NCBI RefSeq assembly: GCF_000382365.1
Contig: NZ_KB908230.1
Location: 1 to 64,000, forward strand
Length of the DNA stretch: 64,000 nucleotides
Source: Pannonibacter phragmitetus DSM 14782
GTDB lineage: Bacteria; Pseudomonadota; Alphaproteobacteria; Rhizobiales; Stappiaceae
Direction of reading: 5' to 3'
This document shows positions 1 through 64,000 of the stretch, piece by piece (the stretch's first letter is position 1; every line of letters starts with the position of its first letter). The position numbers were made by a program, and so were the translations under genes. The notes beneath the pieces are model-generated. The model did no database searches. It saw nothing but the letters and a program-made list of their open reading frames with translations, and was not told the DNA's origin.

Positions 1-1
1 C

Positions 2-238
2 CGGCTGCCGCGCCAGCACCACAAGCATCTGAAGTCGACCAACATGCTCGAGCGCCTCAACGAGGAGATAAGACGCCGAACCTATGTCGTGCGCATCTTC
101 CCCAACACCGAAAGCTGCCTGCGCCTCGTCAGGGCCCTAGCTGTCGAAACCAACGAAAACTGGATGGAGGCCAACCGCTACATCAACATGGACGATCTCA
201 AGGAGCACAAAAAGCTCCAACTCCGAAAAGCAGCATGA
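2..238 (+). CDS. IS256 (Mutator)-family transposase, C-terminal part, cut by window start
   Basis: The frame is open from base 2 and reads the typical end of IS256/Mutator transposases, including HHKHLKSTNMLERLNEE, then RRTYVVRIFP and a final DDLKEHKK segment. This DDE transposase would cut and paste its own element. Only about 78 residues of a protein usually near 400 residues long lie in the window, so intactness cannot be judged. A second frame begins in the overlapping ATGA at 235, but it has no recognisable product. The right end of the element should lie shortly after the stop. A weakly suggestive tract lies around 258-287, but no terminal repeat can be proved because the left end is outside the window. 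Confidence 0.88.
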   Translation, partial: RLPRQHHKHLKSTNMLERLNEEIRRRTYVVRIFPNTESCLRLVRALAVETNENWMEANRYINMDDLKEHKKLQLRKAA

Positions 239-750
239 CCAGATTCATGGCCGCCCAAATTGCAGAACTTGACGCACACGACCCGTTATCACTGGACCAT
301 GCCGCTGGTGAGACGCTTGCACGGGCTGGCCGCCGCCTGCCCATAGCGCATGCGTTCATAGCGAATTTCTGGAATGCCCGGCCGCCCGCCTTTCCGGCCC
401 GAGGCGCTGGGCGGAAAGGCGGAGCAGAAGGCGAGCGCCAAGGCACCCGGGGCAGGATGCGGGCGCTGTTGCCTGCTGCGTCTGCGGGCAGGTGCGGCAT
501 GGCCTGCGGCACTCGTGCAGGCGGGGATCCTGCCAGAATGCCTGACTGTGCCCGGCTGTGTGCCGGGCGCAAACCATGTGCGGATAGGGAGCCTCCCTCC
601 AGACTGGCGCTGAATGGGCCGGTTGGCGTTCCGGCTCGTCGTCTAGATTTTGTTCTTCCTATGTTCCTATTGATTCCAGAAGAGTTTGATCCAGTCAAGC
701 GGCTGCTTGACCGGATTTTCACTTTTTGTTCTGAGTTGCGCTGGCTTTAA
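239..750. other. No supportable gene; IS flank
   Basis: Both strands carry long open frames here (235-750 plus and 198-722 minus). Neither looks like a known protein: both are rich in Arg, Ala, Gly and Pro, as expected from GC-rich noncoding DNA, and they overlap each other almost completely. The first few dozen bases probably belong to the right end of the IS256-type element. Confidence 0.5.
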
Positions 751-886
751 CACCCCTCAATGAGTGAAACCAATGCTCGATGAGCTTGACTCATCGAGCA
801 TTGGTTAAGCCCGTGCGGCGCTTGAGCATTTTCAAGGCGTGATGCGTCAGCATCGAAAGCCTTGGTATGAGGCTCATTGAGGGGTG
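751..886. repeat. 136-bp nested inverted-repeat element (MITE-like)
   Basis: The outer arms are CACCCCTCAATGAG at 751-764 and its exact reverse complement at 873-886. Just inside the left arm lies a second, perfect 17-bp hairpin: arm 768-784, loop 785-789, arm 790-806. The sequence GCTTTA occurs next to both outer arms (744-749 and 887-892) and could be a target duplication with a one-base offset on the left. The right edge touches the stop codon of the next minus-strand gene. No coding capacity is seen. A small non-autonomous mobile element is an inference. A bidirectional terminator is the alternative, especially for the 17-bp hairpin. Confidence 0.6.
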
Positions 887-889
887 GCT

Positions 890-1303
890 TTACTGCGAGC
901 GGCGGTAGACGGAGATGTTACGGCTGGTGACGGCGCCGGGCAGCAGGACAGTCTGAGTGACGGTCAGCGTGCGGCCGTCTTCCGAAAGTTCGCGCTCCGC
1001 CTTCATCAGCGTGACGCCGTCGCGCTTGGCTTCGGAGACGAGATTGCGCTCGGTCGCAAATCCGAGACGCATGGAATCGGCCAGTCCGCTCTTGCCAAGG
1101 CGGATCGGCGGGCCGTCCGGCATGGCGGTGAAGCTGTCGTTGGTGACTTCGCCATTGGCCGACACGGTGTTCATCGTGAAGGTCAGCACGCCGAAATCGT
1201 CTTCGATGCGCAAGGTGGCCGAGCGCGGCGGCTCGCCCTGCTCGAAGTCGCTTTCCTCCACATCGAGGATCCAGGTGCCGAGAAACGGTTTTTCCTTGGC
1301 CAT
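890..1303 (-). CDS. Lipocalin-like small protein, function unknown
   Basis: A 137-residue protein starting MAKEKPFLGTW. A frame of 160 codons exists, but the start at 1303 is preferred because GAAAGG lies about 11 bases upstream and similar proteins begin just before the G-x-W motif. The GTW start followed by alternating beta-strand-like segments (SATLRIEDDFGVLTFTM, RELSEDGRTLTVTQ) resembles lipocalin-like or fatty-acid-binding-like barrels of about 130 residues. No signal peptide or membrane segment is seen, so it is probably cytosolic. It lies downstream of leuB on the same strand but behind a strong hairpin, so it may be transcribed on its own. The ligand cannot be predicted. Confidence 0.7.
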   Translation of the reverse strand: MAKEKPFLGTWILDVEESDFEQGEPPRSATLRIEDDFGVLTFTMNTVSANGEVTNDSFTAMPDGPPIRLGKSGLADSMRLGFATERNLVSEAKRDGVTLMKAERELSEDGRTLTVTQTVLLPGAVTSRNISVYRRSQ

Positions 1304-1351
1304 GTTGCCGTGCCTTTCGACTGGAGTGTGCCTCTGGTTGGGGCGCAATGC

Positions 1352-1390
1352 ATAAGGCCGCCGCCTGCGCATGGCAAGCGGCGGCCTTAT
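1352..1390 (-). terminator. Hairpin terminator after leuB
   Basis: Perfect 13-bp stem (ATAAGGCCGCCGC at 1352-1364 pairing with 1378-1390) and a 13-nt loop, placed 18 bases after the leuB stop. No strong U-tract follows on the minus strand, so termination efficiency is uncertain. Confidence 0.65.
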
Positions 1391-1408
1391 GACCGGTTGG
1401 TATTCAGA

Positions 1409-2521
1409 TCAGGCGCTGAGCGCGTTCAGCTCGGCCACGATGGCATCGCCCATGGCGGACGTGCCGATGACGGTGGTGCCTTCCGAGGCGATGTCGCGGG
1501 TGCGCAGGCCCTTGTCCAGCGCATTGGCGATGGCCTTGTCCAGCATGTCCGCTTCCGCAACCTTCTCGAAGGAGTAGCGCAGGGCCATGGCGAAGGAGGC
1601 GATCATGGCGATCGGGTTGGCAGCGCCCGTGCCGGCGATGTCCGGGGCGGAGCCGTGCACCGGCTCATACAGCGCCTTGCGCTTGCCGGTGGCGGCATCG
1701 GGAGCGCCGAGCGAGGCGGACGGCAGCATGCCGAGCGAGCCGGTCAGCATGGCGGCCACGTCGGACAGCATGTCGCCGAACAGGTTGTCGGTGACGATGA
1801 CGTCGAACTGCTTCGGCCAGCGCACGAGCTGCATGCCGCCGGCGTCTGCAAGCATGTGCTCCAGCTGCACGTCCTCATAGCCGTTCTTGTGGGTGGCGGT
1901 GACCACTTCGTTCCAGAGCACGCCCGACTTCATGACGTTGCGCTTTTCCATTGAGGTGACCTTGCCCTTGCGGGTGCGGGCCAGCTCGAAGGCGGCCTTG
2001 GCGATGCGCTCGATTTCGTAGGTGTCATAGACCTGCGTGTCGATGGCGCGCTTCTGGCCGTTGCCAAGGTCGGTGATGGTCTTCGGCTCGCCGAAATAGA
2101 CGCCGCCCGTCAGCTCGCGCAGGATCAGGATGTCGAGACCCTCGATCACATCGCGCTTCAGCGAGGAAGCGCCAGCCAGCGCCGGATAGCAGATGGCCGG
2201 ACGCAGGTTGGCGAAAAGCTGCATGTCCTTGCGCAGGCGCAGAAGGCCTGCTTCCGGGCGCACTTCGTAAGGCACCTTGTCCCACTTCGGGCCGCCGACG
2301 GCGCCAAAGATCACGGCATCGGCAGCCATGGCCTTGGCCATGTCGCCTTCGGAAATGGACTGGCCATGCGCATCATAGGCGCAGCCGCCGACGAGGCCTT
2401 CCTCGGTCTCAAACGTGTCCGTGCCGCGTGCGTTGAACCAGGCGATGATCTTCTTCACCTCGGGCATGATTTCCGGGCCGATGCCGTCGCCGGGCAGAAG
2501 AAGAAGCTTGTGAGTTGCCAT
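1409..2521 (-). CDS. leuB: 3-isopropylmalate dehydrogenase
   Basis: A 370-residue NAD-dependent decarboxylating dehydrogenase, the third step of leucine biosynthesis, converting (2R,3S)-3-isopropylmalate to 2-oxoisocaproate. The N-terminus reads [13 protein letters not shown], the nucleotide-binding part contains [18 protein letters not shown], and [14 protein letters not shown] supplies metal/substrate residues. Length is normal for LeuB and the start is the usual one before the beta strand. It stands alone here: leuA, leuC and leuD are not in the window, as is common in rhizobial-type genomes where leuB is separate. A hairpin follows the stop. The protein acts in the cytosol as a dimer (known for the family). 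Confidence 0.97.
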
Positions 2522-2655
2522 GGGTGTCCATCCCGTTTTTGAAAATTGCTCTGGCCCTTGGGTTAGCGGCTTGAGGCTGCCTTTTCAAGGCGAAGGCGCG
2601 CGGCAAGAGTTCAAGCGAGGCTGAGCTTTTGATCAAGTGAGAGGCGGCATGCGCG

Positions 2656-3627
2656 TCAGTGGGCGGTCAGTCCCGCAGGATCCATGTTGCCGCCGCACAG
2701 CAGGATGCCGGTGCGCTCGCCCCGCTGGGGCACATAGGCACCACACAGCAGCGCTGCGAAGGCTGCTGCGCCGCCCGGTTCTGCCACCAGCTGCAGCCCC
2801 AGCCAGAGCCGCTGCTGTGCGGCCATCACCTCTTCGTCGCTGACGGTGACGACCCGCTCGACGCAGCGCGCACAAATGGCATAGGTGAGATCCCCCGCGC
2901 GGCGTGCGCCGAGGCTGTCCACCGCACTGCCGGAGACCGGCACGTCAACCGGCTCCCCAGCCTCAAGCGCGGCCTTCATGGTCTGGCAGCCTTCGGTTTC
3001 CACGCCGATGATGCGGGTCTTTCCGGCAAACCATGTGGCCATGCCGGCGATCAGGCCGCCACCGCCCACTGCAATGAGCAGCGTGTCGAGCCCTTTGGTC
3101 TGCCCGTCCCATTCCAGAGCTGCAGTACCCTGTCCGATGATGGTCTCCGCAGCGGCATAGGCGTGAATGTCCATCGCCCCTGTACGGGTTTCATAGGCGC
3201 TGCAGGCTTCCCGCGCTTCGGCATAGGTGGACCCGGTGATCTCCAGGCCTGCGCCGTAGCTGCGGATCTTGGCTTTTTTGAAAGGGGTTGCGAGCTCCGG
3301 CACGAAAATCCGCGCAGGAATACCGAGGCTGCGGGCGGCATAGGCAACTGCCGCACCATGATTGCCGCCCGACGCGGCAGCAATGCCGGCCGCCGGAATG
3401 TCCGTGCTCAGCAGCGTGTTGAAAGCTCCGCGCGCCTTGAAGGAACCGCTGTGCTGCAGGGATTCGAGCTTCAGGGAAACGCCCGCCGGAAGGCCGAGAT
3501 CTCCGGATCTGAGCTGCAGAGCTGGCGTGACGCGGATATGGGGCGTAATTCGATCATAGGCAGCCTCAATGGCTGCAGCAGTCACGAGCATGATGGGCCC
3601 CGGTGTTCCATTATCTTCCGCCACCAT
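2656..3627 (-). CDS. PLP-dependent threonine/serine dehydratase family protein
   Basis: About 323 residues of fold-type II PLP enzyme. The cofactor lysine lies in HSGSFKARGAFN, the glycine loop that holds the phosphate is AVGGGGLIAG, and SGGNHG is the Ser-Gly-Gly-Asn-His loop. There is no C-terminal ACT domain, so this is the short, unregulated catabolic or serine-racemase-like form rather than biosynthetic IlvA. It probably deaminates threonine or serine to the 2-oxo acid and ammonia; the exact substrate cannot be told. The start is uncertain: ATG at 3627 gives MVAEDNG, an upstream ATG at 3675 adds 16 residues, and one at 3591 removes 12. It follows an M20 amidohydrolase on the same strand, separated by a terminator-like hairpin. 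Confidence 0.85.
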   Translation of the reverse strand: MVAEDNGTPGPIMLVTAAAIEAAYDRITPHIRVTPALQLRSGDLGLPAGVSLKLESLQHSGSFKARGAFNTLLSTDIPAAGIAAASGGNHGAAVAYAARSLGIPARIFVPELATPFKKAKIRSYGAGLEITGSTYAEAREACSAYETRTGAMDIHAYAAAETIIGQGTAALEWDGQTKGLDTLLIAVGGGGLIAGMATWFAGKTRIIGVETEGCQTMKAALEAGEPVDVPVSGSAVDSLGARRAGDLTYAICARCVERVVTVSDEEVMAAQQRLWLGLQLVAEPGGAAAFAALLCGAYVPQRGERTGILLCGGNMDPAGLTAH

Positions 3628-3763
3628 AAAAAACTCTTTGGCTGCCTGCCAGAAGAGAATGACAGCATGATCCATAAGGATGACAGGGGAAGCTTTTCAG
3701 AAGCTTTCCGAAGAAGCGGCATGAGCCGTCAGCCTGCCGACCCTGCTTCGTCCACGGCCACCT

Positions 3764-3790
3764 ACAGGCTCCGGCGCTTCCGGAGCCTGT
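3764..3790 (-). terminator. Hairpin terminator after M20 amidohydrolase gene
   Basis: Perfect 11-bp stem ACAGGCTCCGG (3764-3774) with its complement at 3780-3790 and a 5-nt loop, 27 bases after the stop of the upstream minus-strand gene. Confidence 0.6.
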
Positions 3791-3817
3791 GCAAGCGATG
3801 TCAGATGCGCGGCAGGA

Positions 3818-4984
3818 TCAGGCGGCGAGAGCCTTTTCCACCAGCCGCACGAAATAGGAGCTTCCTGACGGGATCAGCCCGTCATTGAAGTTGTAGCGCG
3901 GGTGATGCAGGCTGGCGCTGTCGCCATTGCCTGCGAAGATGTAGGCGCCCGGCCGCTCCAGCAGCATGTAGGAGAAGTCCTCGCCGCCCATCATCGGCTC
4001 GGTCTCCTTCTGCACACGGTCAGGCCCGGCAATCTCCTCGGCCACGCTGACGGCAAAGTCCGTCTGGTCATCGTGGTTGGCGGTGACCGGATAGCCGCGG
4101 CGGAACTCGATCTCGGCCGTTGCGCCATAGGCGGTGCACAGGGCGTTGACGATCTCGTTCAGGCGCTTCTCCGCCAGATCGCGTGTGGCATCAGTCAGGC
4201 TGCGGATGGTGCCGCGCAGGGTTGCCGTTTCGGGAATGACGTTGAAGGCTGTGCCTGCCTCGAAGATCGTGACGGAGACGACCACCGAATCGAGCGGATT
4301 GACCGCGCGGCTGGCGATGGTCTGCAGGGCGCTGACGATCTGGGTGCCAACGATGATCGGATCAACCGTCTCATGCGGCTTGGCCGCATGGCCGCCGCGC
4401 CCGGTGATGGTGATGCGGAACTCATCGGTTGCAGCCATGATTGGCCCCTTGCGGATGGCAAACTCGCCCACCGGCAGGCCGGGCAGATTGTGCAGGCTGT
4501 AGACCTCGTCAATGGACCATCGGGTCATCAGCCCGTCGTCGATCATCGCCTTGGCGCCTGCGCCGCCCTCTTCGGCCGGCTGGAAGATGACCACCGCCGT
4601 GCCGTTGAAGTTGCGGGTTTCGGCGAGGTATTTCGCGGCGCCCAGCAGCATGGAGGTGTGGCCGTCATGGCCGCAGGCATGCATCTTGCCCGGCGTTTTC
4701 GACGCATAGGGCAGGCCGGTCATCTCCGCGATGGGCAGGGCGTCCATGTCGGCGCGCAGGCCAATCACCCGGCCAGCGCCGCCGTTCTTGCCCCGGATCA
4801 CGCCGACAACGCCGGTCCTGCCAATGCCGGTCACCACCTCGTCCAGCCCGAAGCTGCGCAGCAGGTCAGCCACCTTGGCGGCCGTGCGGACTGTCTCGTA
4901 CATGATCTCCGGGTTCTCATGGAAATCACGGCGCCAGCTGGCGATTTCATCGGCAAGATCGGCAATACGGTTGACGACCGGCAT
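3818..4984 (-). CDS. M20-family amidohydrolase (hippurate hydrolase / aminoacylase type)
   Basis: A 388-residue cytosolic zinc amidohydrolase of the M20D group (HipO, IAA-amino-acid hydrolase, N-acyl-amino-acid deacylase). It shows GLRADMDALPIAE, the metal motif MHACGHDGHTSMLLGAA, the catalytic EEGGAGA glutamates and PMMGGEDFSYML near the C-terminus. These enzymes split an acyl or aryl group from an amino acid; substrate choice cannot be read from sequence. The start MPVVNRIADLADEIASWRRD matches the family. It sits alone between a methyltransferase gene and the dehydratase gene, all on the minus strand, with about 166 bases upstream free for a promoter. Confidence 0.92.
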   Translation of the reverse strand: MPVVNRIADLADEIASWRRDFHENPEIMYETVRTAAKVADLLRSFGLDEVVTGIGRTGVVGVIRGKNGGAGRVIGLRADMDALPIAEMTGLPYASKTPGKMHACGHDGHTSMLLGAAKYLAETRNFNGTAVVIFQPAEEGGAGAKAMIDDGLMTRWSIDEVYSLHNLPGLPVGEFAIRKGPIMAATDEFRITITGRGGHAAKPHETVDPIIVGTQIVSALQTIASRAVNPLDSVVVSVTIFEAGTAFNVIPETATLRGTIRSLTDATRDLAEKRLNEIVNALCTAYGATAEIEFRRGYPVTANHDDQTDFAVSVAEEIAGPDRVQKETEPMMGGEDFSYMLLERPGAYIFAGNGDSASLHHPRYNFNDGLIPSGSSYFVRLVEKALAA

Positions 4985-5150
4985 GGAAGGCTCCTCGGGG
5001 GACTAGGTACGGCCGGGTCTGGCCGGCAAAGCAGGTGTTCTTGCCAGAATGGTCTGGCGGAAAGGGATCTCTATAGGAGGGGTTGCCTGCAAAAAGCGCA
5101 AGCTGCTTTATGCGGCGTTGCAGCAGAGGCTGTTCGCAGGCGCCTTTGTA

Positions 5151-5819
5151 TCAGGCTCCCAACGCTGGCCGGAAGCGGTAGACGCTGGTTTTCTTCACTT
5201 CCGAATCCTCAAGGCTGCGGATCACCGGCACCGTATAGGTGGCCAGATGCTCCAGCCTTTCCTTCGGCAGATAGGACCGGCCCGGATCGCCAACGAGAAT
5301 CAGTGTGCGGGCCTCGTCCAGCTGGTCGAGCCAGGCAATCAGCTTGCGCGACATGGGCAGCTCGTAGAACACATCGCCGCAGATCATCAGGTCCGTCTGC
5401 GGCGGCGGAGTGCCGGTGATGTCACCCAGTTCCGTGGCCAGCGTGACGCCGTTGAGCGCCGCATTGAGGCGGATGGCCTCGATGGCAAAGCGGTCGATTT
5501 CAACGGCTGTTACCGATGCCGCGCCTGCCAGCATTGCAGCAATGCCGACAATGCCGGAGCCGGCGGCAAAATCCGTCACCGTCTTGCCCCGCACCAGATC
5601 CGGATTGTCGAGGAGATAGCGCGCCAGCGCCTGTCCGCCTGCCCAGGCAAAGGCCCAGAACGGTGGCGGCAGGCCGATTTCGCCCAGTTCATCCTCGGTC
5701 TTCTGCCACAGGTCCATGGCTTCGCTGGCGAGGTGGAGCCGGATTTCGCTGGCATGCGGGACGGCGAGCACTTCCGTGTTCGTCTCGATGAAGTGCTTCG
5801 GGTCTGCAATGCCGGTCAA
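5151..5819 (-). CDS. Class I SAM-dependent protein methyltransferase, ETF-beta lysine methyltransferase-like
   Basis: A 222-residue Rossmann methyltransferase. The AdoMet loop is VTDFAAGSGIVGIAA, the acidic strand ends in VTAVEID, and the catalytic-region motif is ICGDVFYE. The order and spacing resemble the group that includes PrmA and the ETFB lysine methyltransferases, whose bacterial members have been shown to methylate electron-transfer flavoprotein beta. A role in modifying ETF is therefore plausible but inferred. The gene is followed after 30 bases upstream by the EVE gene on the same strand, suggesting cotranscription with EVE and YciI. Confidence 0.8.
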   Translation of the reverse strand: MTGIADPKHFIETNTEVLAVPHASEIRLHLASEAMDLWQKTEDELGEIGLPPPFWAFAWAGGQALARYLLDNPDLVRGKTVTDFAAGSGIVGIAAMLAGAASVTAVEIDRFAIEAIRLNAALNGVTLATELGDITGTPPPQTDLMICGDVFYELPMSRKLIAWLDQLDEARTLILVGDPGRSYLPKERLEHLATYTVPVIRSLEDSEVKKTSVYRFRPALGA

Positions 5820-5849
5820 TCCGGTCTCCTGAACTGCGGGAAAAGGGAA

Positions 5850-6281
5850 TCAGACGTTCGGATCGAGCCCGCCCATCTCGCACACCACTTTCCATTCTTC
5901 TTCCGTCACCGGCTGCACCGACAGGCGCATGGAGGTGACGAGGGCCATCTGGGCAAGGCGCGGCTCGGCCTTGACGGCGGCCAGGGTGACGGGCTTGGGC
6001 ACATCGCAGACGGCGCGGAAATGCACGCAATCCCAGCGCGGGTCATCCGTCGTGCTGTCCTGCGCGGTGCCGCTGCACACTTCCGCCACGCCGACAATCT
6101 CCTTGCCGATGTTGGAATGGTAGAAGAAGGCCCGGTCGCCCAGCGACATGGCGCGCATGTTGTTGCGGGCCAGATAATTGCGTACGCCCGTCCATTCCTC
6201 GCCCGCAGCGCCCTTGGCTTTCTGCTGCTCCCAGGACCAGACGTCCGGCTCGGACTTGATCAGCCAGTATTTCACGGTCAC
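5850..6281 (-). CDS. EVE domain-containing protein
   Basis: A 143-residue single-domain EVE protein (PUA-like fold), with the family start KYWLIKSEPDVWSW and GVRNYLARNNMRAM. Stand-alone EVE proteins are thought to bind modified bases in nucleic acid. The start is taken as GTG at 6281: it overlaps the YciI stop in a 4-base GTGA and has GGAGG about 5 bases upstream on the minus strand. The longer ATG frame to 6314 would overlap YciI by 12 codons without support. The tight overlap shows translational coupling with the YciI gene. Confidence 0.9.
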   Translation of the reverse strand: MTVKYWLIKSEPDVWSWEQQKAKGAAGEEWTGVRNYLARNNMRAMSLGDRAFFYHSNIGKEIVGVAEVCSGTAQDSTTDDPRWDCVHFRAVCDVPKPVTLAAVKAEPRLAQMALVTSMRLSVQPVTEEEWKVVCEMGGLDPNV

Positions 6282-6568
6282 TGCGCCTCCGGGTTCTTGA
6301 TCACCCAGTTCCACGGGCGGATTTCGACGGAGGCAAACAGGCCGGCGCGGGCATAGGGGTCTTCCTGCGAAACGGCGAGGGCTTCGTCCCGGTTCTCCGC
6401 TTCGATGATGACGAGGCTGCCGGTCATGTTGCCGGCGTCATCGAGAAAGGGACCGGCCGCCTTCAGGCGGCTGCCCATGGCCTTGAGAAATTCCACATGC
6501 GCCGGGCGGTTGTCGAGGCGCGTCTGCAGGGCGCCGGGCTTGTCGGTGCAGATCAGGGCATAAAGCAT
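6278..6568 (-). CDS. YciI-family protein
   Basis: A 96-residue ferredoxin-like alpha/beta barrel protein of the YciI group. It starts MLYALICTDKPG, with the conserved Arg-Pro-x-His stretch (NRPAHVEFLKAMG) and AEDP-like end SQEDPYARAGLF. Members form dimers with a His-Asp pair; the cellular role is unsettled. It lies upstream of EVE with a 4-base overlap and downstream of gpsA by about 100 bases, an order seen in many alphaproteobacteria. Confidence 0.9.
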   Translation of the reverse strand: MLYALICTDKPGALQTRLDNRPAHVEFLKAMGSRLKAAGPFLDDAGNMTGSLVIIEAENRDEALAVSQEDPYARAGLFASVEIRPWNWVIKNPEAQ

Positions 6569-6665
6569 GGAAGAACCTCCTGTTTGTGCCGCAGGTTAGA
6601 ACATTTGACGGTGGAATGAAGCGGCAAAATCGCCGGGGCTCACGCAAATCTTGCGGCAGCCTGCG

Positions 6666-7670
6666 TCAGGCTCCGGCCTCGCGCCGCAGCGGGCGGCTCA
6701 TCAGCCGGTTCAGCGCCTCGTCAATGGTCAGCCGGGCGGCGATCACATCGGCCACCACCTTGCAGACCGGCAGATCGACCCCGTGCCGCTCGCCCAGTTC
6801 CACGGCGATTTCAGCCGAGAATACGCCTTCGGCCAGCTTCTCGCCCGCATTCAGCAGCTCTTCTGCCGTGCGGCCCTCGCCCAGCTTGTAGCCGAAGCTG
6901 AAGTTGCGGGACTGTGTGGAGGAGCAGCTGAGCACCAGATCGCCAAGGCCTGAAAGGCCCGTCAGTGTTTCCGGTCTTGCACCCATGGCAAGGCCCAGGC
7001 GCGTCAGTTCGGCAAAGCCGCGTGCGGTGAGAGCGGCCTGCGCCGAGGCGCCGAGCTTGCGCCCGGCCACTGCACCGCAGGCGATGGCCAGAACGTTCTT
7101 CAACGCTCCGCCCACCTGCGTTCCGATGAGGTCACTCGAGGCATAGGGCCGGAAGCTGGCGGAGGCGAGCGCCAGCGCCAATGCATCAGCCATTGCGCCG
7201 TCACGGGCGGCAACCGTTACGGCCGTCGGCAGGCCGCGCGCCACATCGGCGGCAAAGCTCGGGCCGGACAGCACGGCCGGATGAGCCTGCGGCAGCACTT
7301 CGGCCAGCGTGTCGGTGAGAAGGTTGCCGGTGCCCTTTTCGATGCCTTTGGAGCAGAGCACCACTGGCGTGCCTGGGCGCAAAAGCCCAGCCAGCGGCGT
7401 CAGCACGGCGCGGGTGGTCTGCGCCGGTGTCACCAGCAGGATGGCATCGGCCTTTGCCGCTTCGGTGATATCGCCGGTGGCCGTCAGCGGCTCGTCGAAG
7501 GTGACGCCCGGCAGATAGGCGCTGTTGGTCTGGCGGGCGCGGATTTCTGATACAAGGGCGGGATCGCGGGCCCACAGCAGGACGGACCGGCCCGCACGGG
7601 CTGCCGAAAGCGCCAGCGCCGTGCCCCAGGCACCGCCACCCAGAACGGCAATGGTCTCGATCCCGGCCAT
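6666..7670 (-). CDS. gpsA: NAD(P)H-dependent glycerol-3-phosphate dehydrogenase
   Basis: A 334-residue enzyme that reduces dihydroxyacetone phosphate to sn-glycerol 3-phosphate for phospholipid synthesis. The Rossmann loop is IAVLGGGAWGTALA; the catalytic lysine region is GGALKNVLAIACG, and the GLSGLGDLVLSC segment is typical. The start is at 7670 (MAGIETIAVLGGG), with GGGAGA six bases upstream on the minus strand. An open frame continues to 7829 but that part overlaps the NUDIX gene and is not GpsA-like. It starts two bases after the NUDIX stop, so the two are cotranscribed. Confidence 0.95.
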   Translation of the reverse strand: MAGIETIAVLGGGAWGTALALSAARAGRSVLLWARDPALVSEIRARQTNSAYLPGVTFDEPLTATGDITEAAKADAILLVTPAQTTRAVLTPLAGLLRPGTPVVLCSKGIEKGTGNLLTDTLAEVLPQAHPAVLSGPSFAADVARGLPTAVTVAARDGAMADALALALASASFRPYASSDLIGTQVGGALKNVLAIACGAVAGRKLGASAQAALTARGFAELTRLGLAMGARPETLTGLSGLGDLVLSCSSTQSRNFSFGYKLGEGRTAEELLNAGEKLAEGVFSAEIAVELGERHGVDLPVCKVVADVIAARLTIDEALNRLMSRPLRREAGA

Positions 7671-7672
7671 GT

Positions 7673-8134
7673 CTATCTCCCTTGCAGGCGCTGCCGCAGC
7701 AGGCCGATTTGTGCGCCGAAGCCCTCGTAGAACACGGCAGGGTCCACCTCGGTGAACAGGTCCTGCCAGAACAGGCGGAAGCGTATCGGATCGCCGCCGC
7801 CGCTCGGCGTCATTTCGTAGTGTTCCCACTCGTCCTTGAGAATCACCGGCAGCGTGGCGTGAAAATGGCGGCGCTTGTGCAGATCGCGCCCCCGGCCATT
7901 GTCGAACACGTGGTCCTGGTCCGTGAGGTGATCAAGAACGCCGTCCAGCGTCAGCCCCGTTTCCTCGAAGAACTCGCGTCTTGCGCCGATGAGGTGGCTC
8001 TCGCCCGGATCCAGCGTGCCGCCGGGCACCTGAAGGCCGATTTCCGGCTGATCCGGCTGGGCAAATACCAGCAGCTTGCGCCCGCAGGTGAGGTAGACAT
8101 AAGCCTTGTGGCGCACTTGCATGGCAGCATCCAT
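7673..8134 (-). CDS. NUDIX hydrolase
   Basis: About 153 residues with a full Nudix box: GGTLDPGESHL followed by ARREFFEETGL, giving the G-x5-E-x7-RE-x2-EE-x-G arrangement that binds divalent metal and cleaves a nucleoside diphosphate linked to X. The substrate is unknown. The start is put at 8134 (MDAAMQVRHKAYVY), because upstream codons are Arg-rich and unlike the family; 8122 is equally possible. It ends two bases before gpsA, so it belongs to that transcription unit. Confidence 0.82.
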   Translation of the reverse strand: MDAAMQVRHKAYVYLTCGRKLLVFAQPDQPEIGLQVPGGTLDPGESHLIGARREFFEETGLTLDGVLDHLTDQDHVFDNGRGRDLHKRRHFHATLPVILKDEWEHYEMTPSGGGDPIRFRLFWQDLFTEVDPAVFYEGFGAQIGLLRQRLQGR

Positions 8135-8221
8135 CCTTCGAAACCGCCCCTGCCTAGCAAGTCCGGTGCGCGAAGGGAACCGGGTTTCGGGGTGCTGCAT
8201 GTGCCGGTTGGCCGGAAACGG

Positions 8222-8746
8222 TCAATCCTGACGCCAGGATTGCTGATCTATGGGCAGTTTCCGCTGTGGGTCGTAGACAGTGACCTTGTGTGGCAGGGTG
8301 TCACTCCATTGCCATAACACAAGGTTGAAGTGCTCCAGCTTCGCTCCCGGAGCAAAAGAGGGAACGAGAATTCCTGCCGTTCCAGTCTCGATCAGCGCAT
8401 CGGCAATGTCCCATGTGGGAGCAATGGAATTCTGGCCGTGAGGCGGCATCCATGCCCCGCTCATATCCGCCAGCGGAATGCCAAGGGCCTTCTGCGTTTC
8501 AGGATCTCGAAGGTCCAGAATATCTTCACAGTCCACATCATACTGGACGAGCGTGAGAGGTTCCATCCGGTGCGAAAAGCCATGCGCCATCTCGCAGATG
8601 ACGCCTTCTAGTGACGAGGCGAGATATAGGGCTGGCACGCCGGGAGCATTCCAGCGTCCGCCATGAAGCTTTGCACCTTCTCCAGACAGGGGCGCCCATG
8701 CCCATCGTGGGTCATGTCCTCGAAAGAATGCCCTCTGAACCCGCAC
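8222..8746 (-). CDS. RES-domain toxin of a RES/Xre toxin-antitoxin pair
   Basis: A 174-residue RES-domain protein. Conserved features include GGRWNAPGVPALYLASS early on (Arg, Tyr and Ser of the active-site group), a Glu in the following EGVICEMAH helix and WDIADALIE later. Characterised RES toxins degrade or modify NAD(+), resembling ADP-ribosyltransferases. The best start is a GTG at 8746, three bases after the antitoxin stop, giving VRVQRAFFRGHDP. The length of about 170 residues is normal. The pair lies between tsaD and the NUDIX/gpsA genes, on the same strand, and looks like an insertion into a core locus. Confidence 0.85.
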   Translation of the reverse strand: MRVQRAFFRGHDPRWAWAPLSGEGAKLHGGRWNAPGVPALYLASSLEGVICEMAHGFSHRMEPLTLVQYDVDCEDILDLRDPETQKALGIPLADMSGAWMPPHGQNSIAPTWDIADALIETGTAGILVPSFAPGAKLEHFNLVLWQWSDTLPHKVTVYDPQRKLPIDQQSWRQD

Positions 8747-8749
8747 GGC

Positions 8750-9151
8750 TTATGAAAATGAGCCGGTGGCGACGCTGTCGAGATAGTCCCGCACGGCGGT
8801 AGCCTGTCCTGCTTTCACGAGCGATTCCGCTGTCCGGTCACCGAAGGCGGGAATGGGATGTGAACAGTACCAGTGGAGAGCTTCTGCCTTTCCGCCGGCC
8901 CATCTTTCGATGCGGGCGAGAATGTCTCTGCGCTCAAGATCAATGCCTTCAACAACGGACGCATCGGAAGACGTATCCGTGGCAATAAGAATGACCTTCC
9001 GTGCGCTTCTGAGGTTGCGGAGTTTGCGCAGGACCTGACGCAATGGCTTGTCTCCGGCGGTGCCAAGAACAATCTTTCGCGTGCCGCTTACAATGCGATT
9101 GCTGGCAGCGTCCTTGCTGCTTCCAGATGTTCTGCCCTGCGCCTTTGCCAT
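8750..9151 (-). CDS. Xre/MbcA/ParS-type antitoxin partner of RES toxin
   Basis: About 133 residues. The C-terminus (IPAFGDRTAESLVKAGQATA followed by VRDYLDSVATG) is the DUF2384 Xre/MbcA/ParS toxin-binding domain, which covers the RES active site in known complexes. The middle (LRQVLRKLRNLRSARKVILI) does not show an obvious canonical helix-turn-helix, so DNA binding and autoregulation are less certain than usual. The start is taken at 9151 (MAKAQGRT); an earlier start at 9205 exists. It precedes the toxin gene as is normal for this class, with three bases between them. Confidence 0.8.
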   Translation of the reverse strand: MAKAQGRTSGSSKDAASNRIVSGTRKIVLGTAGDKPLRQVLRKLRNLRSARKVILIATDTSSDASVVEGIDLERRDILARIERWAGGKAEALHWYCSHPIPAFGDRTAESLVKAGQATAVRDYLDSVATGSFS

Positions 9152-9217
9152 TCTGCACCTCGTTCCGAGCCCAGATATATTGCGCTCATTCCGGGGCTTC
9201 ATCAAGCGCTGGGTATT

Positions 9218-10306
9218 TCACACCTTCGCGCCCTTTTTTCCCGCGCCGAGCAGCCCGGCGGAGGTCTCGTCGAGAGGCCAGCGGGGGCGGGGGAAAAAGG
9301 ACATGCCGTCAAGGGCAGCGCCCGTGCGGCGGGCTTCCACCATGTGCTCGATCCCGGCCCAGGCGATCATGGCGGCATTGTCCGTGCACAGGCGGGCAGG
9401 GGGGGCGATGAAGCGGGCTCCGGCTTCATCGGCGGCGGATGTCAGCGCACGGCGGATTTCGCCATTGGCGGCAACACCGCCTGCCACGACGATTACAGGC
9501 TCAACCCCGGCAAAACGCTGGCGGAACAGGGCAAGGGCTGCGCGGGTGCGGATGGCGAGCACATCGGCAACCGCCTTCTGGAACCCGGCACACAGATCAC
9601 AGACGGTCTGCTCGTCCACCGGCTGCAGCTTTTGCGCCGTGGTGCGCAGCGCCGTCTTCAGTCCGGCAAAGGACATGTCGAGGCCGGGCCGGTCCATCAG
9701 CGGGCGGGGCAGGGCAAAGCGGCTGGCATCGCCGCGCAGGGCCATCCGCTCCACCGCCGGGCCGCCCGGATAAGGCAGGCCGAGCAGCTTGGCGGTCTTG
9801 TCGAAGGCCTCGCCGATGGCATCATCAATGGTGCTGCCCAGCCGCTCATAGGCGCCGATGCCGGTGACCAGCAGGAACTGGGTATGCCCGCCCGAAACAA
9901 GCAGCAGCAGATAGGGGAAGTCCAGCTGGTCGGTGAGGCGCGCTGTCAGCGCATGCCCCTCCAGATGGTTGACGGCGATGAGCGGTTTTCCGGCTGCCAT
10001 GGCAATGGACTTGGCCGTCATCAGCCCGACGATAACCCCGCCGATGAGGCCGGGGCCTGCGGTGGCTGCTACTGCGTCGATGTCATCGAAGCTGACGCCA
10101 GCTTCCGACATGGCCTCGGCCACGATCCGGTCCAGCACGGCGATATGGGCACGGGCAGCGATTTCCGGCACCACGCCGCCGAATTCGGTGTGCTCGTCAA
10201 TCTGCGAGCGGATGACGTTGGAGAGGATTTCCGGCGCCTGCGGCCCGCGCACCACGGAAGCGGCGGTTTCGTCGCAGCTGGTTTCGATGCCAAGAACTGT
10301 CAGCAT
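9218..10306 (-). CDS. tsaD: tRNA N6-adenosine threonylcarbamoyltransferase
   Basis: A 362-residue ASKHA-fold enzyme that transfers threonylcarbamoyl from its adenylate to A37 of ANN-reading tRNAs, working with TsaB, TsaE and TsaC. It begins [17 protein letters not shown]. The metal ligands are H114 and H118 in NHLEGH, and [19 protein letters not shown] and FAGLKTALR are family motifs. It is essential in most bacteria. It is divergent from hemC with 186 bases between them. In related genomes gpsA often follows directly; here a toxin-antitoxin pair and a NUDIX gene intervene. Confidence 0.96.
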
Positions 10307-10390
10307 TGGGTCCTGCCCGCCGTCGCGGCTGCCGTGGTTTCACGGGGTTGCCGGTGTCTCAAAAGGTGCTCCGGTGCCCTAATCCGGCCC

Positions 10391-10409
10391 ATCCCGTATA
10401 ATCCGGGAT
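10391..10409 (+). promoter_or_regulatory. TATAAT within a palindrome upstream of hemC
   Basis: ATCCCG (10391-10396) and CGGGAT (10404-10409) form a perfect inverted repeat around TATAATC. The TATAAT at 10397-10402 is a perfect -10 hexamer, 90 bases before the hemC start. The hexamer 17 bases upstream, GTGCCC, is a poor -35. A promoter overlapped by an operator is an inference. Confidence 0.4.
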
Positions 10410-10492
10410 TGTGCCGCCTTGGACAATGGCGCTAGAGAACCTATTGTCATCATGAATTCAATGGTCAGCCCCTAGCACCCGGATCCTTCGTC

Positions 10493-11416
10493 TTGCAATC
10501 GAAACCTTTGCGCATCGGAACGCGTGGCAGTGCCCTCGCACTCGCCCAGGCCCATGAAACCCGTGACCGGCTCGCCGCCGCCCATGGCCTCAAGGAGGAC
10601 GACTTCGAGATTGTCGTGATCAAGACCTCGGGCGACCAGATTCAGGACCGGCCGCTCTCGGAAGCGGGCGGCAAGGGCCTGTTCACCAAGGAAATCGAAG
10701 AGGCCCTGATCGAGCAGCGCATCGATCTGGCCGTGCATTCCTCCAAGGACATGCCGACCGTTCTGCCGCAGGGGCTGGCGCTGACGGCCTTTCTGCCGCG
10801 CGAGGACGTGCGCGATGCCTTCATCTCGCCCAAGGCCAAGCACCTCATGGATCTGCCGCAGGGCGCGGTGGTGGGCTCGTCCTCCCTGCGCCGTCAGGCG
10901 ATGATCAAGCGCCTGCGCCCGGACATCGAGGTGGTGATGTACCGGGGCAACGTGCAGACGCGGCTGAAGCGCCTGGAGGAGGGGCAGGTGGATGCCACGC
11001 TTCTGGCCCATGCCGGCCTGCGCCGCCTTGGCCTTGCGCATATCATCACCAGCCTGCTCGACACGGAAGACTTCCTTCCCGCAGTCGGACAGGGCGCCAT
11101 CGGCATCGAAAGCCGCATCGATGACGAGGCGACGCTGAAGCTGCTCGCGCCCATTCATGACCGTGACACGGAAATCCGGCTCACTGCCGAGCGCGCTTTC
11201 CTGGCGGTGCTGGATGGGTCCTGCCGCACGCCGATTGGCGGGCTGGCGGAAGTGGACGGGAACCGACTGCGCTTCCGGGGCATTATCCTGCGCCCGGATG
11301 GAAGCGAGCACCATGCCGTCACCCGCGAGGGCGGACTTGATGATGCCTTCGAGCTTGGCTGCGAGGCGGGTCAGATCCTGCAGTCTCTCGGTGGTCCTGC
11401 CTTCTTCCGGTACTGA
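10493..11416 (+). CDS. hemC: Hydroxymethylbilane synthase (porphobilinogen deaminase)
   Basis: A 307-residue cytosolic enzyme joining four porphobilinogen units into hydroxymethylbilane for heme. With the TTG start at 10493 it reads [19 protein letters not shown]. The dipyrromethane cofactor cysteine is C244 in GSCRTPIGG, and the catalytic aspartate is in VHSSKDMP (about D86). No ATG lies in frame near the start; the only Shine-Dalgarno-like sequence is a weak GGATC, so the TTG start is likely but not certain. It is the first gene of hemC-hemD-mitofilin-hemY, with hemD nine bases downstream. Confidence 0.95.
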
Positions 11417-11424
11417 GGTTCCTC

Positions 11425-12123
11425 ATGCGCATTCTCGTCACCCGGCCCTATCCCCATTGTGCCCGAACCGCCGCGCGCCTGCGCGACATGGGGCATGAGG
11501 TGATCGAGGCGCCAGCGCTGGATATCGTGCGCCGTGCGCCGGACGAGATCGACCTCGACGGAGTCGATGCGCTGGCCATCACCAGCTCGCAGGCCATCGG
11601 CGCGCTGGTGGGTCACCGCCAGCTGCCGGAACTGGCGCGCCTTGCCGTCTATACGGTGGGTGCACGCACGGCGGCAGCGGCGCGGGAGCTCGGCTTCACC
11701 TCGGTGCTGAGCGCCGATGGGGATGCGGAAGACCTGTCGCGCCTGATCGAGGCCTGCCACGGAAGTGGCGACATTCTCTATTTTGGCGCGCGGGACCGCT
11801 CGGGGGATCTGGAAAAGCACCTTGCTGCCGCCGGGATCGGCTGCCGCCTGATCGAGGTCTATCAGGCCGATCCGGTCGCCAGCTGGCCACATGAGGTCAA
11901 TGAGGCGCTGGTAAAGGGCGAGATCGACATTCTGCTCGCCTATTCCACCCGTTCCGCCGAGGTCTGTGCCAATCTGCTGCGCGGCCTTGCGCCCGCCATG
12001 CTGCCGCGCATGGTGGCGCTGTCGGCCAAGGCCGGGGCGCCGCTGACGGCGCTGGGGCCTGTGGAATGGGCGGAGACGCCGGACGAGGAGGCTCTGTTCC
12101 TGCGCGCCTTAAACCGCTGTTAA
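11425..12123 (+). CDS. hemD: Uroporphyrinogen-III synthase
   Basis: A 232-residue protein that cyclises hydroxymethylbilane with inversion of ring D. HemD proteins diverge strongly. Support here is the start MRILVTRPYPHCARTAARL, the two-domain length, DALAITSSQAIGAL, LYFGARDRSGDLE, and placement eight bases after hemC. A G-rich GAGGTTCCTC precedes the ATG. The protein ends at 12123, 126 bases before the mitofilin-like gene. Confidence 0.93.
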   Translation: MRILVTRPYPHCARTAARLRDMGHEVIEAPALDIVRRAPDEIDLDGVDALAITSSQAIGALVGHRQLPELARLAVYTVGARTAAAARELGFTSVLSADGDAEDLSRLIEACHGSGDILYFGARDRSGDLEKHLAAAGIGCRLIEVYQADPVASWPHEVNEALVKGEIDILLAYSTRSAEVCANLLRGLAPAMLPRMVALSAKAGAPLTALGPVEWAETPDEEALFLRALNRC

Positions 12124-12249
12124 CCGGCTGGGTGGCCTGCTCCCCCCCCGGCCAGACATCATGTCACGCCGGGTCAGCGGTTCCTGCCCTGCCGGTATCG
12201 TGTATAGTTGATGACCCTGAAGCCGGTCATGCCACAGGAGGAAGAGGTC

Positions 12250-14028
12250 ATGGTTTCCGAAAAGGACAAGCCCGGTCAGGGCGCCAAAGGCTCCGAATCT
12301 GCAACCGGCGCATCTTCATCCAGCGCGGCAGGCGGCTCCCGCCGCCCGGTGACCATCGATCTGGTGCCGGAGAAGGTGGACGCAAAGGGCGAGGCTCCCA
12401 AGGCGGATACCCCCAAGGTGGATACCCCCAAGGGTGACGCAAAAGCGCCGGTTGCCGAACCGGCTGCCGCGGCAAAGCCGTCAGCACCGAAAGCCGGGAC
12501 CGCTGCCGCAGCTCCGCAGGCAGGCGCCTCTGCAAGCCCCAAGGCGGCTCAGGAGGCAGCGGCTGCCAAGTCTGCATCCGCAGCCTCTACGCCGCAGGCG
12601 AGCCCGGCTGCTGCCAGCCAGAGCGCGGCCGGTGCCGCCAAGCCGTCCGCTGCTTCCGCAGCTTCGCAGAATGCTGCAGGCCCCAGCGCTTCCGGGCAAG
12701 GCGCTGAGCCTGCCGCTTCATCCGCCTCGTCTTCTGCCACGGCTCAGGCCGAGCGGGCGCCGTCCTCATCGCAGCCGCGCCGCCCGGCGGCTGCCTCCAT
12801 CGGCTTCGGTGGTGCGCTGGCGGCTTCGCTGCTTGTCAGCGCCGCCGTGTTCGGCGCCGGCTACGGGCTCAATCTGGCAGGCTATCTGCCGCTGCGCGCC
12901 GGGCTCAGTGCCGAGGTTGCCGAACAGGCGGCGCTGGACGCCACCCGTCTCGACACGCTGGAGCGCCGCCTGGCCGAATTACAGGCTGCGGCTCCGGCTG
13001 AAGGTCAGGCACAGGGCGATGCCCAGCCTCCCGTCCCGGAGGAACTGGCGAGCCTCGACACGCGCCTGACCCAGACCATTGACGCCCTGCGCGGTGACAC
13101 ATCTTCCCGTCTTGCCGATTTGACCAGCCAGCTTGATTCCCTGCGTGGCAGGATGGACGGCATGGCTGGTGCAGCGCCTGCCGAAGGCGGCGAGCCAGCT
13201 CCCGCGTCTTCCTCCCCGGCCCCTGATGCGCAGCTGATGGCCCGTCTGGACGGCATGCAGAAAGCCATCGACAGTCTGTCAGCCTCTCTGGCCGCGCTGC
13301 AATCGGCGGCCACCAGCACCGAAGCGGCAATCCGCACCGTTTCGGATGCGCAGGGGCGCAATGCCGGCACGCTGACCAGTCTGTCTGCCGATCTGACGGC
13401 GGCAACGGAAGAGAGCCGCAGGTCCCTGGATGCGCTGAAAGCCGAAGCCGGGGAGCTGACCCAGCGCCTTGCCGCTGTGGAAACCACCATGGGCGATGCC
13501 ACCGCCCGTGAAATGGCAGCGCGCGCCGTGGCCGTTTCCGCGCTCAAGACAGCGGTGGATGCGGGCAAACCCTTCGAGACGGAACTGGCCGCCCTGCGCG
13601 CCAGCCTGCCGGAAGGCACGGACATTGCCCTGCTGGAGAGCCATGCGGCACAGGGCATTGCCCCGCAGCAGAAGCTGATGGCGGACTTCGCGCCCGTGGC
13701 CCGCGCAATCCACGCCACCTTTGCCAAGCCAGCCGAAGACGGGTCGATTCTTGGCAGCCTGACCTCCAGCGCCGCCTCCATCTTCACCGTGCGCGGACCG
13801 GGCGATGCCAGCGGGCAGGGGCCGGAAGCTTCCCTGCGGCGCATGGAAAATGCCGTCTCTGCCGGGGATCTGCCTGCCGCGCTGGCCGCTTATGACGAAC
13901 TGCCGGAGGCGGGAAAGACGGCCGGTGCGGACTGGGCAGCTTCTGCCCGCGCCCGTGTGGCCGTTGATGTGCTTACGGAAAAGACTTCGAAGGACGTTCT
14001 CTCCAGCCTCGCCCGCAAGGGCAGCTGA
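12250..14028 (+). CDS. Mitofilin-like (Mic60-like) inner-membrane protein of the heme operon
   Basis: A 592-residue protein starting MVSEKDKPGQG with AGGAGG about eight bases upstream; the frame opens earlier at 12208 without support. Residues 1-180 are a low-complexity Ala/Pro/Ser/Lys-rich cytoplasmic segment. One membrane helix follows (around ASIGFGGALAASLLVSAAVF), then a long coiled-coil periplasmic part with heptad-rich segments (TLERRLAELQAAA, LDGMQKAIDSLSASL) and a C-terminal helical mitofilin-like region. Alphaproteobacterial homologues next to hemY are the bacterial relatives of mitochondrial Mic60 and shape intracytoplasmic membranes where tested. Only the operon position ties it to heme. 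Confidence 0.85.
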   Translation: MVSEKDKPGQGAKGSESATGASSSSAAGGSRRPVTIDLVPEKVDAKGEAPKADTPKVDTPKGDAKAPVAEPAAAAKPSAPKAGTAAAAPQAGASASPKAAQEAAAAKSASAASTPQASPAAASQSAAGAAKPSAASAASQNAAGPSASGQGAEPAASSASSSATAQAERAPSSSQPRRPAAASIGFGGALAASLLVSAAVFGAGYGLNLAGYLPLRAGLSAEVAEQAALDATRLDTLERRLAELQAAAPAEGQAQGDAQPPVPEELASLDTRLTQTIDALRGDTSSRLADLTSQLDSLRGRMDGMAGAAPAEGGEPAPASSSPAPDAQLMARLDGMQKAIDSLSASLAALQSAATSTEAAIRTVSDAQGRNAGTLTSLSADLTAATEESRRSLDALKAEAGELTQRLAAVETTMGDATAREMAARAVAVSALKTAVDAGKPFETELAALRASLPEGTDIALLESHAAQGIAPQQKLMADFAPVARAIHATFAKPAEDGSILGSLTSSAASIFTVRGPGDASGQGPEASLRRMENAVSAGDLPAALAAYDELPEAGKTAGADWAASARARVAVDVLTEKTSKDVLSSLARKGS

Positions 14029-14054
14029 TCCGACCCGCAGCCCGGAGGACTGGC

Positions 14055-15824
14055 ATGATCCGCGTATTCGTCTTCTTCGCCGCCCTGTTCGCCGCCGCGC
14101 TCGGGTTCGCCTGGCTCGCCGATCTTCCGGGCATGGTCTCCGTCACCTGGAATGGCTACATCTGGGAGCAGCCGCCGGCCACCGTGGCCGTGGTTGTCAT
14201 CGTGGGGCTGGCATTGTTCCTCGGGGCGGTCTGGCTTGCGCTCACCGTGCTGCGCTCGCCGAAGATCGCCAGCCGCTTCTTCCGCCGCCGCCGCCGTGAC
14301 AGGGGCTATCAGGCTCTGTCCTCCGGCCTGCTGGCGCTGGGCACGGGCAATGCGAAGCTGGCGCGCAAACATGGCCTGGAGGCCTGCAAGCTGCTGCCCG
14401 GCGAACCGGCCGCCCAATTGCTGATCGCGCAGGCCGCGCAGATGTCCGGTGACCGGGATGAGGCGCGCCGCCGCTTTGAAACCATGCTGGAAGATCCGCG
14501 CACCCGCGTTCTCGGCCTGCATGGCCTGTTCATCGAGGCCGAGCGTGAGGGCGCACCTGCCGCGGCCCGCCATTATGCTGAAGAGGCGCTGAAGGCGCAG
14601 CCCAGCCTCGACTGGGCCGGCAAGGCCGTGCTGGGCTATCAGGCGGTCGCTTCCGATTGGGAAGCTGCCATCGCCACGCTGGAAAAGAACTACACCGCCC
14701 GCCTCATCGGCAAGCCGGCCTACCGGCGCCAGCGCGCCGTGCTGCTGACCGCAAGGGCACTGGAGCTGGAGGACAGCGATCCCGATCAGGCCATGCAGCT
14801 CGCCCGTGAGGCGCATGGGCTGGCCGGAGATCTGGTGCCTGCCGCAGCCGTCACCGCCCGTCTTGCCACCCGCAAGGGCGATGTGCGCAAGGCGGCCAAG
14901 GTGCTGGAAGCCACCTGGCGCCTGTCGCCGCATCCCGACTTGGCCGAGGCCTATGCCCATGCCCGCATTGGTGATGCCGCTGCCGACCGGCTGAAGCGGG
15001 TGAAGACGCTGGCCGCGCTGCGCCCCAACACGGCGGAGGGCGCGCTTGCCATCGCCCGTGTGGCGCTGGATGCCCGCGAATTCGCCGAAGCCCGCGCCCA
15101 GCTGAAAAAGGTGCTGCGCTCCGAGCCCACCCGCAATGCCTTCCTGCTGATGGCGGATCTGGAAGAAGCCGAAAGCGGCGACAAGGGCCGCATGCGCGAG
15201 TGGCTGGCCCGCGCCGTGCGCGCGCCCCTCGACAAGGCATGGATTGCCGATGGCGTGGTTTCCTCCGTCTGGTCGCCGGTTTCGCCGGTCACGGGTCGGC
15301 TCGATGCCTTCGTCTGGGACACGCCGCCCGCGCCCTCCGGTGCGCTGGCGCTGGATCTGCCCGATGAGGCCCTGTTCGACCGCCCCGGCCTTGCCGCGCC
15401 GCAGGAGGCAGCCGCAGAGGCGGCGCGTCCCAGTGGCCCCTTCGATATGCCCGTGCGTTCGCCCAAGCCGGAAGCCGGAGGCGAGCCGGTGATGGACCTG
15501 ACGCCAGAGCCTGCTGCGACGCCTGCCGCAACACTGGCGGAAACGCCCGGTGAAAAGCCTGCCGGGGCTGCTGCGGCAACCGTCAACGGCGCTGCTGCTC
15601 CCCAGCCGGGCAAGCCTGCCTCCGCCCCGGCTTCTGCTGCAGCCGTGGCGCCGGTTGATGTGATCAACCCGGCGGCAAGCCAGCCGGTGGATGCACCGGC
15701 GCCGGACAATGCGGGCAGCCCCGTCCGCCACGCCGCCGCCTATCCCTTCCCCCGCCTGCCGGACGATCCGGGCCCGGAGGCCGCCGACGACGTGCCTCTG
15801 CCCAAGCCGAAGTTCGTGAACTGA
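14055..15824 (+). CDS. hemY: HemY-type heme-biosynthesis membrane protein with TPR region
   Basis: A 589-residue protein with two N-terminal membrane helices (residues about 3-22 and 40-65), the HemY N-domain motif DLPGMVSVTWNGY, and a long TPR-like alpha-helical region to about residue 420. This is the proteobacterial HemY of the hemCDXY-type operon, of unclear biochemical function; it is not protoporphyrinogen oxidase despite the shared name. The last 160 residues are an Ala/Pro-rich tail that ends in LPDDPGPEAADDVPLPKPK, a conserved-looking terminal stretch. It starts 26 bases after the mitofilin gene, with CCCGGAGGA as ribosome site, and a hairpin follows its stop. Confidence 0.9.
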   Translation: MIRVFVFFAALFAAALGFAWLADLPGMVSVTWNGYIWEQPPATVAVVVIVGLALFLGAVWLALTVLRSPKIASRFFRRRRRDRGYQALSSGLLALGTGNAKLARKHGLEACKLLPGEPAAQLLIAQAAQMSGDRDEARRRFETMLEDPRTRVLGLHGLFIEAEREGAPAAARHYAEEALKAQPSLDWAGKAVLGYQAVASDWEAAIATLEKNYTARLIGKPAYRRQRAVLLTARALELEDSDPDQAMQLAREAHGLAGDLVPAAAVTARLATRKGDVRKAAKVLEATWRLSPHPDLAEAYAHARIGDAAADRLKRVKTLAALRPNTAEGALAIARVALDAREFAEARAQLKKVLRSEPTRNAFLLMADLEEAESGDKGRMREWLARAVRAPLDKAWIADGVVSSVWSPVSPVTGRLDAFVWDTPPAPSGALALDLPDEALFDRPGLAAPQEAAAEAARPSGPFDMPVRSPKPEAGGEPVMDLTPEPAATPAATLAETPGEKPAGAAAATVNGAAAPQPGKPASAPASAAAVAPVDVINPAASQPVDAPAPDNAGSPVRHAAAYPFPRLPDDPGPEAADDVPLPKPKFVN

Positions 15825-15832
15825 GGCGGGGA

Positions 15833-15864
15833 CTGTCCTGGGGCAGCAGCACCGCCCCGGACAG
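15833..15864 (+). terminator. Hairpin terminator of the heme operon
   Basis: CTGTCC-T-GGGGC (15833-15844) pairs with GCCCCGGACAG (15854-15864) with one bulged T. It lies nine bases after the hemY stop. There is no U-tract. Confidence 0.5.
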
Positions 15865-16178
15865 CCGGAAGACGCGCAACGCCTCCCCACCGCGCCGTCC
15901 CGGCCCCCCTGCTGTCCTCTGGGCCGGGACCTGTAAGGGAGGCAAAAGCCTTCGCGTTTCCCGGCTGCCGCCTCCAGCAGGCCGTCAAACGCCGCCCGGA
16001 GCCGTGCGGATGCTGAAGCATCCACAGGCGGGAAGGGCGGTGACAATCTTGCAAGAAAGGCTCTTGCATCCCCGCCCCGCCTCCGCTATCAAGCGCGCAC
16101 CACCGCACCAAGCGGTGCCGGTCTCCGCGCATTGCGCCGGACACCATCCGCAAGAGCTTCAAGGCTCCAGCCGGATAA
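15865..16178. other. Intergenic, no gene seen
   Basis: A GC-rich spacer between hemY and tRNA-Thr. Open frames here are Arg/Pro-rich and overlap shadow frames of hemY. A promoter for the tRNA gene is expected in the last 80 bases, but no clear -35/-10 pair was recognised. Confidence 0.4.
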
Positions 16179-16254
16179 GCCGCTTTAGCTCAGTTGGTAG
16201 AGCACATCATTCGTAATGATGGGGTCGCAGGTTCGAGTCCTGCAAGCGGCACCA
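16179..16254 (+). tRNA. tRNA-Thr (anticodon CGT)
   Basis: A complete cloverleaf of 76 bases with encoded CCA. The acceptor GCCGCTT pairs with AAGCGGC. The D-arm GCTC/GAGC, anticodon stem CATCA/TGATG around loop TTCGTAA, and T-arm GCAGG-TTCGAGT-CCTGC all pair. The anticodon CGT reads ACG. An accessory patch begins about 430 bases downstream, but no copy of the tRNA 3' end was found bordering it. Confidence 0.97.
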
Positions 16255-16564
16255 GTTTCTCACTGCTTGATCATTATTGTGAATTTGAGTCCGCTCTTGT
16301 TTTGAGGTTGCAGGCAGGCGGTCATACAGCAGATTCGCAGCGTCTTTGAAGCGGGTGATCCGGCAGAGAGCGCAATTTGTAAGGGATTCTTACAAGTTAG
16401 AACGTAGTCCCGCTCTTCTTAAAGTTCGGCCCTCTCGCTCAATATGACGAGATCAGCGCGGCAGGCAAATAGGCGGCCGTTCTTACGGCTGGTGCCGGTG
16501 GCGCCTATTCTTCAAAAAAGCCAGGCCTGTGCGGGACTGTAGCCCTCTTCGTGCTCCACAAACT
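16255..16564. other. Intergenic, no gene seen
   Basis: About 310 bases of lower-GC sequence after the tRNA without a plausible coding frame. It leads into the palindromic repeat at 16565. Confidence 0.4.
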
Positions 16565-16714
16565 TCCTTCCGTCATGCCATGACTTGATCATGGCATCCA
16601 TTCCGTGACCGTGCTGCACGCTCAGTCTCTGTGAAGACACGTCCCCCGTTACCGCTCCGGCACAGGGATATGTAAGGGCATGGATGCCATGGTCGAGCCA
16701 TGGCAAGACGGAAG
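16565..16714. repeat. Interspersed palindromic element, full copy
   Basis: About 150 bases whose ends are an inverted pair: TTCCTTCCGTCATGCCATG at the left and GCCATGGCAAGACGGAAG at the right. Each end carries its own shorter palindrome around CATGGCATCCAT or ATGGATGCCAT. A relative of similar size lies at 29728-29863, and a collapsed version containing only the joined outer arms at 18937-18974. It resembles the bacterial interspersed mosaic (REP-pair) elements frequent in intergenic DNA of alphaproteobacteria. Confidence 0.65.
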
Positions 16715-17014
16715 CAACGGGGTGCCGTGAGGAAGGGAGCGCCGATGCGGGAGAAGGCGGAGCTGACGCTTCATCCTGCTCCGGGCCGGGATATCTGATT
16801 GACCTTTGGGGGAAGCGTCATCCCCCATCCCCCAAACACCACCGCCCATTTGCGCCGCAATCTTGACCTTGCTGCCTTGACAAGGCCATGGTTAACGCCT
16901 GTGTGCGGGGTGTGATTCGGCGGGGCTTTCGGGCTGCCGGGCGGAGGGGTGTTTGGGCGAGACGGGGACCATTGAGCTTGCGCGGCGTGCGGGGGCGATG
17001 GGGCTGGCGGTTCT
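16684..17014. repeat. Direct repeat, copy 1 (about 331 bp)
   Basis: Nearly identical to 18946-19279 in the same orientation, with scattered substitutions and small indels; it shares long exact blocks such as the tract around GGGCCGGGATATCTGATTGA. It contains the upstream region and first about 125 bases of the membrane-protein gene that is complete after copy 2. It stops exactly where the IS1380 relic begins, at a shared GGCGGTTCT. It therefore looks like the left remnant of a duplication or insertion event. Confidence 0.85.
16888..17014 (+). pseudogene. Truncated, frameshifted 5' fragment of the membrane-protein gene at 19152
   Basis: Begins with ATGGTTAACGCCTGTGTG as does the gene at 19152, and encodes MVNACVRGVIRRGFR in the same frame. 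A one-base deletion in the run of G after CTTTCG (GGGG in copy 2, GGG here) then shifts the frame. After 127 bases the homology ends and the sequence continues into the IS1380 relic. It cannot give a functional product. Confidence 0.75.
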
Positions 17015-17357
17015 ATAACCAGCGCGGCACAGCCGAGCAGCACATCAAGGAAGGCAAGTATGCCTTTCGCTGGACGCGGCTGTCATGCCGGAGGCTCCGC
17101 GACAACGAGGTAGGGCTGCAACTGCACGCGCCAGCCTGCAACTTGGCCACTTCTTGCGCTGTATCGAGTTGCCCGGGGCCATGGCCGACTGGTCGTTGAG
17201 CAGCCTGCAACTGAAGCTGATCAAGATCGGGGCGCGTGTCGTGCGTCACGCCCGCGCCATCACCTTCCAGCTGGTCGAGGTCGCCGTCACCGGCCCGATG
17301 GTGCGCGCCATCCTCGCCGCCATCCGCCGGTTTCGAGAACCTCCGCTATGCGGATGA
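17008..17357 (+). pseudogene. IS1380-family transposase relic (C-terminal part, frameshifted)
   Basis: The conceptual product begins RFYNQRGTAEQHIKEGKYAF and continues WTRLSCRRLRDNEVGLQLH, both typical of IS1380 transposases. At about 17150 one base is missing: the frame up to NLAT must change for FLRCIELPGAMADWSLSSL and the rest (KLIKIGARVVRHARAITFQL) to continue. About 110 of roughly 430 residues remain; the N-terminal two thirds and left end are gone. The 5' border is fused to the truncated membrane gene at a GGCGGTTCT shared by both sequences. The element is dead. Confidence 0.85.
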
Positions 17358-17600
17358 CCGTAATCCAGACCCACAATGAACGAAAGCGGCAGGACAGCCC
17401 TGCCCGCTGCGCTAAAAAAACAATATCGCTGGGCGAGAACGGGGCGGCTTCACCGCCGGATCTGCCATGTCCAAGAGCCCGCGCGACCGAAGACGCCGCT
17501 CGGCGCAAAGAGCACTTGTCCAGCGGCCAGGTTCGTGCGACCACTACGTCTAGCGGGACGCCACTTTGGGAATGTCAGCTTACAGCAGAGGGTCCCAGCT
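17358..17600. other. Sequence between IS1380 relic and acetyltransferase gene
   Basis: About 240 bases. The first part probably holds the right end of the IS1380-type element, but without the left end the terminal repeat cannot be identified. The open frame running through it is the upstream extension of the GNAT frame and shows no homology-like segment. Confidence 0.35.
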
Positions 17601-18029
17601 TTGCCAAATCATCAAATTTCATACCTATTTGCCCCACCAAAACCAGAAGATTTCATAGAGCTGCGTTCTGATTGCGGATGGGGCGAGATCGGTCTCGACA
17701 CTGCAAAAAGAGCGTTAGAGCGAAGTGTCATCGATCTGACCTGTTTTGAAGGTGAACATCTCATTGGTATGGGTCGTGTGGTCGGGGATGGGGTGCTGTA
17801 TTTCTACCTGCAAGACATCATTGTGCGACCAAGCCATCAGAACCGCTCAATCGGGCGACAGATTGTTTCAAAGCTTCTCGAAGAGGCCTTGGCACGCGCC
17901 GCGACGGGCGCAACGATTGGTTTGATGTCTGCGAAGGGTAAAGAAACATTCTACCAGCATTTTGGCTTTCAGGAGCGACCTACCGGCCAGTTGGGTGCCG
18001 GGATGACCCAATTCGTCTTGACGAAATAG
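17601..18029 (+). CDS. GNAT-family N-acetyltransferase
   Basis: A 142-residue GNAT domain. VVGDGVLYFYLQDIIVRPSH is the beta4 strand, followed by the acetyl-CoA loop QNRSIGRQIVSKLLEEAL (Q/R-x2-G-x-G/A type); AKGKETFYQHFGFQERP is the usual end. The start is set at TTG 17601, which has GAGGG eight bases upstream; the frame is open from 17376, but that part reads like noncoding sequence. The substrate is unknown. The gene is AT-richer than the core genes around it and sits between an IS relic and a LysE gene, so it is likely horizontally acquired. Confidence 0.8.
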   Translation: MPNHQISYLFAPPKPEDFIELRSDCGWGEIGLDTAKRALERSVIDLTCFEGEHLIGMGRVVGDGVLYFYLQDIIVRPSHQNRSIGRQIVSKLLEEALARAATGATIGLMSAKGKETFYQHFGFQERPTGQLGAGMTQFVLTK

Positions 18030-18164
18030 CTGCCCTTTAAACGCATTGCAGCATTCGGCACTCTGGGCTCGGAGCGGAAGTATCGTGCTATGCGCGCGAA
18101 TGTCCGGTTTGACGCGGTGGCGACACGATCTGAATGTCGATAAAATGACCACCCGAGGAAACCC

Positions 18165-18779
18165 ATGGAACTATTGTCTGTTGCTATCTTCGCAGGTGCC
18201 CTGCTTCTGAATGCGGGAACCCCCGGTCCAAGCATCGCTGCACTTGTATCGCGGGTGATCACCAGCGGTTGGCGGGACGTTGTACCCTTCGTCGCGGCTA
18301 TGTGGATTGGTGAGGTTATCTGGCTCACTATGGCAATGGCTGGCCTCACCGCGCTGGCACAGACATTCCAATTCGGCTTTCATATCCTGAAGTGGCTCGG
18401 CGTTGCCTATCTCTGCTGGCTGGCGTTCAAGATGTGGCAGAAGCCGGTGGGCGAGGCTGCTGACGATCTTCCTCGGCGGGCTTCGCCCTTGTCCATGTTC
18501 GGTGCGGGTATGGCGCTCACCTTGGGCAACCCGAAGATTATGGTGTTCTACCTTGCCCTTCTGCCGTCCCTGATCGATCTTTCGGTGACGGGAGTTCGGG
18601 AATGGGCGATCCTCGCCGCTGTCACGCTGATGACGCTGGCTGCAATTGATCTGACCTGGACCTTCCTCGCCCATAAGGCGCGGCTTCTATTGCGAACCCC
18701 TCGTGCCACACGGATTGCCAATCGGATTGGAGCCATCGCTCTGGGCGGGGCCGCCGCCGCTATCGCTACACGAAATTAA
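18165..18779 (+). CDS. LysE/RhtB-family amino-acid exporter
   Basis: A 204-residue inner-membrane protein with about six helices. It shows the family N-terminal loop NAGTPGPSIAALVSRVITSG, ILKWLGVAYLCWLAFKMW, and ALTLGNPKIMVFYLALLPS. Members export amino acids or homoserine lactone-like compounds; the substrate cannot be predicted. GAGGAAACCC precedes the ATG. The stop codon overlaps the next start in TAATG, so the gene was once coupled to the following acetyltransferase, which is now truncated. Confidence 0.9.
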   Translation: MELLSVAIFAGALLLNAGTPGPSIAALVSRVITSGWRDVVPFVAAMWIGEVIWLTMAMAGLTALAQTFQFGFHILKWLGVAYLCWLAFKMWQKPVGEAADDLPRRASPLSMFGAGMALTLGNPKIMVFYLALLPSLIDLSVTGVREWAILAAVTLMTLAAIDLTWTFLAHKARLLLRTPRATRIANRIGAIALGGAAAAIATRN

Positions 18780-18945
18780 TGATCGAGATTAGAGCAGCGA
18801 ACCCTGAGGATTTGCCAGTCGTTCACTCGATCACGCAAAAGGCTTATGCGGTCTGGCTACCCGTTTTGGGCTATCCGCCCCAGCCAATGACAGAGGATCA
18901 CTCCGGATGGTTGCTTTCTTCGTGTCTCATAAGCCTCCTTCCGTC
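18779..18945 (+). pseudogene. Truncated GNAT acetyltransferase (5' part only)
   Basis: Begins MIEIRAANPEDLPVVHSITQ, the standard first strand and helix of a GNAT domain, overlapping the LysE stop by one base. After about 45 codons it runs into the collapsed palindromic repeat and direct-repeat copy 2; the remaining codons to the stop at 19144 are not GNAT-like. A GNAT domain needs about 140 residues, so the acetyl-CoA site is missing. Confidence 0.75.
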
Positions 18946-18974
18946 ATGCCATGGTCGAGCCATGGCAAGACGGA
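18937..18974. repeat. Collapsed copy of the palindromic element
   Basis: TTCCGTCATGCCATGG and its near-complement CCATGGCAAGACGGAA are separated by only TCGAG, with one mismatch in the stem. The two outer arms are joined without the about 110 internal bases present in the copy at 16565-16714. Confidence 0.65.
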
Positions 18975-19279
18975 AACAACAGGGTTTCGTGAAGGATGGG
19001 GTTGCCGATGCGGGAGAAGGCCGAGCTGACGCTTCCTCCTGCTCCGGGCCGGGATATCTGATTGACCTTTGGGGGAAGCGTCATCCCCTATCCCGCCAAA
19101 CACCACCGCCCATTTGCGCCGCAATCTTGACCTTGCTGCCTTGACAAGGCCATGGTTAACGCCTGTGTGTGGGGTGTGATTCGGCAGGGCTTTCGGGGCT
19201 GCCGGGCGGAGGGGTGTTTGGGCGAGACGGGAACCATTGAGCTTGCGCGGCGTGCGGGGGCCATGGGGCTGGCGGTTCT
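18946..19279. repeat. Direct repeat, copy 2 (about 334 bp)
   Basis: Matches 16684-17014 at an offset of about 2.26 kb. Here the repeat runs on without a break into the intact membrane-protein gene, so this copy is the native one and copy 1 the partial duplicate. Confidence 0.85.
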
Positions 19280-20108
19280 GGGGCTTGCCGGGGGGCTGAC
19301 CGTGTTCAGTGCCTTCACGGTGCTTGTCTGCCTTGGCGGGGCAGTCGGGCTCTACACGTCGCTGCCGCGCCGCAAGCCGCCCACGGGGGCGGTGCAGCCG
19401 CGCTGGCGCCCTTCGATCTTCACCTCTGATCTCATTGGGTTTTCTGTCGGCATTCCCCTGTTCACGGCGGCTTTTGCCGGTGCGGGGCTGATGCCCGGCA
19501 GCGCGGGGCTGTGGTTTCTGCTGCTGCTTCTGCCCGCCGGTCTGTCGATCCCGGTCTTCATGATTGCGGTGAGGCAGGAAACCTCCTGGATCCGCTTCTT
19601 CGGCAATGGCTTCGAGGTGACGGAACTCGGCCGTGTCATCCGGGTGCGTTACACGGATCTTGCCCGTGTCGAGCTGAAGCTGCGCAACGTGCGCGGCACG
19701 CTGGACTGGGCGGCGGCCATGCTGGGGGCCGAAAAGGCCGTGGTGCTGCTGGGCGGCTCCGGCGCATCCACGGCGCTGACCTTCCGCCGCAAGGACGGGT
19801 CCACCTTCATCATCTCCACCGAGGCAATCCCGGATCTGGAGCGCATCTTCATCGACATGGACCGTGCCGGCATTGACCTGCCTGCGGGCCTGTCCGAGCG
19901 CGGCAAGCGGCGCATCCGGCGGGTGCGCGAAAAGCGCTATGGCAAGGTGGCGCCGCAGGAAAGCTTCATGCCGCTGCCGCCGGACATGCCGCGGACCGTG
20001 CGTGAGGGGCTGGAGCTTTTGGCCCGCCAGAGGGCCCAGCAGCGCGCCTTGCAGCAGAGCGGCGCCTCCGGCCTGCAAGGCCAGTCCCGTGCGCGGGCGG
20101 GGCTTTGA
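19152..20108 (+). CDS. Predicted membrane protein, function unknown
   Basis: Up to 318 residues. There are two helical pairs (GLAVLGLAGGLTVFSAFTVL with the following segment, and a later pair including LWFLLLLLPAGLSIPVFM), then a soluble beta-rich part (WIRFFGNGFEVTELGRVIRV, AVVLLGGSGASTALTFR) that looks like a bacterial PH-type domain, and a basic, Arg/Gln-rich tail. I do not recognise a named family. The start is uncertain: ATG at 19152 gives 37 extra residues without membrane character; ATG at 19263, just before the first helix, is an alternative. Its promoter region and first 125 bases are duplicated 2.26 kb upstream. Confidence 0.7.
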   Translation: MVNACVWGVIRQGFRGCRAEGCLGETGTIELARRAGAMGLAVLGLAGGLTVFSAFTVLVCLGGAVGLYTSLPRRKPPTGAVQPRWRPSIFTSDLIGFSVGIPLFTAAFAGAGLMPGSAGLWFLLLLLPAGLSIPVFMIAVRQETSWIRFFGNGFEVTELGRVIRVRYTDLARVELKLRNVRGTLDWAAAMLGAEKAVVLLGGSGASTALTFRRKDGSTFIISTEAIPDLERIFIDMDRAGIDLPAGLSERGKRRIRRVREKRYGKVAPQESFMPLPPDMPRTVREGLELLARQRAQQRALQQSGASGLQGQSRARAGL

Positions 20109-20283
20109 CGCTGGCCGGCCCTGTGCTTTCCTTGCGGAGAACTGCATTCTCCGGGAACCGGCTGCCGTGGCATGGCGTTGCTGTTCCTGTGAAACAGTTG
20201 TCCGGCGGTTGCTTCATTGCAACCCCTGTCAATGCTAGGCTCCGCCGTCGAACCTGCGGCTCTGAAAGGCGCGTTGTCCGAAC

Positions 20284-22059
20284 ATGACACTTGACCAGTT
20301 TATTGTCTTCGCCCTTCTTGGCCTCGTTTTCTTCAGCTTTTTCAAGGAAATATATCCGCCGGAGGTGACCGCCCTGGCAGGCACGGCCGTGCTTCTGGCG
20401 GTCGGCATCATCGATACCAAGGAGTTTCTGTCGGTCTTCAGTTCCGGCGCGCCGATCACCATCGCCATGATGTTCATCCTCAGTGCAGCTCTGGAGCGAA
20501 CCGGCGTGCTGCAGGTGCTGGGGGAGTGGCTGGGGGCCTCCGCCAAGGGCTCCTATCTCAGGGCCGTCTTCATCATGATGGTCATGGCGATCATCGCCTC
20601 GGCCTTCATGAACAACACGCCGGTGGTCATTCTGCTGGCGCCGGTGATGATCGCGGTTTCGGCGCAGCTGGGGTCTGCCCCGTCGAAATTTCTTATTCCG
20701 CTGTCCTATGCGGCCATTCTCGGCGGCACGCTGACGCTGGTCGGCACCTCCACCAACATTCTGATGAGCGGCATCACGACAAAGGCCGGGCTGCCGGCCC
20801 TCGGCATGTTCGAGATGACGGGCGTCGGTCTTGTCTTCGCGGCTGTCGGCCTTGTCTACATGCTCTTTGCTGTGCGCTACCTGCTGCCCGAGCGCCAGTC
20901 CATGGCAGGCGTCCTGGGGCAGGGCGGCTCGCGCCGCTTCATGGCACGGCTGCTGGTGCCGGCGGGCTCACGCTATGTGGGCAAGACGCTGAGTGAACTG
21001 CCTTTCACCAACAGTCAGAGCCGGGTGGTGGACGTGCTGCGCGGCGAACAGTCCCTGCGCAACAGGCTGGACGGCATCACCCTGCAGGCCGGTGACCGGA
21101 TCGTGGTGAAGACCGGCACGGGCGAGATTCTGGCGCTGAAGGAAGACGGGCAGATCGAGTTCCGCGATGTGTCCGATCAGGGCTTCGAGCCGGTCGCCGC
21201 CGATCAGAGTATCACGCTGGAGGCCAGTGTCGGCCCCAATTCGCGCCTGATCGGGCGGCTGCTCAATTCGCTGGACCTGCGCCGCACCTATGGCGTCTAT
21301 GTGATGGCCGTGCACCGGCAGGACCGCAATATCTCCAAGGAGATCAACACGCTCCGCCTGCATTTCGCCGACACGCTGCTGCTGGAAGGCCCCGCCGAGG
21401 GCCTGCAGCGGCTGGCCCAGAGCGAAGGCCTGATCAACCTCTCTGCCCCGCAGGAAAGCCCGATCCGCCGTCAGAAGGCCCCCATCGCCATCGCTGCCAT
21501 TCTGGGTGTCATGGTTCTGGCGGCGCTCAATGTCATGCCCATCGAGGGGCTGGCGCTGATCGGGGCTGTCATTGTCATGATGACGCGCTGCATCGAGCCG
21601 CAGGATGCCTTTGATTCCATCGATTGGAACATCCTCTTCCTCATCTACGGCATGCTCGGCTTCAGCATCGGCATGGAAAAGACCGGGGCAGTGCAGCTGG
21701 TGGTGGATGGGGTGATGCATGTGCTCGGGCATGCCAATCCGATCGTCATTCTGGCCATGGTCTATGTGCTGACCTCGGCGCTGACGGAGATGGTCAGCAA
21801 CAATGCAGTGGCGGTGCTGGTCGGGCCGCTGGCCATTTCGCTGGCGCAGCAACTGGGGCTTGATCCCCGGCCCTTCATCATGGCGGTGATGTTTGCCGCC
21901 AGCGCCAGCTTCGCCACGCCCATCGGCTACCAGACGAACACCTTCGTCTACAGCGCCGGCGGCTACAAGTTCCGCGACTTCATCGTCGCCGGCCTGCCGC
22001 TGAACATCATCTTTGCCGTTGTCGCCGTTGTGGCCATCCCGCTGTTCTTCCCGTTCTGA
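20284..22059 (+). CDS. SLC13/DASS-type anion transporter with two RCK-C (TrkA-C) domains
   Basis: A 591-residue inner-membrane transporter. N- and C-terminal halves carry the inverted-repeat transport motifs of the ion-transporter superfamily: ASAFMNNTPVVILLAP with GTSTNI in the first, VSNNAVAVLVGPLA with FATPIGYQTN in the second. Between them, roughly residues 215-385, lie two TrkA-C-like soluble domains (LLVPAGSRYVGKTLSELPF and later VGPNSRLIGRLLNSLDLR). Such proteins import sulfate or di- and tricarboxylates with sodium; the ligand here is unknown. It converges with the leucine-catabolism operon. The start MTLDQFIVFALLG begins the first helix directly. Confidence 0.9.
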   Translation: MTLDQFIVFALLGLVFFSFFKEIYPPEVTALAGTAVLLAVGIIDTKEFLSVFSSGAPITIAMMFILSAALERTGVLQVLGEWLGASAKGSYLRAVFIMMVMAIIASAFMNNTPVVILLAPVMIAVSAQLGSAPSKFLIPLSYAAILGGTLTLVGTSTNILMSGITTKAGLPALGMFEMTGVGLVFAAVGLVYMLFAVRYLLPERQSMAGVLGQGGSRRFMARLLVPAGSRYVGKTLSELPFTNSQSRVVDVLRGEQSLRNRLDGITLQAGDRIVVKTGTGEILALKEDGQIEFRDVSDQGFEPVAADQSITLEASVGPNSRLIGRLLNSLDLRRTYGVYVMAVHRQDRNISKEINTLRLHFADTLLLEGPAEGLQRLAQSEGLINLSAPQESPIRRQKAPIAIAAILGVMVLAALNVMPIEGLALIGAVIVMMTRCIEPQDAFDSIDWNILFLIYGMLGFSIGMEKTGAVQLVVDGVMHVLGHANPIVILAMVYVLTSALTEMVSNNAVAVLVGPLAISLAQQLGLDPRPFIMAVMFAASASFATPIGYQTNTFVYSAGGYKFRDFIVAGLPLNIIFAVVAVVAIPLFFPF

Positions 22060-22077
22060 GGGCAGGCGCGGGACGGA

Positions 22078-22866
22078 TCACACCCACGCGGGCTTGCGCT
22101 TCTCGAAGAAGGCGGAAATGCCCTCGTGGGCTTCCGGGTCTTCCCAGCAATCGGCGAGCTGGCGGATGGTGTCTTCGATCACCGCATCGGTGATGGGCGT
22201 GCTGAGCGAGCGGGCGAGGCGCTTGGCGCGGGCAACGGCGCCGGGCGCAGCGGAGAGATAGGGCTTCACCTCCCGCTCGATGGCAGCGTCCAGATCCTCA
22301 GGTGCAACGGCCCGGGCGGCAAGGTCCAGTGCCACGGCCTCCTGCGCATCGAACAGACGGGCGGACATGAACACGCGCCGCGCCTTGCCCTCGCCCATGC
22401 GGGCCAGAACATAGGGGCTGATGGTGGCCGGGATCAGGCCAAGGCGGGTCTCGGTCAGGCCGAATTTCGCGCCTTCTGCTGCAATGGCCACGTCGCAGAC
22501 ACTCATCATGCCGATGCCGCCGCCAAAGGCCTGACCTTGCACACGGCCAATGAGGGGGTTCGGCAACTCGTTCAGCGCCTTCAGCATCAGCGCCAGCTTG
22601 CGTGCCTCGGCCATGCGGGTGGCGCGCTCAGCGGTAAATTGCTCGCGCATCCAGTCCAGATCACCGCCCGCGCAAAAGCTCGCGCCCTCGCCGGTGAGGA
22701 TCACCACGCGCACGGCGCTGTCTGCGGCAAGCCGGGCGGCGGCCCTCGTGAGTTCGGCAATCATCTGCGCCGACAGGGCGTTGTGCTTGTCCGGGCGGGC
22801 GAGCGTCAGCGTGGCGACGCCGCGGGCGTCCGTTTCAAGGCGGATGGTCTCGAATGTCTCGCTCAT
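22078..22866 (-). CDS. liuC: Enoyl-CoA hydratase family, probable methylglutaconyl-CoA hydratase
   Basis: A 262-residue crotonase-fold enzyme. The first oxyanion loop is GEGASFCAGGDLDWM, the second GQAFGGGIGMMSVCDVAIA, and the catalytic glutamate lies in GLTETRLGLIPATISPYVL. That last motif and the operon with methylcrotonyl-CoA carboxylase and HMG-CoA lyase support hydration of 3-methylglutaconyl-CoA to HMG-CoA. The ATG at 22866 (MSETFETIRLET) lies one base after the HMG-CoA lyase stop; the frame is open further but unsupported. It is the last gene of the operon. Confidence 0.9.
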   Translation of the reverse strand: MSETFETIRLETDARGVATLTLARPDKHNALSAQMIAELTRAAARLAADSAVRVVILTGEGASFCAGGDLDWMREQFTAERATRMAEARKLALMLKALNELPNPLIGRVQGQAFGGGIGMMSVCDVAIAAEGAKFGLTETRLGLIPATISPYVLARMGEGKARRVFMSARLFDAQEAVALDLAARAVAPEDLDAAIEREVKPYLSAAPGAVARAKRLARSLSTPITDAVIEDTIRQLADCWEDPEAHEGISAFFEKRKPAWV

Positions 22867-22867
22867 T

Positions 22868-23725
22868 TTATGTGTCCTTCCTGAGCGTGCGGGCGAAGGC
22901 GCCGGCTTCCGCCAGCCTTTCCTTGTCCAGTCCGGTCTCGAAACCCTTGTCCGCCAGCAGGGCGGCAACTGCTTCCGTCGCCACATTGCCCTTCGCGCCG
23001 GGGGCATAGGGGCAGCCGCCGAGCCCGCCCACGGCGGCGTCAAAGACACGCAAGCCCTTTTCAAGGCTCACCTCGACATTGGCGAGTGCCAGTCCCTTGG
23101 TGTCGTGATAATGCCCGGCGAGTTTTTGCGCGGGCACCTGTGCCAGCACCGCATCCAGCATCCGGCCGATGGTCTCCGGCGTGCCTGTGCCAATGGTGTC
23201 GCCGAGGGAAATCTCGTAGCAGCCCATGGCCAGCAGCTTGGCGGCGACATCAGCCACGTTTTCCGGCGGGGTGGGGCCGTCATAGGGGCAGTCGGTGATG
23301 CAGGAGATGTAGCCGCGCACCGGGATGCCGTCCTCCAGCGCCTTGTCCACCAGCGGGCGGAAGCGCTCCAGACTCTCTGCGATGGAGCAATTGATGTTCT
23401 TGCGCGAAAAGCCTTCCGAGGCCGAGCCGAACACGGCCACCTCATCCGCCCCGGCCGCGCGGGCGGCCTCGTAGCCCTTCACGTTGGGGGTGAGGGCCGT
23501 ATAGGCGGTCTGCGGCCGGCGGTGGATGCCCGCCAGCACATCGGCGGCATCGGCCATCTGCGGCACCCATTTGGGGCTGACGAAGCTGGTGACCTCGATC
23601 TTGGCAAAGCCGCAGGCGCTCAGCATATCGACAAGGCGGATCTTGTCTGCGGTGGCGATCTGCGCCTTCTCGTTCTGCAGCCCGTCGCGGGGGCCCATTT
23701 CGAACAGGGTGACGAAACCGGTCAT
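22868..23725 (-). CDS. liuE: Hydroxymethylglutaryl-CoA lyase
   Basis: A 285-residue TIM-barrel enzyme splitting HMG-CoA to acetyl-CoA and acetoacetate, the final step of leucine breakdown. It begins MTGFVTLFEMGPRDGLQNEK with the metal/substrate Arg-Asp, and carries the signature GGLGGCPYAPGAKGNVATE, whose cysteine is catalytic. AGHYHDTKGLALANV gives the metal-binding histidines. It overlaps the acyl-CoA ligase gene by four bases. Confidence 0.95.
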   Translation of the reverse strand: MTGFVTLFEMGPRDGLQNEKAQIATADKIRLVDMLSACGFAKIEVTSFVSPKWVPQMADAADVLAGIHRRPQTAYTALTPNVKGYEAARAAGADEVAVFGSASEGFSRKNINCSIAESLERFRPLVDKALEDGIPVRGYISCITDCPYDGPTPPENVADVAAKLLAMGCYEISLGDTIGTGTPETIGRMLDAVLAQVPAQKLAGHYHDTKGLALANVEVSLEKGLRVFDAAVGGLGGCPYAPGAKGNVATEAVAALLADKGFETGLDKERLAEAGAFARTLRKDT

Positions 23726-25365
23726 AACGCTTCTCCGGAGTGTTCGTTGCTTGCGCGCTGGCGCAGTTCGCGGCGGATCACCTTGCCGGTGGTGGTCATG
23801 GGCAGGGCATCGACAAATTCCACCTCGCGCGGGTATTCGTGGGCGGCAAGGCGGGTCTTGACGAATTGGGCGATGTCACCGGCGAGGCTGTCGCGGGGTT
23901 CCACCCCGGCTTTCAGCACGACGTAAGCCTTGACGATTTCCGTGCGCTGGGCGTCCGGCTTGCCGACAACGCCGGCCATGGCGACGGCGGGATGGCGCAG
24001 CAGGCAATCCTCGATCTCGCCCGGCCCGATGCGGTAACCGGAGGAGGTGATCACGTCATCATCCCGGCCGACGAAGCGCAGCCAGCCGTCCGCATCACGC
24101 ACGCCCGTGTCGCCGGTCAGCATCCAGCCGTTGAGGAACTTGGCGCGGGTGGCGGCCTCGTTGTTCCAGTAGCCAAGGAACATCACCGGATCGGGCCCGC
24201 GCACAGCGATCAGCCCTTGCTCGCCATCGGCGGCAAGTTCGCCTTTCTCCGTCACCACATCCACATCATGGCCGGGTACGGCGCGGCCCATGATGCCGGG
24301 GCGCGCCTCCATGACGGCGGCGCAGCTCGACACGATCATGTTGCACTCGGTCTGGCCGTAGAACTCGTTGATGGTCAGGCCGAAGACCTTGCGGCCCCAG
24401 GCGATGAGCTCGGCCCCCAGCGTCTCGCCGCCCGATGCGACGGAGCGCAGGGCCAGTTTGTAGCGGGTCTGCGGGCTTTCCACCTGCCGCATCATCTTCA
24501 GCGCGGTGGGCGGCAGGAAGGCGTTGCGGATGTTCTGTTTTTCCATCAGCTCGAAGGCCGCTTCCCCGGTGAACTTGCGAAATCGGCAGGCGACCACAGG
24601 GATGCCGTGGTAGAGCGCGGGCATCAGCACATCGAGAAGCCCGCCGATCCAGGCCCAGTCCGCCGGGGTCCAGAACCTGTCGCCGGGGCGGGGCAGGAAG
24701 TCGTGGCTCATTTCCACACCCGGCAGATGGCCCAGCAGCACTCGGTGCCCATGCAGCGCGCCCTTGGGCTGGCCGGTTGTGCCGGAGGTGTAGATGATGA
24801 TGGCCGGATCTTCGGCGGCGGTGTCCACCGGGGTGAAAGCCGTCTCGTGGCCGGTCAGGGAGTGTGCCAGATCTTCCGCAACGTGATGGGCGCCGTCGAT
24901 GCAGAACACGGTGGTGAGGGCGGGAAGCTTGTCCCGCAGGTGCTCCAGTTTGGCTGCGCCGCCTGCATCGGTGACGAGGATCTTCACCCCCGCATTGCCC
25001 AGCCGGTATTCCAGCGCCTCTTCGCCGAAGAGGGTGAAGAGCGGAATGGTGACCGCCCCGCATTTCAGCGCGGCGATATGGGCGGCGGCGGTCTCGATGC
25101 TCTGCGGCAGCAGCACGCCCACCCGGTCGCCGCGCTCAAGGCCACGGGCGCGGAACAGGTTGGCCAAGCGGTTGGACAGGGCCTTCAGCTCGCCATAGCT
25201 GACACGGGTGGCGGTGCCGTCTTCGGCCACATAGGTGATGGCTTCGCGGTCCGGTTCTGCGTCTGCCCAGCGGTCACAGATGGCGGTGCCGATGTTGAAG
25301 CGATCGGGGATCTGCCAGCGGAAGGCCGCCCGCATCGCCGCATAGCTGTCAGCTTCAGGCAGCAT
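23722..25365 (-). CDS. Acyl-CoA synthetase (AMP-binding), leucine-catabolism operon
   Basis: A 547-residue ANL-family ligase with the P-loop-like AIIIYTSGTTGQPKGALHG, the core motif NEFYGQTECN, the hinge motif LRFVGRDDDVITSSGYRIGP and the C-terminal catalytic lysine in MTTTGKVIRRELR. It activates a carboxylic acid as the acyl-AMP and then the CoA ester. Being placed between methylcrotonyl-CoA carboxylase and HMG-CoA lyase, it may activate isovalerate or acetoacetate; sequence alone does not decide. The start is at 25365 (MLPEADSYAAMRAAF), overlapping the MCC alpha gene by 11 bases. Confidence 0.88.
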   Translation of the reverse strand: MLPEADSYAAMRAAFRWQIPDRFNIGTAICDRWADAEPDREAITYVAEDGTATRVSYGELKALSNRLANLFRARGLERGDRVGVLLPQSIETAAAHIAALKCGAVTIPLFTLFGEEALEYRLGNAGVKILVTDAGGAAKLEHLRDKLPALTTVFCIDGAHHVAEDLAHSLTGHETAFTPVDTAAEDPAIIIYTSGTTGQPKGALHGHRVLLGHLPGVEMSHDFLPRPGDRFWTPADWAWIGGLLDVLMPALYHGIPVVACRFRKFTGEAAFELMEKQNIRNAFLPPTALKMMRQVESPQTRYKLALRSVASGGETLGAELIAWGRKVFGLTINEFYGQTECNMIVSSCAAVMEARPGIMGRAVPGHDVDVVTEKGELAADGEQGLIAVRGPDPVMFLGYWNNEAATRAKFLNGWMLTGDTGVRDADGWLRFVGRDDDVITSSGYRIGPGEIEDCLLRHPAVAMAGVVGKPDAQRTEIVKAYVVLKAGVEPRDSLAGDIAQFVKTRLAAHEYPREVEFVDALPMTTTGKVIRRELRQRASNEHSGEAL

Positions 25366-27349
25366 CGGCGCTCTCCTGTGCAAGGGCCAGCAGCAGCGTG
25401 CCATCGGTCACCTGCTCGCCTTCGCTGACGAAGACATCGCCGATCACCCCGTCACGCGGGGCGGTGAGCGTGTGCTCCATCTTCATGGCTTCCAGGATCA
25501 GCAGAGGTTCGCCGCGTGTCACGGCCTGCCCCTTGGCGGCGGTCAGCACCTTCACCAGCCCCGGCATCGGAGCAATCAGCCGGTCACCGGCAGCATCGCC
25601 CTCATCCTCGCCGGACAGCATGTCGGCGCGGGTGAATTCGAAGGCCTCGCCGCCGTGGAAGACGGAGATGGCCGCGCCCATGTCGGCAATGCGCGCCTTG
25701 TCCCGGTGGCCGCCCATGTCGAAGCGGATGGTGCCGTCTTCCACATGGGTGATCTCGACCTCCAGAACGCTGTCCGCCACATGGGCGGAAAAACGGCTGC
25801 GGCCAAGGCTGTGCACCTCGACTTCAAGCCGCGTGCCCTTGTGGTCGAGCACGGCAAACTGCCGCGCCGCGCTCCAGGCCCGCCAGCCGCTCAGCCGCTC
25901 CCATGGGTCCTGCCCGGTGGCTGGGCGCGTCAGGCCAAGGCTGGTGAGGGCGGCAAGCGCCAGCACCACCGGCGGGGTGCCGGGCCTTGCGGTCAGCGCC
26001 TCCTGATCGCGGCCAATGAGGCCGGTGTCCACGTCTCCGGCGGCAAAGCCCTCGTGACGGCACAGGGCGGCGAGGAAGGCGGCGTTGGTGACCGAGCCCG
26101 CCACTTCCGTTGCCTCAAGCGCTGCCAGCAGCCGGGCCAGCGCCGTCTTGCGGTCCGGGCCGTGGACGATGATCTTGGCGATCATCGGATCATACCATGG
26201 GGTGATCGTGTCGCCCTGCCGCACGCCGGAATCAACGCGGGCCATGTCTTCCGGCAGGCGCAGATGGGTCAGCGTGCCGGTGGCCGGCAGGAAGCCGCGT
26301 TCCGCATCCTCGGCATAAAGCCGCGCCTCGAAGGCCCAGCCGTTGATGGCCAGCTGGTCCTGCGTCAGGGGCAGGGGCTCGCCATTCGCCACTTTCAGCT
26401 GCCATTCCACCAGATCCTGCCCGGTGATGTATTCCGTCACCGGATGCTCCACCTGCAGGCGGGTGTTCATCTCCATGAAGTAGAACCGGTCCTGCGACAG
26501 GCCTTCCGACACATCGGCGATGAACTCGATCGTACCCGCCCCGCAATAGCCGATGGCCTGTGCGGCCTTGACGGCGGCAGCGCCCATGGCGGCGCGCATC
26601 GCCTCCGGCATGCCGGGGGCAGGGGCTTCCTCGATCACCTTCTGGTGGCGGCGCTGCAGCGAGCAGTCCCGCTCGAACAGATGCACCACATTGCCCTTGC
26701 TGTCGCCGAAGACCTGAATTTCGATGTGGCGGGGCTTGGTCAGATATTTCTCGATCAGCACGCGCGGATCGCCGAAGCTCGCCGCGCCCTCGCGCTGCGC
26801 GCCTTCCAGTGCGGCGCGGAAGTCCTCGCGCCGGTCCACCCGGCGCATGCCCTTGCCGCCGCCGCCTGCACGGGCCTTGATCAGCACGGGATAGCCGATT
26901 TCATCAGCGCGCTCCTGAAGGAAATCCGCATCCTGATTGTCGCCGTGATAACCCGGCACCACCGGCACCCCGGCCTTTTCCATCAGCGCCTTGGCGGCAT
27001 CCTTCAGCCCCATGGCGCGGATGGCGCTGGCGCTGGGGCCGATAAAGGCAATGCCGGCCGCTTCCAGCGCCTCGACGAAATCCGGGTTCTCCGACAGGAA
27101 GCCATAGCCCGGATGCACCGCCTCCGCGCCCGACTGGCGGCAGATCTCGATGATGCGTTCGGCCTTGAGATAGCTTTCGGCCACCGGTGCCGGACCCAGC
27201 CGCCAGGCCTCGTCTGCCATGGCCACATGCTGCGCGCCCGCATCCGCATCCGAATAGACCGCTACAGTGCGGACACCAAGCCTGCGCGCCGTCTTGATCA
27301 CCCGGCAGGCAATTTCACCGCGGTTGGCGATGAGGATTTTTCTGAACAT
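25355..27349 (-). CDS. liuD: Methylcrotonyl-CoA carboxylase biotin-carboxylase/carrier (alpha) subunit
   Basis: A 664-residue protein. Residues 1-450 are a biotin carboxylase starting MFRKILIANRGEIACRVIK, with the ATP-grasp loop ARAGGGGKGMRRV and the FMEMNTRLQVEHPVTE motif. The C-terminal biotin carrier domain has LILEAMKMEHTLTAP, with the biotinylated lysine at about 623. The start at 27349 has GGGAGGAAATC just upstream; open frame beyond it runs into the MCC beta gene and is spurious. Together with the adjacent beta subunit it carboxylates 3-methylcrotonyl-CoA. Assignment to MCC rather than propionyl-CoA carboxylase rests on the neighbours HMG-CoA lyase and hydratase. Confidence 0.93.
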   Translation of the reverse strand: MFRKILIANRGEIACRVIKTARRLGVRTVAVYSDADAGAQHVAMADEAWRLGPAPVAESYLKAERIIEICRQSGAEAVHPGYGFLSENPDFVEALEAAGIAFIGPSASAIRAMGLKDAAKALMEKAGVPVVPGYHGDNQDADFLQERADEIGYPVLIKARAGGGGKGMRRVDRREDFRAALEGAQREGAASFGDPRVLIEKYLTKPRHIEIQVFGDSKGNVVHLFERDCSLQRRHQKVIEEAPAPGMPEAMRAAMGAAAVKAAQAIGYCGAGTIEFIADVSEGLSQDRFYFMEMNTRLQVEHPVTEYITGQDLVEWQLKVANGEPLPLTQDQLAINGWAFEARLYAEDAERGFLPATGTLTHLRLPEDMARVDSGVRQGDTITPWYDPMIAKIIVHGPDRKTALARLLAALEATEVAGSVTNAAFLAALCRHEGFAAGDVDTGLIGRDQEALTARPGTPPVVLALAALTSLGLTRPATGQDPWERLSGWRAWSAARQFAVLDHKGTRLEVEVHSLGRSRFSAHVADSVLEVEITHVEDGTIRFDMGGHRDKARIADMGAAISVFHGGEAFEFTRADMLSGEDEGDAAGDRLIAPMPGLVKVLTAAKGQAVTRGEPLLILEAMKMEHTLTAPRDGVIGDVFVSEGEQVTDGTLLLALAQESADAA

Positions 27350-27360
27350 GATTTCCTCCC

Positions 27361-28968
27361 TCACATCCGGAACAGGCCGAAGCGGGTGTCTTCGATCGGG
27401 GCGTTGAGGGCGGCGGAGAGGGAGAGGGCGAGGATCTCGCGGGTCTTGCGCGGATCGATGATGCCGTCGTCCCACAGCCGCGCCGAAGCATAGAGCGGGT
27501 GGCCTTGCGCCTCGAACTGGTCGATGACCGGCTGCTTGAAGGCCTTTTCCTCGTCTATTGACCAGCTGCCGCCCTTGCGCTCGATGCCCTCGCGCCGGAC
27601 GGTGGCCAGCACACCGGCGGCCTGTTCGCCGCCCATCACCGAAATGCGGGAGTTGGGCCAGGTCCACAGGAAGCGGGGCGAATAGGCGCGCCCGCACATG
27701 CCGTAATTGCCCGCGCCGAAGGAGCCGCCGACCAGCATGGTGATCTTCGGCACGGAGGTGGTGGCCACAGCCGTCACCAGCTTGGCGCCATCCTTGGCGA
27801 TGCCGCCGCTTTCATACTTCCGCCCAACCATGAAGCCGGTGATGTTCTGCAGGAACACGAGCGGGATCTTGCGCTGGGAGCAAAGCTCGACGAAGTGTGC
27901 GCCCTTGACCGCGCTTTCGGAGAAAAGCACGCCATTGTTGGCGATGATGCCCACGGGCATGCCGTAGATATGGGCAAAGCCGCAGACCAGCGTGGTGCCG
28001 TAGCGGGCCTTGAACTCGTCAAAGCGCGAGCCGTCGGTGATGCGGGCGATCACCTCGCGGATGTCATAGGGCGTCTTCAGATCCGCCGGAACCACGCCGA
28101 AGATTTCCTCCGGATCATAAAGCGGGTCTTCCGGGCTTTGCAGGTCGAGATGCACCTGCTTGGTGCGGTTGAGATTGGCCACCGCCCGGCGCGCAAGGGC
28201 CAGCGCATGGGCATCGTCCCGGGCGAGGTGATCGGCGACACCGGAGAGGCGCGTGTGCACATCGCCGCCGCCAAGGTCTTCCGCGCTCACCTCCTCACCC
28301 GTCGCCGCCTTCACCAGCGGCGGGCCTGCGAGGAAGATGGTGCCCTGATTGCGCACGATGATGGTTTCATCGCTCATGGCCGGAACATAGGCCCCGCCTG
28401 CGGTGCAGGAGCCCATCACCACGGCGATCTGGGCGATGCCGCGTGCGGACATGTTGGCCTGATTGAAGAAGATGCGGCCGAAATGGTCGCGGTCCGGGAA
28501 CACCTCGTCCTGGTTCGGCAGGTTGGCGCCGCCCGAATCCACCAGATAGACGCAAGGCAGATTGTTCTCGGCGGCAATCTCCTGCGCCCGCAGGTGCTTC
28601 TTCACCGTCATGGGGTAGTAGGTGCCGCCCTTCACCGTCGCGTCATTGGCGACGATCATCACTTCCCGGCCCTCGACACGGCCAATGCCGGCGATGACGC
28701 CCGCCGAAGGGGAGGCGTTGTCATAGAGCCCATGGGCGGCGAAGAGGCCGACTTCCAGAAAGGGCGAGCCGGGGTCGAGCAGGCGCGAGACGCGCTCGCG
28801 CGGCAGGATCTTGCCGCGTGAGGCATGGCGGGCGCGGGCTTCAGCTCCGCCGCCTTCAAAGGCCGCTTCCGCCGCCCGGCGCACCTCTTCTAGGGCCGCT
28901 TCATGCGCCTTGCGGTTCTTCTCGAAAACCTCGCCGCGCGTGGCCGCGTTCGATTTCAGGATGCCCAT
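27361..28968 (-). CDS. liuB: Methylcrotonyl-CoA carboxylase carboxyltransferase (beta) subunit
   Basis: A 535-residue carboxyltransferase with two crotonase-like halves. Typical segments are [40 protein letters not shown] (MCC-specific), [19 protein letters not shown] and [20 protein letters not shown]. It transfers the carboxyl group from biotin on the alpha subunit to 3-methylcrotonyl-CoA. It overlaps the upstream TetR gene by 13 bases and ends 11 bases before MCC alpha. Confidence 0.95.
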
Positions 28969-29585
28969 TGTCTCCCGGCTCCTCTCCCTCCGGTGACGCT
29001 TGCGGTCACCATGTCCAGATAGATGGTTTCGATATCGGCCTTGGAGAGCCTGCCGCCCTCCCGGTACCAGGTGCCAAGGCCGGTCAGCATGGCGATGATG
29101 GCGCGGGTGGCCACCTGCGGCTCGCTGACGGCAAAGCTGCCCGCCTGCGCGCCGCGCTTCAGGATGTCCGTCAGGATTGCCTCATACCGCTGGCGCAGAT
29201 GCTCGACGGCCTGAAAATTCTCCGGCTCCAGATTGCGCAGCTCCATGTAGGAGACAAACACCGCATCGGTGCGCGCCAGATGATAGCGGATGTGAAACCG
29301 GGTGAAGCGCTCCAGCGCCGCGTCCGGGCCTTCGCCGGGGTCTGCGGCGGCGCAGTTCGCGCCCCAGGCATCCAGCAGCGCCTGCATGTGGCTGACCATC
29401 AGGTCGCGCAGGATGTCCTGCTTGGTGGGGAAATGATTGTAGAGCGCACCGGGCTGGACGCCGACAGCGGTGGCAATCTGGCGCATGGAAACGGCGGCGT
29501 AGCCCTCGCGCGCAAACAGCCGCAGCGCCGCCTCGCGCACGCGCTCTGCCGTTTCCTCTCCTCTGGCGCCCACCGTGCGTGCCAT
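28956..29585 (-). CDS. TetR-family regulator heading the leucine-catabolism operon
   Basis: A 209-residue regulator. The N-terminal helix-turn-helix is [20 protein letters not shown] followed by [20 protein letters not shown]; the C-terminal ligand domain is of the TetR C33/FadR-like type, often responding to acyl-CoA esters. It is the first gene of the operon and overlaps MCC beta by 13 bases. A 20-bp near-palindrome lies 27 bases upstream of its start and is the obvious operator, implying autorepression together with the catabolic genes. The inducer is probably a CoA thioester of the leucine pathway (inferred). GGAGGAAA precedes the ATG. Confidence 0.9.
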
Positions 29586-29611
29586 GCCTGTTTCCTCCTG
29601 CAGAAGAAAAT

Positions 29612-29631
29612 AAATGAACGATCATTCATTT
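29612..29631 (-). promoter_or_regulatory. Probable TetR operator
   Basis: AAATGAACGATCATTCATTT is an inverted repeat with one mismatched pair (18 of 20 bases symmetric). It lies 27-46 bases upstream of the TetR start, where a repressor would block the operon promoter. Confidence 0.75.
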
Positions 29632-29727
29632 GCAAGTGCAGCTGATGGAGGGGCCTCTTGATCAGGGAACCGTAGCTGCGCTTGTTCTGCTTCGGAGATC
29701 CCTTTTTCAACGGGGACCTCGTTATTT

Positions 29728-29863
29728 TCGTCTTGCCATGGCTCGACCATGGCATCCATTCCGTGACCGTGCAGCCGCTCTGAATGCTCGTGTCCTGTCG
29801 CTGCTCCAACATTGGGAGATGCAGGGGCATGGATGCCATGATCAAGTCATGGCATGACGGAAG
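29728..29863. repeat. Interspersed palindromic element, second full copy
   Basis: Its outer arms are TCGTCTTGCCATGGCTCGA at the left and TCAAGTCATGGCATGACGG at the right, an imperfect inverted pair. It shares CATGGCATCCATTCCGTGACCG with the copy at 16565-16714; the internal spacer differs. It lies downstream of the lytic transglycosylase terminator and upstream of the TetR promoter, in noncoding DNA. Confidence 0.65.
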
Positions 29864-29882
29864 ATGCTCTGTGAAACACAAA

Positions 29883-29905
29883 GGGCGCGCCCACCTGGCG
29901 CGCCC
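29883..29905 (-). terminator. Terminator hairpin, distal (lytic transglycosylase unit)
   Basis: Perfect 9-bp stem GGGCGCGCC/GGCGCGCCC with a CACCT loop, followed on the minus strand by TTTGTGTTT. This is a better Rho-independent terminator than the related hairpin nearer the gene at 30049-30071. Confidence 0.65.
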
Positions 29906-29937
29906 TCAGACTGCTGACAAACCTTCGGCCTCTCCAT

Positions 29938-30014
29938 CGTCATCCTCGGCCTTGTGCCGAGGATCTAACCAAATCAATGGCTTGCAGATGGCTGGGACAA
30001 GCCCGGCCATGACG
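29938..30014. repeat. Palindromic repeat of the CGTCATCC...ATGACG type
   Basis: The left half CGTCATCCTCGGCCTTGTGC with CCGAGGAT forms one hairpin; the right half GGGACAAGCCCGGCCATGACG forms another. The ends CGTCAT and ATGACG are inverted. This arrangement is common between genes in alphaproteobacteria. It lies between two similar terminator hairpins. Confidence 0.55.
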
Positions 30015-30048
30015 AAAGAGGAGAATGCTTGCTTGGTCGTCGACCTCA

Positions 30049-30071
30049 GGGCGCACCCATCCGGCGCGCCC
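30049..30071 (-). terminator. Terminator-like hairpin, proximal to lytic transglycosylase gene
   Basis: GGGCGC at 30049-30054 pairs with GCGCCC at 30066-30071, seven bases after the gene's stop codon. It resembles the hairpin at 29883-29905 but the stem is interrupted and no U-tract follows. Confidence 0.45.
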
Positions 30072-30077
30072 TTCTTT

Positions 30078-30905
30078 TCATTCCATCAGCTGTTCGGCCA
30101 TCACGCCGATGGTCTGGACATAGACCTCAGCCTTGTTCCACTCCCGCAGAACCTCGTGGTTCGGGGTGCCGGGCGCCCAGCTTTCACCGGCGCGCCAGCC
30201 CTTCTGCTTCAGGTAGTTGGCGGTGGAAGCCATGACGTCCGGGATGGAGCGGATCAGGTCGCGCTTGCCGTCCCGGTCATAGTCGACGGCGTAGTTGAGA
30301 TAGGAACTGGCGAGGAACTGGGTCTGGCCCAGCTCGCCTGCCCAGGCGCCGCGCATGTCTTCGCGCACCTTGTCGCCGTTCTCGATGATCTTCAGGGCCG
30401 AGACCAGTTCGCGGGTGAAGAATTCCGAGCGGCGGCAGTCGTAGGACAGGGTCGCGAGCGAGCGCACCACATCCATCTTGCCCGAGTTGGCGCCATAGCC
30501 CGTTTCCAGGCCCCAGATGGCGATGATGATCTGCGGCGGCACGCCGAAATCCTGCTGGATGCGCTCGAACATCCCGGCATACTGGGCATGCATCAGGCGG
30601 CCGCGGTCAATCAGCGCCTTGTTGACGCGCCGCTTGTAGAATTCATCGAAGCTCAGCTTGAAAGACTTCTGGCCGCGGTCGAGTTTGATCACCTGCGGAT
30701 CATAGGTCACGCCCTCAAGGGCATTGGCAACCGTATAGGACTTCAGCCCGTACTGGCCGGGTGCCTCCTGTTTGAAGCTGGCAATCCAGGCATCAAAGCC
30801 GGAAGCATCATTGCCGCAGGCGGCAGCCTGAGCGGATGTGGCCGTCAGGGCGGGGGCGAGGGATGCAGTCAGGGAAAGGGCAAGAGCGCAAAGCAGCTTG
30901 CGCAT
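30078..30905 (-). CDS. Periplasmic lytic murein transglycosylase (MltB/SLT_2 type)
   Basis: A 275-residue protein with a signal peptide of about 28 residues (MRKLLCALALSLTASLAPAL to AQAA). No lipobox is visible, so it is probably soluble in the periplasm. The catalytic glutamate is E134 in IAIWGLETGYGAN; GELGQTQFLASSYLNYAVDY is the second family motif. It cleaves the glycan strand of peptidoglycan, forming 1,6-anhydro-muramyl ends. The C-terminal peptidoglycan-binding domain found in some relatives is absent. The start at 30905 is chosen because the signal peptide begins there; the frame opens at 30935. Confidence 0.9.
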   Translation of the reverse strand: MRKLLCALALSLTASLAPALTATSAQAAACGNDASGFDAWIASFKQEAPGQYGLKSYTVANALEGVTYDPQVIKLDRGQKSFKLSFDEFYKRRVNKALIDRGRLMHAQYAGMFERIQQDFGVPPQIIIAIWGLETGYGANSGKMDVVRSLATLSYDCRRSEFFTRELVSALKIIENGDKVREDMRGAWAGELGQTQFLASSYLNYAVDYDRDGKRDLIRSIPDVMASTANYLKQKGWRAGESWAPGTPNHEVLREWNKAEVYVQTIGVMAEQLME

Positions 30906-31265
30906 GGCGGGCACTCCCGGATGACCCGGCGGCACAGGTGCCGGGCATGTGTGATGGGTGAAACCGAAAGGCGGATGATTCGTGTTGGCTCCTGCCTTTC
31001 GAATGAGCTGGCTTGCCTTTGTTTCCCCCGGTTCGTCAAGGGAAAGAGGGCATCAAATGCCGTTTCTCCGGGCAGTCCCACGCGGTTGTGACCGGATGTG
31101 ACCCTCCGCAGGCTTCAGGCGGCAGGGTTTCATAGCGCAAGCCAATCGGCCGGAATGTGATGCAGACCACGGTTTTGGTCGCGCAACAGGCGCATGCCAT
31201 AGCCATGGGGGCGTGCTGCAGGGCCATGATGGCGCTGGAGCGGCTTTGGATCAAGGAACGGACCC
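30906..31265. promoter_or_regulatory. Divergent intergenic region
   Basis: About 360 bases between the lytic transglycosylase and the small membrane-protein gene. Visible structure: a CCCGGC/GCCGGG hairpin near 30926-30946, and a direct repeat of TGTGACC with 10-base period around 31087-31102. No consensus promoter was recognised with confidence. Confidence 0.35.
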
Positions 31266-31652
31266 ATGCGAGGCATTTCCTTCTGGTTCTTCATTTCCGC
31301 CATGTTCTATGGCGTGGGCAGCATCATTTTCGGCATTCAGATGTCCGCAGGTCAGGGGGCAGGCTTTGCCACCGCCAATGTGCAGCTGACCCTTCTGGGC
31401 TTTCTGACGATGACGCTCTTCGGGCTCTACTACAATGCCGTGCCGCAGGCGGCCCATTCCCGGCTGGCGCGGCTGCATTTTGTCGCGGCGACCATTGGCA
31501 TGTGGCTGATGATCCCCGGCGTTGCGATTGCGATCGAGGATGGCAACCTGTTGCTGGCGATGACGGGGTCTACGGTGATGGCCGTCTCCATGGTGCCTTT
31601 CGTCATGATCCTGCGCCGTCTGCGCCGTATTGCCGCTCATGCAGCCGGTTGA
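31266..31652 (+). CDS. Small four-helix membrane protein, oxidase-subunit-I-like fragment fold
   Basis: A 128-residue protein of four predicted membrane helices. The stretch NVQLTLLGFLTMTLFGLYYN followed by a Pro and then SRLARLHFVAATIGMWLMIPG resembles part of heme-copper oxidase subunit I (CcoN-like), but the histidines that would bind heme in NVQLTL are replaced. It is therefore unlikely to bind heme there. No partner genes lie nearby: the next gene, sppA, starts 217 bases downstream and has its own leader. Function unknown. Confidence 0.7.
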   Translation: MRGISFWFFISAMFYGVGSIIFGIQMSAGQGAGFATANVQLTLLGFLTMTLFGLYYNAVPQAAHSRLARLHFVAATIGMWLMIPGVAIAIEDGNLLLAMTGSTVMAVSMVPFVMILRRLRRIAAHAAG

Positions 31653-31869
31653 AGCCGTGCGCCACCGTCAGCCTCAAGCAAGGCAGGAATCCTAACTCAA
31701 GGCCGGGGGCTGGCTGTCCCCGGCCTTCCGCATTGGGGCAGCGGGCAGGAACAAGACGGGCAGACGCCTGTGTTCTGCAGCCAATGATTTGACCTTGCAG
31801 CCTATTTGGGCTTTTCATCACGGCTCTGGCTGTGTAGCCATGAAGGCCGTTGACTGTGGAGCGTGACAG

Positions 31870-32874
31870 ATGTCCCTGGATGCCGAAGCCATAACCGACC
31901 GCCGGAGGCTCCGCCGCAAGCTCGTGTTCTGGCGCGTTGCAGCCTTTCTCATTCTGGCCGTTGGTCTCATCTCAGGTCTCATCGCCCTTGGCGGCGGTTT
32001 CAATGCGGAGCGCAGCAGCCCGCATATTGCGCGCATTCCCATCGAAGGCGTGATCCTGGAAGACCGGGACCAGTTGAAGCTCATCCGCGAAATGGGTGAA
32101 AGCAAGCATGTTGCCGGCGTGATCGTCTCCATCAACTCACCCGGCGGCAGCACCACGGGCGGTGAGGCGCTGTATCAGGCCCTGCGCGAGCTTTCTGCAA
32201 AGAAGCCCGTTGTCGCGGAGATACGCACCGTCGGTGCCTCTGCAGGCTACATGGTGGCGCTGTCGAGCGACCACATCGTCGCCCGCTACAATTCCATCAC
32301 CGGCTCCATCGGTGTTCTCTTCCAGTTCGGCAATGCCGAAAAGCTGATGGACATGGTCGGCGTGAAGATGGATGCGGTGAAAAGCGCGCCGATGAAGGCC
32401 GAGCCCGATTTCTATTCCGATCCCTCGCCCGAGACCCGTGACATGCTGGCGCTTCTGGTGGGCGACAGCTACGACTGGTTCGTCAAGCTGGTGGCTGAGC
32501 GGCGCAAGCTGAGCCCGGAAGAGGCTCGCGCCGTCGCCGACGGCAGCATTGTCACAGGCTTCCGCGCGCAGGAGCGCAAGCTGGTGGATGCGATCGGCGG
32601 CGAAGATGCGGCCATTGCCTGGCTGGAGAAGGAAAAGGGTGTTGCAAAGGATCTTCCGGTCGTCACCTGGAAGGTGCCGGATGAGCGCAACCGCCTGCCG
32701 TTTGCGGCACGGATGTCTCAGGGGATTGGTGAAGGAGCCGCCAAGGCGCTGATTGAGGGCGTTTCAGAGGCTAAGGGATTGATTTCTCCGAGCCTTACGC
32801 TTGACGGGCTCGTCTCTGTTTGGCACGCTCCCGGGGGTGTGCCGGGTGGTCAGGAACAAGGGAGCGGGGAATGA
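31870..32874 (+). CDS. sppA: Signal peptide peptidase SppA (short form)
   Basis: A 334-residue membrane-anchored serine protease with a ClpP-like fold. One helix at residues 18-42 anchors it; the N-terminus is basic. The nucleophile is S124 in [28 protein letters not shown] forms the oxyanion region, and the lysine base is probably in SAPMKAEPD. It degrades cleaved signal peptides in the membrane. GGAG stands 11 bases before the ATG. The last codons overlap ihfB in ATGA, a pairing conserved among alphaproteobacteria. Confidence 0.93.
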
Positions 32875-33188
32875 TCAAATCCGAGCTAGTGCAGCGCATC
32901 GCGGAGCAGAACCCGCATCTCTATCAGCGCGACGTCGAGAACATCGTCAACGCGATCCTTGACGAGATCACCGAAGCGCTGATGCGCGGTGACCGTGTGG
33001 AATTGCGCGGCTTCGGCGCCTTTTCCGTCAAGAACCGCCCGGCCCGCGTCGGCCGCAATCCGCGCACGGGGCAGAAGGTCGAGGTGGACGAGAAATACGT
33101 CCCCTTCTTCAAGACCGGCAAGGAAATGCGTGAGCGCCTGAATGACGGTGTCGATCACGGCGAAGACGGTGACGACGACGAAGACTGA
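32871..33188 (+). CDS. ihfB: Integration host factor subunit beta
   Basis: A 105-residue DNA-bending protein of the HU/IHF family: [20 protein letters not shown], then the beta-arm region [20 protein letters not shown] with NPRTG that inserts a proline into the minor groove. An acidic tail (EDGDDDED) follows the usual end, as in many alphaproteobacterial IHF-beta proteins. Its ATG overlaps the sppA stop by four bases, so the two are translationally coupled; GGAGCGGGGA is the ribosome site. The alpha subunit is not in the window. Confidence 0.96.
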
Positions 33189-33321
33189 CCGCTCCGCCGC
33201 GCAGGCGGCTCCAGTGAGGCCGGATGCAAGGCCTTAAGCGGGTACAGCATGAAGTTGAACATCTGGAGCGTTGCAGGCAAAGCCGTTTGCGCCGCAGATG
33301 CTCCCGAAGAAGGCAGGGACC

Positions 33322-33675
33322 GTGACCCGGTTTTTCAAGAACCTGATCCTCGTTGCCATCGCCCTTGTGGTGGTGCCGCTGTCGGTGGCCAACCGGCACG
33401 GGGTCGATCTTTCGCTCAATCCCTTTGATCCGCAGGACCCGCGCCTGACGCTGACCGGCGTGCCGCTGTTCTGGGTGATTTTTGCCGCCATTCTGGTGGG
33501 CATCGTCATCGGCGGGCTCGGGGCCTGGGCAAAGCAGGGCCGCTGGCGCCGCGAGGCACGCGTCAAGCGCTCCGAGGCTGACAAGTGGCACAAGGAAGCC
33601 GACAAGCTGCGGGCCGAGGTTGAGCAGTCCTCTCCGTCCCGCGCTCTTCCCGGTCCGGACAGCCGCGCCGCCTGA
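33322..33675 (+). CDS. LapA-domain membrane protein
   Basis: About 117 residues with two membrane helices (NLILVAIALVVVPLSVA and LFWVIFAAILVGIVIGGLGAW) followed by a basic amphipathic, coiled-coil-like tail (RREARVKRSEADKWHKEADK). This is the lipopolysaccharide-assembly protein A (LapA/YciS) domain plan. The start is uncertain: GTG at 33322 has AGGGA six bases upstream and gives VTRFFKNLIL; ATG at 33298 adds eight residues but has no ribosome site. It follows ihfB as in related genomes. Confidence 0.8.
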   Translation: MTRFFKNLILVAIALVVVPLSVANRHGVDLSLNPFDPQDPRLTLTGVPLFWVIFAAILVGIVIGGLGAWAKQGRWRREARVKRSEADKWHKEADKLRAEVEQSSPSRALPGPDSRAA

Positions 33676-33690
33676 GGCCTGCGCAAAAGG

Positions 33691-34332
33691 TCAGGATTTC
33701 GGTGCGGAGTAGCCCGGCAGCGTCCAGCCCCTGAGAATGGCGCCGCCCCGGATGATGAAGGCCGCCAGTGCGCCGATGAGGGCGGCGGGCCACAGCGAGA
33801 AGCCGACGAGCGTCAGCACCACGAAGACGGCTGCGCCCGTGAAGGCGGCGGTGACGTAGATCTCCGGCTTGGCGATTGCTGTCGGATCTCCGGCCACCAC
33901 ATCGCGCAGGATGCCGCCGAAAGTGGCGGTTGAAGCACCCAGCAGAACGGCCACGACCGGCATGTGATCGACCGCCATGGACTTGGCTGCACCCATCACG
34001 CAATAGGCGGCAAGGCCGATGGCATCGGCCCAGCGCAGCGGCTTGCCCCAGCCTTCGACGATATGCGCGCCGAACCACATCAGCACGCTGACGCCAAAGC
34101 AGACCAGCAGATAGCCTTCCGACTTGGTCCAGAACACGGGCACGCCGAGGATGAGATCGCGCAGGGTGCCGCCGCCGACACCGGTCATGGTGGCGAAAAA
34201 CAGGAAGGCGATGAAGTCCATGCCCTTGCGCGAGGCGACGATGGCGCCGGTCACGGCAAAGACGGCAACGCCCACATAATCGAGCACCATCAGCACGTTG
34301 AGCAGCGTTTCGGGGGCCTTGTCGAACATCAT
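33691..34332 (-). CDS. TRIC/YadS-family (UPF0126) membrane protein
   Basis: A 213-residue inner-membrane protein of two homologous three-helix repeats, each with a glycine motif followed by LRD (MTGVGGGTLRDLILG and TATFGGILRDVVAGD). Bacterial members form trimeric monovalent-cation channels related to the animal TRIC channels; some act in glycine transport. It is a single gene on the minus strand, converging with the LapA gene. Confidence 0.9.
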   Translation of the reverse strand: MMFDKAPETLLNVLMVLDYVGVAVFAVTGAIVASRKGMDFIAFLFFATMTGVGGGTLRDLILGVPVFWTKSEGYLLVCFGVSVLMWFGAHIVEGWGKPLRWADAIGLAAYCVMGAAKSMAVDHMPVVAVLLGASTATFGGILRDVVAGDPTAIAKPEIYVTAAFTGAAVFVVLTLVGFSLWPAALIGALAAFIIRGGAILRGWTLPGYSAPKS

Positions 34333-34422
34333 GAGCCGGTTACCTTCTTCTTGCCGGGACGAAAAGCCGCCTGCAATCGAAGCTTCTCTAGTCCAGATCG
34401 GTCCCCGGGTGCAATCGCGCCG

Positions 34423-35370
34423 CTACAGCTCGCTCATCGCTTCGGCGGCCTTCACGGCGGCGGAGGCACGGTTTTCGACGCCGAGCTTCACATAGATCTG
34501 CTCCAGATGCTTGTTGACCGTGCGCGGTGACAGGCCGAGGATTTCGCCGATGTCCTTGTTCGCCTTGCCACGGGCGATCCACAGCAGCACCTCCGCCTCG
34601 CGGGCGGTGAGGCCGAAGCGGGTGCGCAGGCCGTCGGTCTGGCCTGCCTCGTCCCCGCCCGTCAGGCGGAAGAGATATTCATCCGGGCCGACGGCGCCCA
34701 GATAGGTGAAATCAAGCTTCTGCCCCGGCGCCCCCATGAAGGAGGTGGTGCGGCTGCCGCCAACCTGACCTGCCATCTGACTGGGGCTTCCAAGCCAGGC
34801 GCCCAGGTGCTGGCTGATGAGCGGGAGTACATCGCTGCCAACACGGCCGGCGAAATGGCTCAGCGCCGTGCGGGCCTGCGGCGTGGCCCATTTCACGCTG
34901 CCGGTGGAAGTGACCGCCATCAGGTGCCGCCCGGCGGCATCCAGCGCGATGCGGGCACTTTGCACCTGACGGGCATTGGCCAGATGCACGCGGATGCGGG
35001 CCTGCAGCTCATCGAGATTGATCGGTTTGGTCAGAAAATCGACGCCGCCGCTCTCCAGCGCATGCACCACATGCTCGGTCTCGCTGAGGCCGGTCATGAA
35101 GATCACCGGCACATGCGCCAGCTCCGGCATGGCCTTCAGCTGGCGGCAGGTCTCGAAGCCGTCCGGTTGCGGCATCACCGCGTCCATCAGCACCATGTCG
35201 GGTGTGATGCGCCCGGCAATGGTGAGCGCTGCCGTGCCGGAGGTGGCGACCAGAACAGTCACGCCCGAGGCCTCCAGCGCCTTCGTCAGGAAGCCGAGGG
35301 TTTCGGGGGAGTCATCCACCACAAGGACGATGTCGCGCTGGCCGGGTGCTTCAGTCATGCTCTCAGTCAT
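34423..35370 (-). CDS. LuxR-type response regulator (REC, PAS-like, HTH), partner of the hybrid kinase
   Basis: A 315-residue regulator. The receiver domain (residues about 12-130) has the acidic pair VVDDS, phospho-acceptor D63 in VLMDAVMPQPDG and K115 in FLTKPIN. The middle region (about 140-245) with DAAGRHLMAVTSTGSVKWAT looks PAS-like. A LuxR/FixJ helix-turn-helix closes it: GLTAREAEVLLWIARGKANK, then GLSPRTVNKHLEQIYVKL. The ATG at 35370 overlaps the kinase stop by eight bases, so the two are made together. It probably regulates the divergent urtABCDE operon (inferred from position). Confidence 0.9.
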   Translation of the reverse strand: MTESMTEAPGQRDIVLVVDDSPETLGFLTKALEASGVTVLVATSGTAALTIAGRITPDMVLMDAVMPQPDGFETCRQLKAMPELAHVPVIFMTGLSETEHVVHALESGGVDFLTKPINLDELQARIRVHLANARQVQSARIALDAAGRHLMAVTSTGSVKWATPQARTALSHFAGRVGSDVLPLISQHLGAWLGSPSQMAGQVGGSRTTSFMGAPGQKLDFTYLGAVGPDEYLFRLTGGDEAGQTDGLRTRFGLTAREAEVLLWIARGKANKDIGEILGLSPRTVNKHLEQIYVKLGVENRASAAVKAAEAMSEL

Positions 35371-38300
35371 GGGGCTGGACCTCTTCCAGGATTGTCCTGT
35401 AACCGGCAAAATCGAACTGCTCCAGCCGCTCGCGCAGGGCCGTAACAAGAGGGCCGTTGCCCGCTTCCCGGTCCAGCTCGCTCAGCTTTGCCTCGATGCC
35501 ATGCACATAGCCGATATCTCCAAGATCCATCAGGTCACGCAAGTGACCGGGGCCGGGATTGGCGTAAATTGCGTGCGGCGTCTCCCGCTGCGGCTCTGCC
35601 TGAAGCAGGATGATCGGCAGGGAAGGGGCGGCCTGCGGCTCCGGTGCAGGTGCGGCCGGTGCGCCATAACGCCAGACGAGGCCGGGCAGGCGGCCGAGAC
35701 GGTCGAGAAGCTGGGCCATGTCCACGGGCTTGGCCAGCGTGTCGTCATGGGCAGGCTCGCCGGTGGGGCGCAGGGCCGTGTCGCCGATATTGGCTGAGAG
35801 CATGACGATGCGGCCCTTGTAGCCGCGATGGCGCAGGGCGGCTGCCACTTCCCAGCCGTTGAGGCCGGGCATGGAAATATCGGCCAGCACCAGATTCGGC
35901 GCAAGCTCCAGCGTGAGATCTATGCCTTCCTGCCCGTTTTCCGCCGTCAGCACGATGAAGCCGAGTGGCGCCAGCATCTCGCGCATGAGGGCGCGGTGGT
36001 CGCCATTGTCGTCGATGACGAGGATGGAGCGGCGCGGCCCTTCATAGCCGCGCACCAGCCGGTCCGCGGCAAGGGCCGGAGCCGGGCCGTTGAGCGCCGC
36101 CAGCATCAGCCGCACGGTGAAGGTGCTGCCCTTGCCTTGTTCGCTGGTGACGTCAATGGAGCCGCCCAGCGTCTGTGCCAGAAGCTTGGTGATGGTCAGC
36201 CCGAGGCCAAGCCCCGGCGTGCGGTGTACAGCTTCACTGCTGCCCCGTCCGAAGGGTTCGAAGATGCGCTCCAGATCTTCCGGCGCAATGCCGCGGCCCG
36301 TATCGGTGATGCGGAAGGTGGCGACCTGCGAGCGGTAGGCAACGTCCAGCGTGATCCGGCCCTTGTCCGTGAACTTGATGGCATTGGACAGGAGATTGAC
36401 GAGGATCTGGCGCAGGCGCTTTTCATCGGTGCGCACCAGTGCGGGCAGGTTCGGCGCACGGGAAAACTCGAAGCCGAGCCCCGTCGCCTGCGCCTGCAGC
36501 CGCACCATGGCGACGATCTGGTCGAGGAATTCGTGGATGTTGACCGTGTCCGTGCTGACCTGAAGCCGGCCAGCCTCAATGCGGGAAATGTCGAGAAGGC
36601 CGTCGATCAGGCCGGAAAGATGCTCCGCGCTGCGGCGGATGACCTGAATGCTGGCCTTGCGCTCACGCGGGATGGCCTCGTCCCGCTCCAGCACTTGCGC
36701 ATAGCCGAGAACCGCATTGAGCGGGGTGCGCAATTCGTGGCTGAGGCCGATGACATAGCGGCTCTTGGCGTGGTTGGCCGCTTCCGCCGCTTCCTTCGCC
36801 CGTTGCAGTGCGGCGTCCGTCTTGCGGTGCGCTTCGATTTCCTGCAGCAGCAGCGTGTTCTGGCGGGCGGACTCTTCTTCCGCTACCCGGCGCGTGTCAT
36901 GGGCGAGCACGAGGAACCAGACGCCAATCCCAGCGGCGATGGCAAAGACGACGAAGATGAGCGCGATGATCTGTCCCGGTGCAAGGCTCTCCTCCACGCT
37001 GTGCACCATGGACTGGTTGTAGATGATGGTGAGGATGAGGCCGATGCCGGTGATCACCAGCGCCGAGGTGGTGAGATAGCGGCCAAGCCGGGTGCCGAGC
37101 TTTTCCATCGCCCAGGCGGGCAGGGCGGCAGCTGCGACCGTCTTCGTTTGATAGGCGAGCCGCGCCTTCGGCTTGCAGCTGTCGCCGCAACGGGCATCCA
37201 GCGTGCAGCAGAGCGAGCAGATCGGCACCTGATAGGCCGGGCAATAGGCCATGTCTTCCGGCTCGAACGGGTTTTCGCAGACCGAGCAGGTGATAGTGGT
37301 GCGGGATTGCCAGTGGCGGCGCGGCTTGCGGGCCAGATAATATTTGCCCTTCGTGCCCCAGGCGATGAGCGGGGCAAAGACGTAAGGCAGCACGAAGGCG
37401 ATGAAGGTGGCGAGAGCTGCCGCCGTGACGCCGAAAATGCCGTAATGCGCCAGCAGCGCAATCAGCGCCGCCCCGCCCATGGCGCCGGTGCCCACGGGGT
37501 TGATGTCATAGAGATGGGCACGTTTGAACTCGATGCCCGGCGGGGCAAGGCCCAGCGGCTTGTTGATGAAGAGATCGGCGGAAATCGAGGAAAGCCAGGC
37601 CATGGCGATGATGGAGAAGACGCCCAGCGTCTCCTCCAGAAGCTCGTAGATGCCAAGTTCCATCAGCAGCAGGGCGATTCCGACATTGAACACAACCCAA
37701 ACCACCCGGCCCGGATGGCTGTGGGTGAGGCGGGAGAAGAAGTTGGACCAAGCCAGCGACCCGGCATAGGCATTCATCACGTTGATCTTGAGCTGCGCCA
37801 CCACCACGAAGGCGGCCATCAGCATGATGGCGGCCTGTTCGGAAGGCAGCATGTAGCCGAAGGCGACTGCATACATGCGTGACGGCTGATCGGCCTCGCT
37901 TGCCGGAATGCCGGACGAGAGCACCAGCACGGCAAGGAAAGAGCCGGCCAGCAGCTTCGGCAGGCCGATGACCACCCAGCCGGGACCCGCCAGAAACAGC
38001 GCAAAGCGGCGCAGCGGCGACAGGTTTTCCTTCGCCGGCAGGAAGCGCAGGAAGTCCACCTGCTCGCCGATCTGCGCCATCAGCGCCAGCACCACGGCAG
38101 CGGCGGCACCGAATTGCAGCAGGTCCACCGGATTGGAATAGGCTTCCCGGGGCGCGCCGGAGGCGGGATCAATGCCGGCAAAGCCGAGCCAGACGCCCAC
38201 CGCCTGCCAGTCCGTCAGCGCAATGAAAATGAAAGGCAGGATGTTGAGGATGATCCAGAAGGGCTGGGTCAGAAGCTGGAAGCGGCTGATCAGGGTGATG

Positions 38301-38800
38301 CCATGGGTGACCAGCGGGATCACTGCCACGGCGCTGAGGATATAGCCGATCCAGAGCGGTATGCCGAAGGCATATTCGAGGGCGCTCGACATGATCGAGG
38401 CTTCGATGGCGAAGAGAATGAAGGTGAAGCTGGCATAGATCAGCGAGGTCAGGGTTGAGCCGATGTAGCCGAAACCGGCACCGCGCGTCAGCAGGTCGAT
38501 ATCCACCCCGTGACGCGTGGCATAGCGGGCGATAGGCAGGCCGACGAAAAGCAGCACCGCGCAGCCTGCCAGAATCGCGGCAAAGGCATTGGCTGTGCCA
38601 TAGGACAGGGTGATGGCACCGCCGATTGCCTCCAGCGCCAGAAACGAGATGGCTCCGCTTGCCGTATGGGCAATGGCGCGGCTGGAAAAGCGCCGGGCGC
38701 TCTTGGCCGTGAAGCGCAGCGCATAGTCTTCCAGGGTCTGGTTGTTGACCCATTGATTGTAATGCCGGCGCACCGGCAGGATGCGCTGACGCGCTGTCAT
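35363..38800 (-). CDS. Permease-fused hybrid sensor histidine kinase
   Basis: 1145 residues in five parts. (1) Residues 1-490: about 12 helices resembling NCS1/cytosine-permease-type or related transporters. (2) A cysteine cluster at C505, C508, C520, C528, C531, C532, C538 and C542, probably a zinc-binding module. (3) Two further helices at about 577-597 and 610-632, then a coiled coil. (4) HisKA/HATPase: H688 in SHELRTP, N-box NLLSNAIKF, DTGRGI and GLGLGL. (5) A receiver with D930/D931, phospho-acceptor D974 and K1024, plus a 100-residue C-terminal extension. Similar plans are the symporter-kinases CbrA and CrbS/MxtR. It is coupled to the LuxR regulator and divergent from urtA, so urea or a related nitrogen compound is a sensible ligand (inferred). 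Confidence 0.92.
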   Translation of the reverse strand: MTARQRILPVRRHYNQWVNNQTLEDYALRFTAKSARRFSSRAIAHTASGAISFLALEAIGGAITLSYGTANAFAAILAGCAVLLFVGLPIARYATRHGVDIDLLTRGAGFGYIGSTLTSLIYASFTFILFAIEASIMSSALEYAFGIPLWIGYILSAVAVIPLVTHGITLISRFQLLTQPFWIILNILPFIFIALTDWQAVGVWLGFAGIDPASGAPREAYSNPVDLLQFGAAAAVVLALMAQIGEQVDFLRFLPAKENLSPLRRFALFLAGPGWVVIGLPKLLAGSFLAVLVLSSGIPASEADQPSRMYAVAFGYMLPSEQAAIMLMAAFVVVAQLKINVMNAYAGSLAWSNFFSRLTHSHPGRVVWVVFNVGIALLLMELGIYELLEETLGVFSIIAMAWLSSISADLFINKPLGLAPPGIEFKRAHLYDINPVGTGAMGGAALIALLAHYGIFGVTAAALATFIAFVLPYVFAPLIAWGTKGKYYLARKPRRHWQSRTTITCSVCENPFEPEDMAYCPAYQVPICSLCCTLDARCGDSCKPKARLAYQTKTVAAAALPAWAMEKLGTRLGRYLTTSALVITGIGLILTIIYNQSMVHSVEESLAPGQIIALIFVVFAIAAGIGVWFLVLAHDTRRVAEEESARQNTLLLQEIEAHRKTDAALQRAKEAAEAANHAKSRYVIGLSHELRTPLNAVLGYAQVLERDEAIPRERKASIQVIRRSAEHLSGLIDGLLDISRIEAGRLQVSTDTVNIHEFLDQIVAMVRLQAQATGLGFEFSRAPNLPALVRTDEKRLRQILVNLLSNAIKFTDKGRITLDVAYRSQVATFRITDTGRGIAPEDLERIFEPFGRGSSEAVHRTPGLGLGLTITKLLAQTLGGSIDVTSEQGKGSTFTVRLMLAALNGPAPALAADRLVRGYEGPRRSILVIDDNGDHRALMREMLAPLGFIVLTAENGQEGIDLTLELAPNLVLADISMPGLNGWEVAAALRHRGYKGRIVMLSANIGDTALRPTGEPAHDDTLAKPVDMAQLLDRLGRLPGLVWRYGAPAAPAPEPQAAPSLPIILLQAEPQRETPHAIYANPGPGHLRDLMDLGDIGYVHGIEAKLSELDREAGNGPLVTALRERLEQFDFAGYRTILEEVQPHD

Positions 38801-38823
38801 TCAGGCGCCCCCTATTTAGGCGT

Positions 38824-38842
38824 CTGCCCATTCATTGGGCAG
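38824..38842. promoter_or_regulatory. Inverted repeat upstream of the hybrid kinase
   Basis: CTGCCCA and TGGGCAG, 7-bp perfect arms around TTCAT, 24-42 bases before the kinase start. It may be an operator or a leader hairpin; no bound protein can be named. Confidence 0.4.
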
Positions 38843-38982
38843 TTTGCCGTCCCGCATTCCCGAAAAAGCTCCGGATGCCGCCCCGTTTCTTGCAAGTTCA
38901 CTTGTTCCTAGCAGGGATCATGCCGGTTTTCCCCGTGGCGCTGCCCAGCGGGAAGGCAGGCTGCAAGGCTGACGCAGGGGGC

Positions 38983-38998
38983 TACGTCAATCGACGTA
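38983..38998. promoter_or_regulatory. Candidate response-regulator site upstream of urtA
   Basis: TACGTCAATCGACGTA: 6-bp perfect arms separated by four bases, the size and symmetry expected for a dimeric LuxR/FixJ-type regulator, and in the region shared by the kinase-regulator pair and urtA. Binding is inferred. Confidence 0.45.
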
Positions 38999-39162
38999 TG
39001 TTGCGCTGCCGCATGAGGCCGCACGATCCCCTTCAGACGGCAGCCAGCGGCGGCCGCGGGCGGCAAGCCGGATGAGCGGAGACAATCCGGACGGCGCACC
39101 GCTTCCAGATGGGGTGATCCCGGCAACGGACCGGGACGGGCAAAAATCAAGGGGAACAGCAG

Positions 39163-40458
39163 ATGATGACCAGGATGACTTCCCGCATGGCAGGGTTCGT
39201 GGTGGCGGGCCTGATGACATCGACCATGATCGGCGGCGCGCTGGCCGAGGAGACGATCAAGATCGGCATCCTGCATTCGCTGTCGGGCACGATGGCGATT
39301 TCCGAAACGACGCTGAAGGACACCATGCTGTTCCTCATCGAGGAGCAGAACAAGAAGGGCGGCGTGCTGGGCAAGAAGCTGGAAGCCGTCGTTGTTGACC
39401 CTGCATCCGACTGGCCGCTCTTTGCCGAAAAGGCCCGCGAGCTTGTCGCGGTCAACAAGGTTTCGGCCGTCTTCGGCTGCTGGACCTCCGTGTCGCGCAA
39501 GTCCGTGCTGCCGGTGTTCGAGGAGCTGAACTCGATCCTGTTCTACCCCGTTCAGTACGAGGGTGAGGAAAGCCAGCGCAACGTGTTCTACACCGGCGCT
39601 GCCCCCAACCAGCAGGCCATTCCGGCGGTGGACTACCTCATGAACGAGGAAGGCGTGGAGCGCTGGGTGCTGGCAGGCACCGACTATGTCTATCCGCGCA
39701 CGACGAACAAGATCCTTGAAGCCTACCTGAAGTCCAAGGGCGTCAAGGAAGAGGACATCATGATCAACTACACGCCGTTCGGTCATTCCGACTGGCAGAC
39801 GATCGTGTCCGACATCAAGGCCTTCGGCTCCACCGGCAAGAAGACTGCCGTGGTCTCCACCATCAACGGCGATGCCAACGTGCCCTTCTACAAGGAACTC
39901 GGCAACGCCGGCATCAAGGCCGAAGACATTCCGGTCGTCGCCTTCTCCGTGGGTGAGGAAGAGCTCGCCGGTCTCGACACCGCCCCGCTCGTCGGCCATC
40001 TGGCTGCCTGGAACTATTTCCAGTCCGTCGACACCCCGGCCAATGCCGAGTTCATCGAAAGCTGGCGCGCCTTCATCGGCAACGAAAAGCGCGTGACCAA
40101 CGATCCGATGGAAGCCCATTACATCGGCTTCAACATGTGGGTGAAGGCCGTCGAGAAGGCCGGCACCACCGACACGGATGCAGTCATCGACGCGCTGATC
40201 GGCGTCTCCGTGCCGAACCTCTCCGGCGGCTATTCGGCCATGATGCCGAACCACCACATCACCAAGCCGGTGCTCATCGGCGAAATCCAGGCCGATGGCC
40301 AGTTTGAGACCGTGTGGGAAACCCCCGGCCTCGTGGTGGGTGACGAGTGGTCCGATTATCTGGAGGGCTCCATGGACCTGATCGCCGACTGGCGCGCCCC
40401 GCTCTCCTGCGGAAACTTCAACGTGAAGACCGGCAAGTGCGGCGGCTCCGGCAGCTGA
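39163..40458 (+). CDS. urtA: Urea ABC transporter substrate-binding protein
   Basis: A 431-residue periplasmic protein with signal peptide (about residues 1-28, ending GGALAEE). The mature part begins TIKIGILHSLSGTMAISETT, the UrtA hallmark, with SAVFGCWTSVSRKSVLPVFE and LFYPVQYEGEESQRNVFYTG. It binds urea (possibly short amides) and delivers it to UrtBC. The terminal Cys pair (SCGNFNVKTGKCGG) fits a disulfide. It is the first gene of urtABCDE. AAGGGGA precedes the first of two ATG codons; either may be used. Confidence 0.96.
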   Translation: MMTRMTSRMAGFVVAGLMTSTMIGGALAEETIKIGILHSLSGTMAISETTLKDTMLFLIEEQNKKGGVLGKKLEAVVVDPASDWPLFAEKARELVAVNKVSAVFGCWTSVSRKSVLPVFEELNSILFYPVQYEGEESQRNVFYTGAAPNQQAIPAVDYLMNEEGVERWVLAGTDYVYPRTTNKILEAYLKSKGVKEEDIMINYTPFGHSDWQTIVSDIKAFGSTGKKTAVVSTINGDANVPFYKELGNAGIKAEDIPVVAFSVGEEELAGLDTAPLVGHLAAWNYFQSVDTPANAEFIESWRAFIGNEKRVTNDPMEAHYIGFNMWVKAVEKAGTTDTDAVIDALIGVSVPNLSGGYSAMMPNHHITKPVLIGEIQADGQFETVWETPGLVVGDEWSDYLEGSMDLIADWRAPLSCGNFNVKTGKCGGSGS

Positions 40459-40540
40459 TGTGAGACGGCTTTCAATGAGGGGCGGGGCCGCCCCTCACCC
40501 CTCACTGCGTGGGACAGCATTTGCAACGGACTGCCTGTCA

Positions 40541-40720
40541 GGCTCCAACTCCTCTCCCCCCTTGAGGGGGAGATGCCCCCGGCAGGGGGCAGAGGGGGGT
40601 AACTGACTCTCCGTTTTGAAGAGAGGTTCCGCCGTGCTGAAGCGTTGCCACCCCCCTCTGTCAGCTTGCGCTGACATCTCCCCCTCAAGGGGGGAGAGGG
40701 GCGCTGCGGCAAAAGGAGAG
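40541..40720. repeat. 180-bp palindromic repeat, copy 1 (between urtA and urtB)
   Basis: The left arm carries CCTCTCCCCCCTTGAGGGGG and AGAGGGGGGTAAC; the right arm carries CCACCCCCCTCTGTCAGCTT and CCCCTCAAGGGGGGAGAGGGG. The element can fold on itself over its whole length and each arm also folds alone. The same 180-bp arrangement, with a different centre, lies at 44445-44624. A partial third motif, CTCTCCCTCTTTGGGGGAGG, is seen just downstream at about 40792-40811. Confidence 0.8.
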
Positions 40721-40869
40721 GGCTGAAACGCCCCCGGAAACCGGCTCTCACGCAGCAAGGTCCGCATGTTTCAAAAGATGCTAACGCTCCTCTCCCTCTT
40801 TGGGGGAGGGGGTAGCTGCGGGAGCTACAGCCTCCCGCTGCCATGATTGCTTCCAGCCAGGTGACGCCC

Positions 40870-42498
40870 ATGTCTCTGAAACGCCTCATGATCTGTCTGC
40901 TGATGCTGGTGATGTCCGTTGCCGTGCAGCAGCATGCCCTTGCGCAGGACGCGGATGCGCTGCGCCCCTTGGTGAACAAGCTGGGCGAGGGCGGGTTTAA
41001 GGAAACCGAGGCGCAGGTGGGTGCGCTGGCGGCAACCGGAGATCCCGCCGTGGCTCCGGCGCTGGAGGCCTTGTCGTCCGGCGATCTCTACGTGCGCAAG
41101 AGCGACGCCATGGCCGTCATCGGCACGAAGGCGGGCTCCGGCCTTGCGCTGAGCGATCCGCTCACCGGTGAGGCGCTGGGCACGGTCACGACGGGCGAAG
41201 TGACCAAGATCAAGGTCAACAACGGATTGCGCCGGTCGATCCGCGCCGCGCTGGGCAGCCTGACGCTGGGCTCTGCTGATGCCCGCGTTCGTCTGGCTGC
41301 GGCCAATTCCATGTTCCGCTCCCGCGATGTGGAAACGCTGCCTCAGCTCGAGGCAGCCATCGCCAGGGAGACGGATGCGGGGGTGAAGACTGCGATGGAG
41401 CGTGCCCGGGCGGCCACTGTGCTGGCCGGTGACGCGCCGGAGGCGGACAAGCTGGCGGCTGTGGATCTGATCGCCTCGGCGGGCGGGCGCGATGCCCTGT
41501 CCGTGCTGACGTCGATTGCCAGCGATGCCAGGGCGCCGCAGGCCCTGCGCGATGCGGCGCAGACCGGCCTCACCCGCATTGAAAAGTCGCTGGCGCTCTG
41601 GGATGGCGCGCAGAACATCTGGTACGGCCTGTCGCTGGGCTCGGTGCTGCTGCTGGCCGCCATCGGCCTTGCCATCACCTTCGGCGTCATGGGCGTCATC
41701 AACATGGCCCATGGTGAAATGGTGATGATCGGCGCCTATGTCACCTTCATGGTGCAGGAGGTGATCCGCACCAGTTTCCCCGGCCTGTTCGGCGCGTCGC
41801 TTTTCATTGCGCTGCCGCTCGCCTTTCTGGTGACGGGGCTGATCGGCATGGCCATCGAGCGCGGCATCATCCGTTTCCTCTACGGGCGGCCGCTGGAAAC
41901 GCTGCTGGCTACCTGGGGCCTGTCGCTGATGCTGCAGCAGGCGGTGCGCTCGATCTTCGGGCCGACCAACCGGGAAGTGGGCAATCCGGACTGGATGTCC
42001 GGCGCCTTCCAGCTGGGTGAGATGACCATCACCTATAACCGGCTCTGGATCGTCGTCTTCGCCATGCTGGTCTTTGCCGGGCTGATGCTGGTGCTGAAGA
42101 AGACGCCCTTCGGCCTCTACACCCGCGCCGTCACGCAGAACCGCCGCATGGCCGCCTCGATGGGCATCCGCACGCCCTGGATCGACGCGCTGACCTTCGG
42201 TCTTGGCTCCGGCATTGCCGGGATCGCCGGTGTCGCCCTGTCGCAGATCGACAATGTGTCACCCAACCTCGGGCAGGGCTACATCATCGACAGCTTCATG
42301 GTCGTCGTCTTCGGCGGGGTGGGCAACCTGTGGGGCACGCTGGTGGGTGCGCTGACGCTCGGTGTCGTCAACAAGTTCCTGGAGCCCTATGCCGGGGCCG
42401 TGCTTGGCAAGATCCTCGTGCTCGTCTTCATCATCCTCTTCATCCAGAAGCGTCCACGGGGGCTGTTCGCCCTCAAGGGCCGGGCAGTTGACGCATGA
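40870..42498 (+). CDS. urtB: Urea ABC transporter permease UrtB
   Basis: A 542-residue permease of the LivH class. An N-terminal signal-like helix (MSLKRLMICLLMLVMSVAVQ) and a periplasmic, HEAT-like domain of about 220 residues (LRPLVNKLGEGGFKETEAQV) precede the membrane part, as is typical for UrtB. The transport core has VINMAHGEMVMIGAYVTFM and GGVGNLWGTLVGALTLG. The start is put at 40870; 40843 is the first ATG. It overlaps urtC in ATGA. A 180-bp repeat lies between urtA and this gene. Confidence 0.95.
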   Translation: MSLKRLMICLLMLVMSVAVQQHALAQDADALRPLVNKLGEGGFKETEAQVGALAATGDPAVAPALEALSSGDLYVRKSDAMAVIGTKAGSGLALSDPLTGEALGTVTTGEVTKIKVNNGLRRSIRAALGSLTLGSADARVRLAAANSMFRSRDVETLPQLEAAIARETDAGVKTAMERARAATVLAGDAPEADKLAAVDLIASAGGRDALSVLTSIASDARAPQALRDAAQTGLTRIEKSLALWDGAQNIWYGLSLGSVLLLAAIGLAITFGVMGVINMAHGEMVMIGAYVTFMVQEVIRTSFPGLFGASLFIALPLAFLVTGLIGMAIERGIIRFLYGRPLETLLATWGLSLMLQQAVRSIFGPTNREVGNPDWMSGAFQLGEMTITYNRLWIVVFAMLVFAGLMLVLKKTPFGLYTRAVTQNRRMAASMGIRTPWIDALTFGLGSGIAGIAGVALSQIDNVSPNLGQGYIIDSFMVVVFGGVGNLWGTLVGALTLGVVNKFLEPYAGAVLGKILVLVFIILFIQKRPRGLFALKGRAVDA

Positions 42499-43664
42499 TC
42501 ACCCATTTCCTTCTCCGCGCCTTCGACCGGCAGGCCACGCTGTTCCTCCTCATTGCAGGCGGCATCATTCTGGCAGTGCCTGCGCTCAACCTGCTGCTGC
42601 CGCCGGATCATCCGCTGCATGTGCCCACCTATGCGGTAAGCCTGATGGGCAAGTATCTCACCTATGCGCTGCTGGCGCTGTCGGTGGATCTGGTCTGGGG
42701 CTATTGCGGCATTCTCTCGCTGGGTCATGGCGCCTTCTTCGCCCTCGGCGGCTATGCCATGGGCATGTATCTGATGCGCCAGATCGGTCCGCGCGGCGTC
42801 TATGGCGACCCGGTGCTGCCGGACTTCATGGTGTTCCTCAACTGGAAGGAACTGCCCTGGTACTGGTACGGCTTCGACAGCTTTCCCTTTGCCATGCTGA
42901 TGGTGCTGCTGGTGCCGGGTGTGCTCGCCTTTGTCTTCGGCTGGTTTGCCTTCCGCTCGCGGGTATCTGGGGTCTATCTGTCGATCATCACGCAGGCGCT
43001 CACCTATGCGCTGCTGCTCGCCTTCTTCCGCAATGACATGGGCTTTGGCGGCAACAACGGGCTGACCGATTTCAAGGACATCCTCGGCTTCTCCGTGCAG
43101 GCCGATGCCACCCGCGCCGGGCTGTTCCTCGCTTCCGGTCTGGCACTGCTCGTGTCCTTCCTGCTCGCCCGTTCCATCACCCGCTCCAAGCTCGGCAAGG
43201 TGCTGGTGGCGGTGCGCGATGCGGAAAGCCGCACCCGTTTCCTCGGCTACAAGGTGGAGCGCTACAAGCTCTTCGTCTGGACTGTTTCGGCCATGATGGC
43301 GGGCCTTGCCGGGGCGCTCTACGTGCCGCAGGTGGGCATCATCAATCCGGGCGAATTTGCCCCGGCCAATTCCATCGAGGTGGTGATCTGGGTGGCGGTC
43401 GGCGGGCGCGGCACGCTCTATGGGCCGATCATCGGCGCGGTGCTGGTCAACTACGGCAAGACCTGGTTCACCGCCGTTCTGCCGGAAATCTGGCTCTTTG
43501 CCCTCGGCGCGCTGTTCGTGGTGGTGACGCTGTTCCTGCCCAAGGGCATCACCGGCCTTGCCGCGCAGATCCGGGAAAAGGCGGCCCGCCGCCGCAAGCC
43601 GCAGGACATGCCCGCATCCGGCTCTCAACCCTCTGGCGCCAAAGCGCCGCAACCGGCGGAGTGA
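42495..43664 (+). CDS. urtC: Urea ABC transporter permease UrtC
   Basis: A 389-residue LivM-class permease that pairs with UrtB. It shows about ten helices, the motif GILSLGHGAFFALGGYAMGM and the cytoplasmic coupling loop RSKLGKVLVAVRDAESRTRF. GGRGTLYGPIIGAVLVNYGK lies near the end. Four-base overlap with urtB (ATGA); urtD begins five bases after the stop. The length and motif set fit UrtC rather than a branched-chain amino-acid LivM, as does the operon. Confidence 0.95.
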   Translation: MITHFLLRAFDRQATLFLLIAGGIILAVPALNLLLPPDHPLHVPTYAVSLMGKYLTYALLALSVDLVWGYCGILSLGHGAFFALGGYAMGMYLMRQIGPRGVYGDPVLPDFMVFLNWKELPWYWYGFDSFPFAMLMVLLVPGVLAFVFGWFAFRSRVSGVYLSIITQALTYALLLAFFRNDMGFGGNNGLTDFKDILGFSVQADATRAGLFLASGLALLVSFLLARSITRSKLGKVLVAVRDAESRTRFLGYKVERYKLFVWTVSAMMAGLAGALYVPQVGIINPGEFAPANSIEVVIWVAVGGRGTLYGPIIGAVLVNYGKTWFTAVLPEIWLFALGALFVVVTLFLPKGITGLAAQIREKAARRRKPQDMPASGSQPSGAKAPQPAE

Positions 43665-43668
43665 AGCC

Positions 43669-44415
43669 ATGACCCTTCAGTCGAGCCTTCTCTATCTGGA
43701 TGGCGTCAGCGTCTCTTTCGATGGCTTCCGCGCCCTCAATTCCCTGTCCTTCGTCATCGCGCCGGGCGAGATGCGCGCCATCATTGGCCCCAACGGTGCG
43801 GGCAAGACCACAATGATGGATGTGATCACCGGCAAGACCCGGCCCGATACGGGCGAGGTGTTCTTTGGCGGTGAGACCGACCTCACCCAGCTGGACGAGG
43901 CCGACATCGCCGAGCTTGGCATCGGCCGGAAATTCCAGAAGCCGACGGTCTTCGAGAGCCATACGGTGCAGGACAATCTGGAACTGGCGCTGAAGGCTCC
44001 GCGCGGACCGTTCTCGACGCTGTTCCACGTGCTGTCGCGCAAGGAAAAGGCCCGGATCGAAGAGCTGCTGGAACTGATCCGGCTGGGCAGCCGCCGCAAC
44101 GAGCTGGCGGCCAATCTCAGCCATGGCCAGAAGCAGTGGCTGGAAATCGGCATGTTGCTGGCGCAGGAGCCGCAGCTTCTCCTGGTCGATGAGCCTGCCG
44201 CCGGCATGACCGACGCCGAGACGGCGGAAACGGCAGAGCTGCTGAAGGACATCAACAAGACCCGTTCCGTGGTGGTGGTGGAGCACGACATGAGCTTCAT
44301 CCGTGCGCTGGGCGTCAAGGTGACGGTGCTGCACGAAGGCTCCGTTCTGGCCGAAGGCTCGATCGACCACGTGTCCTCGAACGAGCGGGTGGTGGAAGTT
44401 TATCTGGGGCGGTGA
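43669..44415 (+). CDS. urtD: Urea ABC transporter ATP-binding protein UrtD
   Basis: A 248-residue LivG-type ATPase: Walker A IIGPNGAGKTTMMDVITGKT, signature LSHGQKQWLEIGMLLAQEP, Walker B LLLVDEPAAGMTDAE and switch histidine in VVVVEHDMSF. The signature has SHGQ in place of SGGQ, which is usual for UrtD. The start is the ATG at 43669, just after the urtC stop; the earlier frame opening inside urtC is spurious. Confidence 0.95.
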   Translation: MTLQSSLLYLDGVSVSFDGFRALNSLSFVIAPGEMRAIIGPNGAGKTTMMDVITGKTRPDTGEVFFGGETDLTQLDEADIAELGIGRKFQKPTVFESHTVQDNLELALKAPRGPFSTLFHVLSRKEKARIEELLELIRLGSRRNELAANLSHGQKQWLEIGMLLAQEPQLLLVDEPAAGMTDAETAETAELLKDINKTRSVVVVEHDMSFIRALGVKVTVLHEGSVLAEGSIDHVSSNERVVEVYLGR

Positions 44416-44444
44416 GGGGGCTGTGTTTCCTCCGGCCTGACCAA

Positions 44445-44624
44445 GGCTCCAACTCCTCTCCCCCCTTGAGGGGGAGATGCCCCCGGCAGGGGGCAGAGGG
44501 GGGTAACGGACTGTCCAGTCATACGAGAGGCAATGCCGTGTCTAGGGGCTGCTACCCCCCTCTGTCAGCTTGCGCTGACATCTCCCCCTCGAGGGGGGAG
44601 AGGGGCACTGCGGCAAAAGGAGAG
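44445..44624. repeat. 180-bp palindromic repeat, copy 2 (between urtD and urtE)
   Basis: Same arm sequences and same length as 40541-40720, with the centre diverged. It begins 30 bases after the urtD stop and ends about 80 bases before urtE. Some further CTCGAGGGGAGAGGAA sequence follows. Confidence 0.8.
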
Positions 44625-44705
44625 TGCGTTCCTTCTCCTCGAGGGGAGAGGAACTTGAGCCCGATGAAAGTCCGGCACCTTGTGCCGGGTGAAATGGAGC
44701 AGACC

Positions 44706-45401
44706 ATGCTGAGCGTTGAAAAGATCGATCTTCACTACGGCGCGGCTCAGGCGCTCAAGGGCGTGTCCATTGAGGCGGAGGCGGGCAAGGTGACGTGCCT
44801 GATGGGCCGCAACGGCGTGGGCAAGACCTCGACCTTGCGTGCCATCGCGGGCCAGCAGCCGGTCAGCGGTGGGCGCATCCTGTGGCAGGGACAGGATATC
44901 TCGCGCCTTGCGCCCCATGCCCGGGCACGGCTTGGCATTGCCGTCGTGCCCCAGGGCCGCGAGATCTTTCCGCTTCTGAGCGTGAAAGAGAATCTTGAAA
45001 CCGGCTATGCTCCGCTCGCCCGCCGTGACCGGACCATTCCGGACACGATCTTCGAGTTGTTCCCGGTGCTGAAGGACATGCTCTCACGCCGGGGCGGTGA
45101 TCTGTCCGGCGGGCAGCAGCAGCAGCTTGCCATCGCCCGTGCCCTCGTCATGCGGCCGAAGCTTCTGGTGCTGGACGAGCCGACGGAAGGCATTCAGCCG
45201 TCGATCATCAAGGACATTGGCCGGGCCATCGAGTGGCTGCGCGATCAGGGCACCATGGCGATCATTCTTGTGGAGCAGTATTTCGAATTCGCCCGCGATC
45301 TCGCCGACCGCTTCGCCGTGATGGACCGGGGCGAGATGGTGATGGCCGGGCTCCGGACGGAGCTGGATGAAACGGAAGTCCGCCGCCATCTGACGGTCTG
45401 A
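44706..45401 (+). CDS. urtE: Urea ABC transporter ATP-binding protein UrtE
   Basis: A 231-residue LivF-type ATPase: Walker A CLMGRNGVGKTSTLRAIAGQ, signature LSGGQQQQLAIARALVMRP, Walker B LLVLDEPTEGIQPSI, and ILVEQYFEFARDLADR, which is the UrtE form. The start at 44706 (MLSVEKIDLHYGAAQALKG) has GGAG eight bases upstream. It is separated from urtD by 290 bases containing the repeat, so its expression relative to urtD may be reduced. No urease genes follow; the next gene is AsmA-like. Confidence 0.95.
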   Translation: MLSVEKIDLHYGAAQALKGVSIEAEAGKVTCLMGRNGVGKTSTLRAIAGQQPVSGGRILWQGQDISRLAPHARARLGIAVVPQGREIFPLLSVKENLETGYAPLARRDRTIPDTIFELFPVLKDMLSRRGGDLSGGQQQQLAIARALVMRPKLLVLDEPTEGIQPSIIKDIGRAIEWLRDQGTMAIILVEQYFEFARDLADRFAVMDRGEMVMAGLRTELDETEVRRHLTV

Positions 45402-45547
45402 GCCTGCGCGTACCGGAGCCGGGGGTGGCCTGCGGGCGCCCGAATGCGCAGAGGATCGTAAGAATTACGCTGTTCTGCGTTTCAAGGTCACGCTGTTGAC
45501 ACGCTTTGTCCTAAACTCGGTCCGATTCGGTATTCGGGGAGACTGGG

Positions 45548-48475
45548 ATGAAGCGGCTTGTGATCGGGGCAGGCATTGTGGCTGTGCTCGTGGCCTCTGC
45601 TGTGGTCATCGTGCCCATGGTGCTGCCGAAGGACGCCATCAAGGCGCGCGTCGTGCAGGAAGTGGAAGCGGCCACCGGCTGGCGGCTGCGGATCGACGGG
45701 CCTGTTTCCATCTCTCTTCTCCCCCAATTTCAGCTCAGTGCGACGGATGTGGGCCTGTCGGGCGAGGCCGGGGCGCAGGGTGTCGAATTTGCCCGTGCCG
45801 GCACCATTTCTTTCGAGCTTGCCTGGGGCGCCCTTTTCGGTGGTGCCATTCAGGTAACGGGGATCGGCCTCGACAAGCCGGAATTCGATCTGCTCATCGA
45901 CGCGGAAGGCCGCACTTCCTGGGCGCCGCGCAAGCCGATGAAGCGGATTGAGGGCGTTTTCACCCAGTTCGATGGCAAAGGCAACGCGCAGCCTGCAGCG
46001 GCCGGATCGCCGGCACAGACGCTGCCGGCCGAGGCACCGCAGGAAGCGCGTGATCTGTCCGCCCTGACCCGGATCGGCTTTGATGATGTCCAGGTTCGCG
46101 GTGGCCGCATCACCTTTGCGGATGCGCGCAGCGGTTCCCGGCAGGAACTGAGCGATATCAATGGCCGCTTCACTGTGCCCGCACTGGACCGCACGGCGGA
46201 TCTTGACGCCAGTGCCGTGTGGAAGGGCCAGTCCGTTGTGTTTGACGCGGAGGTGACGAGCCTCTTGAAACTTGCCGCCGGAGAGACGGCAGCCATCGAC
46301 CTGATGGTCATAGCAGGTGGTGCCACCGTCAATGTTGAGGGTGGGCTTGGCCTGTCGCCGCTGGCTGTGGATCTGGCTGTGGACGGCAAGGCCGCGTCTC
46401 TGGCTGCCATCATGGCGCTTGCGGGAGCTGACGGCGCGCAGGACAGCGGAGAAGTCTCCCTTGCCGGCCGGATTGCCGGCGATGCGCGCCAGATTGTCCT
46501 GCAGGATGGAACGGCTGCCCTTGGTGCGCTCAAGCTGGCGCTGTCCCTCAATGCGGACCTGACTGGCAAGGCGCCGCAGCTTGAAGGCCGTGTCCAGTCG
46601 TCGGGCGGCAGCTTGCAGGATGCGCTGAGGCTGGCAAACCTGTCCTTCCCGGCCACGGGTGAGTTTGGCACGGATCTGCGCTTTGCGGCGGCAGGAGCGG
46701 ATACGCCCTCGCTGCTGGGCTCGCTGGAACTCTCCGGCCTTGTCTCGGTCTCCGGCGGCACGGTGACAGGCCTTGACCTGGCCGCAGCCACCGGCGGCGA
46801 TGAAAGCGCCAACCAGATCAGCGGCATCAATGCCAAGGTGAGTTTCGACGGGCTGGACAAGCCGGTCACCGTCTCCGGCGGGCTGAGCTGGCGCGGTGAA
46901 GCCTTCGCCCTGAAGGGAACGGCTACCCCGGCCATCCTGCTGGCTGGTCTTCCGGCACCCGTCGATATCCGCCTTGAAGGTGCCAAGGGTGCCGCCGGGT
47001 TTGAAGGCTCTGCCTCCTTGTCCGGCGGGGTGGATGGCTCGGTCTTCGTGGAGACGAAGAGCCTGCGCAATCTGCTGTCCTGGCTGGGCCGCCCGCTTGC
47101 GCCTGGCGCCGGTCTTGGCCCGTTCCGGGTGGCGGGTGTGTTTGCCGCCGGGGACAATGCGGTCTCCTTCCGCAACACGGCCTTCACACTGGATGGCATC
47201 AGCGGCAGCGGCGAGGGCAGGCTTGCTTTTGGCGGGGTGCCGAAGCTGACGGCGTCGCTCGTGCTCGAAAGCCTGCCGCTGGATCCCTATCTTGGCACGG
47301 GCCCTGCGCGGGCGCCTGCCGGTGCCAAGCCCGCCGCAGGTGCTGCGGCCCCCTCTGGCGGCGCCAGAGCTGCGAAGGGCTGGAGCAATGCCCCGGTCGA
47401 TTTCGGCGGCCTTGCGGCTTTTGATGCGGACCTGACCCTGACGGCCAAGTCGATCAACTGGGACAGGATCAAGCTTGGCAACAGCGCGCTCAAGGTGGCG
47501 ATTGCCGATGGGGTTCTGACCGCAGATCTGCAGCAGGTCTCGCTTTATGGCGGCGAGGGCAAAGGCACGCTGACGGTGGAAGGCGGCAACCGCCAGCCGC
47601 AGATCCGCTCGGCCTTCACCCTGGCCAAAGTCGGGGCCCGGGATCTCTTGCGCGATGCCACGGGCATTTCCTGGCTCGATGGCGTGGGCTCGCTCTCCTA
47701 TGACGTCAATACGCGTGGCAGCAGTGAAGCGGAGCTGATCGGCAATCTCGGCGGCGAAGCGAAGCTTGAGGTCCTCAACGGCGCCATTCTCGGGGTCAAC
47801 CTGCCGGATATGGTGCGCAATGTTGCGGCCCGCACACTGCTGGGCTGGCAGCAGTCCAGCGAGGCGCGGACGGATTTCACCACCTTGAGTGCATCCTTCC
47901 AGATCAGCAATGGTGTTGCCCTCAACCAGGATCTGGCGCTGGCCGGTCCGCTGATCCGCATGACGGGCAGCGGCACCACCGACATGCCGGGCCGGACGCT
48001 GGACTGGCGGGTGGAGCCGCAGATCGTACCCAGCCTGCAGGGCATTGCGCCGACGCCGCGGGCCAAGGGCGAATCCAAGACGATGGCGGCCCTCGGCGTG
48101 CCGGTCGTCATCCGGGGCTCCTGGGACCGGCCGCAGATCTATCCCGATATTCAGGGCATTCTGGAAAACCCGCAGGCAGCTTATGAACAGCTGCAGCAGG
48201 TGGGCGGCGAACTGGTGCAGCTTCTCAAGGTCAAGCCCGATGAGGCGCTCGGGGCCGTGGCCAATGATCTGATCAGCCAGACCACCGGCGGCAAGGTGCA
48301 GATCGATGTGCAGAAGGTTCTCGACGGCGAAGTCAGCGACCAGAGCGTGCTGAAGGCGCTGGAGCAGGGCTTTGGCCTGCCGTCCGGCTTCCTGGGCTCA
48401 TCCGGACCGGGTGTGCCGGAGGGGCGGGAGGTTCTGCCCGAGGAGCCGGGTTCGGAATCCCAGCCCCAGCCTTGA
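45548..48475 (+). CDS. AsmA-family protein
   Basis: 975 residues with one N-terminal signal-anchor helix (KRLVIGAGIVAVLVASAVVI) and a long periplasmic beta-rich part. The early motif EVEAATGWRLRIDGPVSISL is the AsmA N-domain, and NLGGEAKLEVLNGAILGVNL with RTLDWRVEPQIVPSLQG is the AsmA C-domain. AsmA-like proteins bridge the periplasm and are implicated in phospholipid traffic to the outer membrane. The region after residue 590 has a low-complexity Ala/Pro/Gly linker. It stands as a single gene, GGGGAGACTGGG being the ribosome site; it converges with phnN with 13 bases between the stops. Confidence 0.92.
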   Translation: MKRLVIGAGIVAVLVASAVVIVPMVLPKDAIKARVVQEVEAATGWRLRIDGPVSISLLPQFQLSATDVGLSGEAGAQGVEFARAGTISFELAWGALFGGAIQVTGIGLDKPEFDLLIDAEGRTSWAPRKPMKRIEGVFTQFDGKGNAQPAAAGSPAQTLPAEAPQEARDLSALTRIGFDDVQVRGGRITFADARSGSRQELSDINGRFTVPALDRTADLDASAVWKGQSVVFDAEVTSLLKLAAGETAAIDLMVIAGGATVNVEGGLGLSPLAVDLAVDGKAASLAAIMALAGADGAQDSGEVSLAGRIAGDARQIVLQDGTAALGALKLALSLNADLTGKAPQLEGRVQSSGGSLQDALRLANLSFPATGEFGTDLRFAAAGADTPSLLGSLELSGLVSVSGGTVTGLDLAAATGGDESANQISGINAKVSFDGLDKPVTVSGGLSWRGEAFALKGTATPAILLAGLPAPVDIRLEGAKGAAGFEGSASLSGGVDGSVFVETKSLRNLLSWLGRPLAPGAGLGPFRVAGVFAAGDNAVSFRNTAFTLDGISGSGEGRLAFGGVPKLTASLVLESLPLDPYLGTGPARAPAGAKPAAGAAAPSGGARAAKGWSNAPVDFGGLAAFDADLTLTAKSINWDRIKLGNSALKVAIADGVLTADLQQVSLYGGEGKGTLTVEGGNRQPQIRSAFTLAKVGARDLLRDATGISWLDGVGSLSYDVNTRGSSEAELIGNLGGEAKLEVLNGAILGVNLPDMVRNVAARTLLGWQQSSEARTDFTTLSASFQISNGVALNQDLALAGPLIRMTGSGTTDMPGRTLDWRVEPQIVPSLQGIAPTPRAKGESKTMAALGVPVVIRGSWDRPQIYPDIQGILENPQAAYEQLQQVGGELVQLLKVKPDEALGAVANDLISQTTGGKVQIDVQKVLDGEVSDQSVLKALEQGFGLPSGFLGSSGPGVPEGREVLPEEPGSESQPQP

Positions 48476-48488
48476 GGTGAAACCGGCG

Positions 48489-49097
48489 TCAGCTTGCGGC
48501 AGCAGGCAGGCCCAGGGCCTTGCGCATGCGGGCAAGGCTGTCATCCAGCTTGCCGGAATTGTCGATGCGGATGACGCCGGGCACGTCGGGCATATCGATG
48601 TCGGCCCGGCTGAGGCGCCGGCTGATCTCTTCCCGGCTTTCGCGTCCACGCGCTGCCAGCCGTCCGGCCAGCACATCAATGGGTGCGGTCACCAGCAGGA
48701 TGATCAGTGAGGCATATTTCTGCCGTGCCTGATTGAGGATCTGGCGTGAGCCATTGGCGATCACCGTGTGACCGGCGCGGATGCCGTCATCGATGCTCTC
48801 CGGCAGGATGTAGCCAAGGCCATGCGCCTCCCAGGCAAGGGCCACGCGGCCCTCGCTGCAGAGCCCGTCAAATTCGGCCCGGCCGATGGCATCATGGTCT
48901 TCCGTCGCCCCGTCCGTTGTCCGGGTGATGAGGCGGCGGGCAAAGATATAGGCCGGATCGCCCTCAAGGCTGTCACGCAGGGCATTCATCAGCGTGTCCT
49001 TGCCCGCTCCGCTGGGGCCAACCACCAGCACCAGCCTGCCAGGCCCGAGCAGGGCCGCGCCGCTGCTTGTCTGGCGTTCCTCAATCCCGCCGTTCAT
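48489..49097 (-). CDS. phnN: Ribose 1,5-bisphosphate phosphokinase
   Basis: A 202-residue guanylate-kinase-fold enzyme with P-loop LVVGPSGAGKDTLMNALRD and ARRLITRTTDGATEDHDAI. PhnN makes PRPP from ribose 1,5-bisphosphate, the last step of C-P lyase phosphonate use. The start at 49097 (MNGGIEERQTSS) follows phnM by 43 bases; the longer frame is unsupported. Guanylate kinase itself is excluded by context and by the DHDAI segment. Confidence 0.9.
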   Translation of the reverse strand: MNGGIEERQTSSGAALLGPGRLVLVVGPSGAGKDTLMNALRDSLEGDPAYIFARRLITRTTDGATEDHDAIGRAEFDGLCSEGRVALAWEAHGLGYILPESIDDGIRAGHTVIANGSRQILNQARQKYASLIILLVTAPIDVLAGRLAARGRESREEISRRLSRADIDMPDVPGVIRIDNSGKLDDSLARMRKALGLPAAAS

Positions 49098-49140
49098 TGC
49101 ACTCTCCGTGACAGGTGCCGCCTGTATGTGATGTGCCCGT

Positions 49141-50286
49141 TCACGCGACGCGCCGTCCCTCGCGCCAGACACCGCGCACGACCGGCACATTGCCCACCAG
49201 CCGCACCTGCACCAGATCGGCCCTGAGGCCTGTCTCCAGACGGCCGCGGTCGGCAAGGCCTGCCATCTTCGCCGGGGTGGCCGTCACCATCGCCATGGCC
49301 TTGGGCAGGGAAACGCCCTCGACGTCACCGGCGAGATGGAACGCGGCCTGCAGCATGGACACCGGCACATAGTCGGAGGAGATGATGTCGAGGCAGCCGT
49401 CCTCGGCCAGTGCCTTTGCGGAAATGTTGCCGGAGTGGGAGCCGCCGCGCACCACATTCGGCCCGCCCATCAGCACCCCCATGCCGGCCGCATGCGAGGC
49501 GCGGGCCGCTTCCAGCGTCGTCGGGAATTCGGCAATGCCGGTGCCGAGACTGATCGCCTCGTCCACATGGGCCACGGTTGCATCGTCATGGCTGGCCAGA
49601 AGAATGCCGCGCTCGCGGGCTGATTCGGCCAGCAGCTTGCGGTGCTGCGGCGCATTGCTGTCGGCAACAGCCTGCCGCATGGCGATGTAGGCTTCCATCT
49701 GCTCGTCGGTGAAATTCTTCTTGGTCTGGTAATAGACCCGGTACATCTCAATGGAGACAAACTGGCGCTGGCCGGGCGTGTGATCCATCAGCGACATCAG
49801 GCGCACATGGGCATCGTTCTTGAAATGCTCGTAGGCGCTCATGACGTCCGGGGCGGAAACCTCGCAGCGCAGATGGATGAAATGCTCGGCGCGCAGCCGC
49901 TTTTCGGCCTGTGCGCTTTCGATGGCGCCGGCGAGCGCGCGCATGTCGTCCACATTCAGTTCCGCTTCCGCATCCATGCCGACGCGCAGCGCATCAAAGA
50001 CGGTGGTGATGCCGGCGCAGGCGATCTGCGCGTCATGGGCCTGCACGGCGGAGACCGGGTTCCAGCGCACCTTCGGGCGCGGGGAGTAATGGATTTCCAG
50101 ATGGTCGGTATGCAGTTCGACCAGTCCCGGAATCAGGAAGTCGCCCTCGCAATCATGGCCATGGGCCGGAATGCCGCCTTCATCGATGGCGCTGATCGTG
50201 CCGCCCTTCACCTCCAGACTGCCGGTGAAGACATTTTCCGGCAGGACGAGGCGGGCGTTGGTGAAGCTGTGCGTCATGTGGGTCAT
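49141..50286 (-). CDS. phnM: Alpha-D-ribose 1-methylphosphonate 5-triphosphate diphosphatase
   Basis: A 381-residue amidohydrolase-fold enzyme releasing pyrophosphate from the phosphonate-ribosyl triphosphate made by the PhnGHIL step. Metal ligands lie in GLVELHTDHLEIH (H59, H62) and later in LLASHDDATVAHVDEA; GGPNVVRGGSHSGNISA is a PhnM signature. Its start overlaps the DUF1045 gene stop by four bases. The upstream enzymes PhnGHIJKL are not in the window. Confidence 0.94.
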   Translation of the reverse strand: MTHMTHSFTNARLVLPENVFTGSLEVKGGTISAIDEGGIPAHGHDCEGDFLIPGLVELHTDHLEIHYSPRPKVRWNPVSAVQAHDAQIACAGITTVFDALRVGMDAEAELNVDDMRALAGAIESAQAEKRLRAEHFIHLRCEVSAPDVMSAYEHFKNDAHVRLMSLMDHTPGQRQFVSIEMYRVYYQTKKNFTDEQMEAYIAMRQAVADSNAPQHRKLLAESARERGILLASHDDATVAHVDEAISLGTGIAEFPTTLEAARASHAAGMGVLMGGPNVVRGGSHSGNISAKALAEDGCLDIISSDYVPVSMLQAAFHLAGDVEGVSLPKAMAMVTATPAKMAGLADRGRLETGLRADLVQVRLVGNVPVVRGVWREGRRVA

Positions 50287-51035
50287 TGGCTCTGGCTTTC
50301 GGCAGAAACGGGGATCAGGCGCAGGGCAGGGTCCTGCGGGCCGGTGGATCCCGTGAGGGGCAGGATGTCGACGGCGCGGAACGGCGCGCCGCGTTCCGGC
50401 TCGGCAAAAAGGCCGAGGCTGGCGATCTGATGCGCACGGTCCGTCACTTGCGCAAAATGGGCCATGGCGGCCGCCTCAAGGGCGGCCATTGTGCTGTCGT
50501 CTTCCAGCTTCACCGAGAGGGTCATGTGGAAGCGGAATTCCTCGAAGACATAAGGATAACCCCAGGCCCGCAAGAGGTCCTGCTGGCGGGGAGAGAGGTT
50601 CGCGGCAAGGCGGCGGGCCATGTCGGCTTCGCTCAGCGGCGCGCGGAAGGGCTCCAGGGCCTCGACGCAGGCACCTGCGAAGGCGTTCAGATCCCCGCTT
50701 TCCGGCTGCGGGGTCAGCGCCAGAAAGCGGCCAAGCCGGGTGACGGAGAGGCCGGGAATGGTGAAGGGGGCTGCATGGCTGCAAAAGACACGGAAGGCAT
50801 TGCGCAGCGCCCGTTCATCAAGTCCGCCTGCAAGGGAAAACGGCGCTTTCAATGTGCCGTGGAAGCCATAGCGGCGCGGGTCCGTTGTCAGGGTGGCGAT
50901 GTCCTCAGCGGCAAGGCCCGGTACATTTGGCTGGGGCAGAGCTGCGCCGTCCACCGCGTCGCGTCCCAGCCACGAGGCTCCGAGCCGGGTCAGAGGACTG
51001 TCTGCGGGGGCGGTGTAATAGATAGCGTAACGCAT
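50283..51035 (-). CDS. DUF1045 phosphonate-operon protein, 2H-phosphoesterase-like
   Basis: A 250-residue protein starting MRYAIYYTAPADSPL. Two H-x-T motifs, YGFHGTLKAPF and FRFHMTLSVKL, mark the two halves of a 2H phosphoesterase fold. DUF1045 proteins occur almost only in phosphonate-use operons, and a role in opening the cyclic ribosyl phosphate (the job PhnP does elsewhere) fits the motifs but is inferred. It overlaps phnM by four bases. Confidence 0.88.
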   Translation of the reverse strand: MRYAIYYTAPADSPLTRLGASWLGRDAVDGAALPQPNVPGLAAEDIATLTTDPRRYGFHGTLKAPFSLAGGLDERALRNAFRVFCSHAAPFTIPGLSVTRLGRFLALTPQPESGDLNAFAGACVEALEPFRAPLSEADMARRLAANLSPRQQDLLRAWGYPYVFEEFRFHMTLSVKLEDDSTMAALEAAAMAHFAQVTDRAHQIASLGLFAEPERGAPFRAVDILPLTGSTGPQDPALRLIPVSAESQSQ

Positions 51036-51115
51036 CGGAGGAGGCCGTCTTGTCTCAAGAATCGTAAGGCTGAATAAAAGAAGCAATGGCCAGAACTAAG
51101 GCTGGCGCATGTAGG

Positions 51116-51556
51116 CTATGTGACAGAGATGTTTCCGTCCTCAGCTCCGGTGTGGCGGGCATAGGCGGCAAGGCGCTCCTCCAATGTGCCGGAGTGGAGC
51201 TCGAACAGATGGTTGTCTTCGTCGTAGAAGTACACCGACCGGCCCTCACCGGCAATGCGGGGCCGGGGCGGCCTTACCTCCAGGCCAAGGCTGCGGATGC
51301 GCTCCATTGCAGGCTCGATCTCCGCATCATCCACCTTGAAGGCGATGTGATTGTAGCTGCGCTCGGGCAGGCTTTCGCCCTGCATGACGGCGATCCAGAT
51401 ATCTCCAGATACAAAGAATTTCTCCGGAGATAACGAAAATCCGGCACCGCGGCTGCAGTAAACCTCATTGAGGCCAAGAACCTCCGTGAGAATTCTGGCC
51501 ATTCGCGTGATGTCACGGCAGATGAAAGTCATGTGGGAAAGGCCGTGAATCGGCAT
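51116..51556 (-). CDS. FosX-like fosfomycin hydrolase / vicinal oxygen chelate protein
   Basis: A 146-residue vicinal-oxygen-chelate protein. Metal ligands are His in GLSHMTFIC, His in YNHIAFKVDD and Glu in NHLFELHSG; YCSRGAGFSLSPEKFF is typical of FosX. Known FosX enzymes hydrolyse fosfomycin with Mn(II). Homologues inside rhizobial phosphonate clusters have weak fosfomycin activity and are thought to process a natural phosphonate, so resistance should not be assumed. It heads the minus-strand phn genes and is divergent from phnF. Confidence 0.87.
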   Translation of the reverse strand: MPIHGLSHMTFICRDITRMARILTEVLGLNEVYCSRGAGFSLSPEKFFVSGDIWIAVMQGESLPERSYNHIAFKVDDAEIEPAMERIRSLGLEVRPPRPRIAGEGRSVYFYDEDNHLFELHSGTLEERLAAYARHTGAEDGNISVT

Positions 51557-51712
51557 GGATTAATTCCCTGTTTGAGTCTGCAGCCAATGCGCGTAGATAT
51601 TCACAATATCGCTCCAATGGTTGTCTTGGATCAACTTGCTTTTCATGGCGGCATAGGTAATTACTGCGATGCCCTGCCGGAGAGGTGAGGGCTGCTGAGT
51701 GTTTCTTAAATT

Positions 51713-51728
51713 TGTCTACTTGTATACA
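51713..51728. promoter_or_regulatory. Candidate PhnF operator
   Basis: TGTCTACTTGTATACA: the half-sites TGTCTAC and GTATACA are inverted around two T bases (12 of 16 symmetric positions), and TGTATACA is a perfect 8-bp palindrome. It lies 44-59 bases before phnF, in the region shared with the divergent phn genes. HutC-subfamily regulators bind sites of this size. Confidence 0.55.
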
Positions 51729-51771
51729 TTGAGCTGAGCGGCAAAGCAACGCCGCGGCAAGGGGGCGCTGA

Positions 51772-52506
51772 ATGACCGGGTTTGGACCGCTGGACCGGGG
51801 GACAGGGATTGCCGTCTGGCGTCAGATAGCCGAGTGGATCCGCTCCGAGGCAGCTGCCGGCCGGTTCGTGCCTGGCATGCAGCTGCCACCGGAAATGGAG
51901 CTTGCGGCCCGCTTCGGCGTGAACCGGCATACGGTCCGCCGCGCTATCTCGGTGCTGACGCACGAGGGGCTGCTGCGTGCGGATCAGGGGCGGGGAACCT
52001 TTTTTGCGGGGCGTTCCGTCAGCTATCCGATCTCGCGGCAGACACGCTTCTCTGAAATTCTGGCCGGGCAGGGCCATGCGCCAGGCGGGCGCCTGACGGG
52101 AGCTGGCGTCGAGGGGGCGAATGAAGTCCTTGCCGCCCGGCTGGAGGTGCCGGCCGGAACACCGCTGCAGCGGATAGAGACTTTGCGGATGTCAGGGGAC
52201 ACGCCGGTTCTGGCTGGAACAAGCTGGTGTGAGCTGATCCGTTTTCCGGGCTTTGCCGCTGATTTTGCCGAAACTGGCTCCTTCACCCAGTGTTTCACCA
52301 GGGCAGGGCTTGGAGGATATGTCCGCCGCGAAACGCGGATCTATGCTGAACGTGCCACGGTTGAGGATGCCCGGTTGCTGGGAGTTGAATTCGGCTCGCC
52401 TGTGATGGTGATGGAAGTGATCAACGAGGACCCGGATGGCCGTCCGGTGCAATACGCCCGCAGCCGCGTTGCGGCAGACCGGATGGAACTGGTGGTGCGC
52501 AGCTGA
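51772..52506 (+). CDS. phnF: Phosphonate-metabolism regulator, GntR/HutC family
   Basis: A 244-residue regulator. The N-terminal winged helix is VWRQIAEWIRSEAAAGRFVP, then LPPEMELAARFGVNRHTVRR; the C-terminal UTRA ligand domain covers residues about 90-240 (VPAGTPLQRIETLRMSGD). It resembles PhnF and is divergent from FosX/DUF1045/phnM/phnN. It probably represses those genes through the site at 51713-51728 (inferred). In most relatives phnGHIJKL lie nearby; here a CHAD gene converges directly. Confidence 0.88.
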   Translation: MTGFGPLDRGTGIAVWRQIAEWIRSEAAAGRFVPGMQLPPEMELAARFGVNRHTVRRAISVLTHEGLLRADQGRGTFFAGRSVSYPISRQTRFSEILAGQGHAPGGRLTGAGVEGANEVLAARLEVPAGTPLQRIETLRMSGDTPVLAGTSWCELIRFPGFAADFAETGSFTQCFTRAGLGGYVRRETRIYAERATVEDARLLGVEFGSPVMVMEVINEDPDGRPVQYARSRVAADRMELVVRS

Positions 52507-54087
52507 TCAGCTCTTCTTGCGGGTCCAGCAGGGCTTTGCCTTGCTGGCTTCCTTCCAGCCGCTGCGGGCTTCCGGCCAGGCCGTCCGGGCCTGTGCTTCA
52601 TGCCATCCCAGGACGAAGCCGGACGCCGCGGCAAGAGAGGCGGCCCGAATCGTCTTGCCCGCCGTCTTTACTGGGCCAGGCGACAGGGTGGCCAGCCTTT
52701 CCGCCATGGCCACGTCATTGAGGTAGCCAAAGACATCCTGCAGAGTCTTGAGCTGCTTGAGGAAGGTCTTGCGCGCTTCGCCGGGGAACAGGCTGGCGAA
52801 GAACTCCAGCCCGTAGCGGAATTTCTTCAGGGCCTTGCGCATGTCGTGGCGCTCGGTCCGCGACAGGGTGTCGAGCCGCCTGCCATAGCTCTGCACCTTG
52901 CGCCAGCGTTTGCCGATTGCTTCGCTGGCAAAGGAAGTTACGGCTTCGCCGAGCTGGTCTGCCTGACGCGCGTCCTCTTCCTTGCGCCAGCCTGAAGTCT
53001 CGCAGTAGCCGGCAAGATCCAGCAGGAAGCCGTTGAAGGCCGCGCTTGCCAGTTCCCCCTTCAGGCCCTGCCGTGCTGCCTGCCGGTCCTTGCCGAGCTG
53101 TTCCAGCAGCAGCGGAATGTTGATGCCCTCCGGCGCGTGGGATGCAAGAGGCGCGGTGATTTCATCGCTCAGCACATCGAGATCCCGCAGCGCTCCGGCT
53201 GCAGCGGCATAGCGGCTGGCCTGCTGGTCCAGCGTGCCGGTGCGGCGCGGGTCAAGAACCGGGCGGAACAGCTTGAACGCTGTGCGCAGCCGCCGGAAGC
53301 CGATGCGCAGCTGATGCGGGCCTTCATTGTCCGCACTGGTGAGGCAGACCATGCGGGCGGCGGAAATCTGATCGATGCAGGAGCGCAGGATGTGCTGATA
53401 GGCGTCTTCCACGCGCATCGTGGCGTCGAGGCTGATGGTGCCGGCGTTGCACGGGGCTTCATCCTGCCCGAGAAACAGCCGGTAGCCGCGCTCGGCCTTG
53501 CTCATCGGCGAAAAGCGGAAGGCATTGGCGCCCGTCAGTGCCAGTGCTGCCTCATAAAGCGGCGCGATGCCTCCGGACTTCAGCTCCAGCTCCAACTCGC
53601 ACAGGGGCAGGCGTTTGTCTCCCGCAACAATCTCGCCGATGTCCAGCGCGGCCTCGATGACGGTTCCATCTTCCCGCGTCAGGTCGCGCTGGGTGCGCTG
53701 CATCACCGTCTCGAAACAGGGAACGAGTCCGGCACCGCCGGTGCAGTCCGCAATCTGACGGCGGATATCTTCATCGGCGACCTGATCCAGCTGGAATTGC
53801 GGGCCGCTGACATCTGTCTCGATCTCGATCGGAGAGGACAGGCCGCCGGAAAGCGGCTTGCCGAGCTTGACGGTCTGGATCCAGCGCCGCCCGGACTTGC
53901 GCACCCGTGCGGCGATCCTGGCCTTGTGCAGCCTGAGATCCGCCGTGTCGAAATAGATCGACGTGAGTTGCTTCGTTGAAGTTTTGCCGGAGAAAAAACC
54001 TGTGAGGGCCCCGGAGAACATCAGGTCCTCCGCTGCGCAAGGTTCAAGCTCCAGCTTGAGTTCGACTTCTCTGTCCGGCGTGCTCAT
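52507..54087 (-). CDS. CYTH-CHAD domain protein
   Basis: A 526-residue protein. The N-terminal CYTH (triphosphate tunnel) domain starts MSTPDREVELKLELEP with the ExExK motif and has RRWIQTVKLGKPLSGG and EIETDVSG. The C-terminal CHAD domain (about 210-500) has repeated helices with conserved His, as in EGPHQLRIGFRRLRTAFKLF and RTERHDMRKALKKFRYGLEF. CYTH tunnels hydrolyse triphosphates, and CHAD binds polyphosphate; a role in polyphosphate granules is likely but inferred. Its stop abuts the phnF stop, together forming TGATCA. Start at 54087; upstream frame to 54210 is unsupported. Confidence 0.92.
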   Translation of the reverse strand: MSTPDREVELKLELEPCAAEDLMFSGALTGFFSGKTSTKQLTSIYFDTADLRLHKARIAARVRKSGRRWIQTVKLGKPLSGGLSSPIEIETDVSGPQFQLDQVADEDIRRQIADCTGGAGLVPCFETVMQRTQRDLTREDGTVIEAALDIGEIVAGDKRLPLCELELELKSGGIAPLYEAALALTGANAFRFSPMSKAERGYRLFLGQDEAPCNAGTISLDATMRVEDAYQHILRSCIDQISAARMVCLTSADNEGPHQLRIGFRRLRTAFKLFRPVLDPRRTGTLDQQASRYAAAAGALRDLDVLSDEITAPLASHAPEGINIPLLLEQLGKDRQAARQGLKGELASAAFNGFLLDLAGYCETSGWRKEEDARQADQLGEAVTSFASEAIGKRWRKVQSYGRRLDTLSRTERHDMRKALKKFRYGLEFFASLFPGEARKTFLKQLKTLQDVFGYLNDVAMAERLATLSPGPVKTAGKTIRAASLAAASGFVLGWHEAQARTAWPEARSGWKEASKAKPCWTRKKS

Positions 54088-54146
54088 GGCAAAACTACTA
54101 ACCTGCCGCCAGTTTGGAGTCGAATGATTTCCGGAGACTTTCGTGG

Positions 54147-54644
54147 TCAGCCGCGCCCGAACAGGCGGCCGATGCGGGCGCTCACCTTCATCAGGAGGGA
54201 AACAGTCCACGGCATGGGGCGCCGGTTGAAGGCGATCTTGCGCACATAGACCGGCACATGCCAGACCGCGCGCGTGCCTGCCGGAAACAGCATGCTGACG
54301 CCGGGGCGGCCTTCATAGGTGTTGCCGGCCTCGTCTGTGATGTGCACCTCGCCTTCAAGGAACAGCACCGTTTCGTCCCAGAAGAAGTGCCAATGGAACG
54401 TGCCGGCGGTGCACTCCCAATGGTCTGTCGAGGACCAGCCGTTGGTGCCGGTCGACAGGCTGGCGAGCCGGGCCTGCGGCGTACCCTCGATGATCCACTC
54501 CGGGCGGATCGGTGCGCTGCGCATGGTGGCGGTGTTGAGGGCAGCATAGCGGAAGGCGGGCGTCGAGCTGCCCGTCTGCGTCATCTGGGGTGATGATTCC
54601 CCGTCCTGCGGCTTGCCGATGTTGCCGTTTTCAATAAGTGCCAT
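54147..54644 (-). CDS. Cupin-domain protein
   Basis: A 165-residue protein with one cupin barrel: GTFHWHFFWDETVLFLEGEV is motif 1 (metal-ligand pattern with H, H and E) and GVSMLFPAGTRAVWHVP motif 2. A basic C-terminal tail (LLMKVSARIGRLFGRG) follows. It lacks a recognisable partner domain; substrate and metal are unknown. Start MALIENGNIGKPQDG at 54644 with CAGGAGAAGG upstream. Confidence 0.8.
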   Translation of the reverse strand: MALIENGNIGKPQDGESSPQMTQTGSSTPAFRYAALNTATMRSAPIRPEWIIEGTPQARLASLSTGTNGWSSTDHWECTAGTFHWHFFWDETVLFLEGEVHITDEAGNTYEGRPGVSMLFPAGTRAVWHVPVYVRKIAFNRRPMPWTVSLLMKVSARIGRLFGRG

Positions 54645-54798
54645 GATGCCCAGCCTTCTCCTGCCCGGCGGTGCCTCTTTGTCTGCGGGCACCTGCGGTT
54701 GCTGATCTTATGCCACCGGCCATATTGCATCGTGGTTTAACCGCGGATCTGCGCCATCTGGAATTTGCAAATGCGGTTAACCGCCGGTGACCGGCTGA

Positions 54799-55350
54799 TC
54801 AGGCCTTGGCCTGGTAGCGGGCTGCCTCACCGGGCCAGCTTTCAATATCATGCGGGCGGCCTTCCTGATCGGCAAAGGCGACCATATCACGGGCGAGGAT
54901 GGCATCGAAGAGCAGAACCGAGGTGACAGCCATCCGTCTGCCCCGGTCAAGGATCAGCAGCTCGAAGCCCTCCTGCAGGCGGGTACGCAGATAGGGCACG
55001 ATATCGCTGGTTTTCCAGGCGAGCGGGCGCGCCGGATCGACGAACATCACATAGATGCGCTCGATCGGGTCGCGGTGGAAATAGGCACCGGCATCCAGCG
55101 GATGAGGAATGCGGTTGCGGTCCGGGCTGTTCGTCAGCCGGGCGGAGAGATAGGCGCATTGATAGGCAAGGCAGGCGGCGGGCCGCTCCGGCTGGCCGAA
55201 GATGGCGCAGCCATGGTCCTTGATGCTGGCGCAGGGCCGGTACATCGGCTTGTCCAGTGGACCGATTTCGGGAAGCTCGCAGCAATAGGTGCAGGTGCGG
55301 CACCAGGATATGCGGGCGCCAGCGTCCTTCTTGCGTTTTGCCTGCCCCAC
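54799..55350 (-). CDS. Cysteine-cluster protein (YkgJ-like), function unknown
   Basis: A 183-residue protein whose first third carries C17, C20, C23, C24, C40, C48, C60 and C65. The C-x2-C-x2-CC followed by spaced cysteines resembles the YkgJ-family zinc or iron-sulfur site (SWCRTCTYCCELPEIGPLD). The rest is an alpha/beta domain without recognised motif (LQEGFELLILDRGRRMAVTS). No membrane segment. A basic N-terminus MGQAKRKKD precedes the cluster. Single gene. Confidence 0.75.
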   Translation of the reverse strand: MGQAKRKKDAGARISWCRTCTYCCELPEIGPLDKPMYRPCASIKDHGCAIFGQPERPAACLAYQCAYLSARLTNSPDRNRIPHPLDAGAYFHRDPIERIYVMFVDPARPLAWKTSDIVPYLRTRLQEGFELLILDRGRRMAVTSVLLFDAILARDMVAFADQEGRPHDIESWPGEAARYQAKA

Positions 55351-55527
55351 GCGGCGTCTCCCTCTCGCTTCAGGCTGTAAATCGAGCGGCAGATTAAAGA
55401 CTTATCCCTGAAGCTCAAGGCCGGTGATGCAAATGAGGGGGAAGGGCGCAAGGCAACGCACTGAAGCGGGGGCGCCGAAGGGGGCGCTGAACTGGTGCAG
55501 CGTGCCTGCAAATGGCGCTGGAAAGTG

Positions 55528-55614
55528 TGGTGCCCCTGGCCCGAATCGAACGGGCACTCCCTCACGGGAAACGGATTTTGAATCCGTCGCGTCTACCAGT
55601 TCCGCCACAGGGGC
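55528..55614 (-). tRNA. tRNA-Leu (anticodon CAA)
   Basis: 87 bases with encoded CCA. The acceptor GCCCCTG pairs with CAGGGGC; the anticodon stem ACGGA/TCCGT surrounds TTCAAAA, giving CAA, which reads TTG. The long variable arm (CCCGTGAGGG) marks a class II leucine tRNA. The T-arm GCCCG-TTCGATT-CGGGC is complete. Confidence 0.96.
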
Positions 55615-55783
55615 AGCGTCCTTGGAGCCGCGACTATATCCAGACTGGCTTTGCCGTCAATCCACTGTCCGGGGCTTTCCCCGCTCCAATTGGCAATTGC
55701 CTGCTGCAGCGCAAAAATATCCGCTGCGGCACCCCGTTCCCCCGATGACAAAAGCTCCGGCGGCGGCTATGCAGAATGCCATT

Positions 55784-56362
55784 ATGCTGAGAAAACTTTA
55801 CGACTGGACACTGTCCCTCGCTTCTGGCCCGCGCGCACCGCACGCGCTGGGAGCGGTCTCATTCATTGAAAGCTCGTTCTTTCCGATTCCCCCGGATCTG
55901 CTGCTGATCCCCATGGTGGTCGCGAACCGGCGCAAGGCCTGGTTCTACGCGGCCTTGGCCACGGTCATGTCGGTGCTGGGCGGCATCTTCGGCTACCTGA
56001 TCGGTGCTTTCCTGTTTCATCAGGTTGCAGCGCCCATCCTGTCCTTCTACGGCTACATGGACAAGTTTGACCGCTTCAGCGAGATCTTCAACGCTTGGGG
56101 CTGGTGGTTCGTGTTCATCGCAGGCCTGACACCCTTCCCCTACAAGGTCATCACCATTGCTGCCGGTGTTACGGGCCTATCCATGCCGGTCTTTGTCATC
56201 GCCAGCATCGTGTCACGCGGCATGCGCTTCTTTGCGGTTGCTGCGCTGCTCTATTTCTTCGGGGAACCGATCCGCAACTTCATCGAGAAGCGCCTTGGCC
56301 TCGTGTTCACGGTATTTGTGATTCTGCTTGTTGGCGGCTTCGCTGCTATCAAGCTGCTGTGA
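55784..56362 (+). CDS. YqaA-family (DedA/SNARE-associated) membrane protein
   Basis: A 192-residue inner-membrane protein of the DedA superfamily: MLRKLYDWTLSLASGPRAPH, AVSFIESSFFPIPPDLLLIP with the acidic pair, and FIAGLTPFPYKVITIAAGVT. DedA proteins help membrane lipid carrier recycling; the YqaA branch is less well characterised. The start is uncertain: ATG at 55784 matches relatives, ATG at 55745 or 55769 would add residues, and none has a good ribosome site. The long open frame upstream crosses the tRNA and is not coding. Confidence 0.85.
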   Translation: MLRKLYDWTLSLASGPRAPHALGAVSFIESSFFPIPPDLLLIPMVVANRRKAWFYAALATVMSVLGGIFGYLIGAFLFHQVAAPILSFYGYMDKFDRFSEIFNAWGWWFVFIAGLTPFPYKVITIAAGVTGLSMPVFVIASIVSRGMRFFAVAALLYFFGEPIRNFIEKRLGLVFTVFVILLVGGFAAIKLL

Positions 56363-56381
56363 TATCGCGTGAGGATCTGAA

Positions 56382-56882
56382 ATGACGTCGCTTCAGCGGG
56401 CCAGGGCGGCCAATCTGCTTCTGCTTCTGGGGGGCACGGCTGCCATTGCTGCGGCCTGGGGCTTCCAACTGATCGGCGGATATCTGCCCTGCAAGCTGTG
56501 CCTCGAGCAGCGCGTGCCCTATTATGTGGGGCTGCCGCTGGGTGTTCTGGCGCTGCTGGCTCTCCTGACCCGCCGTACCGGCATTGCCACGGTGCTGCTG
56601 CTTCTCGTGGCGGTGGTCTTTGTCTATGGGGCCGGGCTTGGCGCCTATCAGGCCGGGGCCGAATGGGGCTTCTGGATGGGGCCGTCCGACTGCGGCGGTG
56701 GCGGTGCCACGCCCAAGTCTGCGGCCAACATGCTGCAGGCGCTGCAGAACACCCGCGTTGTCTCCTGCACGGAAGCCAGCTGGCGCATGCTCGGCCTGTC
56801 CTTTGCGGGCTGGAACATGGTGGCCTCCGCAGGTGTTGCCGTTCTGGCGCTCTTTGCAGGCTATCAGGCCCGCAAGGGCTGA
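56382..56882 (+). CDS. dsbB: Disulfide bond formation protein B
   Basis: A 166-residue four-helix membrane oxidase that re-oxidises DsbA with quinone. The first redox pair is C37/C40 in LPCKLCLEQRVPYYVG; the second is C104 (SDCGGGG) and C129 (VVSCTEASW). The length and helix plan are normal. It starts 19 bases after the YqaA-type gene with GTGAGGATCTG upstream and is followed within 15 bases by the next gene. Confidence 0.93.
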   Translation: MTSLQRARAANLLLLLGGTAAIAAAWGFQLIGGYLPCKLCLEQRVPYYVGLPLGVLALLALLTRRTGIATVLLLLVAVVFVYGAGLGAYQAGAEWGFWMGPSDCGGGGATPKSAANMLQALQNTRVVSCTEASWRMLGLSFAGWNMVASAGVAVLALFAGYQARKG

Positions 56883-56896
56883 GAGGGGACACGGCC

Positions 56897-57154
56897 ATGG
56901 GTGAGCGGGAACGGCGGGCAAAAGCCAGGGAAGACGAAGCCAGACGGGCCCTGTCGCGCGTCCAGGCCGAGAGCGAAACCATCCTGGGCTCCGCCACCAG
57001 CCGCATGGCCAGCCATGCCCAGCGTCATTTCGGCGCCGCCGACAAGAACCAGAACGACCGGATCGAGGTCTGGGGCACGCGCATCGGCCGCATGGCCGGC
57101 CTGCTGTTTGCGGTTGGGCTGGTCATCTATCTGGTCAGCGCCTATCTGATGTGA
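56897..57154 (+). CDS. Small membrane-anchored protein, function unknown
   Basis: 85 residues: a charged helical N-terminal part (GERERRAKAREDEARRALSR, VQAESETILGS) and one C-terminal helix (MAGLLFAVGLVIYLVSAYLM), so probably a tail-anchored inner-membrane protein. GAGAGGGGA lies just upstream of the ATG at 56897, and the gene is 14 bases from dsbB, suggesting cotranscription. No family recognised. Confidence 0.72.
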   Translation: MGERERRAKAREDEARRALSRVQAESETILGSATSRMASHAQRHFGAADKNQNDRIEVWGTRIGRMAGLLFAVGLVIYLVSAYLM

Positions 57155-57180
57155 ACTGCAAGTTCACAAGGGGCGATTTG

Positions 57181-57621
57181 ATGAGTGACCGGACAGGGGC
57201 GCCAGACCCGCAGATTGCAGCCATCGCGGCCATGGTGGCTCCGGGGCTGGATGCTTTCGAAATCATCGCCCGTCAGGCCTATGCGCAGCTTCCCGAAGAG
57301 TTTCAGGCGCTTTGCGAGGGCGTGCTGATCACGGTCGCCGATTTCGCCGATGAGGAAATGCTGGAGAGCGTCGGCCTCGAGGACCCGTTTGAACTGATGG
57401 GCTTGTTTCAGGGCATTGGTCTTGCGCAGGGCGGCGACTTCTTCCACACCGGCCAGCATCCGAACCGGGTCTGGCTGTTCCGCCGTCCCATTCTCGATTA
57501 CTGGGCCGAGCACGAGGAACAGCTGGGTGATGTGGTGACCCATGTTCTGGTGCATGAGATCGGCCATCACTTCGGCCTGTCGGATGAGGATATGGAAGCA
57601 ATCGAGGCCGCAGCGGGTTGA
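57181..57621 (+). CDS. Zincin-like metallopeptidase-family protein
   Basis: A 146-residue protein with the zinc-peptidase motif HEIGHHFGLSD (H125, E126, H129, D135), the minimal MPN-unrelated zincin form described as the DUF1025-type metallopeptidase family. LPEEFQALCEGVLITVADFA is also conserved. It is probably cytosolic; the substrate is unknown. The start at 57181 has AAGGGGCG upstream. It follows the small membrane gene by 26 bases. Confidence 0.85.
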   Translation: MSDRTGAPDPQIAAIAAMVAPGLDAFEIIARQAYAQLPEEFQALCEGVLITVADFADEEMLESVGLEDPFELMGLFQGIGLAQGGDFFHTGQHPNRVWLFRRPILDYWAEHEEQLGDVVTHVLVHEIGHHFGLSDEDMEAIEAAAG

Positions 57622-57649
57622 CCCGCGCGGCCTCGTTGTGCTTGTCCTG

Positions 57650-57670
57650 TGCCGGGCACGAAGCCCGGCA
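57650..57670. terminator. Bidirectional hairpin between metallopeptidase and ppa genes
   Basis: TGCCGGGC (57650-57657), loop ACGAA, GCCCGGCA (57663-57670): perfect 8-bp stem between two convergent stop codons (57621 and 57679). The sequence is similar to the common REP-like CCGGGC repeats. Confidence 0.55.
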
Positions 57671-57678
57671 TTACAGTC

Positions 57679-58215
57679 TCACTTGTCTTCGGTCTTGGCG
57701 CGCTCGATCGCCTCGACGATCAGCTGACGCGCCCTGTCCGGGCCTTCGATGCCGGTGACCTTGACCCACTTGCCGGGCTCCAGATCCTTGTAGTGCTCGA
57801 AGAAGTGCTTCACCTGCTCCATGGTGATCGCCGGCAGATCGTCGACCGACTTCACGTTCTCATAGCGGCGGGTCAGCTTGGTGCTGGGAACGGCGATGAT
57901 CTTCTCATCCTGGCCGCTCTCGTCTTCCATCATCAGCACGCCGATCGGACGGCAGCTCATGATGGCGCCGGGGATGATCGGGCGCTGGTTGATGACCACG
58001 ACGTCGATGGGGTCGCCATCGCCGCACAGGGTGTGGGGCACGAAGCCATAGTTCCCCGGATAACGCATCGGGGTGTAGAGGAAGCGGTCCACGTACATGG
58101 CACCGGCTGCCTTGTCCATCTCGTATTTGATCGGCTCGCCGCCGACCGGAACTTCGATGATGACGTTGATGTCTTCCGGCGGGTTCTTGCCGATCGGCAC
58201 CGCATCAATACGCAT
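57679..58215 (-). CDS. ppa: Inorganic pyrophosphatase
   Basis: A 178-residue family I pyrophosphatase: [40 protein letters not shown] with the metal aspartates, and [17 protein letters not shown]. It hydrolyses pyrophosphate with Mg(II) in the cytosol. The start at 58215 is preceded by CAAGGAGCAAGC; an open frame to 58272 is unsupported. Confidence 0.96.
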
Positions 58216-58344
58216 GAGCTTGCTCCTTGAGTTGCTGCGCAGGTCTATTGCAGGGACCGCGCCGCGAAGCAAGGGGCAAGTGTGATAGAGCGTTGAAATC
58301 CGGGCTTTCCGGTGCCGCTGGGTGACAGATCCGGCGGGCGCGTT

Positions 58345-58863
58345 TCAGCGCTCCGTCTCGTGCCAGCAATAGATGGACAGCTCCAGCCGCTTGCCGCCCG
58401 TCTGGTGCCAGGAGCGGCCGGTCAGCACACCGCCAAGGGCGGCATAGAAGCCGCAGGCCGGTTCATTGTCCGTCAGGACGCGCACCGCAAGGCCCTTGAG
58501 ACCGCGCCGCTCCAGACAGGTTCTGACGCTGGCAAACAATCTGCGGCCAAAGCCGAGGCCCTGATACTCCGGCTTGAGATAAAGCTCGTAGAGCTCTCCG
58601 GCGCAGCCGGTGCCCCGCATGCGGCAGGGGCCATAGCTGGCATAGCCTGCCACCTCGCCCGCGACTTCCAGGACTTCGATCTCGACACCCTTGTCGATGG
58701 CATCATGCCACCAGCCGCCGCTGCGGCGGGCGACAAAGCGCTCCAGGTCCAGCCCGTCGAGCATGCCCCGGTAGGCAAGGCGCCACGCCTGCGCATGCAC
58801 GGCCGCAAGGCTGGCCGTGTCATCATGTCTTGCGGGGCGCAGTTCCACGAGGCTCGTCGTCAT
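58345..58863 (-). CDS. GNAT-family N-acetyltransferase
   Basis: 172 residues: MTTSLVELRPARHDDTASLA, the beta4 strand ELYELYLKPEYQGLGFGRRL with the acetyl-CoA loop Q-G-L-G-F-G-R, and NEPACGFYAALGGVLTGRSW. The substrate is unknown; ribosomal-protein or small-molecule acetylation are both possible. The ATG at 58863 is preferred; the frame extends to 59136 through a terminator and a probable small RNA, which argues against the longer form. Confidence 0.88.
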   Translation of the reverse strand: MTTSLVELRPARHDDTASLAAVHAQAWRLAYRGMLDGLDLERFVARRSGGWWHDAIDKGVEIEVLEVAGEVAGYASYGPCRMRGTGCAGELYELYLKPEYQGLGFGRRLFASVRTCLERRGLKGLAVRVLTDNEPACGFYAALGGVLTGRSWHQTGGKRLELSIYCWHETER

Positions 58864-58945
58864 GGGCAGATGATAGCCGGACGGAAGGTAAACGGGAAGC
58901 GGGCAATGAAAGGGGACCGGCTGATCTGCCGTTGCGGCAAATGAA

Positions 58946-58971
58946 AAGGGCCAGCACGAGTGCTGGCCCTT
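58946..58971 (-). terminator. Strong hairpin terminator upstream of the GNAT gene
   Basis: Perfect 12-bp stem AAGGGCCAGCAC/GTGCTGGCCCTT with a two-base centre, followed on the minus strand by TTCATTT. It lies 83 bases upstream of the GNAT start, so it ends a transcript coming from 58972-59100 rather than a protein gene. Confidence 0.7.
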
Positions 58972-59085
58972 CAGGTGCCCGTTCGAATGTACTTCAGCAC
59001 TCAACCTGATCAGCTCCGTTCCGGGGGGCTGGGGGGCTAATGCGTACCGGAACCAGAACCGTTCAGGCCGAACGGGTATGATCAT
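58946..59085 (-). ncRNA. Candidate small RNA with C-rich loop
   Basis: Reading the minus strand: CCGTTC-GGCCT-GAACGG hairpin (59059-59075), then GTTCCGG...CCGGAAC (arms 59047-59053 and 59018-59024) enclosing a loop with CCCCCCAGCCCCC, then the 12-bp terminator at 58946-58971. TATGAT at 59081-59086 could be a -10, though no good -35 is seen. No open frame on this strand here looks coding. C-rich loops of bacterial small RNAs often pair with ribosome sites. An attenuator leader of the GNAT gene is the alternative. Confidence 0.5.
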
Positions 59086-59288
59086 AAGATGGTGGGTCAA
59101 CGTGGCTTGTGAAGGGCTCAATTGAGGCAAAAGCAAGGTATCTTTTCAGCATTCCTGCGGCCCCGGAACCCTGTCATCCGCAGGCTTGCCAGTGCGCCCC
59201 GCAAGGGGCATCATGACAACTCAATGACATATCCTCGCCGGCAGGCATCAGCAGGTCTGATTCCGCTGCAAGGTTGACGGGAGGTGGC

Positions 59289-59717
59289 ATGAGCGAGAGC
59301 GAAGCAGACGCAGCCGGACAGCCGCAGGGCGTTCCTCATGAAATGTCTGTCCGGCCGGACAGTCCGCCCGGTTCCAGTGCCCAGTCGGCCGTTCCGCAGA
59401 TCCCGGCGAAACCCGTCGTTGCCTTTGACCGGAGAGAGCTCGACCAGATCCTGCGCATCTATGGCCGCATGGTCGCGGATGGAGAGTGGCGGGACTATGC
59501 CATCGACCTGATGAAGGACCGGGCCGTCTTCTCCGTCTTCCGCCGCAGCAGCGAAATGCCGCTTTACCGGATCGAGAAGGACCCGAAGCTTGCCCGCCGC
59601 CAGGGCGCCTACAGCGTGGTGGCGACGGGCGGCATGGTGCTCAAGCGCGGGCCCGAGCTGGCATCTGTTCTCAAGGTCTTTGAAAAGAAGCGCCATCTGC
59701 GGCTGGTGGATGCCTGA
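59289..59717 (+). CDS. DUF2794-family protein
   Basis: A 142-residue cytosolic protein. The first 45 residues are low-complexity; the rest is the DUF2794 domain, seen widely in alphaproteobacteria: VVAFDRRELDQILRIYGRMV, EWRDYAIDLMKDRAVFSVFR, LYRIEKDPKLARRQGAYSVV. Function unknown. Start MSESEADAAGQ at 59289 with GGGAGGTGGC directly upstream. A terminator follows its stop. Confidence 0.85.
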   Translation: MSESEADAAGQPQGVPHEMSVRPDSPPGSSAQSAVPQIPAKPVVAFDRRELDQILRIYGRMVADGEWRDYAIDLMKDRAVFSVFRRSSEMPLYRIEKDPKLARRQGAYSVVATGGMVLKRGPELASVLKVFEKKRHLRLVDA

Positions 59718-59747
59718 GCCGAGGCAGACCGTATTCCAGCAACGCAG

Positions 59748-59781
59748 AAAGGCCTCCGGACGGTCTCGTCCGGAGGCCTTT
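59748..59781. terminator. Bidirectional terminator
   Basis: Perfect 15-bp stem AAAGGCCTCCGGACG/CGTCCGGAGGCCTTT with a GTCT loop between the convergent DUF2794 and subtilase genes. A-runs and T-runs at the stem ends suit both directions. Confidence 0.8.
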
Positions 59782-59801
59782 CTTCCAGCTTTTCTGAAGT
59801 C

Positions 59802-61838
59802 TTAGAAGCGCAGGCTCAGTTCGGCGTTGACCGAATGGGACTGGGCGTTGCGGCGCAGTTCGCCGCCGTAGGACAGCTTGCCGGTCAGCTTCTGGCTGGC
59901 ATTGGTGGCGGCAACACCAAGGTTGAGCCGCCCGATATCGCGGCCGAGATCGGGAGCTGCGCTGTTGATGGAGCGGCCCAGCATCTGAACATTCCGGCCG
60001 GCGGCCACAGGGCCCAGGGCGCGGGCATAGGCGATGTCCATCATCGGCGTCACGCTGTAGCTGCCCAGTGCGATGGGCGTGGCCGACAGGCGCAGGCCAA
60101 CGCCGGTTTCCGAGCCCGTTGAGGTGGTGCTGCGCAGGCTGACGTTGAACACGTCGGCGCCTGTTTCGTTGCCCGATCCGAGCCACTGATGGCGGACGCG
60201 GCCGTGCACATAGGGGCGTGCCAGAAGGCCCTCGGTCTCGAAGGTCATGCCGATACGTGCAGAGGCAGACAGGCCGAGATCCGTGGTCTTCGTCTGGCCA
60301 TTGACGGCCAGGCTGGTGCCTGAACCGGTGATGTTGTTGCGGTCGAGCGTATTCTCGAAGCGCGAGAAGCTGGACGCGGCTTCGAGGAAATAGCGGTCAT
60401 AGGTATAGCCGCCATAGATCAGGGCATGGAGGCCGCTGATACGGGCCCGGTCACCGCCGCCATGCATGGACGAGGTGCTGAAGCCGCCGGCTGCACCAAG
60501 ACGCAGGTTCTCGGTTGCGATGAACTCACCGCCCACCAGAAGGCCCGCGCTGCGGCTGGTGGAGGAGGCGGAGGTGGAGGTGCCGTCCATCAGGCTGACG
60601 CCCGCCAGCGACTGCACCCAGAAGCGGCGGCTCGCTTCGCTGGGCGCTGCCCCATTGGTAGAAACGGCAACAGCAGGCCCCGCCGGATCCAGCAGTGCGC
60701 TGGCACGCTGCTCGGTGATGCCCATGACCTGGTTGACGGCCTGCGTCTGCACCTGTGCGGTCTGTGAGAAGGATGACACCTTTCTGACGTCATTCGTGCT
60801 CGTCAGCCGGTCGAGGTTGAGCAGACCCCAGCCGTATTGCCTGTCGATACCGGCTGCGCCGATATCCGAGGCGGTCAGCAGCACGAGACGGGCCAGCTGC
60901 TCCGGCGTGGCGTTGGGGTACATCTGCTGGGCGATAGCCAGCGCACCCGTGACGTGCGGCGTGGCCATCGATGTCCCGGAGAAGCGCACATAACCACCGG
61001 TGTTGGCCGTGGAGTAGATGCCGTCATTGTCCTGATCGTCACCGCCGCCGGGCGCTGCCAGACACCACATCATCGTGACGCCGCAGTGATTGGAATAGGC
61101 AGGCGAGGTGCCATCGCGGCCCACGGAGGTCACTGCAATCCAGTTGGGTGTCAGTTCCGGGTAGAGATAGGGCATGGCGGCCTGAACACCGGCATCGGTT
61201 GCCCCGTCATTGCCGGTTGCCCAGACAAGCACTGCGCCCCGGCGCGCAGCTTCACGTGCCGCTGCCAGAAGTTCGGCATCGTCCTCTTCGAAGGACGCCC
61301 GGTCGGCTGCCAGATCGCCTGAGGGCACATAGACGTAGCTGCCCCAGGAATTGTTGAAGATCCGGATGCCGTTGTTGAGGCCATATTCGAGCACCCGGGC
61401 GGCGTATTCGTTCTCGATCTTGCCATCGTCATCCATGATGGCGAGGTTCACGAGCTTGGCCCCCGGTGCAACGCCCATCATGCCGAAACCGTTGGCTGAT
61501 GCACCGATGATCCCGGCCACATGGGTGCCGTGGCCGTCGGCATCGGTGAAGGTCGCCATTTCTTCAAAGCCATTGAAGTTCAGGCCACTGAGGTTGGCGA
61601 TCAGGTCCGGATGGCTGGCGAGAATGCCCGTATCAAGGACGCCAACCGTGACGCCGGCCCCGGTGTAGCCACGGGAATGCGCGATCGGGGCGCCGGTCAT
61701 CAGCAGCCCCCACTGGGCATCATATTCGTTGACCGGCACAAGTGGTGCCGCCTGCAAAGCTGCCGCGCCAAAGAAGAGGGTGGATGCTGCCGTGGCACCG
61801 AGAAGTGCGGCACGCAGAAAATGTAAGTGTGTACGCAT
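59802..61838 (-). CDS. Subtilisin-like serine protease autotransporter
   Basis: 678 residues. Signal peptide about 1-31 (LLGATAASTLFFGAAALQAA). An S8 peptidase follows: D69 in GVTVGVLDTGI, H103 in DADGHGTHVAGIIG, oxyanion N210 in VLVWATGND and S290 in RFSGTSMATPHVTG. A linker leads to a C-terminal autotransporter barrel of about 260 residues (FWVQSLAGVSLMDG onwards), ending NAELSLRF with the terminal Phe used by the BAM machinery. The enzyme is therefore exported and displayed on or released from the outer membrane. Compared with large S8 autotransporters it is short: there is no long beta-helix passenger. Single gene with its own terminators. Confidence 0.94.
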   Translation of the reverse strand: MRTHLHFLRAALLGATAASTLFFGAAALQAAPLVPVNEYDAQWGLLMTGAPIAHSRGYTGAGVTVGVLDTGILASHPDLIANLSGLNFNGFEEMATFTDADGHGTHVAGIIGASANGFGMMGVAPGAKLVNLAIMDDDGKIENEYAARVLEYGLNNGIRIFNNSWGSYVYVPSGDLAADRASFEEDDAELLAAAREAARRGAVLVWATGNDGATDAGVQAAMPYLYPELTPNWIAVTSVGRDGTSPAYSNHCGVTMMWCLAAPGGGDDQDNDGIYSTANTGGYVRFSGTSMATPHVTGALAIAQQMYPNATPEQLARLVLLTASDIGAAGIDRQYGWGLLNLDRLTSTNDVRKVSSFSQTAQVQTQAVNQVMGITEQRASALLDPAGPAVAVSTNGAAPSEASRRFWVQSLAGVSLMDGTSTSASSTSRSAGLLVGGEFIATENLRLGAAGGFSTSSMHGGGDRARISGLHALIYGGYTYDRYFLEAASSFSRFENTLDRNNITGSGTSLAVNGQTKTTDLGLSASARIGMTFETEGLLARPYVHGRVRHQWLGSGNETGADVFNVSLRSTTSTGSETGVGLRLSATPIALGSYSVTPMMDIAYARALGPVAAGRNVQMLGRSINSAAPDLGRDIGRLNLGVAATNASQKLTGKLSYGGELRRNAQSHSVNAELSLRF

Positions 61839-61941
61839 GTCAGCCCTGAAAACCGCTTAAACTGTCTTTGTATCTCTCAAGATTGAACATCGTGCAATCA
61901 ACGTCCGGTGATGGTAGTTTTTGGGTTGATCTGAAAACAAA
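61839..61941 (-). promoter_or_regulatory. Upstream region of the subtilase gene
   Basis: A short AT-rich leader of about 100 bases. It lies behind the strong terminator of the Bax-inhibitor gene, so the promoter of the subtilase gene must be here. No confident -35/-10 pair was assigned. Confidence 0.4.
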
Positions 61942-61968
61942 AAGGGCGCGGAGGTGATCCGCGCCCTT
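61942..61968 (-). terminator. Rho-independent terminator of the Bax-inhibitor-1 family gene
   Basis: Perfect 11-bp stem AAGGGCGCGGA/TCCGCGCCCTT, loop of five bases, followed on the minus strand by TTTGTTTTC. 23 bases after the stop at 61992. Confidence 0.85.
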
Positions 61969-61991
61969 GCTGTATCTTGTCTGCCTTGCGC

Positions 61992-62774
61992 TTATTCGCG
62001 GTTGCCGAACAGCTGCAGCAGCATGACGAAGAGGTTGATGAAGTCAAGGTAGAGGCGCAGGGCACCCATGATCGACTTCTTGGTGGCCACTTCGCCAGTG
62101 TCACCCTCGTAGTACATTTCCTTGATCTGCTGGGTGTCATAGGCGGTGAGGCCTGCGAACACCAGCACGCCGATCACCGAGACAGCGAACTGCAGGGCGG
62201 AGGACGCCAGGAAGATGTTGACCACCGAGGCGATGATGATGCCGATCAGGCCCATCACCAGGAACGAGCCCCAGCCCGACAGGTCCTTCTTGGTGGTGTA
62301 GCCGTAGAGGCTCAGCGCACCGAAGGAAGCTGCGGTGATGAAGAACACGCGTGCGATCGATCCGCCCGTGTAGACAAGGAAGATCGAGGACAGGGACGCA
62401 CCCATGAGGGCGGCATAGACCCAGAAGCTGACCTGCGCGGTCGAGGCGCTCATGGACTGGATGCGCATGGAGAGGAAGAGCACCATGCCTATCGGAGCCA
62501 GCATAATCAGCCACTTCAGCGGCGAGGCATAGAGCGCATAGCCAAGCTGCGAGAGCATCGTGCCATTGCCGAGAACGGCAGCGGCGGCTGCCGGATCAGT
62601 GGTCGTCGCAAACTGGGCAAGGCCCAGGGCGATGAATCCAGTGATGGCAAGACCGATGGTCATGTAGTTGTAGACGCCCAGCATATAAGAGCGCAGGCCC
62701 TGGTCAATGCCGGCATCGGCGTAGCGGCCGGCGACCGCGTACGGTGCTTCATTTTTCCGGTCGAACGTCGACAT
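61992..62774 (-). CDS. Bax inhibitor-1/YccA-family membrane protein
   Basis: A 260-residue inner-membrane protein with seven predicted helices. The N-terminus is soluble (MSTFDRKNEAPYAVAGRYAD); the conserved end is LVFAGLTAYDTQQIKEMYYE, followed by LYLDFINLFVMLLQLFG, which is typical of the bacterial BI-1 (YbhL/YccA) group. Members are pH-sensitive calcium leak channels or modulators of FtsH proteolysis. Start at 62774; the first ATG at 62792 adds six residues. Confidence 0.92.
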   Translation of the reverse strand: MSTFDRKNEAPYAVAGRYADAGIDQGLRSYMLGVYNYMTIGLAITGFIALGLAQFATTTDPAAAAAVLGNGTMLSQLGYALYASPLKWLIMLAPIGMVLFLSMRIQSMSASTAQVSFWVYAALMGASLSSIFLVYTGGSIARVFFITAASFGALSLYGYTTKKDLSGWGSFLVMGLIGIIIASVVNIFLASSALQFAVSVIGVLVFAGLTAYDTQQIKEMYYEGDTGEVATKKSIMGALRLYLDFINLFVMLLQLFGNRE

Positions 62775-62934
62775 GTATTGTTTCCCCTTCATGGTTACGC
62801 GGGAGGGACACTCCCAAACCGCCTCGACGGACTAGTCCGTTTGCAGAAGAATATGGGCGGGGTTCCGCCATCGCACAAGGGCAAATGGTCCAAAAAATGC
62901 TGCTGCGAAGATTACAAAATCTCCACCTTGTGCC

Positions 62935-62960
62935 GCTGGCGCCCGTCAGAGGGCGCCAGC
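62935..62960 (-). terminator. Hairpin terminator after the ABC permease gene
   Basis: Perfect 10-bp stem GCTGGCGCCC/GGGCGCCAGC with a GTCAGA loop, 16 bases after the permease stop codon. No U-tract. Confidence 0.6.
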
Positions 62961-62976
62961 ATTGCGTCTTTTCCGG

Positions 62977-64000
62977 TCACAGATTGCGCAGCACGGGGGC
63001 AGGTTTCTTGCCCAGCACGCGCCATGTGCCGATGAGGCCGAAGCCGACGGTCAGCACCAGCGCAGCAAGGGCGGCCGTAACAGCGGTGCCTGGCAGCAGT
63101 GTGAAGGACCCGTTCATCACCTGCGTGATCACGAACCAGGCGGCAATGGACCCGGCCAACACTGCAAAGACCGCCGTGCCGAGGCCGAGCATCGCATATT
63201 CCATCGCATAGGCGCCGGTCAGCCGGGCGCGGGTGGCGCCCAGCGTCTTGAGGATCACCGCGTCATAGATGCGGCTGCGGTTTCCGGCCGCCAGCGCTCC
63301 GGCCAGCACCAGAATGCTGGAGATGAGCGTGATGGCGGAGGCGGCCCGGATGGCGACGGCGAGCTGGGCGACAAGATCATTGATCTGCGCCAGTGCATCC
63401 TTGACGCGGATGGCCGTCACGGTGGGGAAGGCGGAGGAAACCGATTTCAGCAGAGACAACTCCCGCTCGGCCGGCGCATCCGGGTCCCAGGTTACGGTCA
63501 TCAGGAAGGCGTGCGGGGCGCCGGCGAAGGTGTTGGAAGAGAACACCATGACGAAATTGATGGCGAGCGATTCCCATTCCACCTTGCGGGTGTTGGCGAT
63601 CTTCGCGGTGATTTCCCGGCCCAGCACATTGACGGTGATCCGGTCGCCGACGGCCAGCCCCAACTCGGTTGCCAGTTCATCATCGAAGGAGACCAGCGGC
63701 TCGCCGCTGTAGCCCTCCGGCCACCACTCCCCTTTCATCAGCGTGGAATTGGCCGGGAGGCTGTCCTGATAGGTGATGCCCCGGTCGCCGCGCAGCACCC
63801 AGGCGGCACTGGCCGGCGGGGTGATCTGGTTGACCGGCACATCCTTGAGGCTGACGAGCCGCCCGCGCAGCATGGGTACGCTCTGGATCTTCGCGTCCCC
63901 GGCGTCCTGCTGCAGCAGGGTGGCGAAGGCGTCGCGTTCGGTGCTCTGGATGTCGATGAAGAAGAAGCTCGGGGCCTTCTCGGCAATCGTCGCCGTCAGC
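62977..64000 (-). CDS. FtsX-type ABC transporter permease, C-terminal part, cut by window end
   Basis: The frame is open from 63999 down to the stop at 62977, about 340 residues, starting LTATIAEKAPSFFFIDIQST beyond the internal ATG at 63873. It has the MacB/FtsX-type periplasmic region (GEPLVSFDDELATELGLAVG) and three C-terminal helices: ITLISSILVLAGALAAGNRS, the KTLGATRARL coupling motif, and the last pair ending in GLIGTWRVLGKKPAPVL. It resembles the large YbbP-like permeases whose partner ATPase is YbbA; these act on envelope lipids or lipoproteins, and the exact function is not known. The N-terminal half and the ATPase gene are outside the window. Confidence 0.88.
   Translation of the reverse strand, partial: LTATIAEKAPSFFFIDIQSTERDAFATLLQQDAGDAKIQSVPMLRGRLVSLKDVPVNQITPPASAAWVLRGDRGITYQDSLPANSTLMKGEWWPEGYSGEPLVSFDDELATELGLAVGDRITVNVLGREITAKIANTRKVEWESLAINFVMVFSSNTFAGAPHAFLMTVTWDPDAPAERELSLLKSVSSAFPTVTAIRVKDALAQINDLVAQLAVAIRAASAITLISSILVLAGALAAGNRSRIYDAVILKTLGATRARLTGAYAMEYAMLGLGTAVFAVLAGSIAAWFVITQVMNGSFTLLPGTAVTAALAALVLTVGFGLIGTWRVLGKKPAPVLRNL

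Follow-up and report, generated by a model that had tools for sequence, protein, structure and literature searches.

Introduction

The intergenic small RNAs of alphaproteobacteria include the alpha-r families ar7, ar9, ar14, ar15, ar35 and ar45. Another, BjrC174 (Rfam family RF02355), reportedly goes up in nodules. It is described in passages of PMC4842269 as an abundant Bradyrhizobium small RNA with validated promoter activity. In Caulobacter, the C-rich loop of the small RNA GsrN pairs with a G-tract of katG, as set out in parts of PMC5869019, and the regulator ChvI activates the small RNA ChvR, according to passages of PMC9731502. The binding motifs given for such regulators differ. For Sinorhizobium meliloti ChvI the consensus is N-GCC-N8-GCC, as quoted in PMC9731502, and a different motif, TTGC-N3-GCAA, is proposed there for Caulobacter ChvI, for which the authors themselves want validation. 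CenR, an alphaproteobacterial regulator of the OmpR family, is described in parts of PMC9275681 as recognizing the repeat TGA-N8-TGA.

Here we analyze a minus-strand locus of Pannonibacter phragmitetus DSM 14782 (Stappiaceae, Hyphomicrobiales) within the first 64,000 nucleotides of contig NZ_KB908230.1 (the whole stretch analyzed, hereafter the window), for which an earlier note had proposed a small RNA with an exposed C-rich loop and a strong terminator. As judged from sequence comparison, this stretch is almost certainly an independent small RNA gene homologous to BjrC174.

Results

Locus and predicted transcript

The locus lies between a downstream acetyltransferase gene on the same strand and a divergent DUF2794 gene, and comprises the following features (window coordinates):

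58944-59079, minus strand: small RNA gene, predicted transcript of about 136 nt
59069-59076, minus strand: 5' strand of stem P1 (CCCGTTCG), a perfect 8-nt inverted repeat with 58978-58985
58978-58985, minus strand: 3' strand of stem P1 (CGAACGGG), partner of 59069-59076
59004-59068, minus strand: P2, a long hairpin bearing the C-rich loop, nested within P1
59023-59038, minus strand: C-rich loop AGCCCCCCAGCCCCCC, candidate pairing seed
58944-58971, minus strand: intrinsic terminator, perfect 12-nt arms 58971-58960 and 58957-58946, with TTTT
59128-59126, 59117-59115 and 59106-59104, minus strand: three GCC boxes at 11-bp spacing, candidate ChvI-type site
59114-59109 and 59091-59086, minus strand: promoter-like elements CTTCAC and CATCTT with a 17-nt spacer, from the alignment, by eye
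59289-59717, plus strand: divergent DUF2794 gene, a conserved neighbor (PF10984, 140.3 bits at 59418-59672)
58345-58863, minus strand: GNAT-type acetyltransferase gene, downstream and beyond the terminator, ATG at 58863 (family named by eye)

The transcript probably starts near 59079, just 3' of the -10-like CATCTT from which this end was derived, and this position replaces a start at 59100; the 3' end was taken from the T-tract. Two covariance models, R1 and R3, match 58941-59088 and 58944-59083, respectively, both having been trained with the Pannonibacter sequence. The earlier note was right that no protein gene separates the RNA from the divergent gene, whose identity as DUF2794 follows from the 140.3-bit PF10984 match. 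This neighborhood is widely retained: among 136 family loci, chosen by their C-rich core and not by the GCC boxes, 119 have a divergent DUF2794 gene no more than 1 kb away, as do 72 of the 85 dereplicated loci. Three further core-bearing loci (L128, L129, and L153) were left out as non-family based on their taxon labels and the absence of DUF2794 and of boxes. The Brucella DUF2794 gene BAB1_0087 is listed among MucR-affected genes in the relevant part of PMC10746212. On the far side of the Pannonibacter DUF2794 gene, a strong hairpin between A and T tracts (59748-59781, by eye) lies before a convergent gene and could serve as terminator for both, and a 678-aa open frame on the minus strand (59802-61838) has the appearance of a subtilisin-type autotransporter (by eye).

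Covariation and fold

To assess the stems, 34 Stappiaceae sequences, chosen for having the core and terminator motifs, were folded singly and aligned with MAFFT. Changes on both sides were found at 26 of 48 pairs, including 5 of the 8 pairs of P1, and both-side changes occupied 140 alignment cells, compared to 50.4 ± 6.5 in shuffled alignments. The covariation score reached 0.275, against 0.149 ± 0.008 after shuffling and no more than 0.113 in slid versions, a control in which the structure is favored because it was derived from the same 34 sequences. The compensatory changes on which the stems were to stand or fall, a test set beforehand, are thus present. The terminator by itself says little here, since it hardly varies; both it and the core had also been selected for. 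An order-wide alignment of 43 sequences, fitted to the model, yielded a covariation score of 0.550, against 0.178 when shuffled. Alongside this covariation, the proposal of a small RNA gene is borne out by conservation in many genera, by the element upstream and the terminator, and by an expressed Bradyrhizobium homolog.

The fold is also unusually stable. Minus-strand positions 59085-58942 fold at -68.1 kcal/mol, compared to -46.6 ± 3.8 for shuffled sequences (z -5.69), and the longer piece 59100-58942 gives a z of -4.77; in both cases, none of 200 shuffles was equally good. Pairing of 59076-59069 with 58985-58978 to form P1 was recovered in 33 of the 34 separate folds, Pannonibacter included (32 for one pair of the eight), inner P2 pairs in up to all 34, and 11 terminator pairs in 33-34, among rows that had been chosen with the terminator motif. 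A small hairpin between P1 and the terminator is weakly supported, with 74% of cells paired.

These results revise the architecture first proposed, which had three well-formed stems following one another. The stems exist, but not in serial order, since the middle one is nested inside the outer P1. What had been read as the first hairpin (CCGTTCGGCCTGAACGG) is not the fold that is conserved; instead, its 5' part (59076-59069) pairs with 58985-58978. The description of exposed C-tracts holds, with an unpaired probability of 0.98-1.0 for the first (59036-59031) and partial pairing at the two ends of the second (59028-59023). So does that of a terminator at the end of the RNA, where the base of the stem formed by two perfect 12-nt arms overlaps the T-tract (58947-58944). 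More broadly, the C-rich core is at least half unpaired within a hairpin that has 10 or more pairs in 70 of 72 sequences, compared to 398 of 1440 flank shuffles.

Relation to BjrC174 and CC3664

When the window was searched at Rfam gathering thresholds, the only match was a tRNA. Below threshold, none of the alpha-r families (ar7, ar9, ar14, ar15, ar35, and ar45) appeared among Rfam matches to 58850-59300 at E-values up to 10, and matches to ctRNA_p42d and to microRNA families, located at or near the terminator stem or hairpins, were taken as chance. RF02355 matched the Pannonibacter RNA across the whole model with 27.7 bits (E 0.0033), below its 45-bit gathering threshold, and scored 29.0, 28.8, and 27.0 bits in the relatives L002, L011, and L007. 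The Bradyrhizobium-type locus L052 scored 175.5 bits, and L078, at 45.5 bits, was just over the cut-off. In the reverse direction, a model built from Stappiaceae only and without BjrC174 (R2) finds L052 over its full length with 35.2 bits (E 2.4e-5), next to a divergent DUF2794 gene (67% identity). We regard the Pannonibacter RNA as a homolog of BjrC174 because of these intermediate genomes, the shared place divergent from DUF2794, and a common promoter element.

A second Rfam family, CC3664 (RF01530), has a weaker direct match to the Pannonibacter RNA (15.4 bits, E 3.2, under the 60-bit threshold). RF01530 was found in 62 of the 80 genomes of one family, 23 of them over the cut-off, and this family is taken as Caulobacteraceae since the control genome, Caulobacter vibrioides, carries RF01530. 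Both CC3664 and DUF2794 are present in that control genome, and DUF2794 is divergent at 23 of the 27 CC3664 loci in which the motif was located. R3, a model built from Hyphomicrobiales only and without Caulobacteraceae, recovers 21 of 30 Caulobacteraceae loci over their full length at E ≤ 0.05 (best 4.2e-5), the other nine having E > 0.05 or being unlisted. With the same model, three controls sharing only the C-rich core reach E-values of 0.011 (L153), 0.045 (L128), and 0.14 (L129) over 26-46 positions, the first two spanning 26-28, so that weak Caulobacteraceae scores alone prove little; other pattern-hit controls gave E 0.99 or worse. In the repeat upstream of CC3664, ACC is the usual form of the first box and GTC that of the second (by eye).

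Tandem copies were seen in some Caulobacteraceae loci (1494-1640 and 1730-1871 in L255; 1494-1646 and 1774-1936 in L258), with their own boxes and terminators (by eye), and genome G710 has a second RF01530 match.

BjrC174, CC3664, and the Pannonibacter RNA thus very likely constitute one family, and RF02355 and RF01530 should probably be merged. Among the open-licence papers searched, none was found that joins BjrC174 and CC3664.

Distribution among relatives

BLASTN found the RNA in 26 of 61 genomes, all of them Stappiaceae (26 of the 37 sampled). Some matches spanned only 28-29 nt around the core, and for these the complete RNA was identified by visual inspection before alignment. The AGCCCCCCAGCCCCCC loop is present in the 26 relatives found in this way, one having AGCCCCCCAGCCCCCT. 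Its invariance in the 34-sequence alignment is partly due to selection, as rows were picked by the loop motif. Among the 11 Stappiaceae genomes missed by BLASTN, 10 have a DUF2794 gene. Upstream of it, two (L383 and L388) carry the usual or a near-usual loop, and in seven the hairpin is there but its C-rich loop is altered (all by eye). In L389, a C-tract is lost and the loop reads AGCCTCCTGGGG, with stems and upstream boxes kept. Within one genus (L380, L381, L384, L385, and L387), the altered loop is ACCCCTACCCCCC (L380), GCCCCCATACCCCCC (L387), or ACCCCTCCCCCC, and these sequences may represent natural seed variants next to DUF2794. Such altered or eroded loops beside DUF2794 make these ten missed genomes look like cases of divergence, not loss.

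Across the wider order Hyphomicrobiales, the RNA was recognized upstream of DUF2794 in 25 of 55 regions (19 of 40 and 6 of 15), i.e., it is common but not universal. These regions, inspected visually on the strand where the RNA was expected, were chosen among the DUF2794 matches listed, mostly one or two per family, and one of the set of 40 was only 526 nt long. Among the core matches listed, the carriers with an adjoining DUF2794 gene include at least Roseibium, Stappia, Kaistia, Rhodobium orientis, Xanthobacter autotrophicus, Methyloligella, and Methylosinus, and members near DUF2794 were also found in further alphaproteobacterial families (L036, L046, L047, L392, L393, and L394). Using R1 to count the family within the order gave 169 of 249 genomes at E 0.01, a figure we rejected because many weak matches covered the terminator only. 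R3 retrieved 8 of 385 genomes over the class at E 0.001, among which L396 and L397 resemble terminators or repeats.

An 11-bp repeat upstream of the RNA

In an alignment of 26 rows including upstream DNA, two of the GCC boxes are invariant and the third is invariant at G and C and nearly so at its middle position. The CTTCAC and CATCTT elements were not found by a consensus promoter scan. Three GCC boxes at 11-bp spacing occur in 98 of the 136 loci (57 of 85 dereplicated), compared to 0 or 1 of 85 for any other spacing between 6 and 17 there, and 0-2 of 82-85 for any spacing in four control regions. The relaxed form GNC at 11 bp is found in 76 of 85, against 3-11 of 82-85 in the control regions, where other spacings reach up to 18 of 82. 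Retaining L128, L129, and L153 gives 98 (GCC) and 125 (GNC) of 139. As a rare genome-wide motif, the boxes were discarded, with 17 occurrences in the Pannonibacter genome compared to 19 for the control. Since the pattern alone is not enriched there, the argument for the boxes rests on their conservation.

This arrangement of three boxes, spaced by 11 bp or one helical turn and position-specific, fits the N-GCC-N8-GCC consensus, and there may be close to an even chance that ChvI is the regulator of this RNA. In passages of PMC4842269, the BjrC174 promoter is the most active of the tested promoters without a mapped motif, which is what a promoter dependent on an activator should show. CCNA_R0088, which we do not equate with CC3664, is among the top ChvI ChIP-seq hits in the part of PMC9731502 concerned, and R0089 is placed at 3.874 Mb in that of PMC5869019.

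Candidate targets of the C-rich loop

The complement of 12 nt of the loop, with at most one mismatch, occurs 40 times in the Pannonibacter genome, including on the opposite strand of the RNA gene itself, compared to 9 for a reversed-pattern control. Inspection of 28 sites revealed 11 that have, within 45 nt, a possible start codon for an open frame of at least 60 aa; the six of these that were translated looked internal to longer genes or unconvincing. The only other exact AGCCCCCCAGCCCCCC site in this genome (G000:C6:114194-114209, L325) lies in a repeat-rich intergenic stretch, is absent from the four other Pannonibacter genomes searched, and was rejected as a target. Overall, this own-genome search for loop-complement sites identified no target, and the masking of G-rich ribosome sites suggested in the earlier note remains a proposal. 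A conserved loop borne by stems that covary has the appearance expected of a pairing seed. By analogy with GsrN, we think it reasonably likely that the loop works by pairing with mRNA.

Discussion

Taken together, we consider it likely that the Pannonibacter locus encodes a trans-acting small RNA, activated by an OmpR-family regulator with ChvI as the foremost candidate, whose C-rich loop pairs with G-rich mRNA sites. A response regulator of this family, in the likeliest case ChvI from the ChvG-ChvI envelope-stress system, would bind the GCC boxes and switch on transcription of the RNA. The loop would then pair with G-rich stretches in target mRNAs, as in the case of GsrN and katG, and thereby alter their translation or stability.

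Several other explanations were weighed against this reading. The stems could be chance structures of intergenic DNA, given that GC-rich sequences fold easily and 28% of flank shuffles also give a hairpin under a loose test; yet with a z of -5.69, conservation over many genera, and a covariation test that had already come out against it, this explanation has a negligible probability. If the RNA instead acted in cis on the acetyltransferase gene, as its leader or attenuator, this would be consistent with the shared strand and with a T-tract ending 81 nt before the start at 58863. However, such a gene lies within 900 nt downstream in only 42 of the 136 loci (21 of 85 dereplicated; 9 of the 94 loci counted as lacking it had less than 900 nt of flank), while the RNA stays, so that a leader is highly improbable and the earlier suggestion of a trans-acting RNA is likely correct. 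We also deem it very unlikely that the boxes belong to the DUF2794 gene and that the RNA merely arises from a promoter region common to both. Although DUF2794 is indeed a conserved neighbor, the RNA itself covaries, two loci (L356 and L359) have the family RNA and boxes without a DUF2794 match inside their 3 kb, and some second tandem copies in Caulobacteraceae have their own boxes (by eye).

Two further alternatives retain the small RNA and change its partners. The strong conservation of the loop across genera and the target search that found none would both suit a loop that binds a protein, as a sponge or scaffold. But the wording of the loop drifts while its C-tracts stay (L380, L386, and L387), which is easier to explain by base pairing, and pairing has a precedent in GsrN, as described in parts of PMC5869019; protein binding thus seems unlikely. 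The identity of the regulator is more evenly contested, and it is quite possible, if somewhat short of an even chance, that the boxes are read by an OmpR/PhoB-type response regulator other than ChvI. Regulators of this type generally recognize tandem repeats spaced by about one helical turn (passages of PMC9275681), and the motif proposed for ChvI in Caulobacter is a different one (PMC9731502). The ACC and GTC boxes upstream of CC3664 and the lack of enrichment of the box pattern in the Pannonibacter genome likewise count against ChvI. Conversely, GCC-N8-GCC is the sequence quoted for S. meliloti ChvI in the latter, and CenR has TGA-N8-TGA in the part of PMC9275681 concerned.

If these RNAs indeed belong together, RF02355 and RF01530, so far kept apart as a Bradyrhizobium and a Caulobacter family, would form a single one spanning several alphaproteobacterial families with a common neighbor and promoter element, and an orphan small RNA would gain a regulator (ChvI) and a seed that can both be tested. 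More tentatively, BjrC174, CC3664, and the Pannonibacter RNA might be one ancient envelope-stress small RNA, a conserved RNA arm of ChvG-ChvI acting through its C-rich seed on envelope mRNAs. In that event, its role would parallel that of the sigma-E small RNAs in enterobacteria.

Several described RNAs are close to the Pannonibacter RNA. BjrC174 has a long hairpin with a C-rich loop (CAGCCCCCAGCCCCCCGG), an outer stem, and a terminator, and its locus L052 shows three GCC boxes at 11 bp (by eye) and a divergent DUF2794 gene; its stem sequences and loop entry differ, and L052 has one C fewer in its first C-tract. CC3664 likewise presents a GGATCCTGAACAGCCCCCCCAGCCCCCC-type loop in a hairpin, a divergent DUF2794, and an 11-bp repeat upstream, but usually has seven Cs in the first tract and, in some genomes, a tandem second copy. 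GsrN, compared here by description, shares an exposed C-rich loop, which pairs with katG mRNA, but is sigma-T-controlled, and the passages of PMC5869019 concerned report BLASTN matches in Caulobacteraceae only. Finally, ChvR resembles the Pannonibacter RNA in its proposed regulation, being a small RNA under ChvI-ChvG; it is described in parts of PMC6237742 as an 84-nt RNA encoded between CCNA_00157 and CCNA_00158, pairing via two other stem-loops, and lacking BLAST conservation beyond C. crescentus. Since the Pannonibacter-type RNA is, unlike ChvR, widespread, results obtained in one species could carry over to others.
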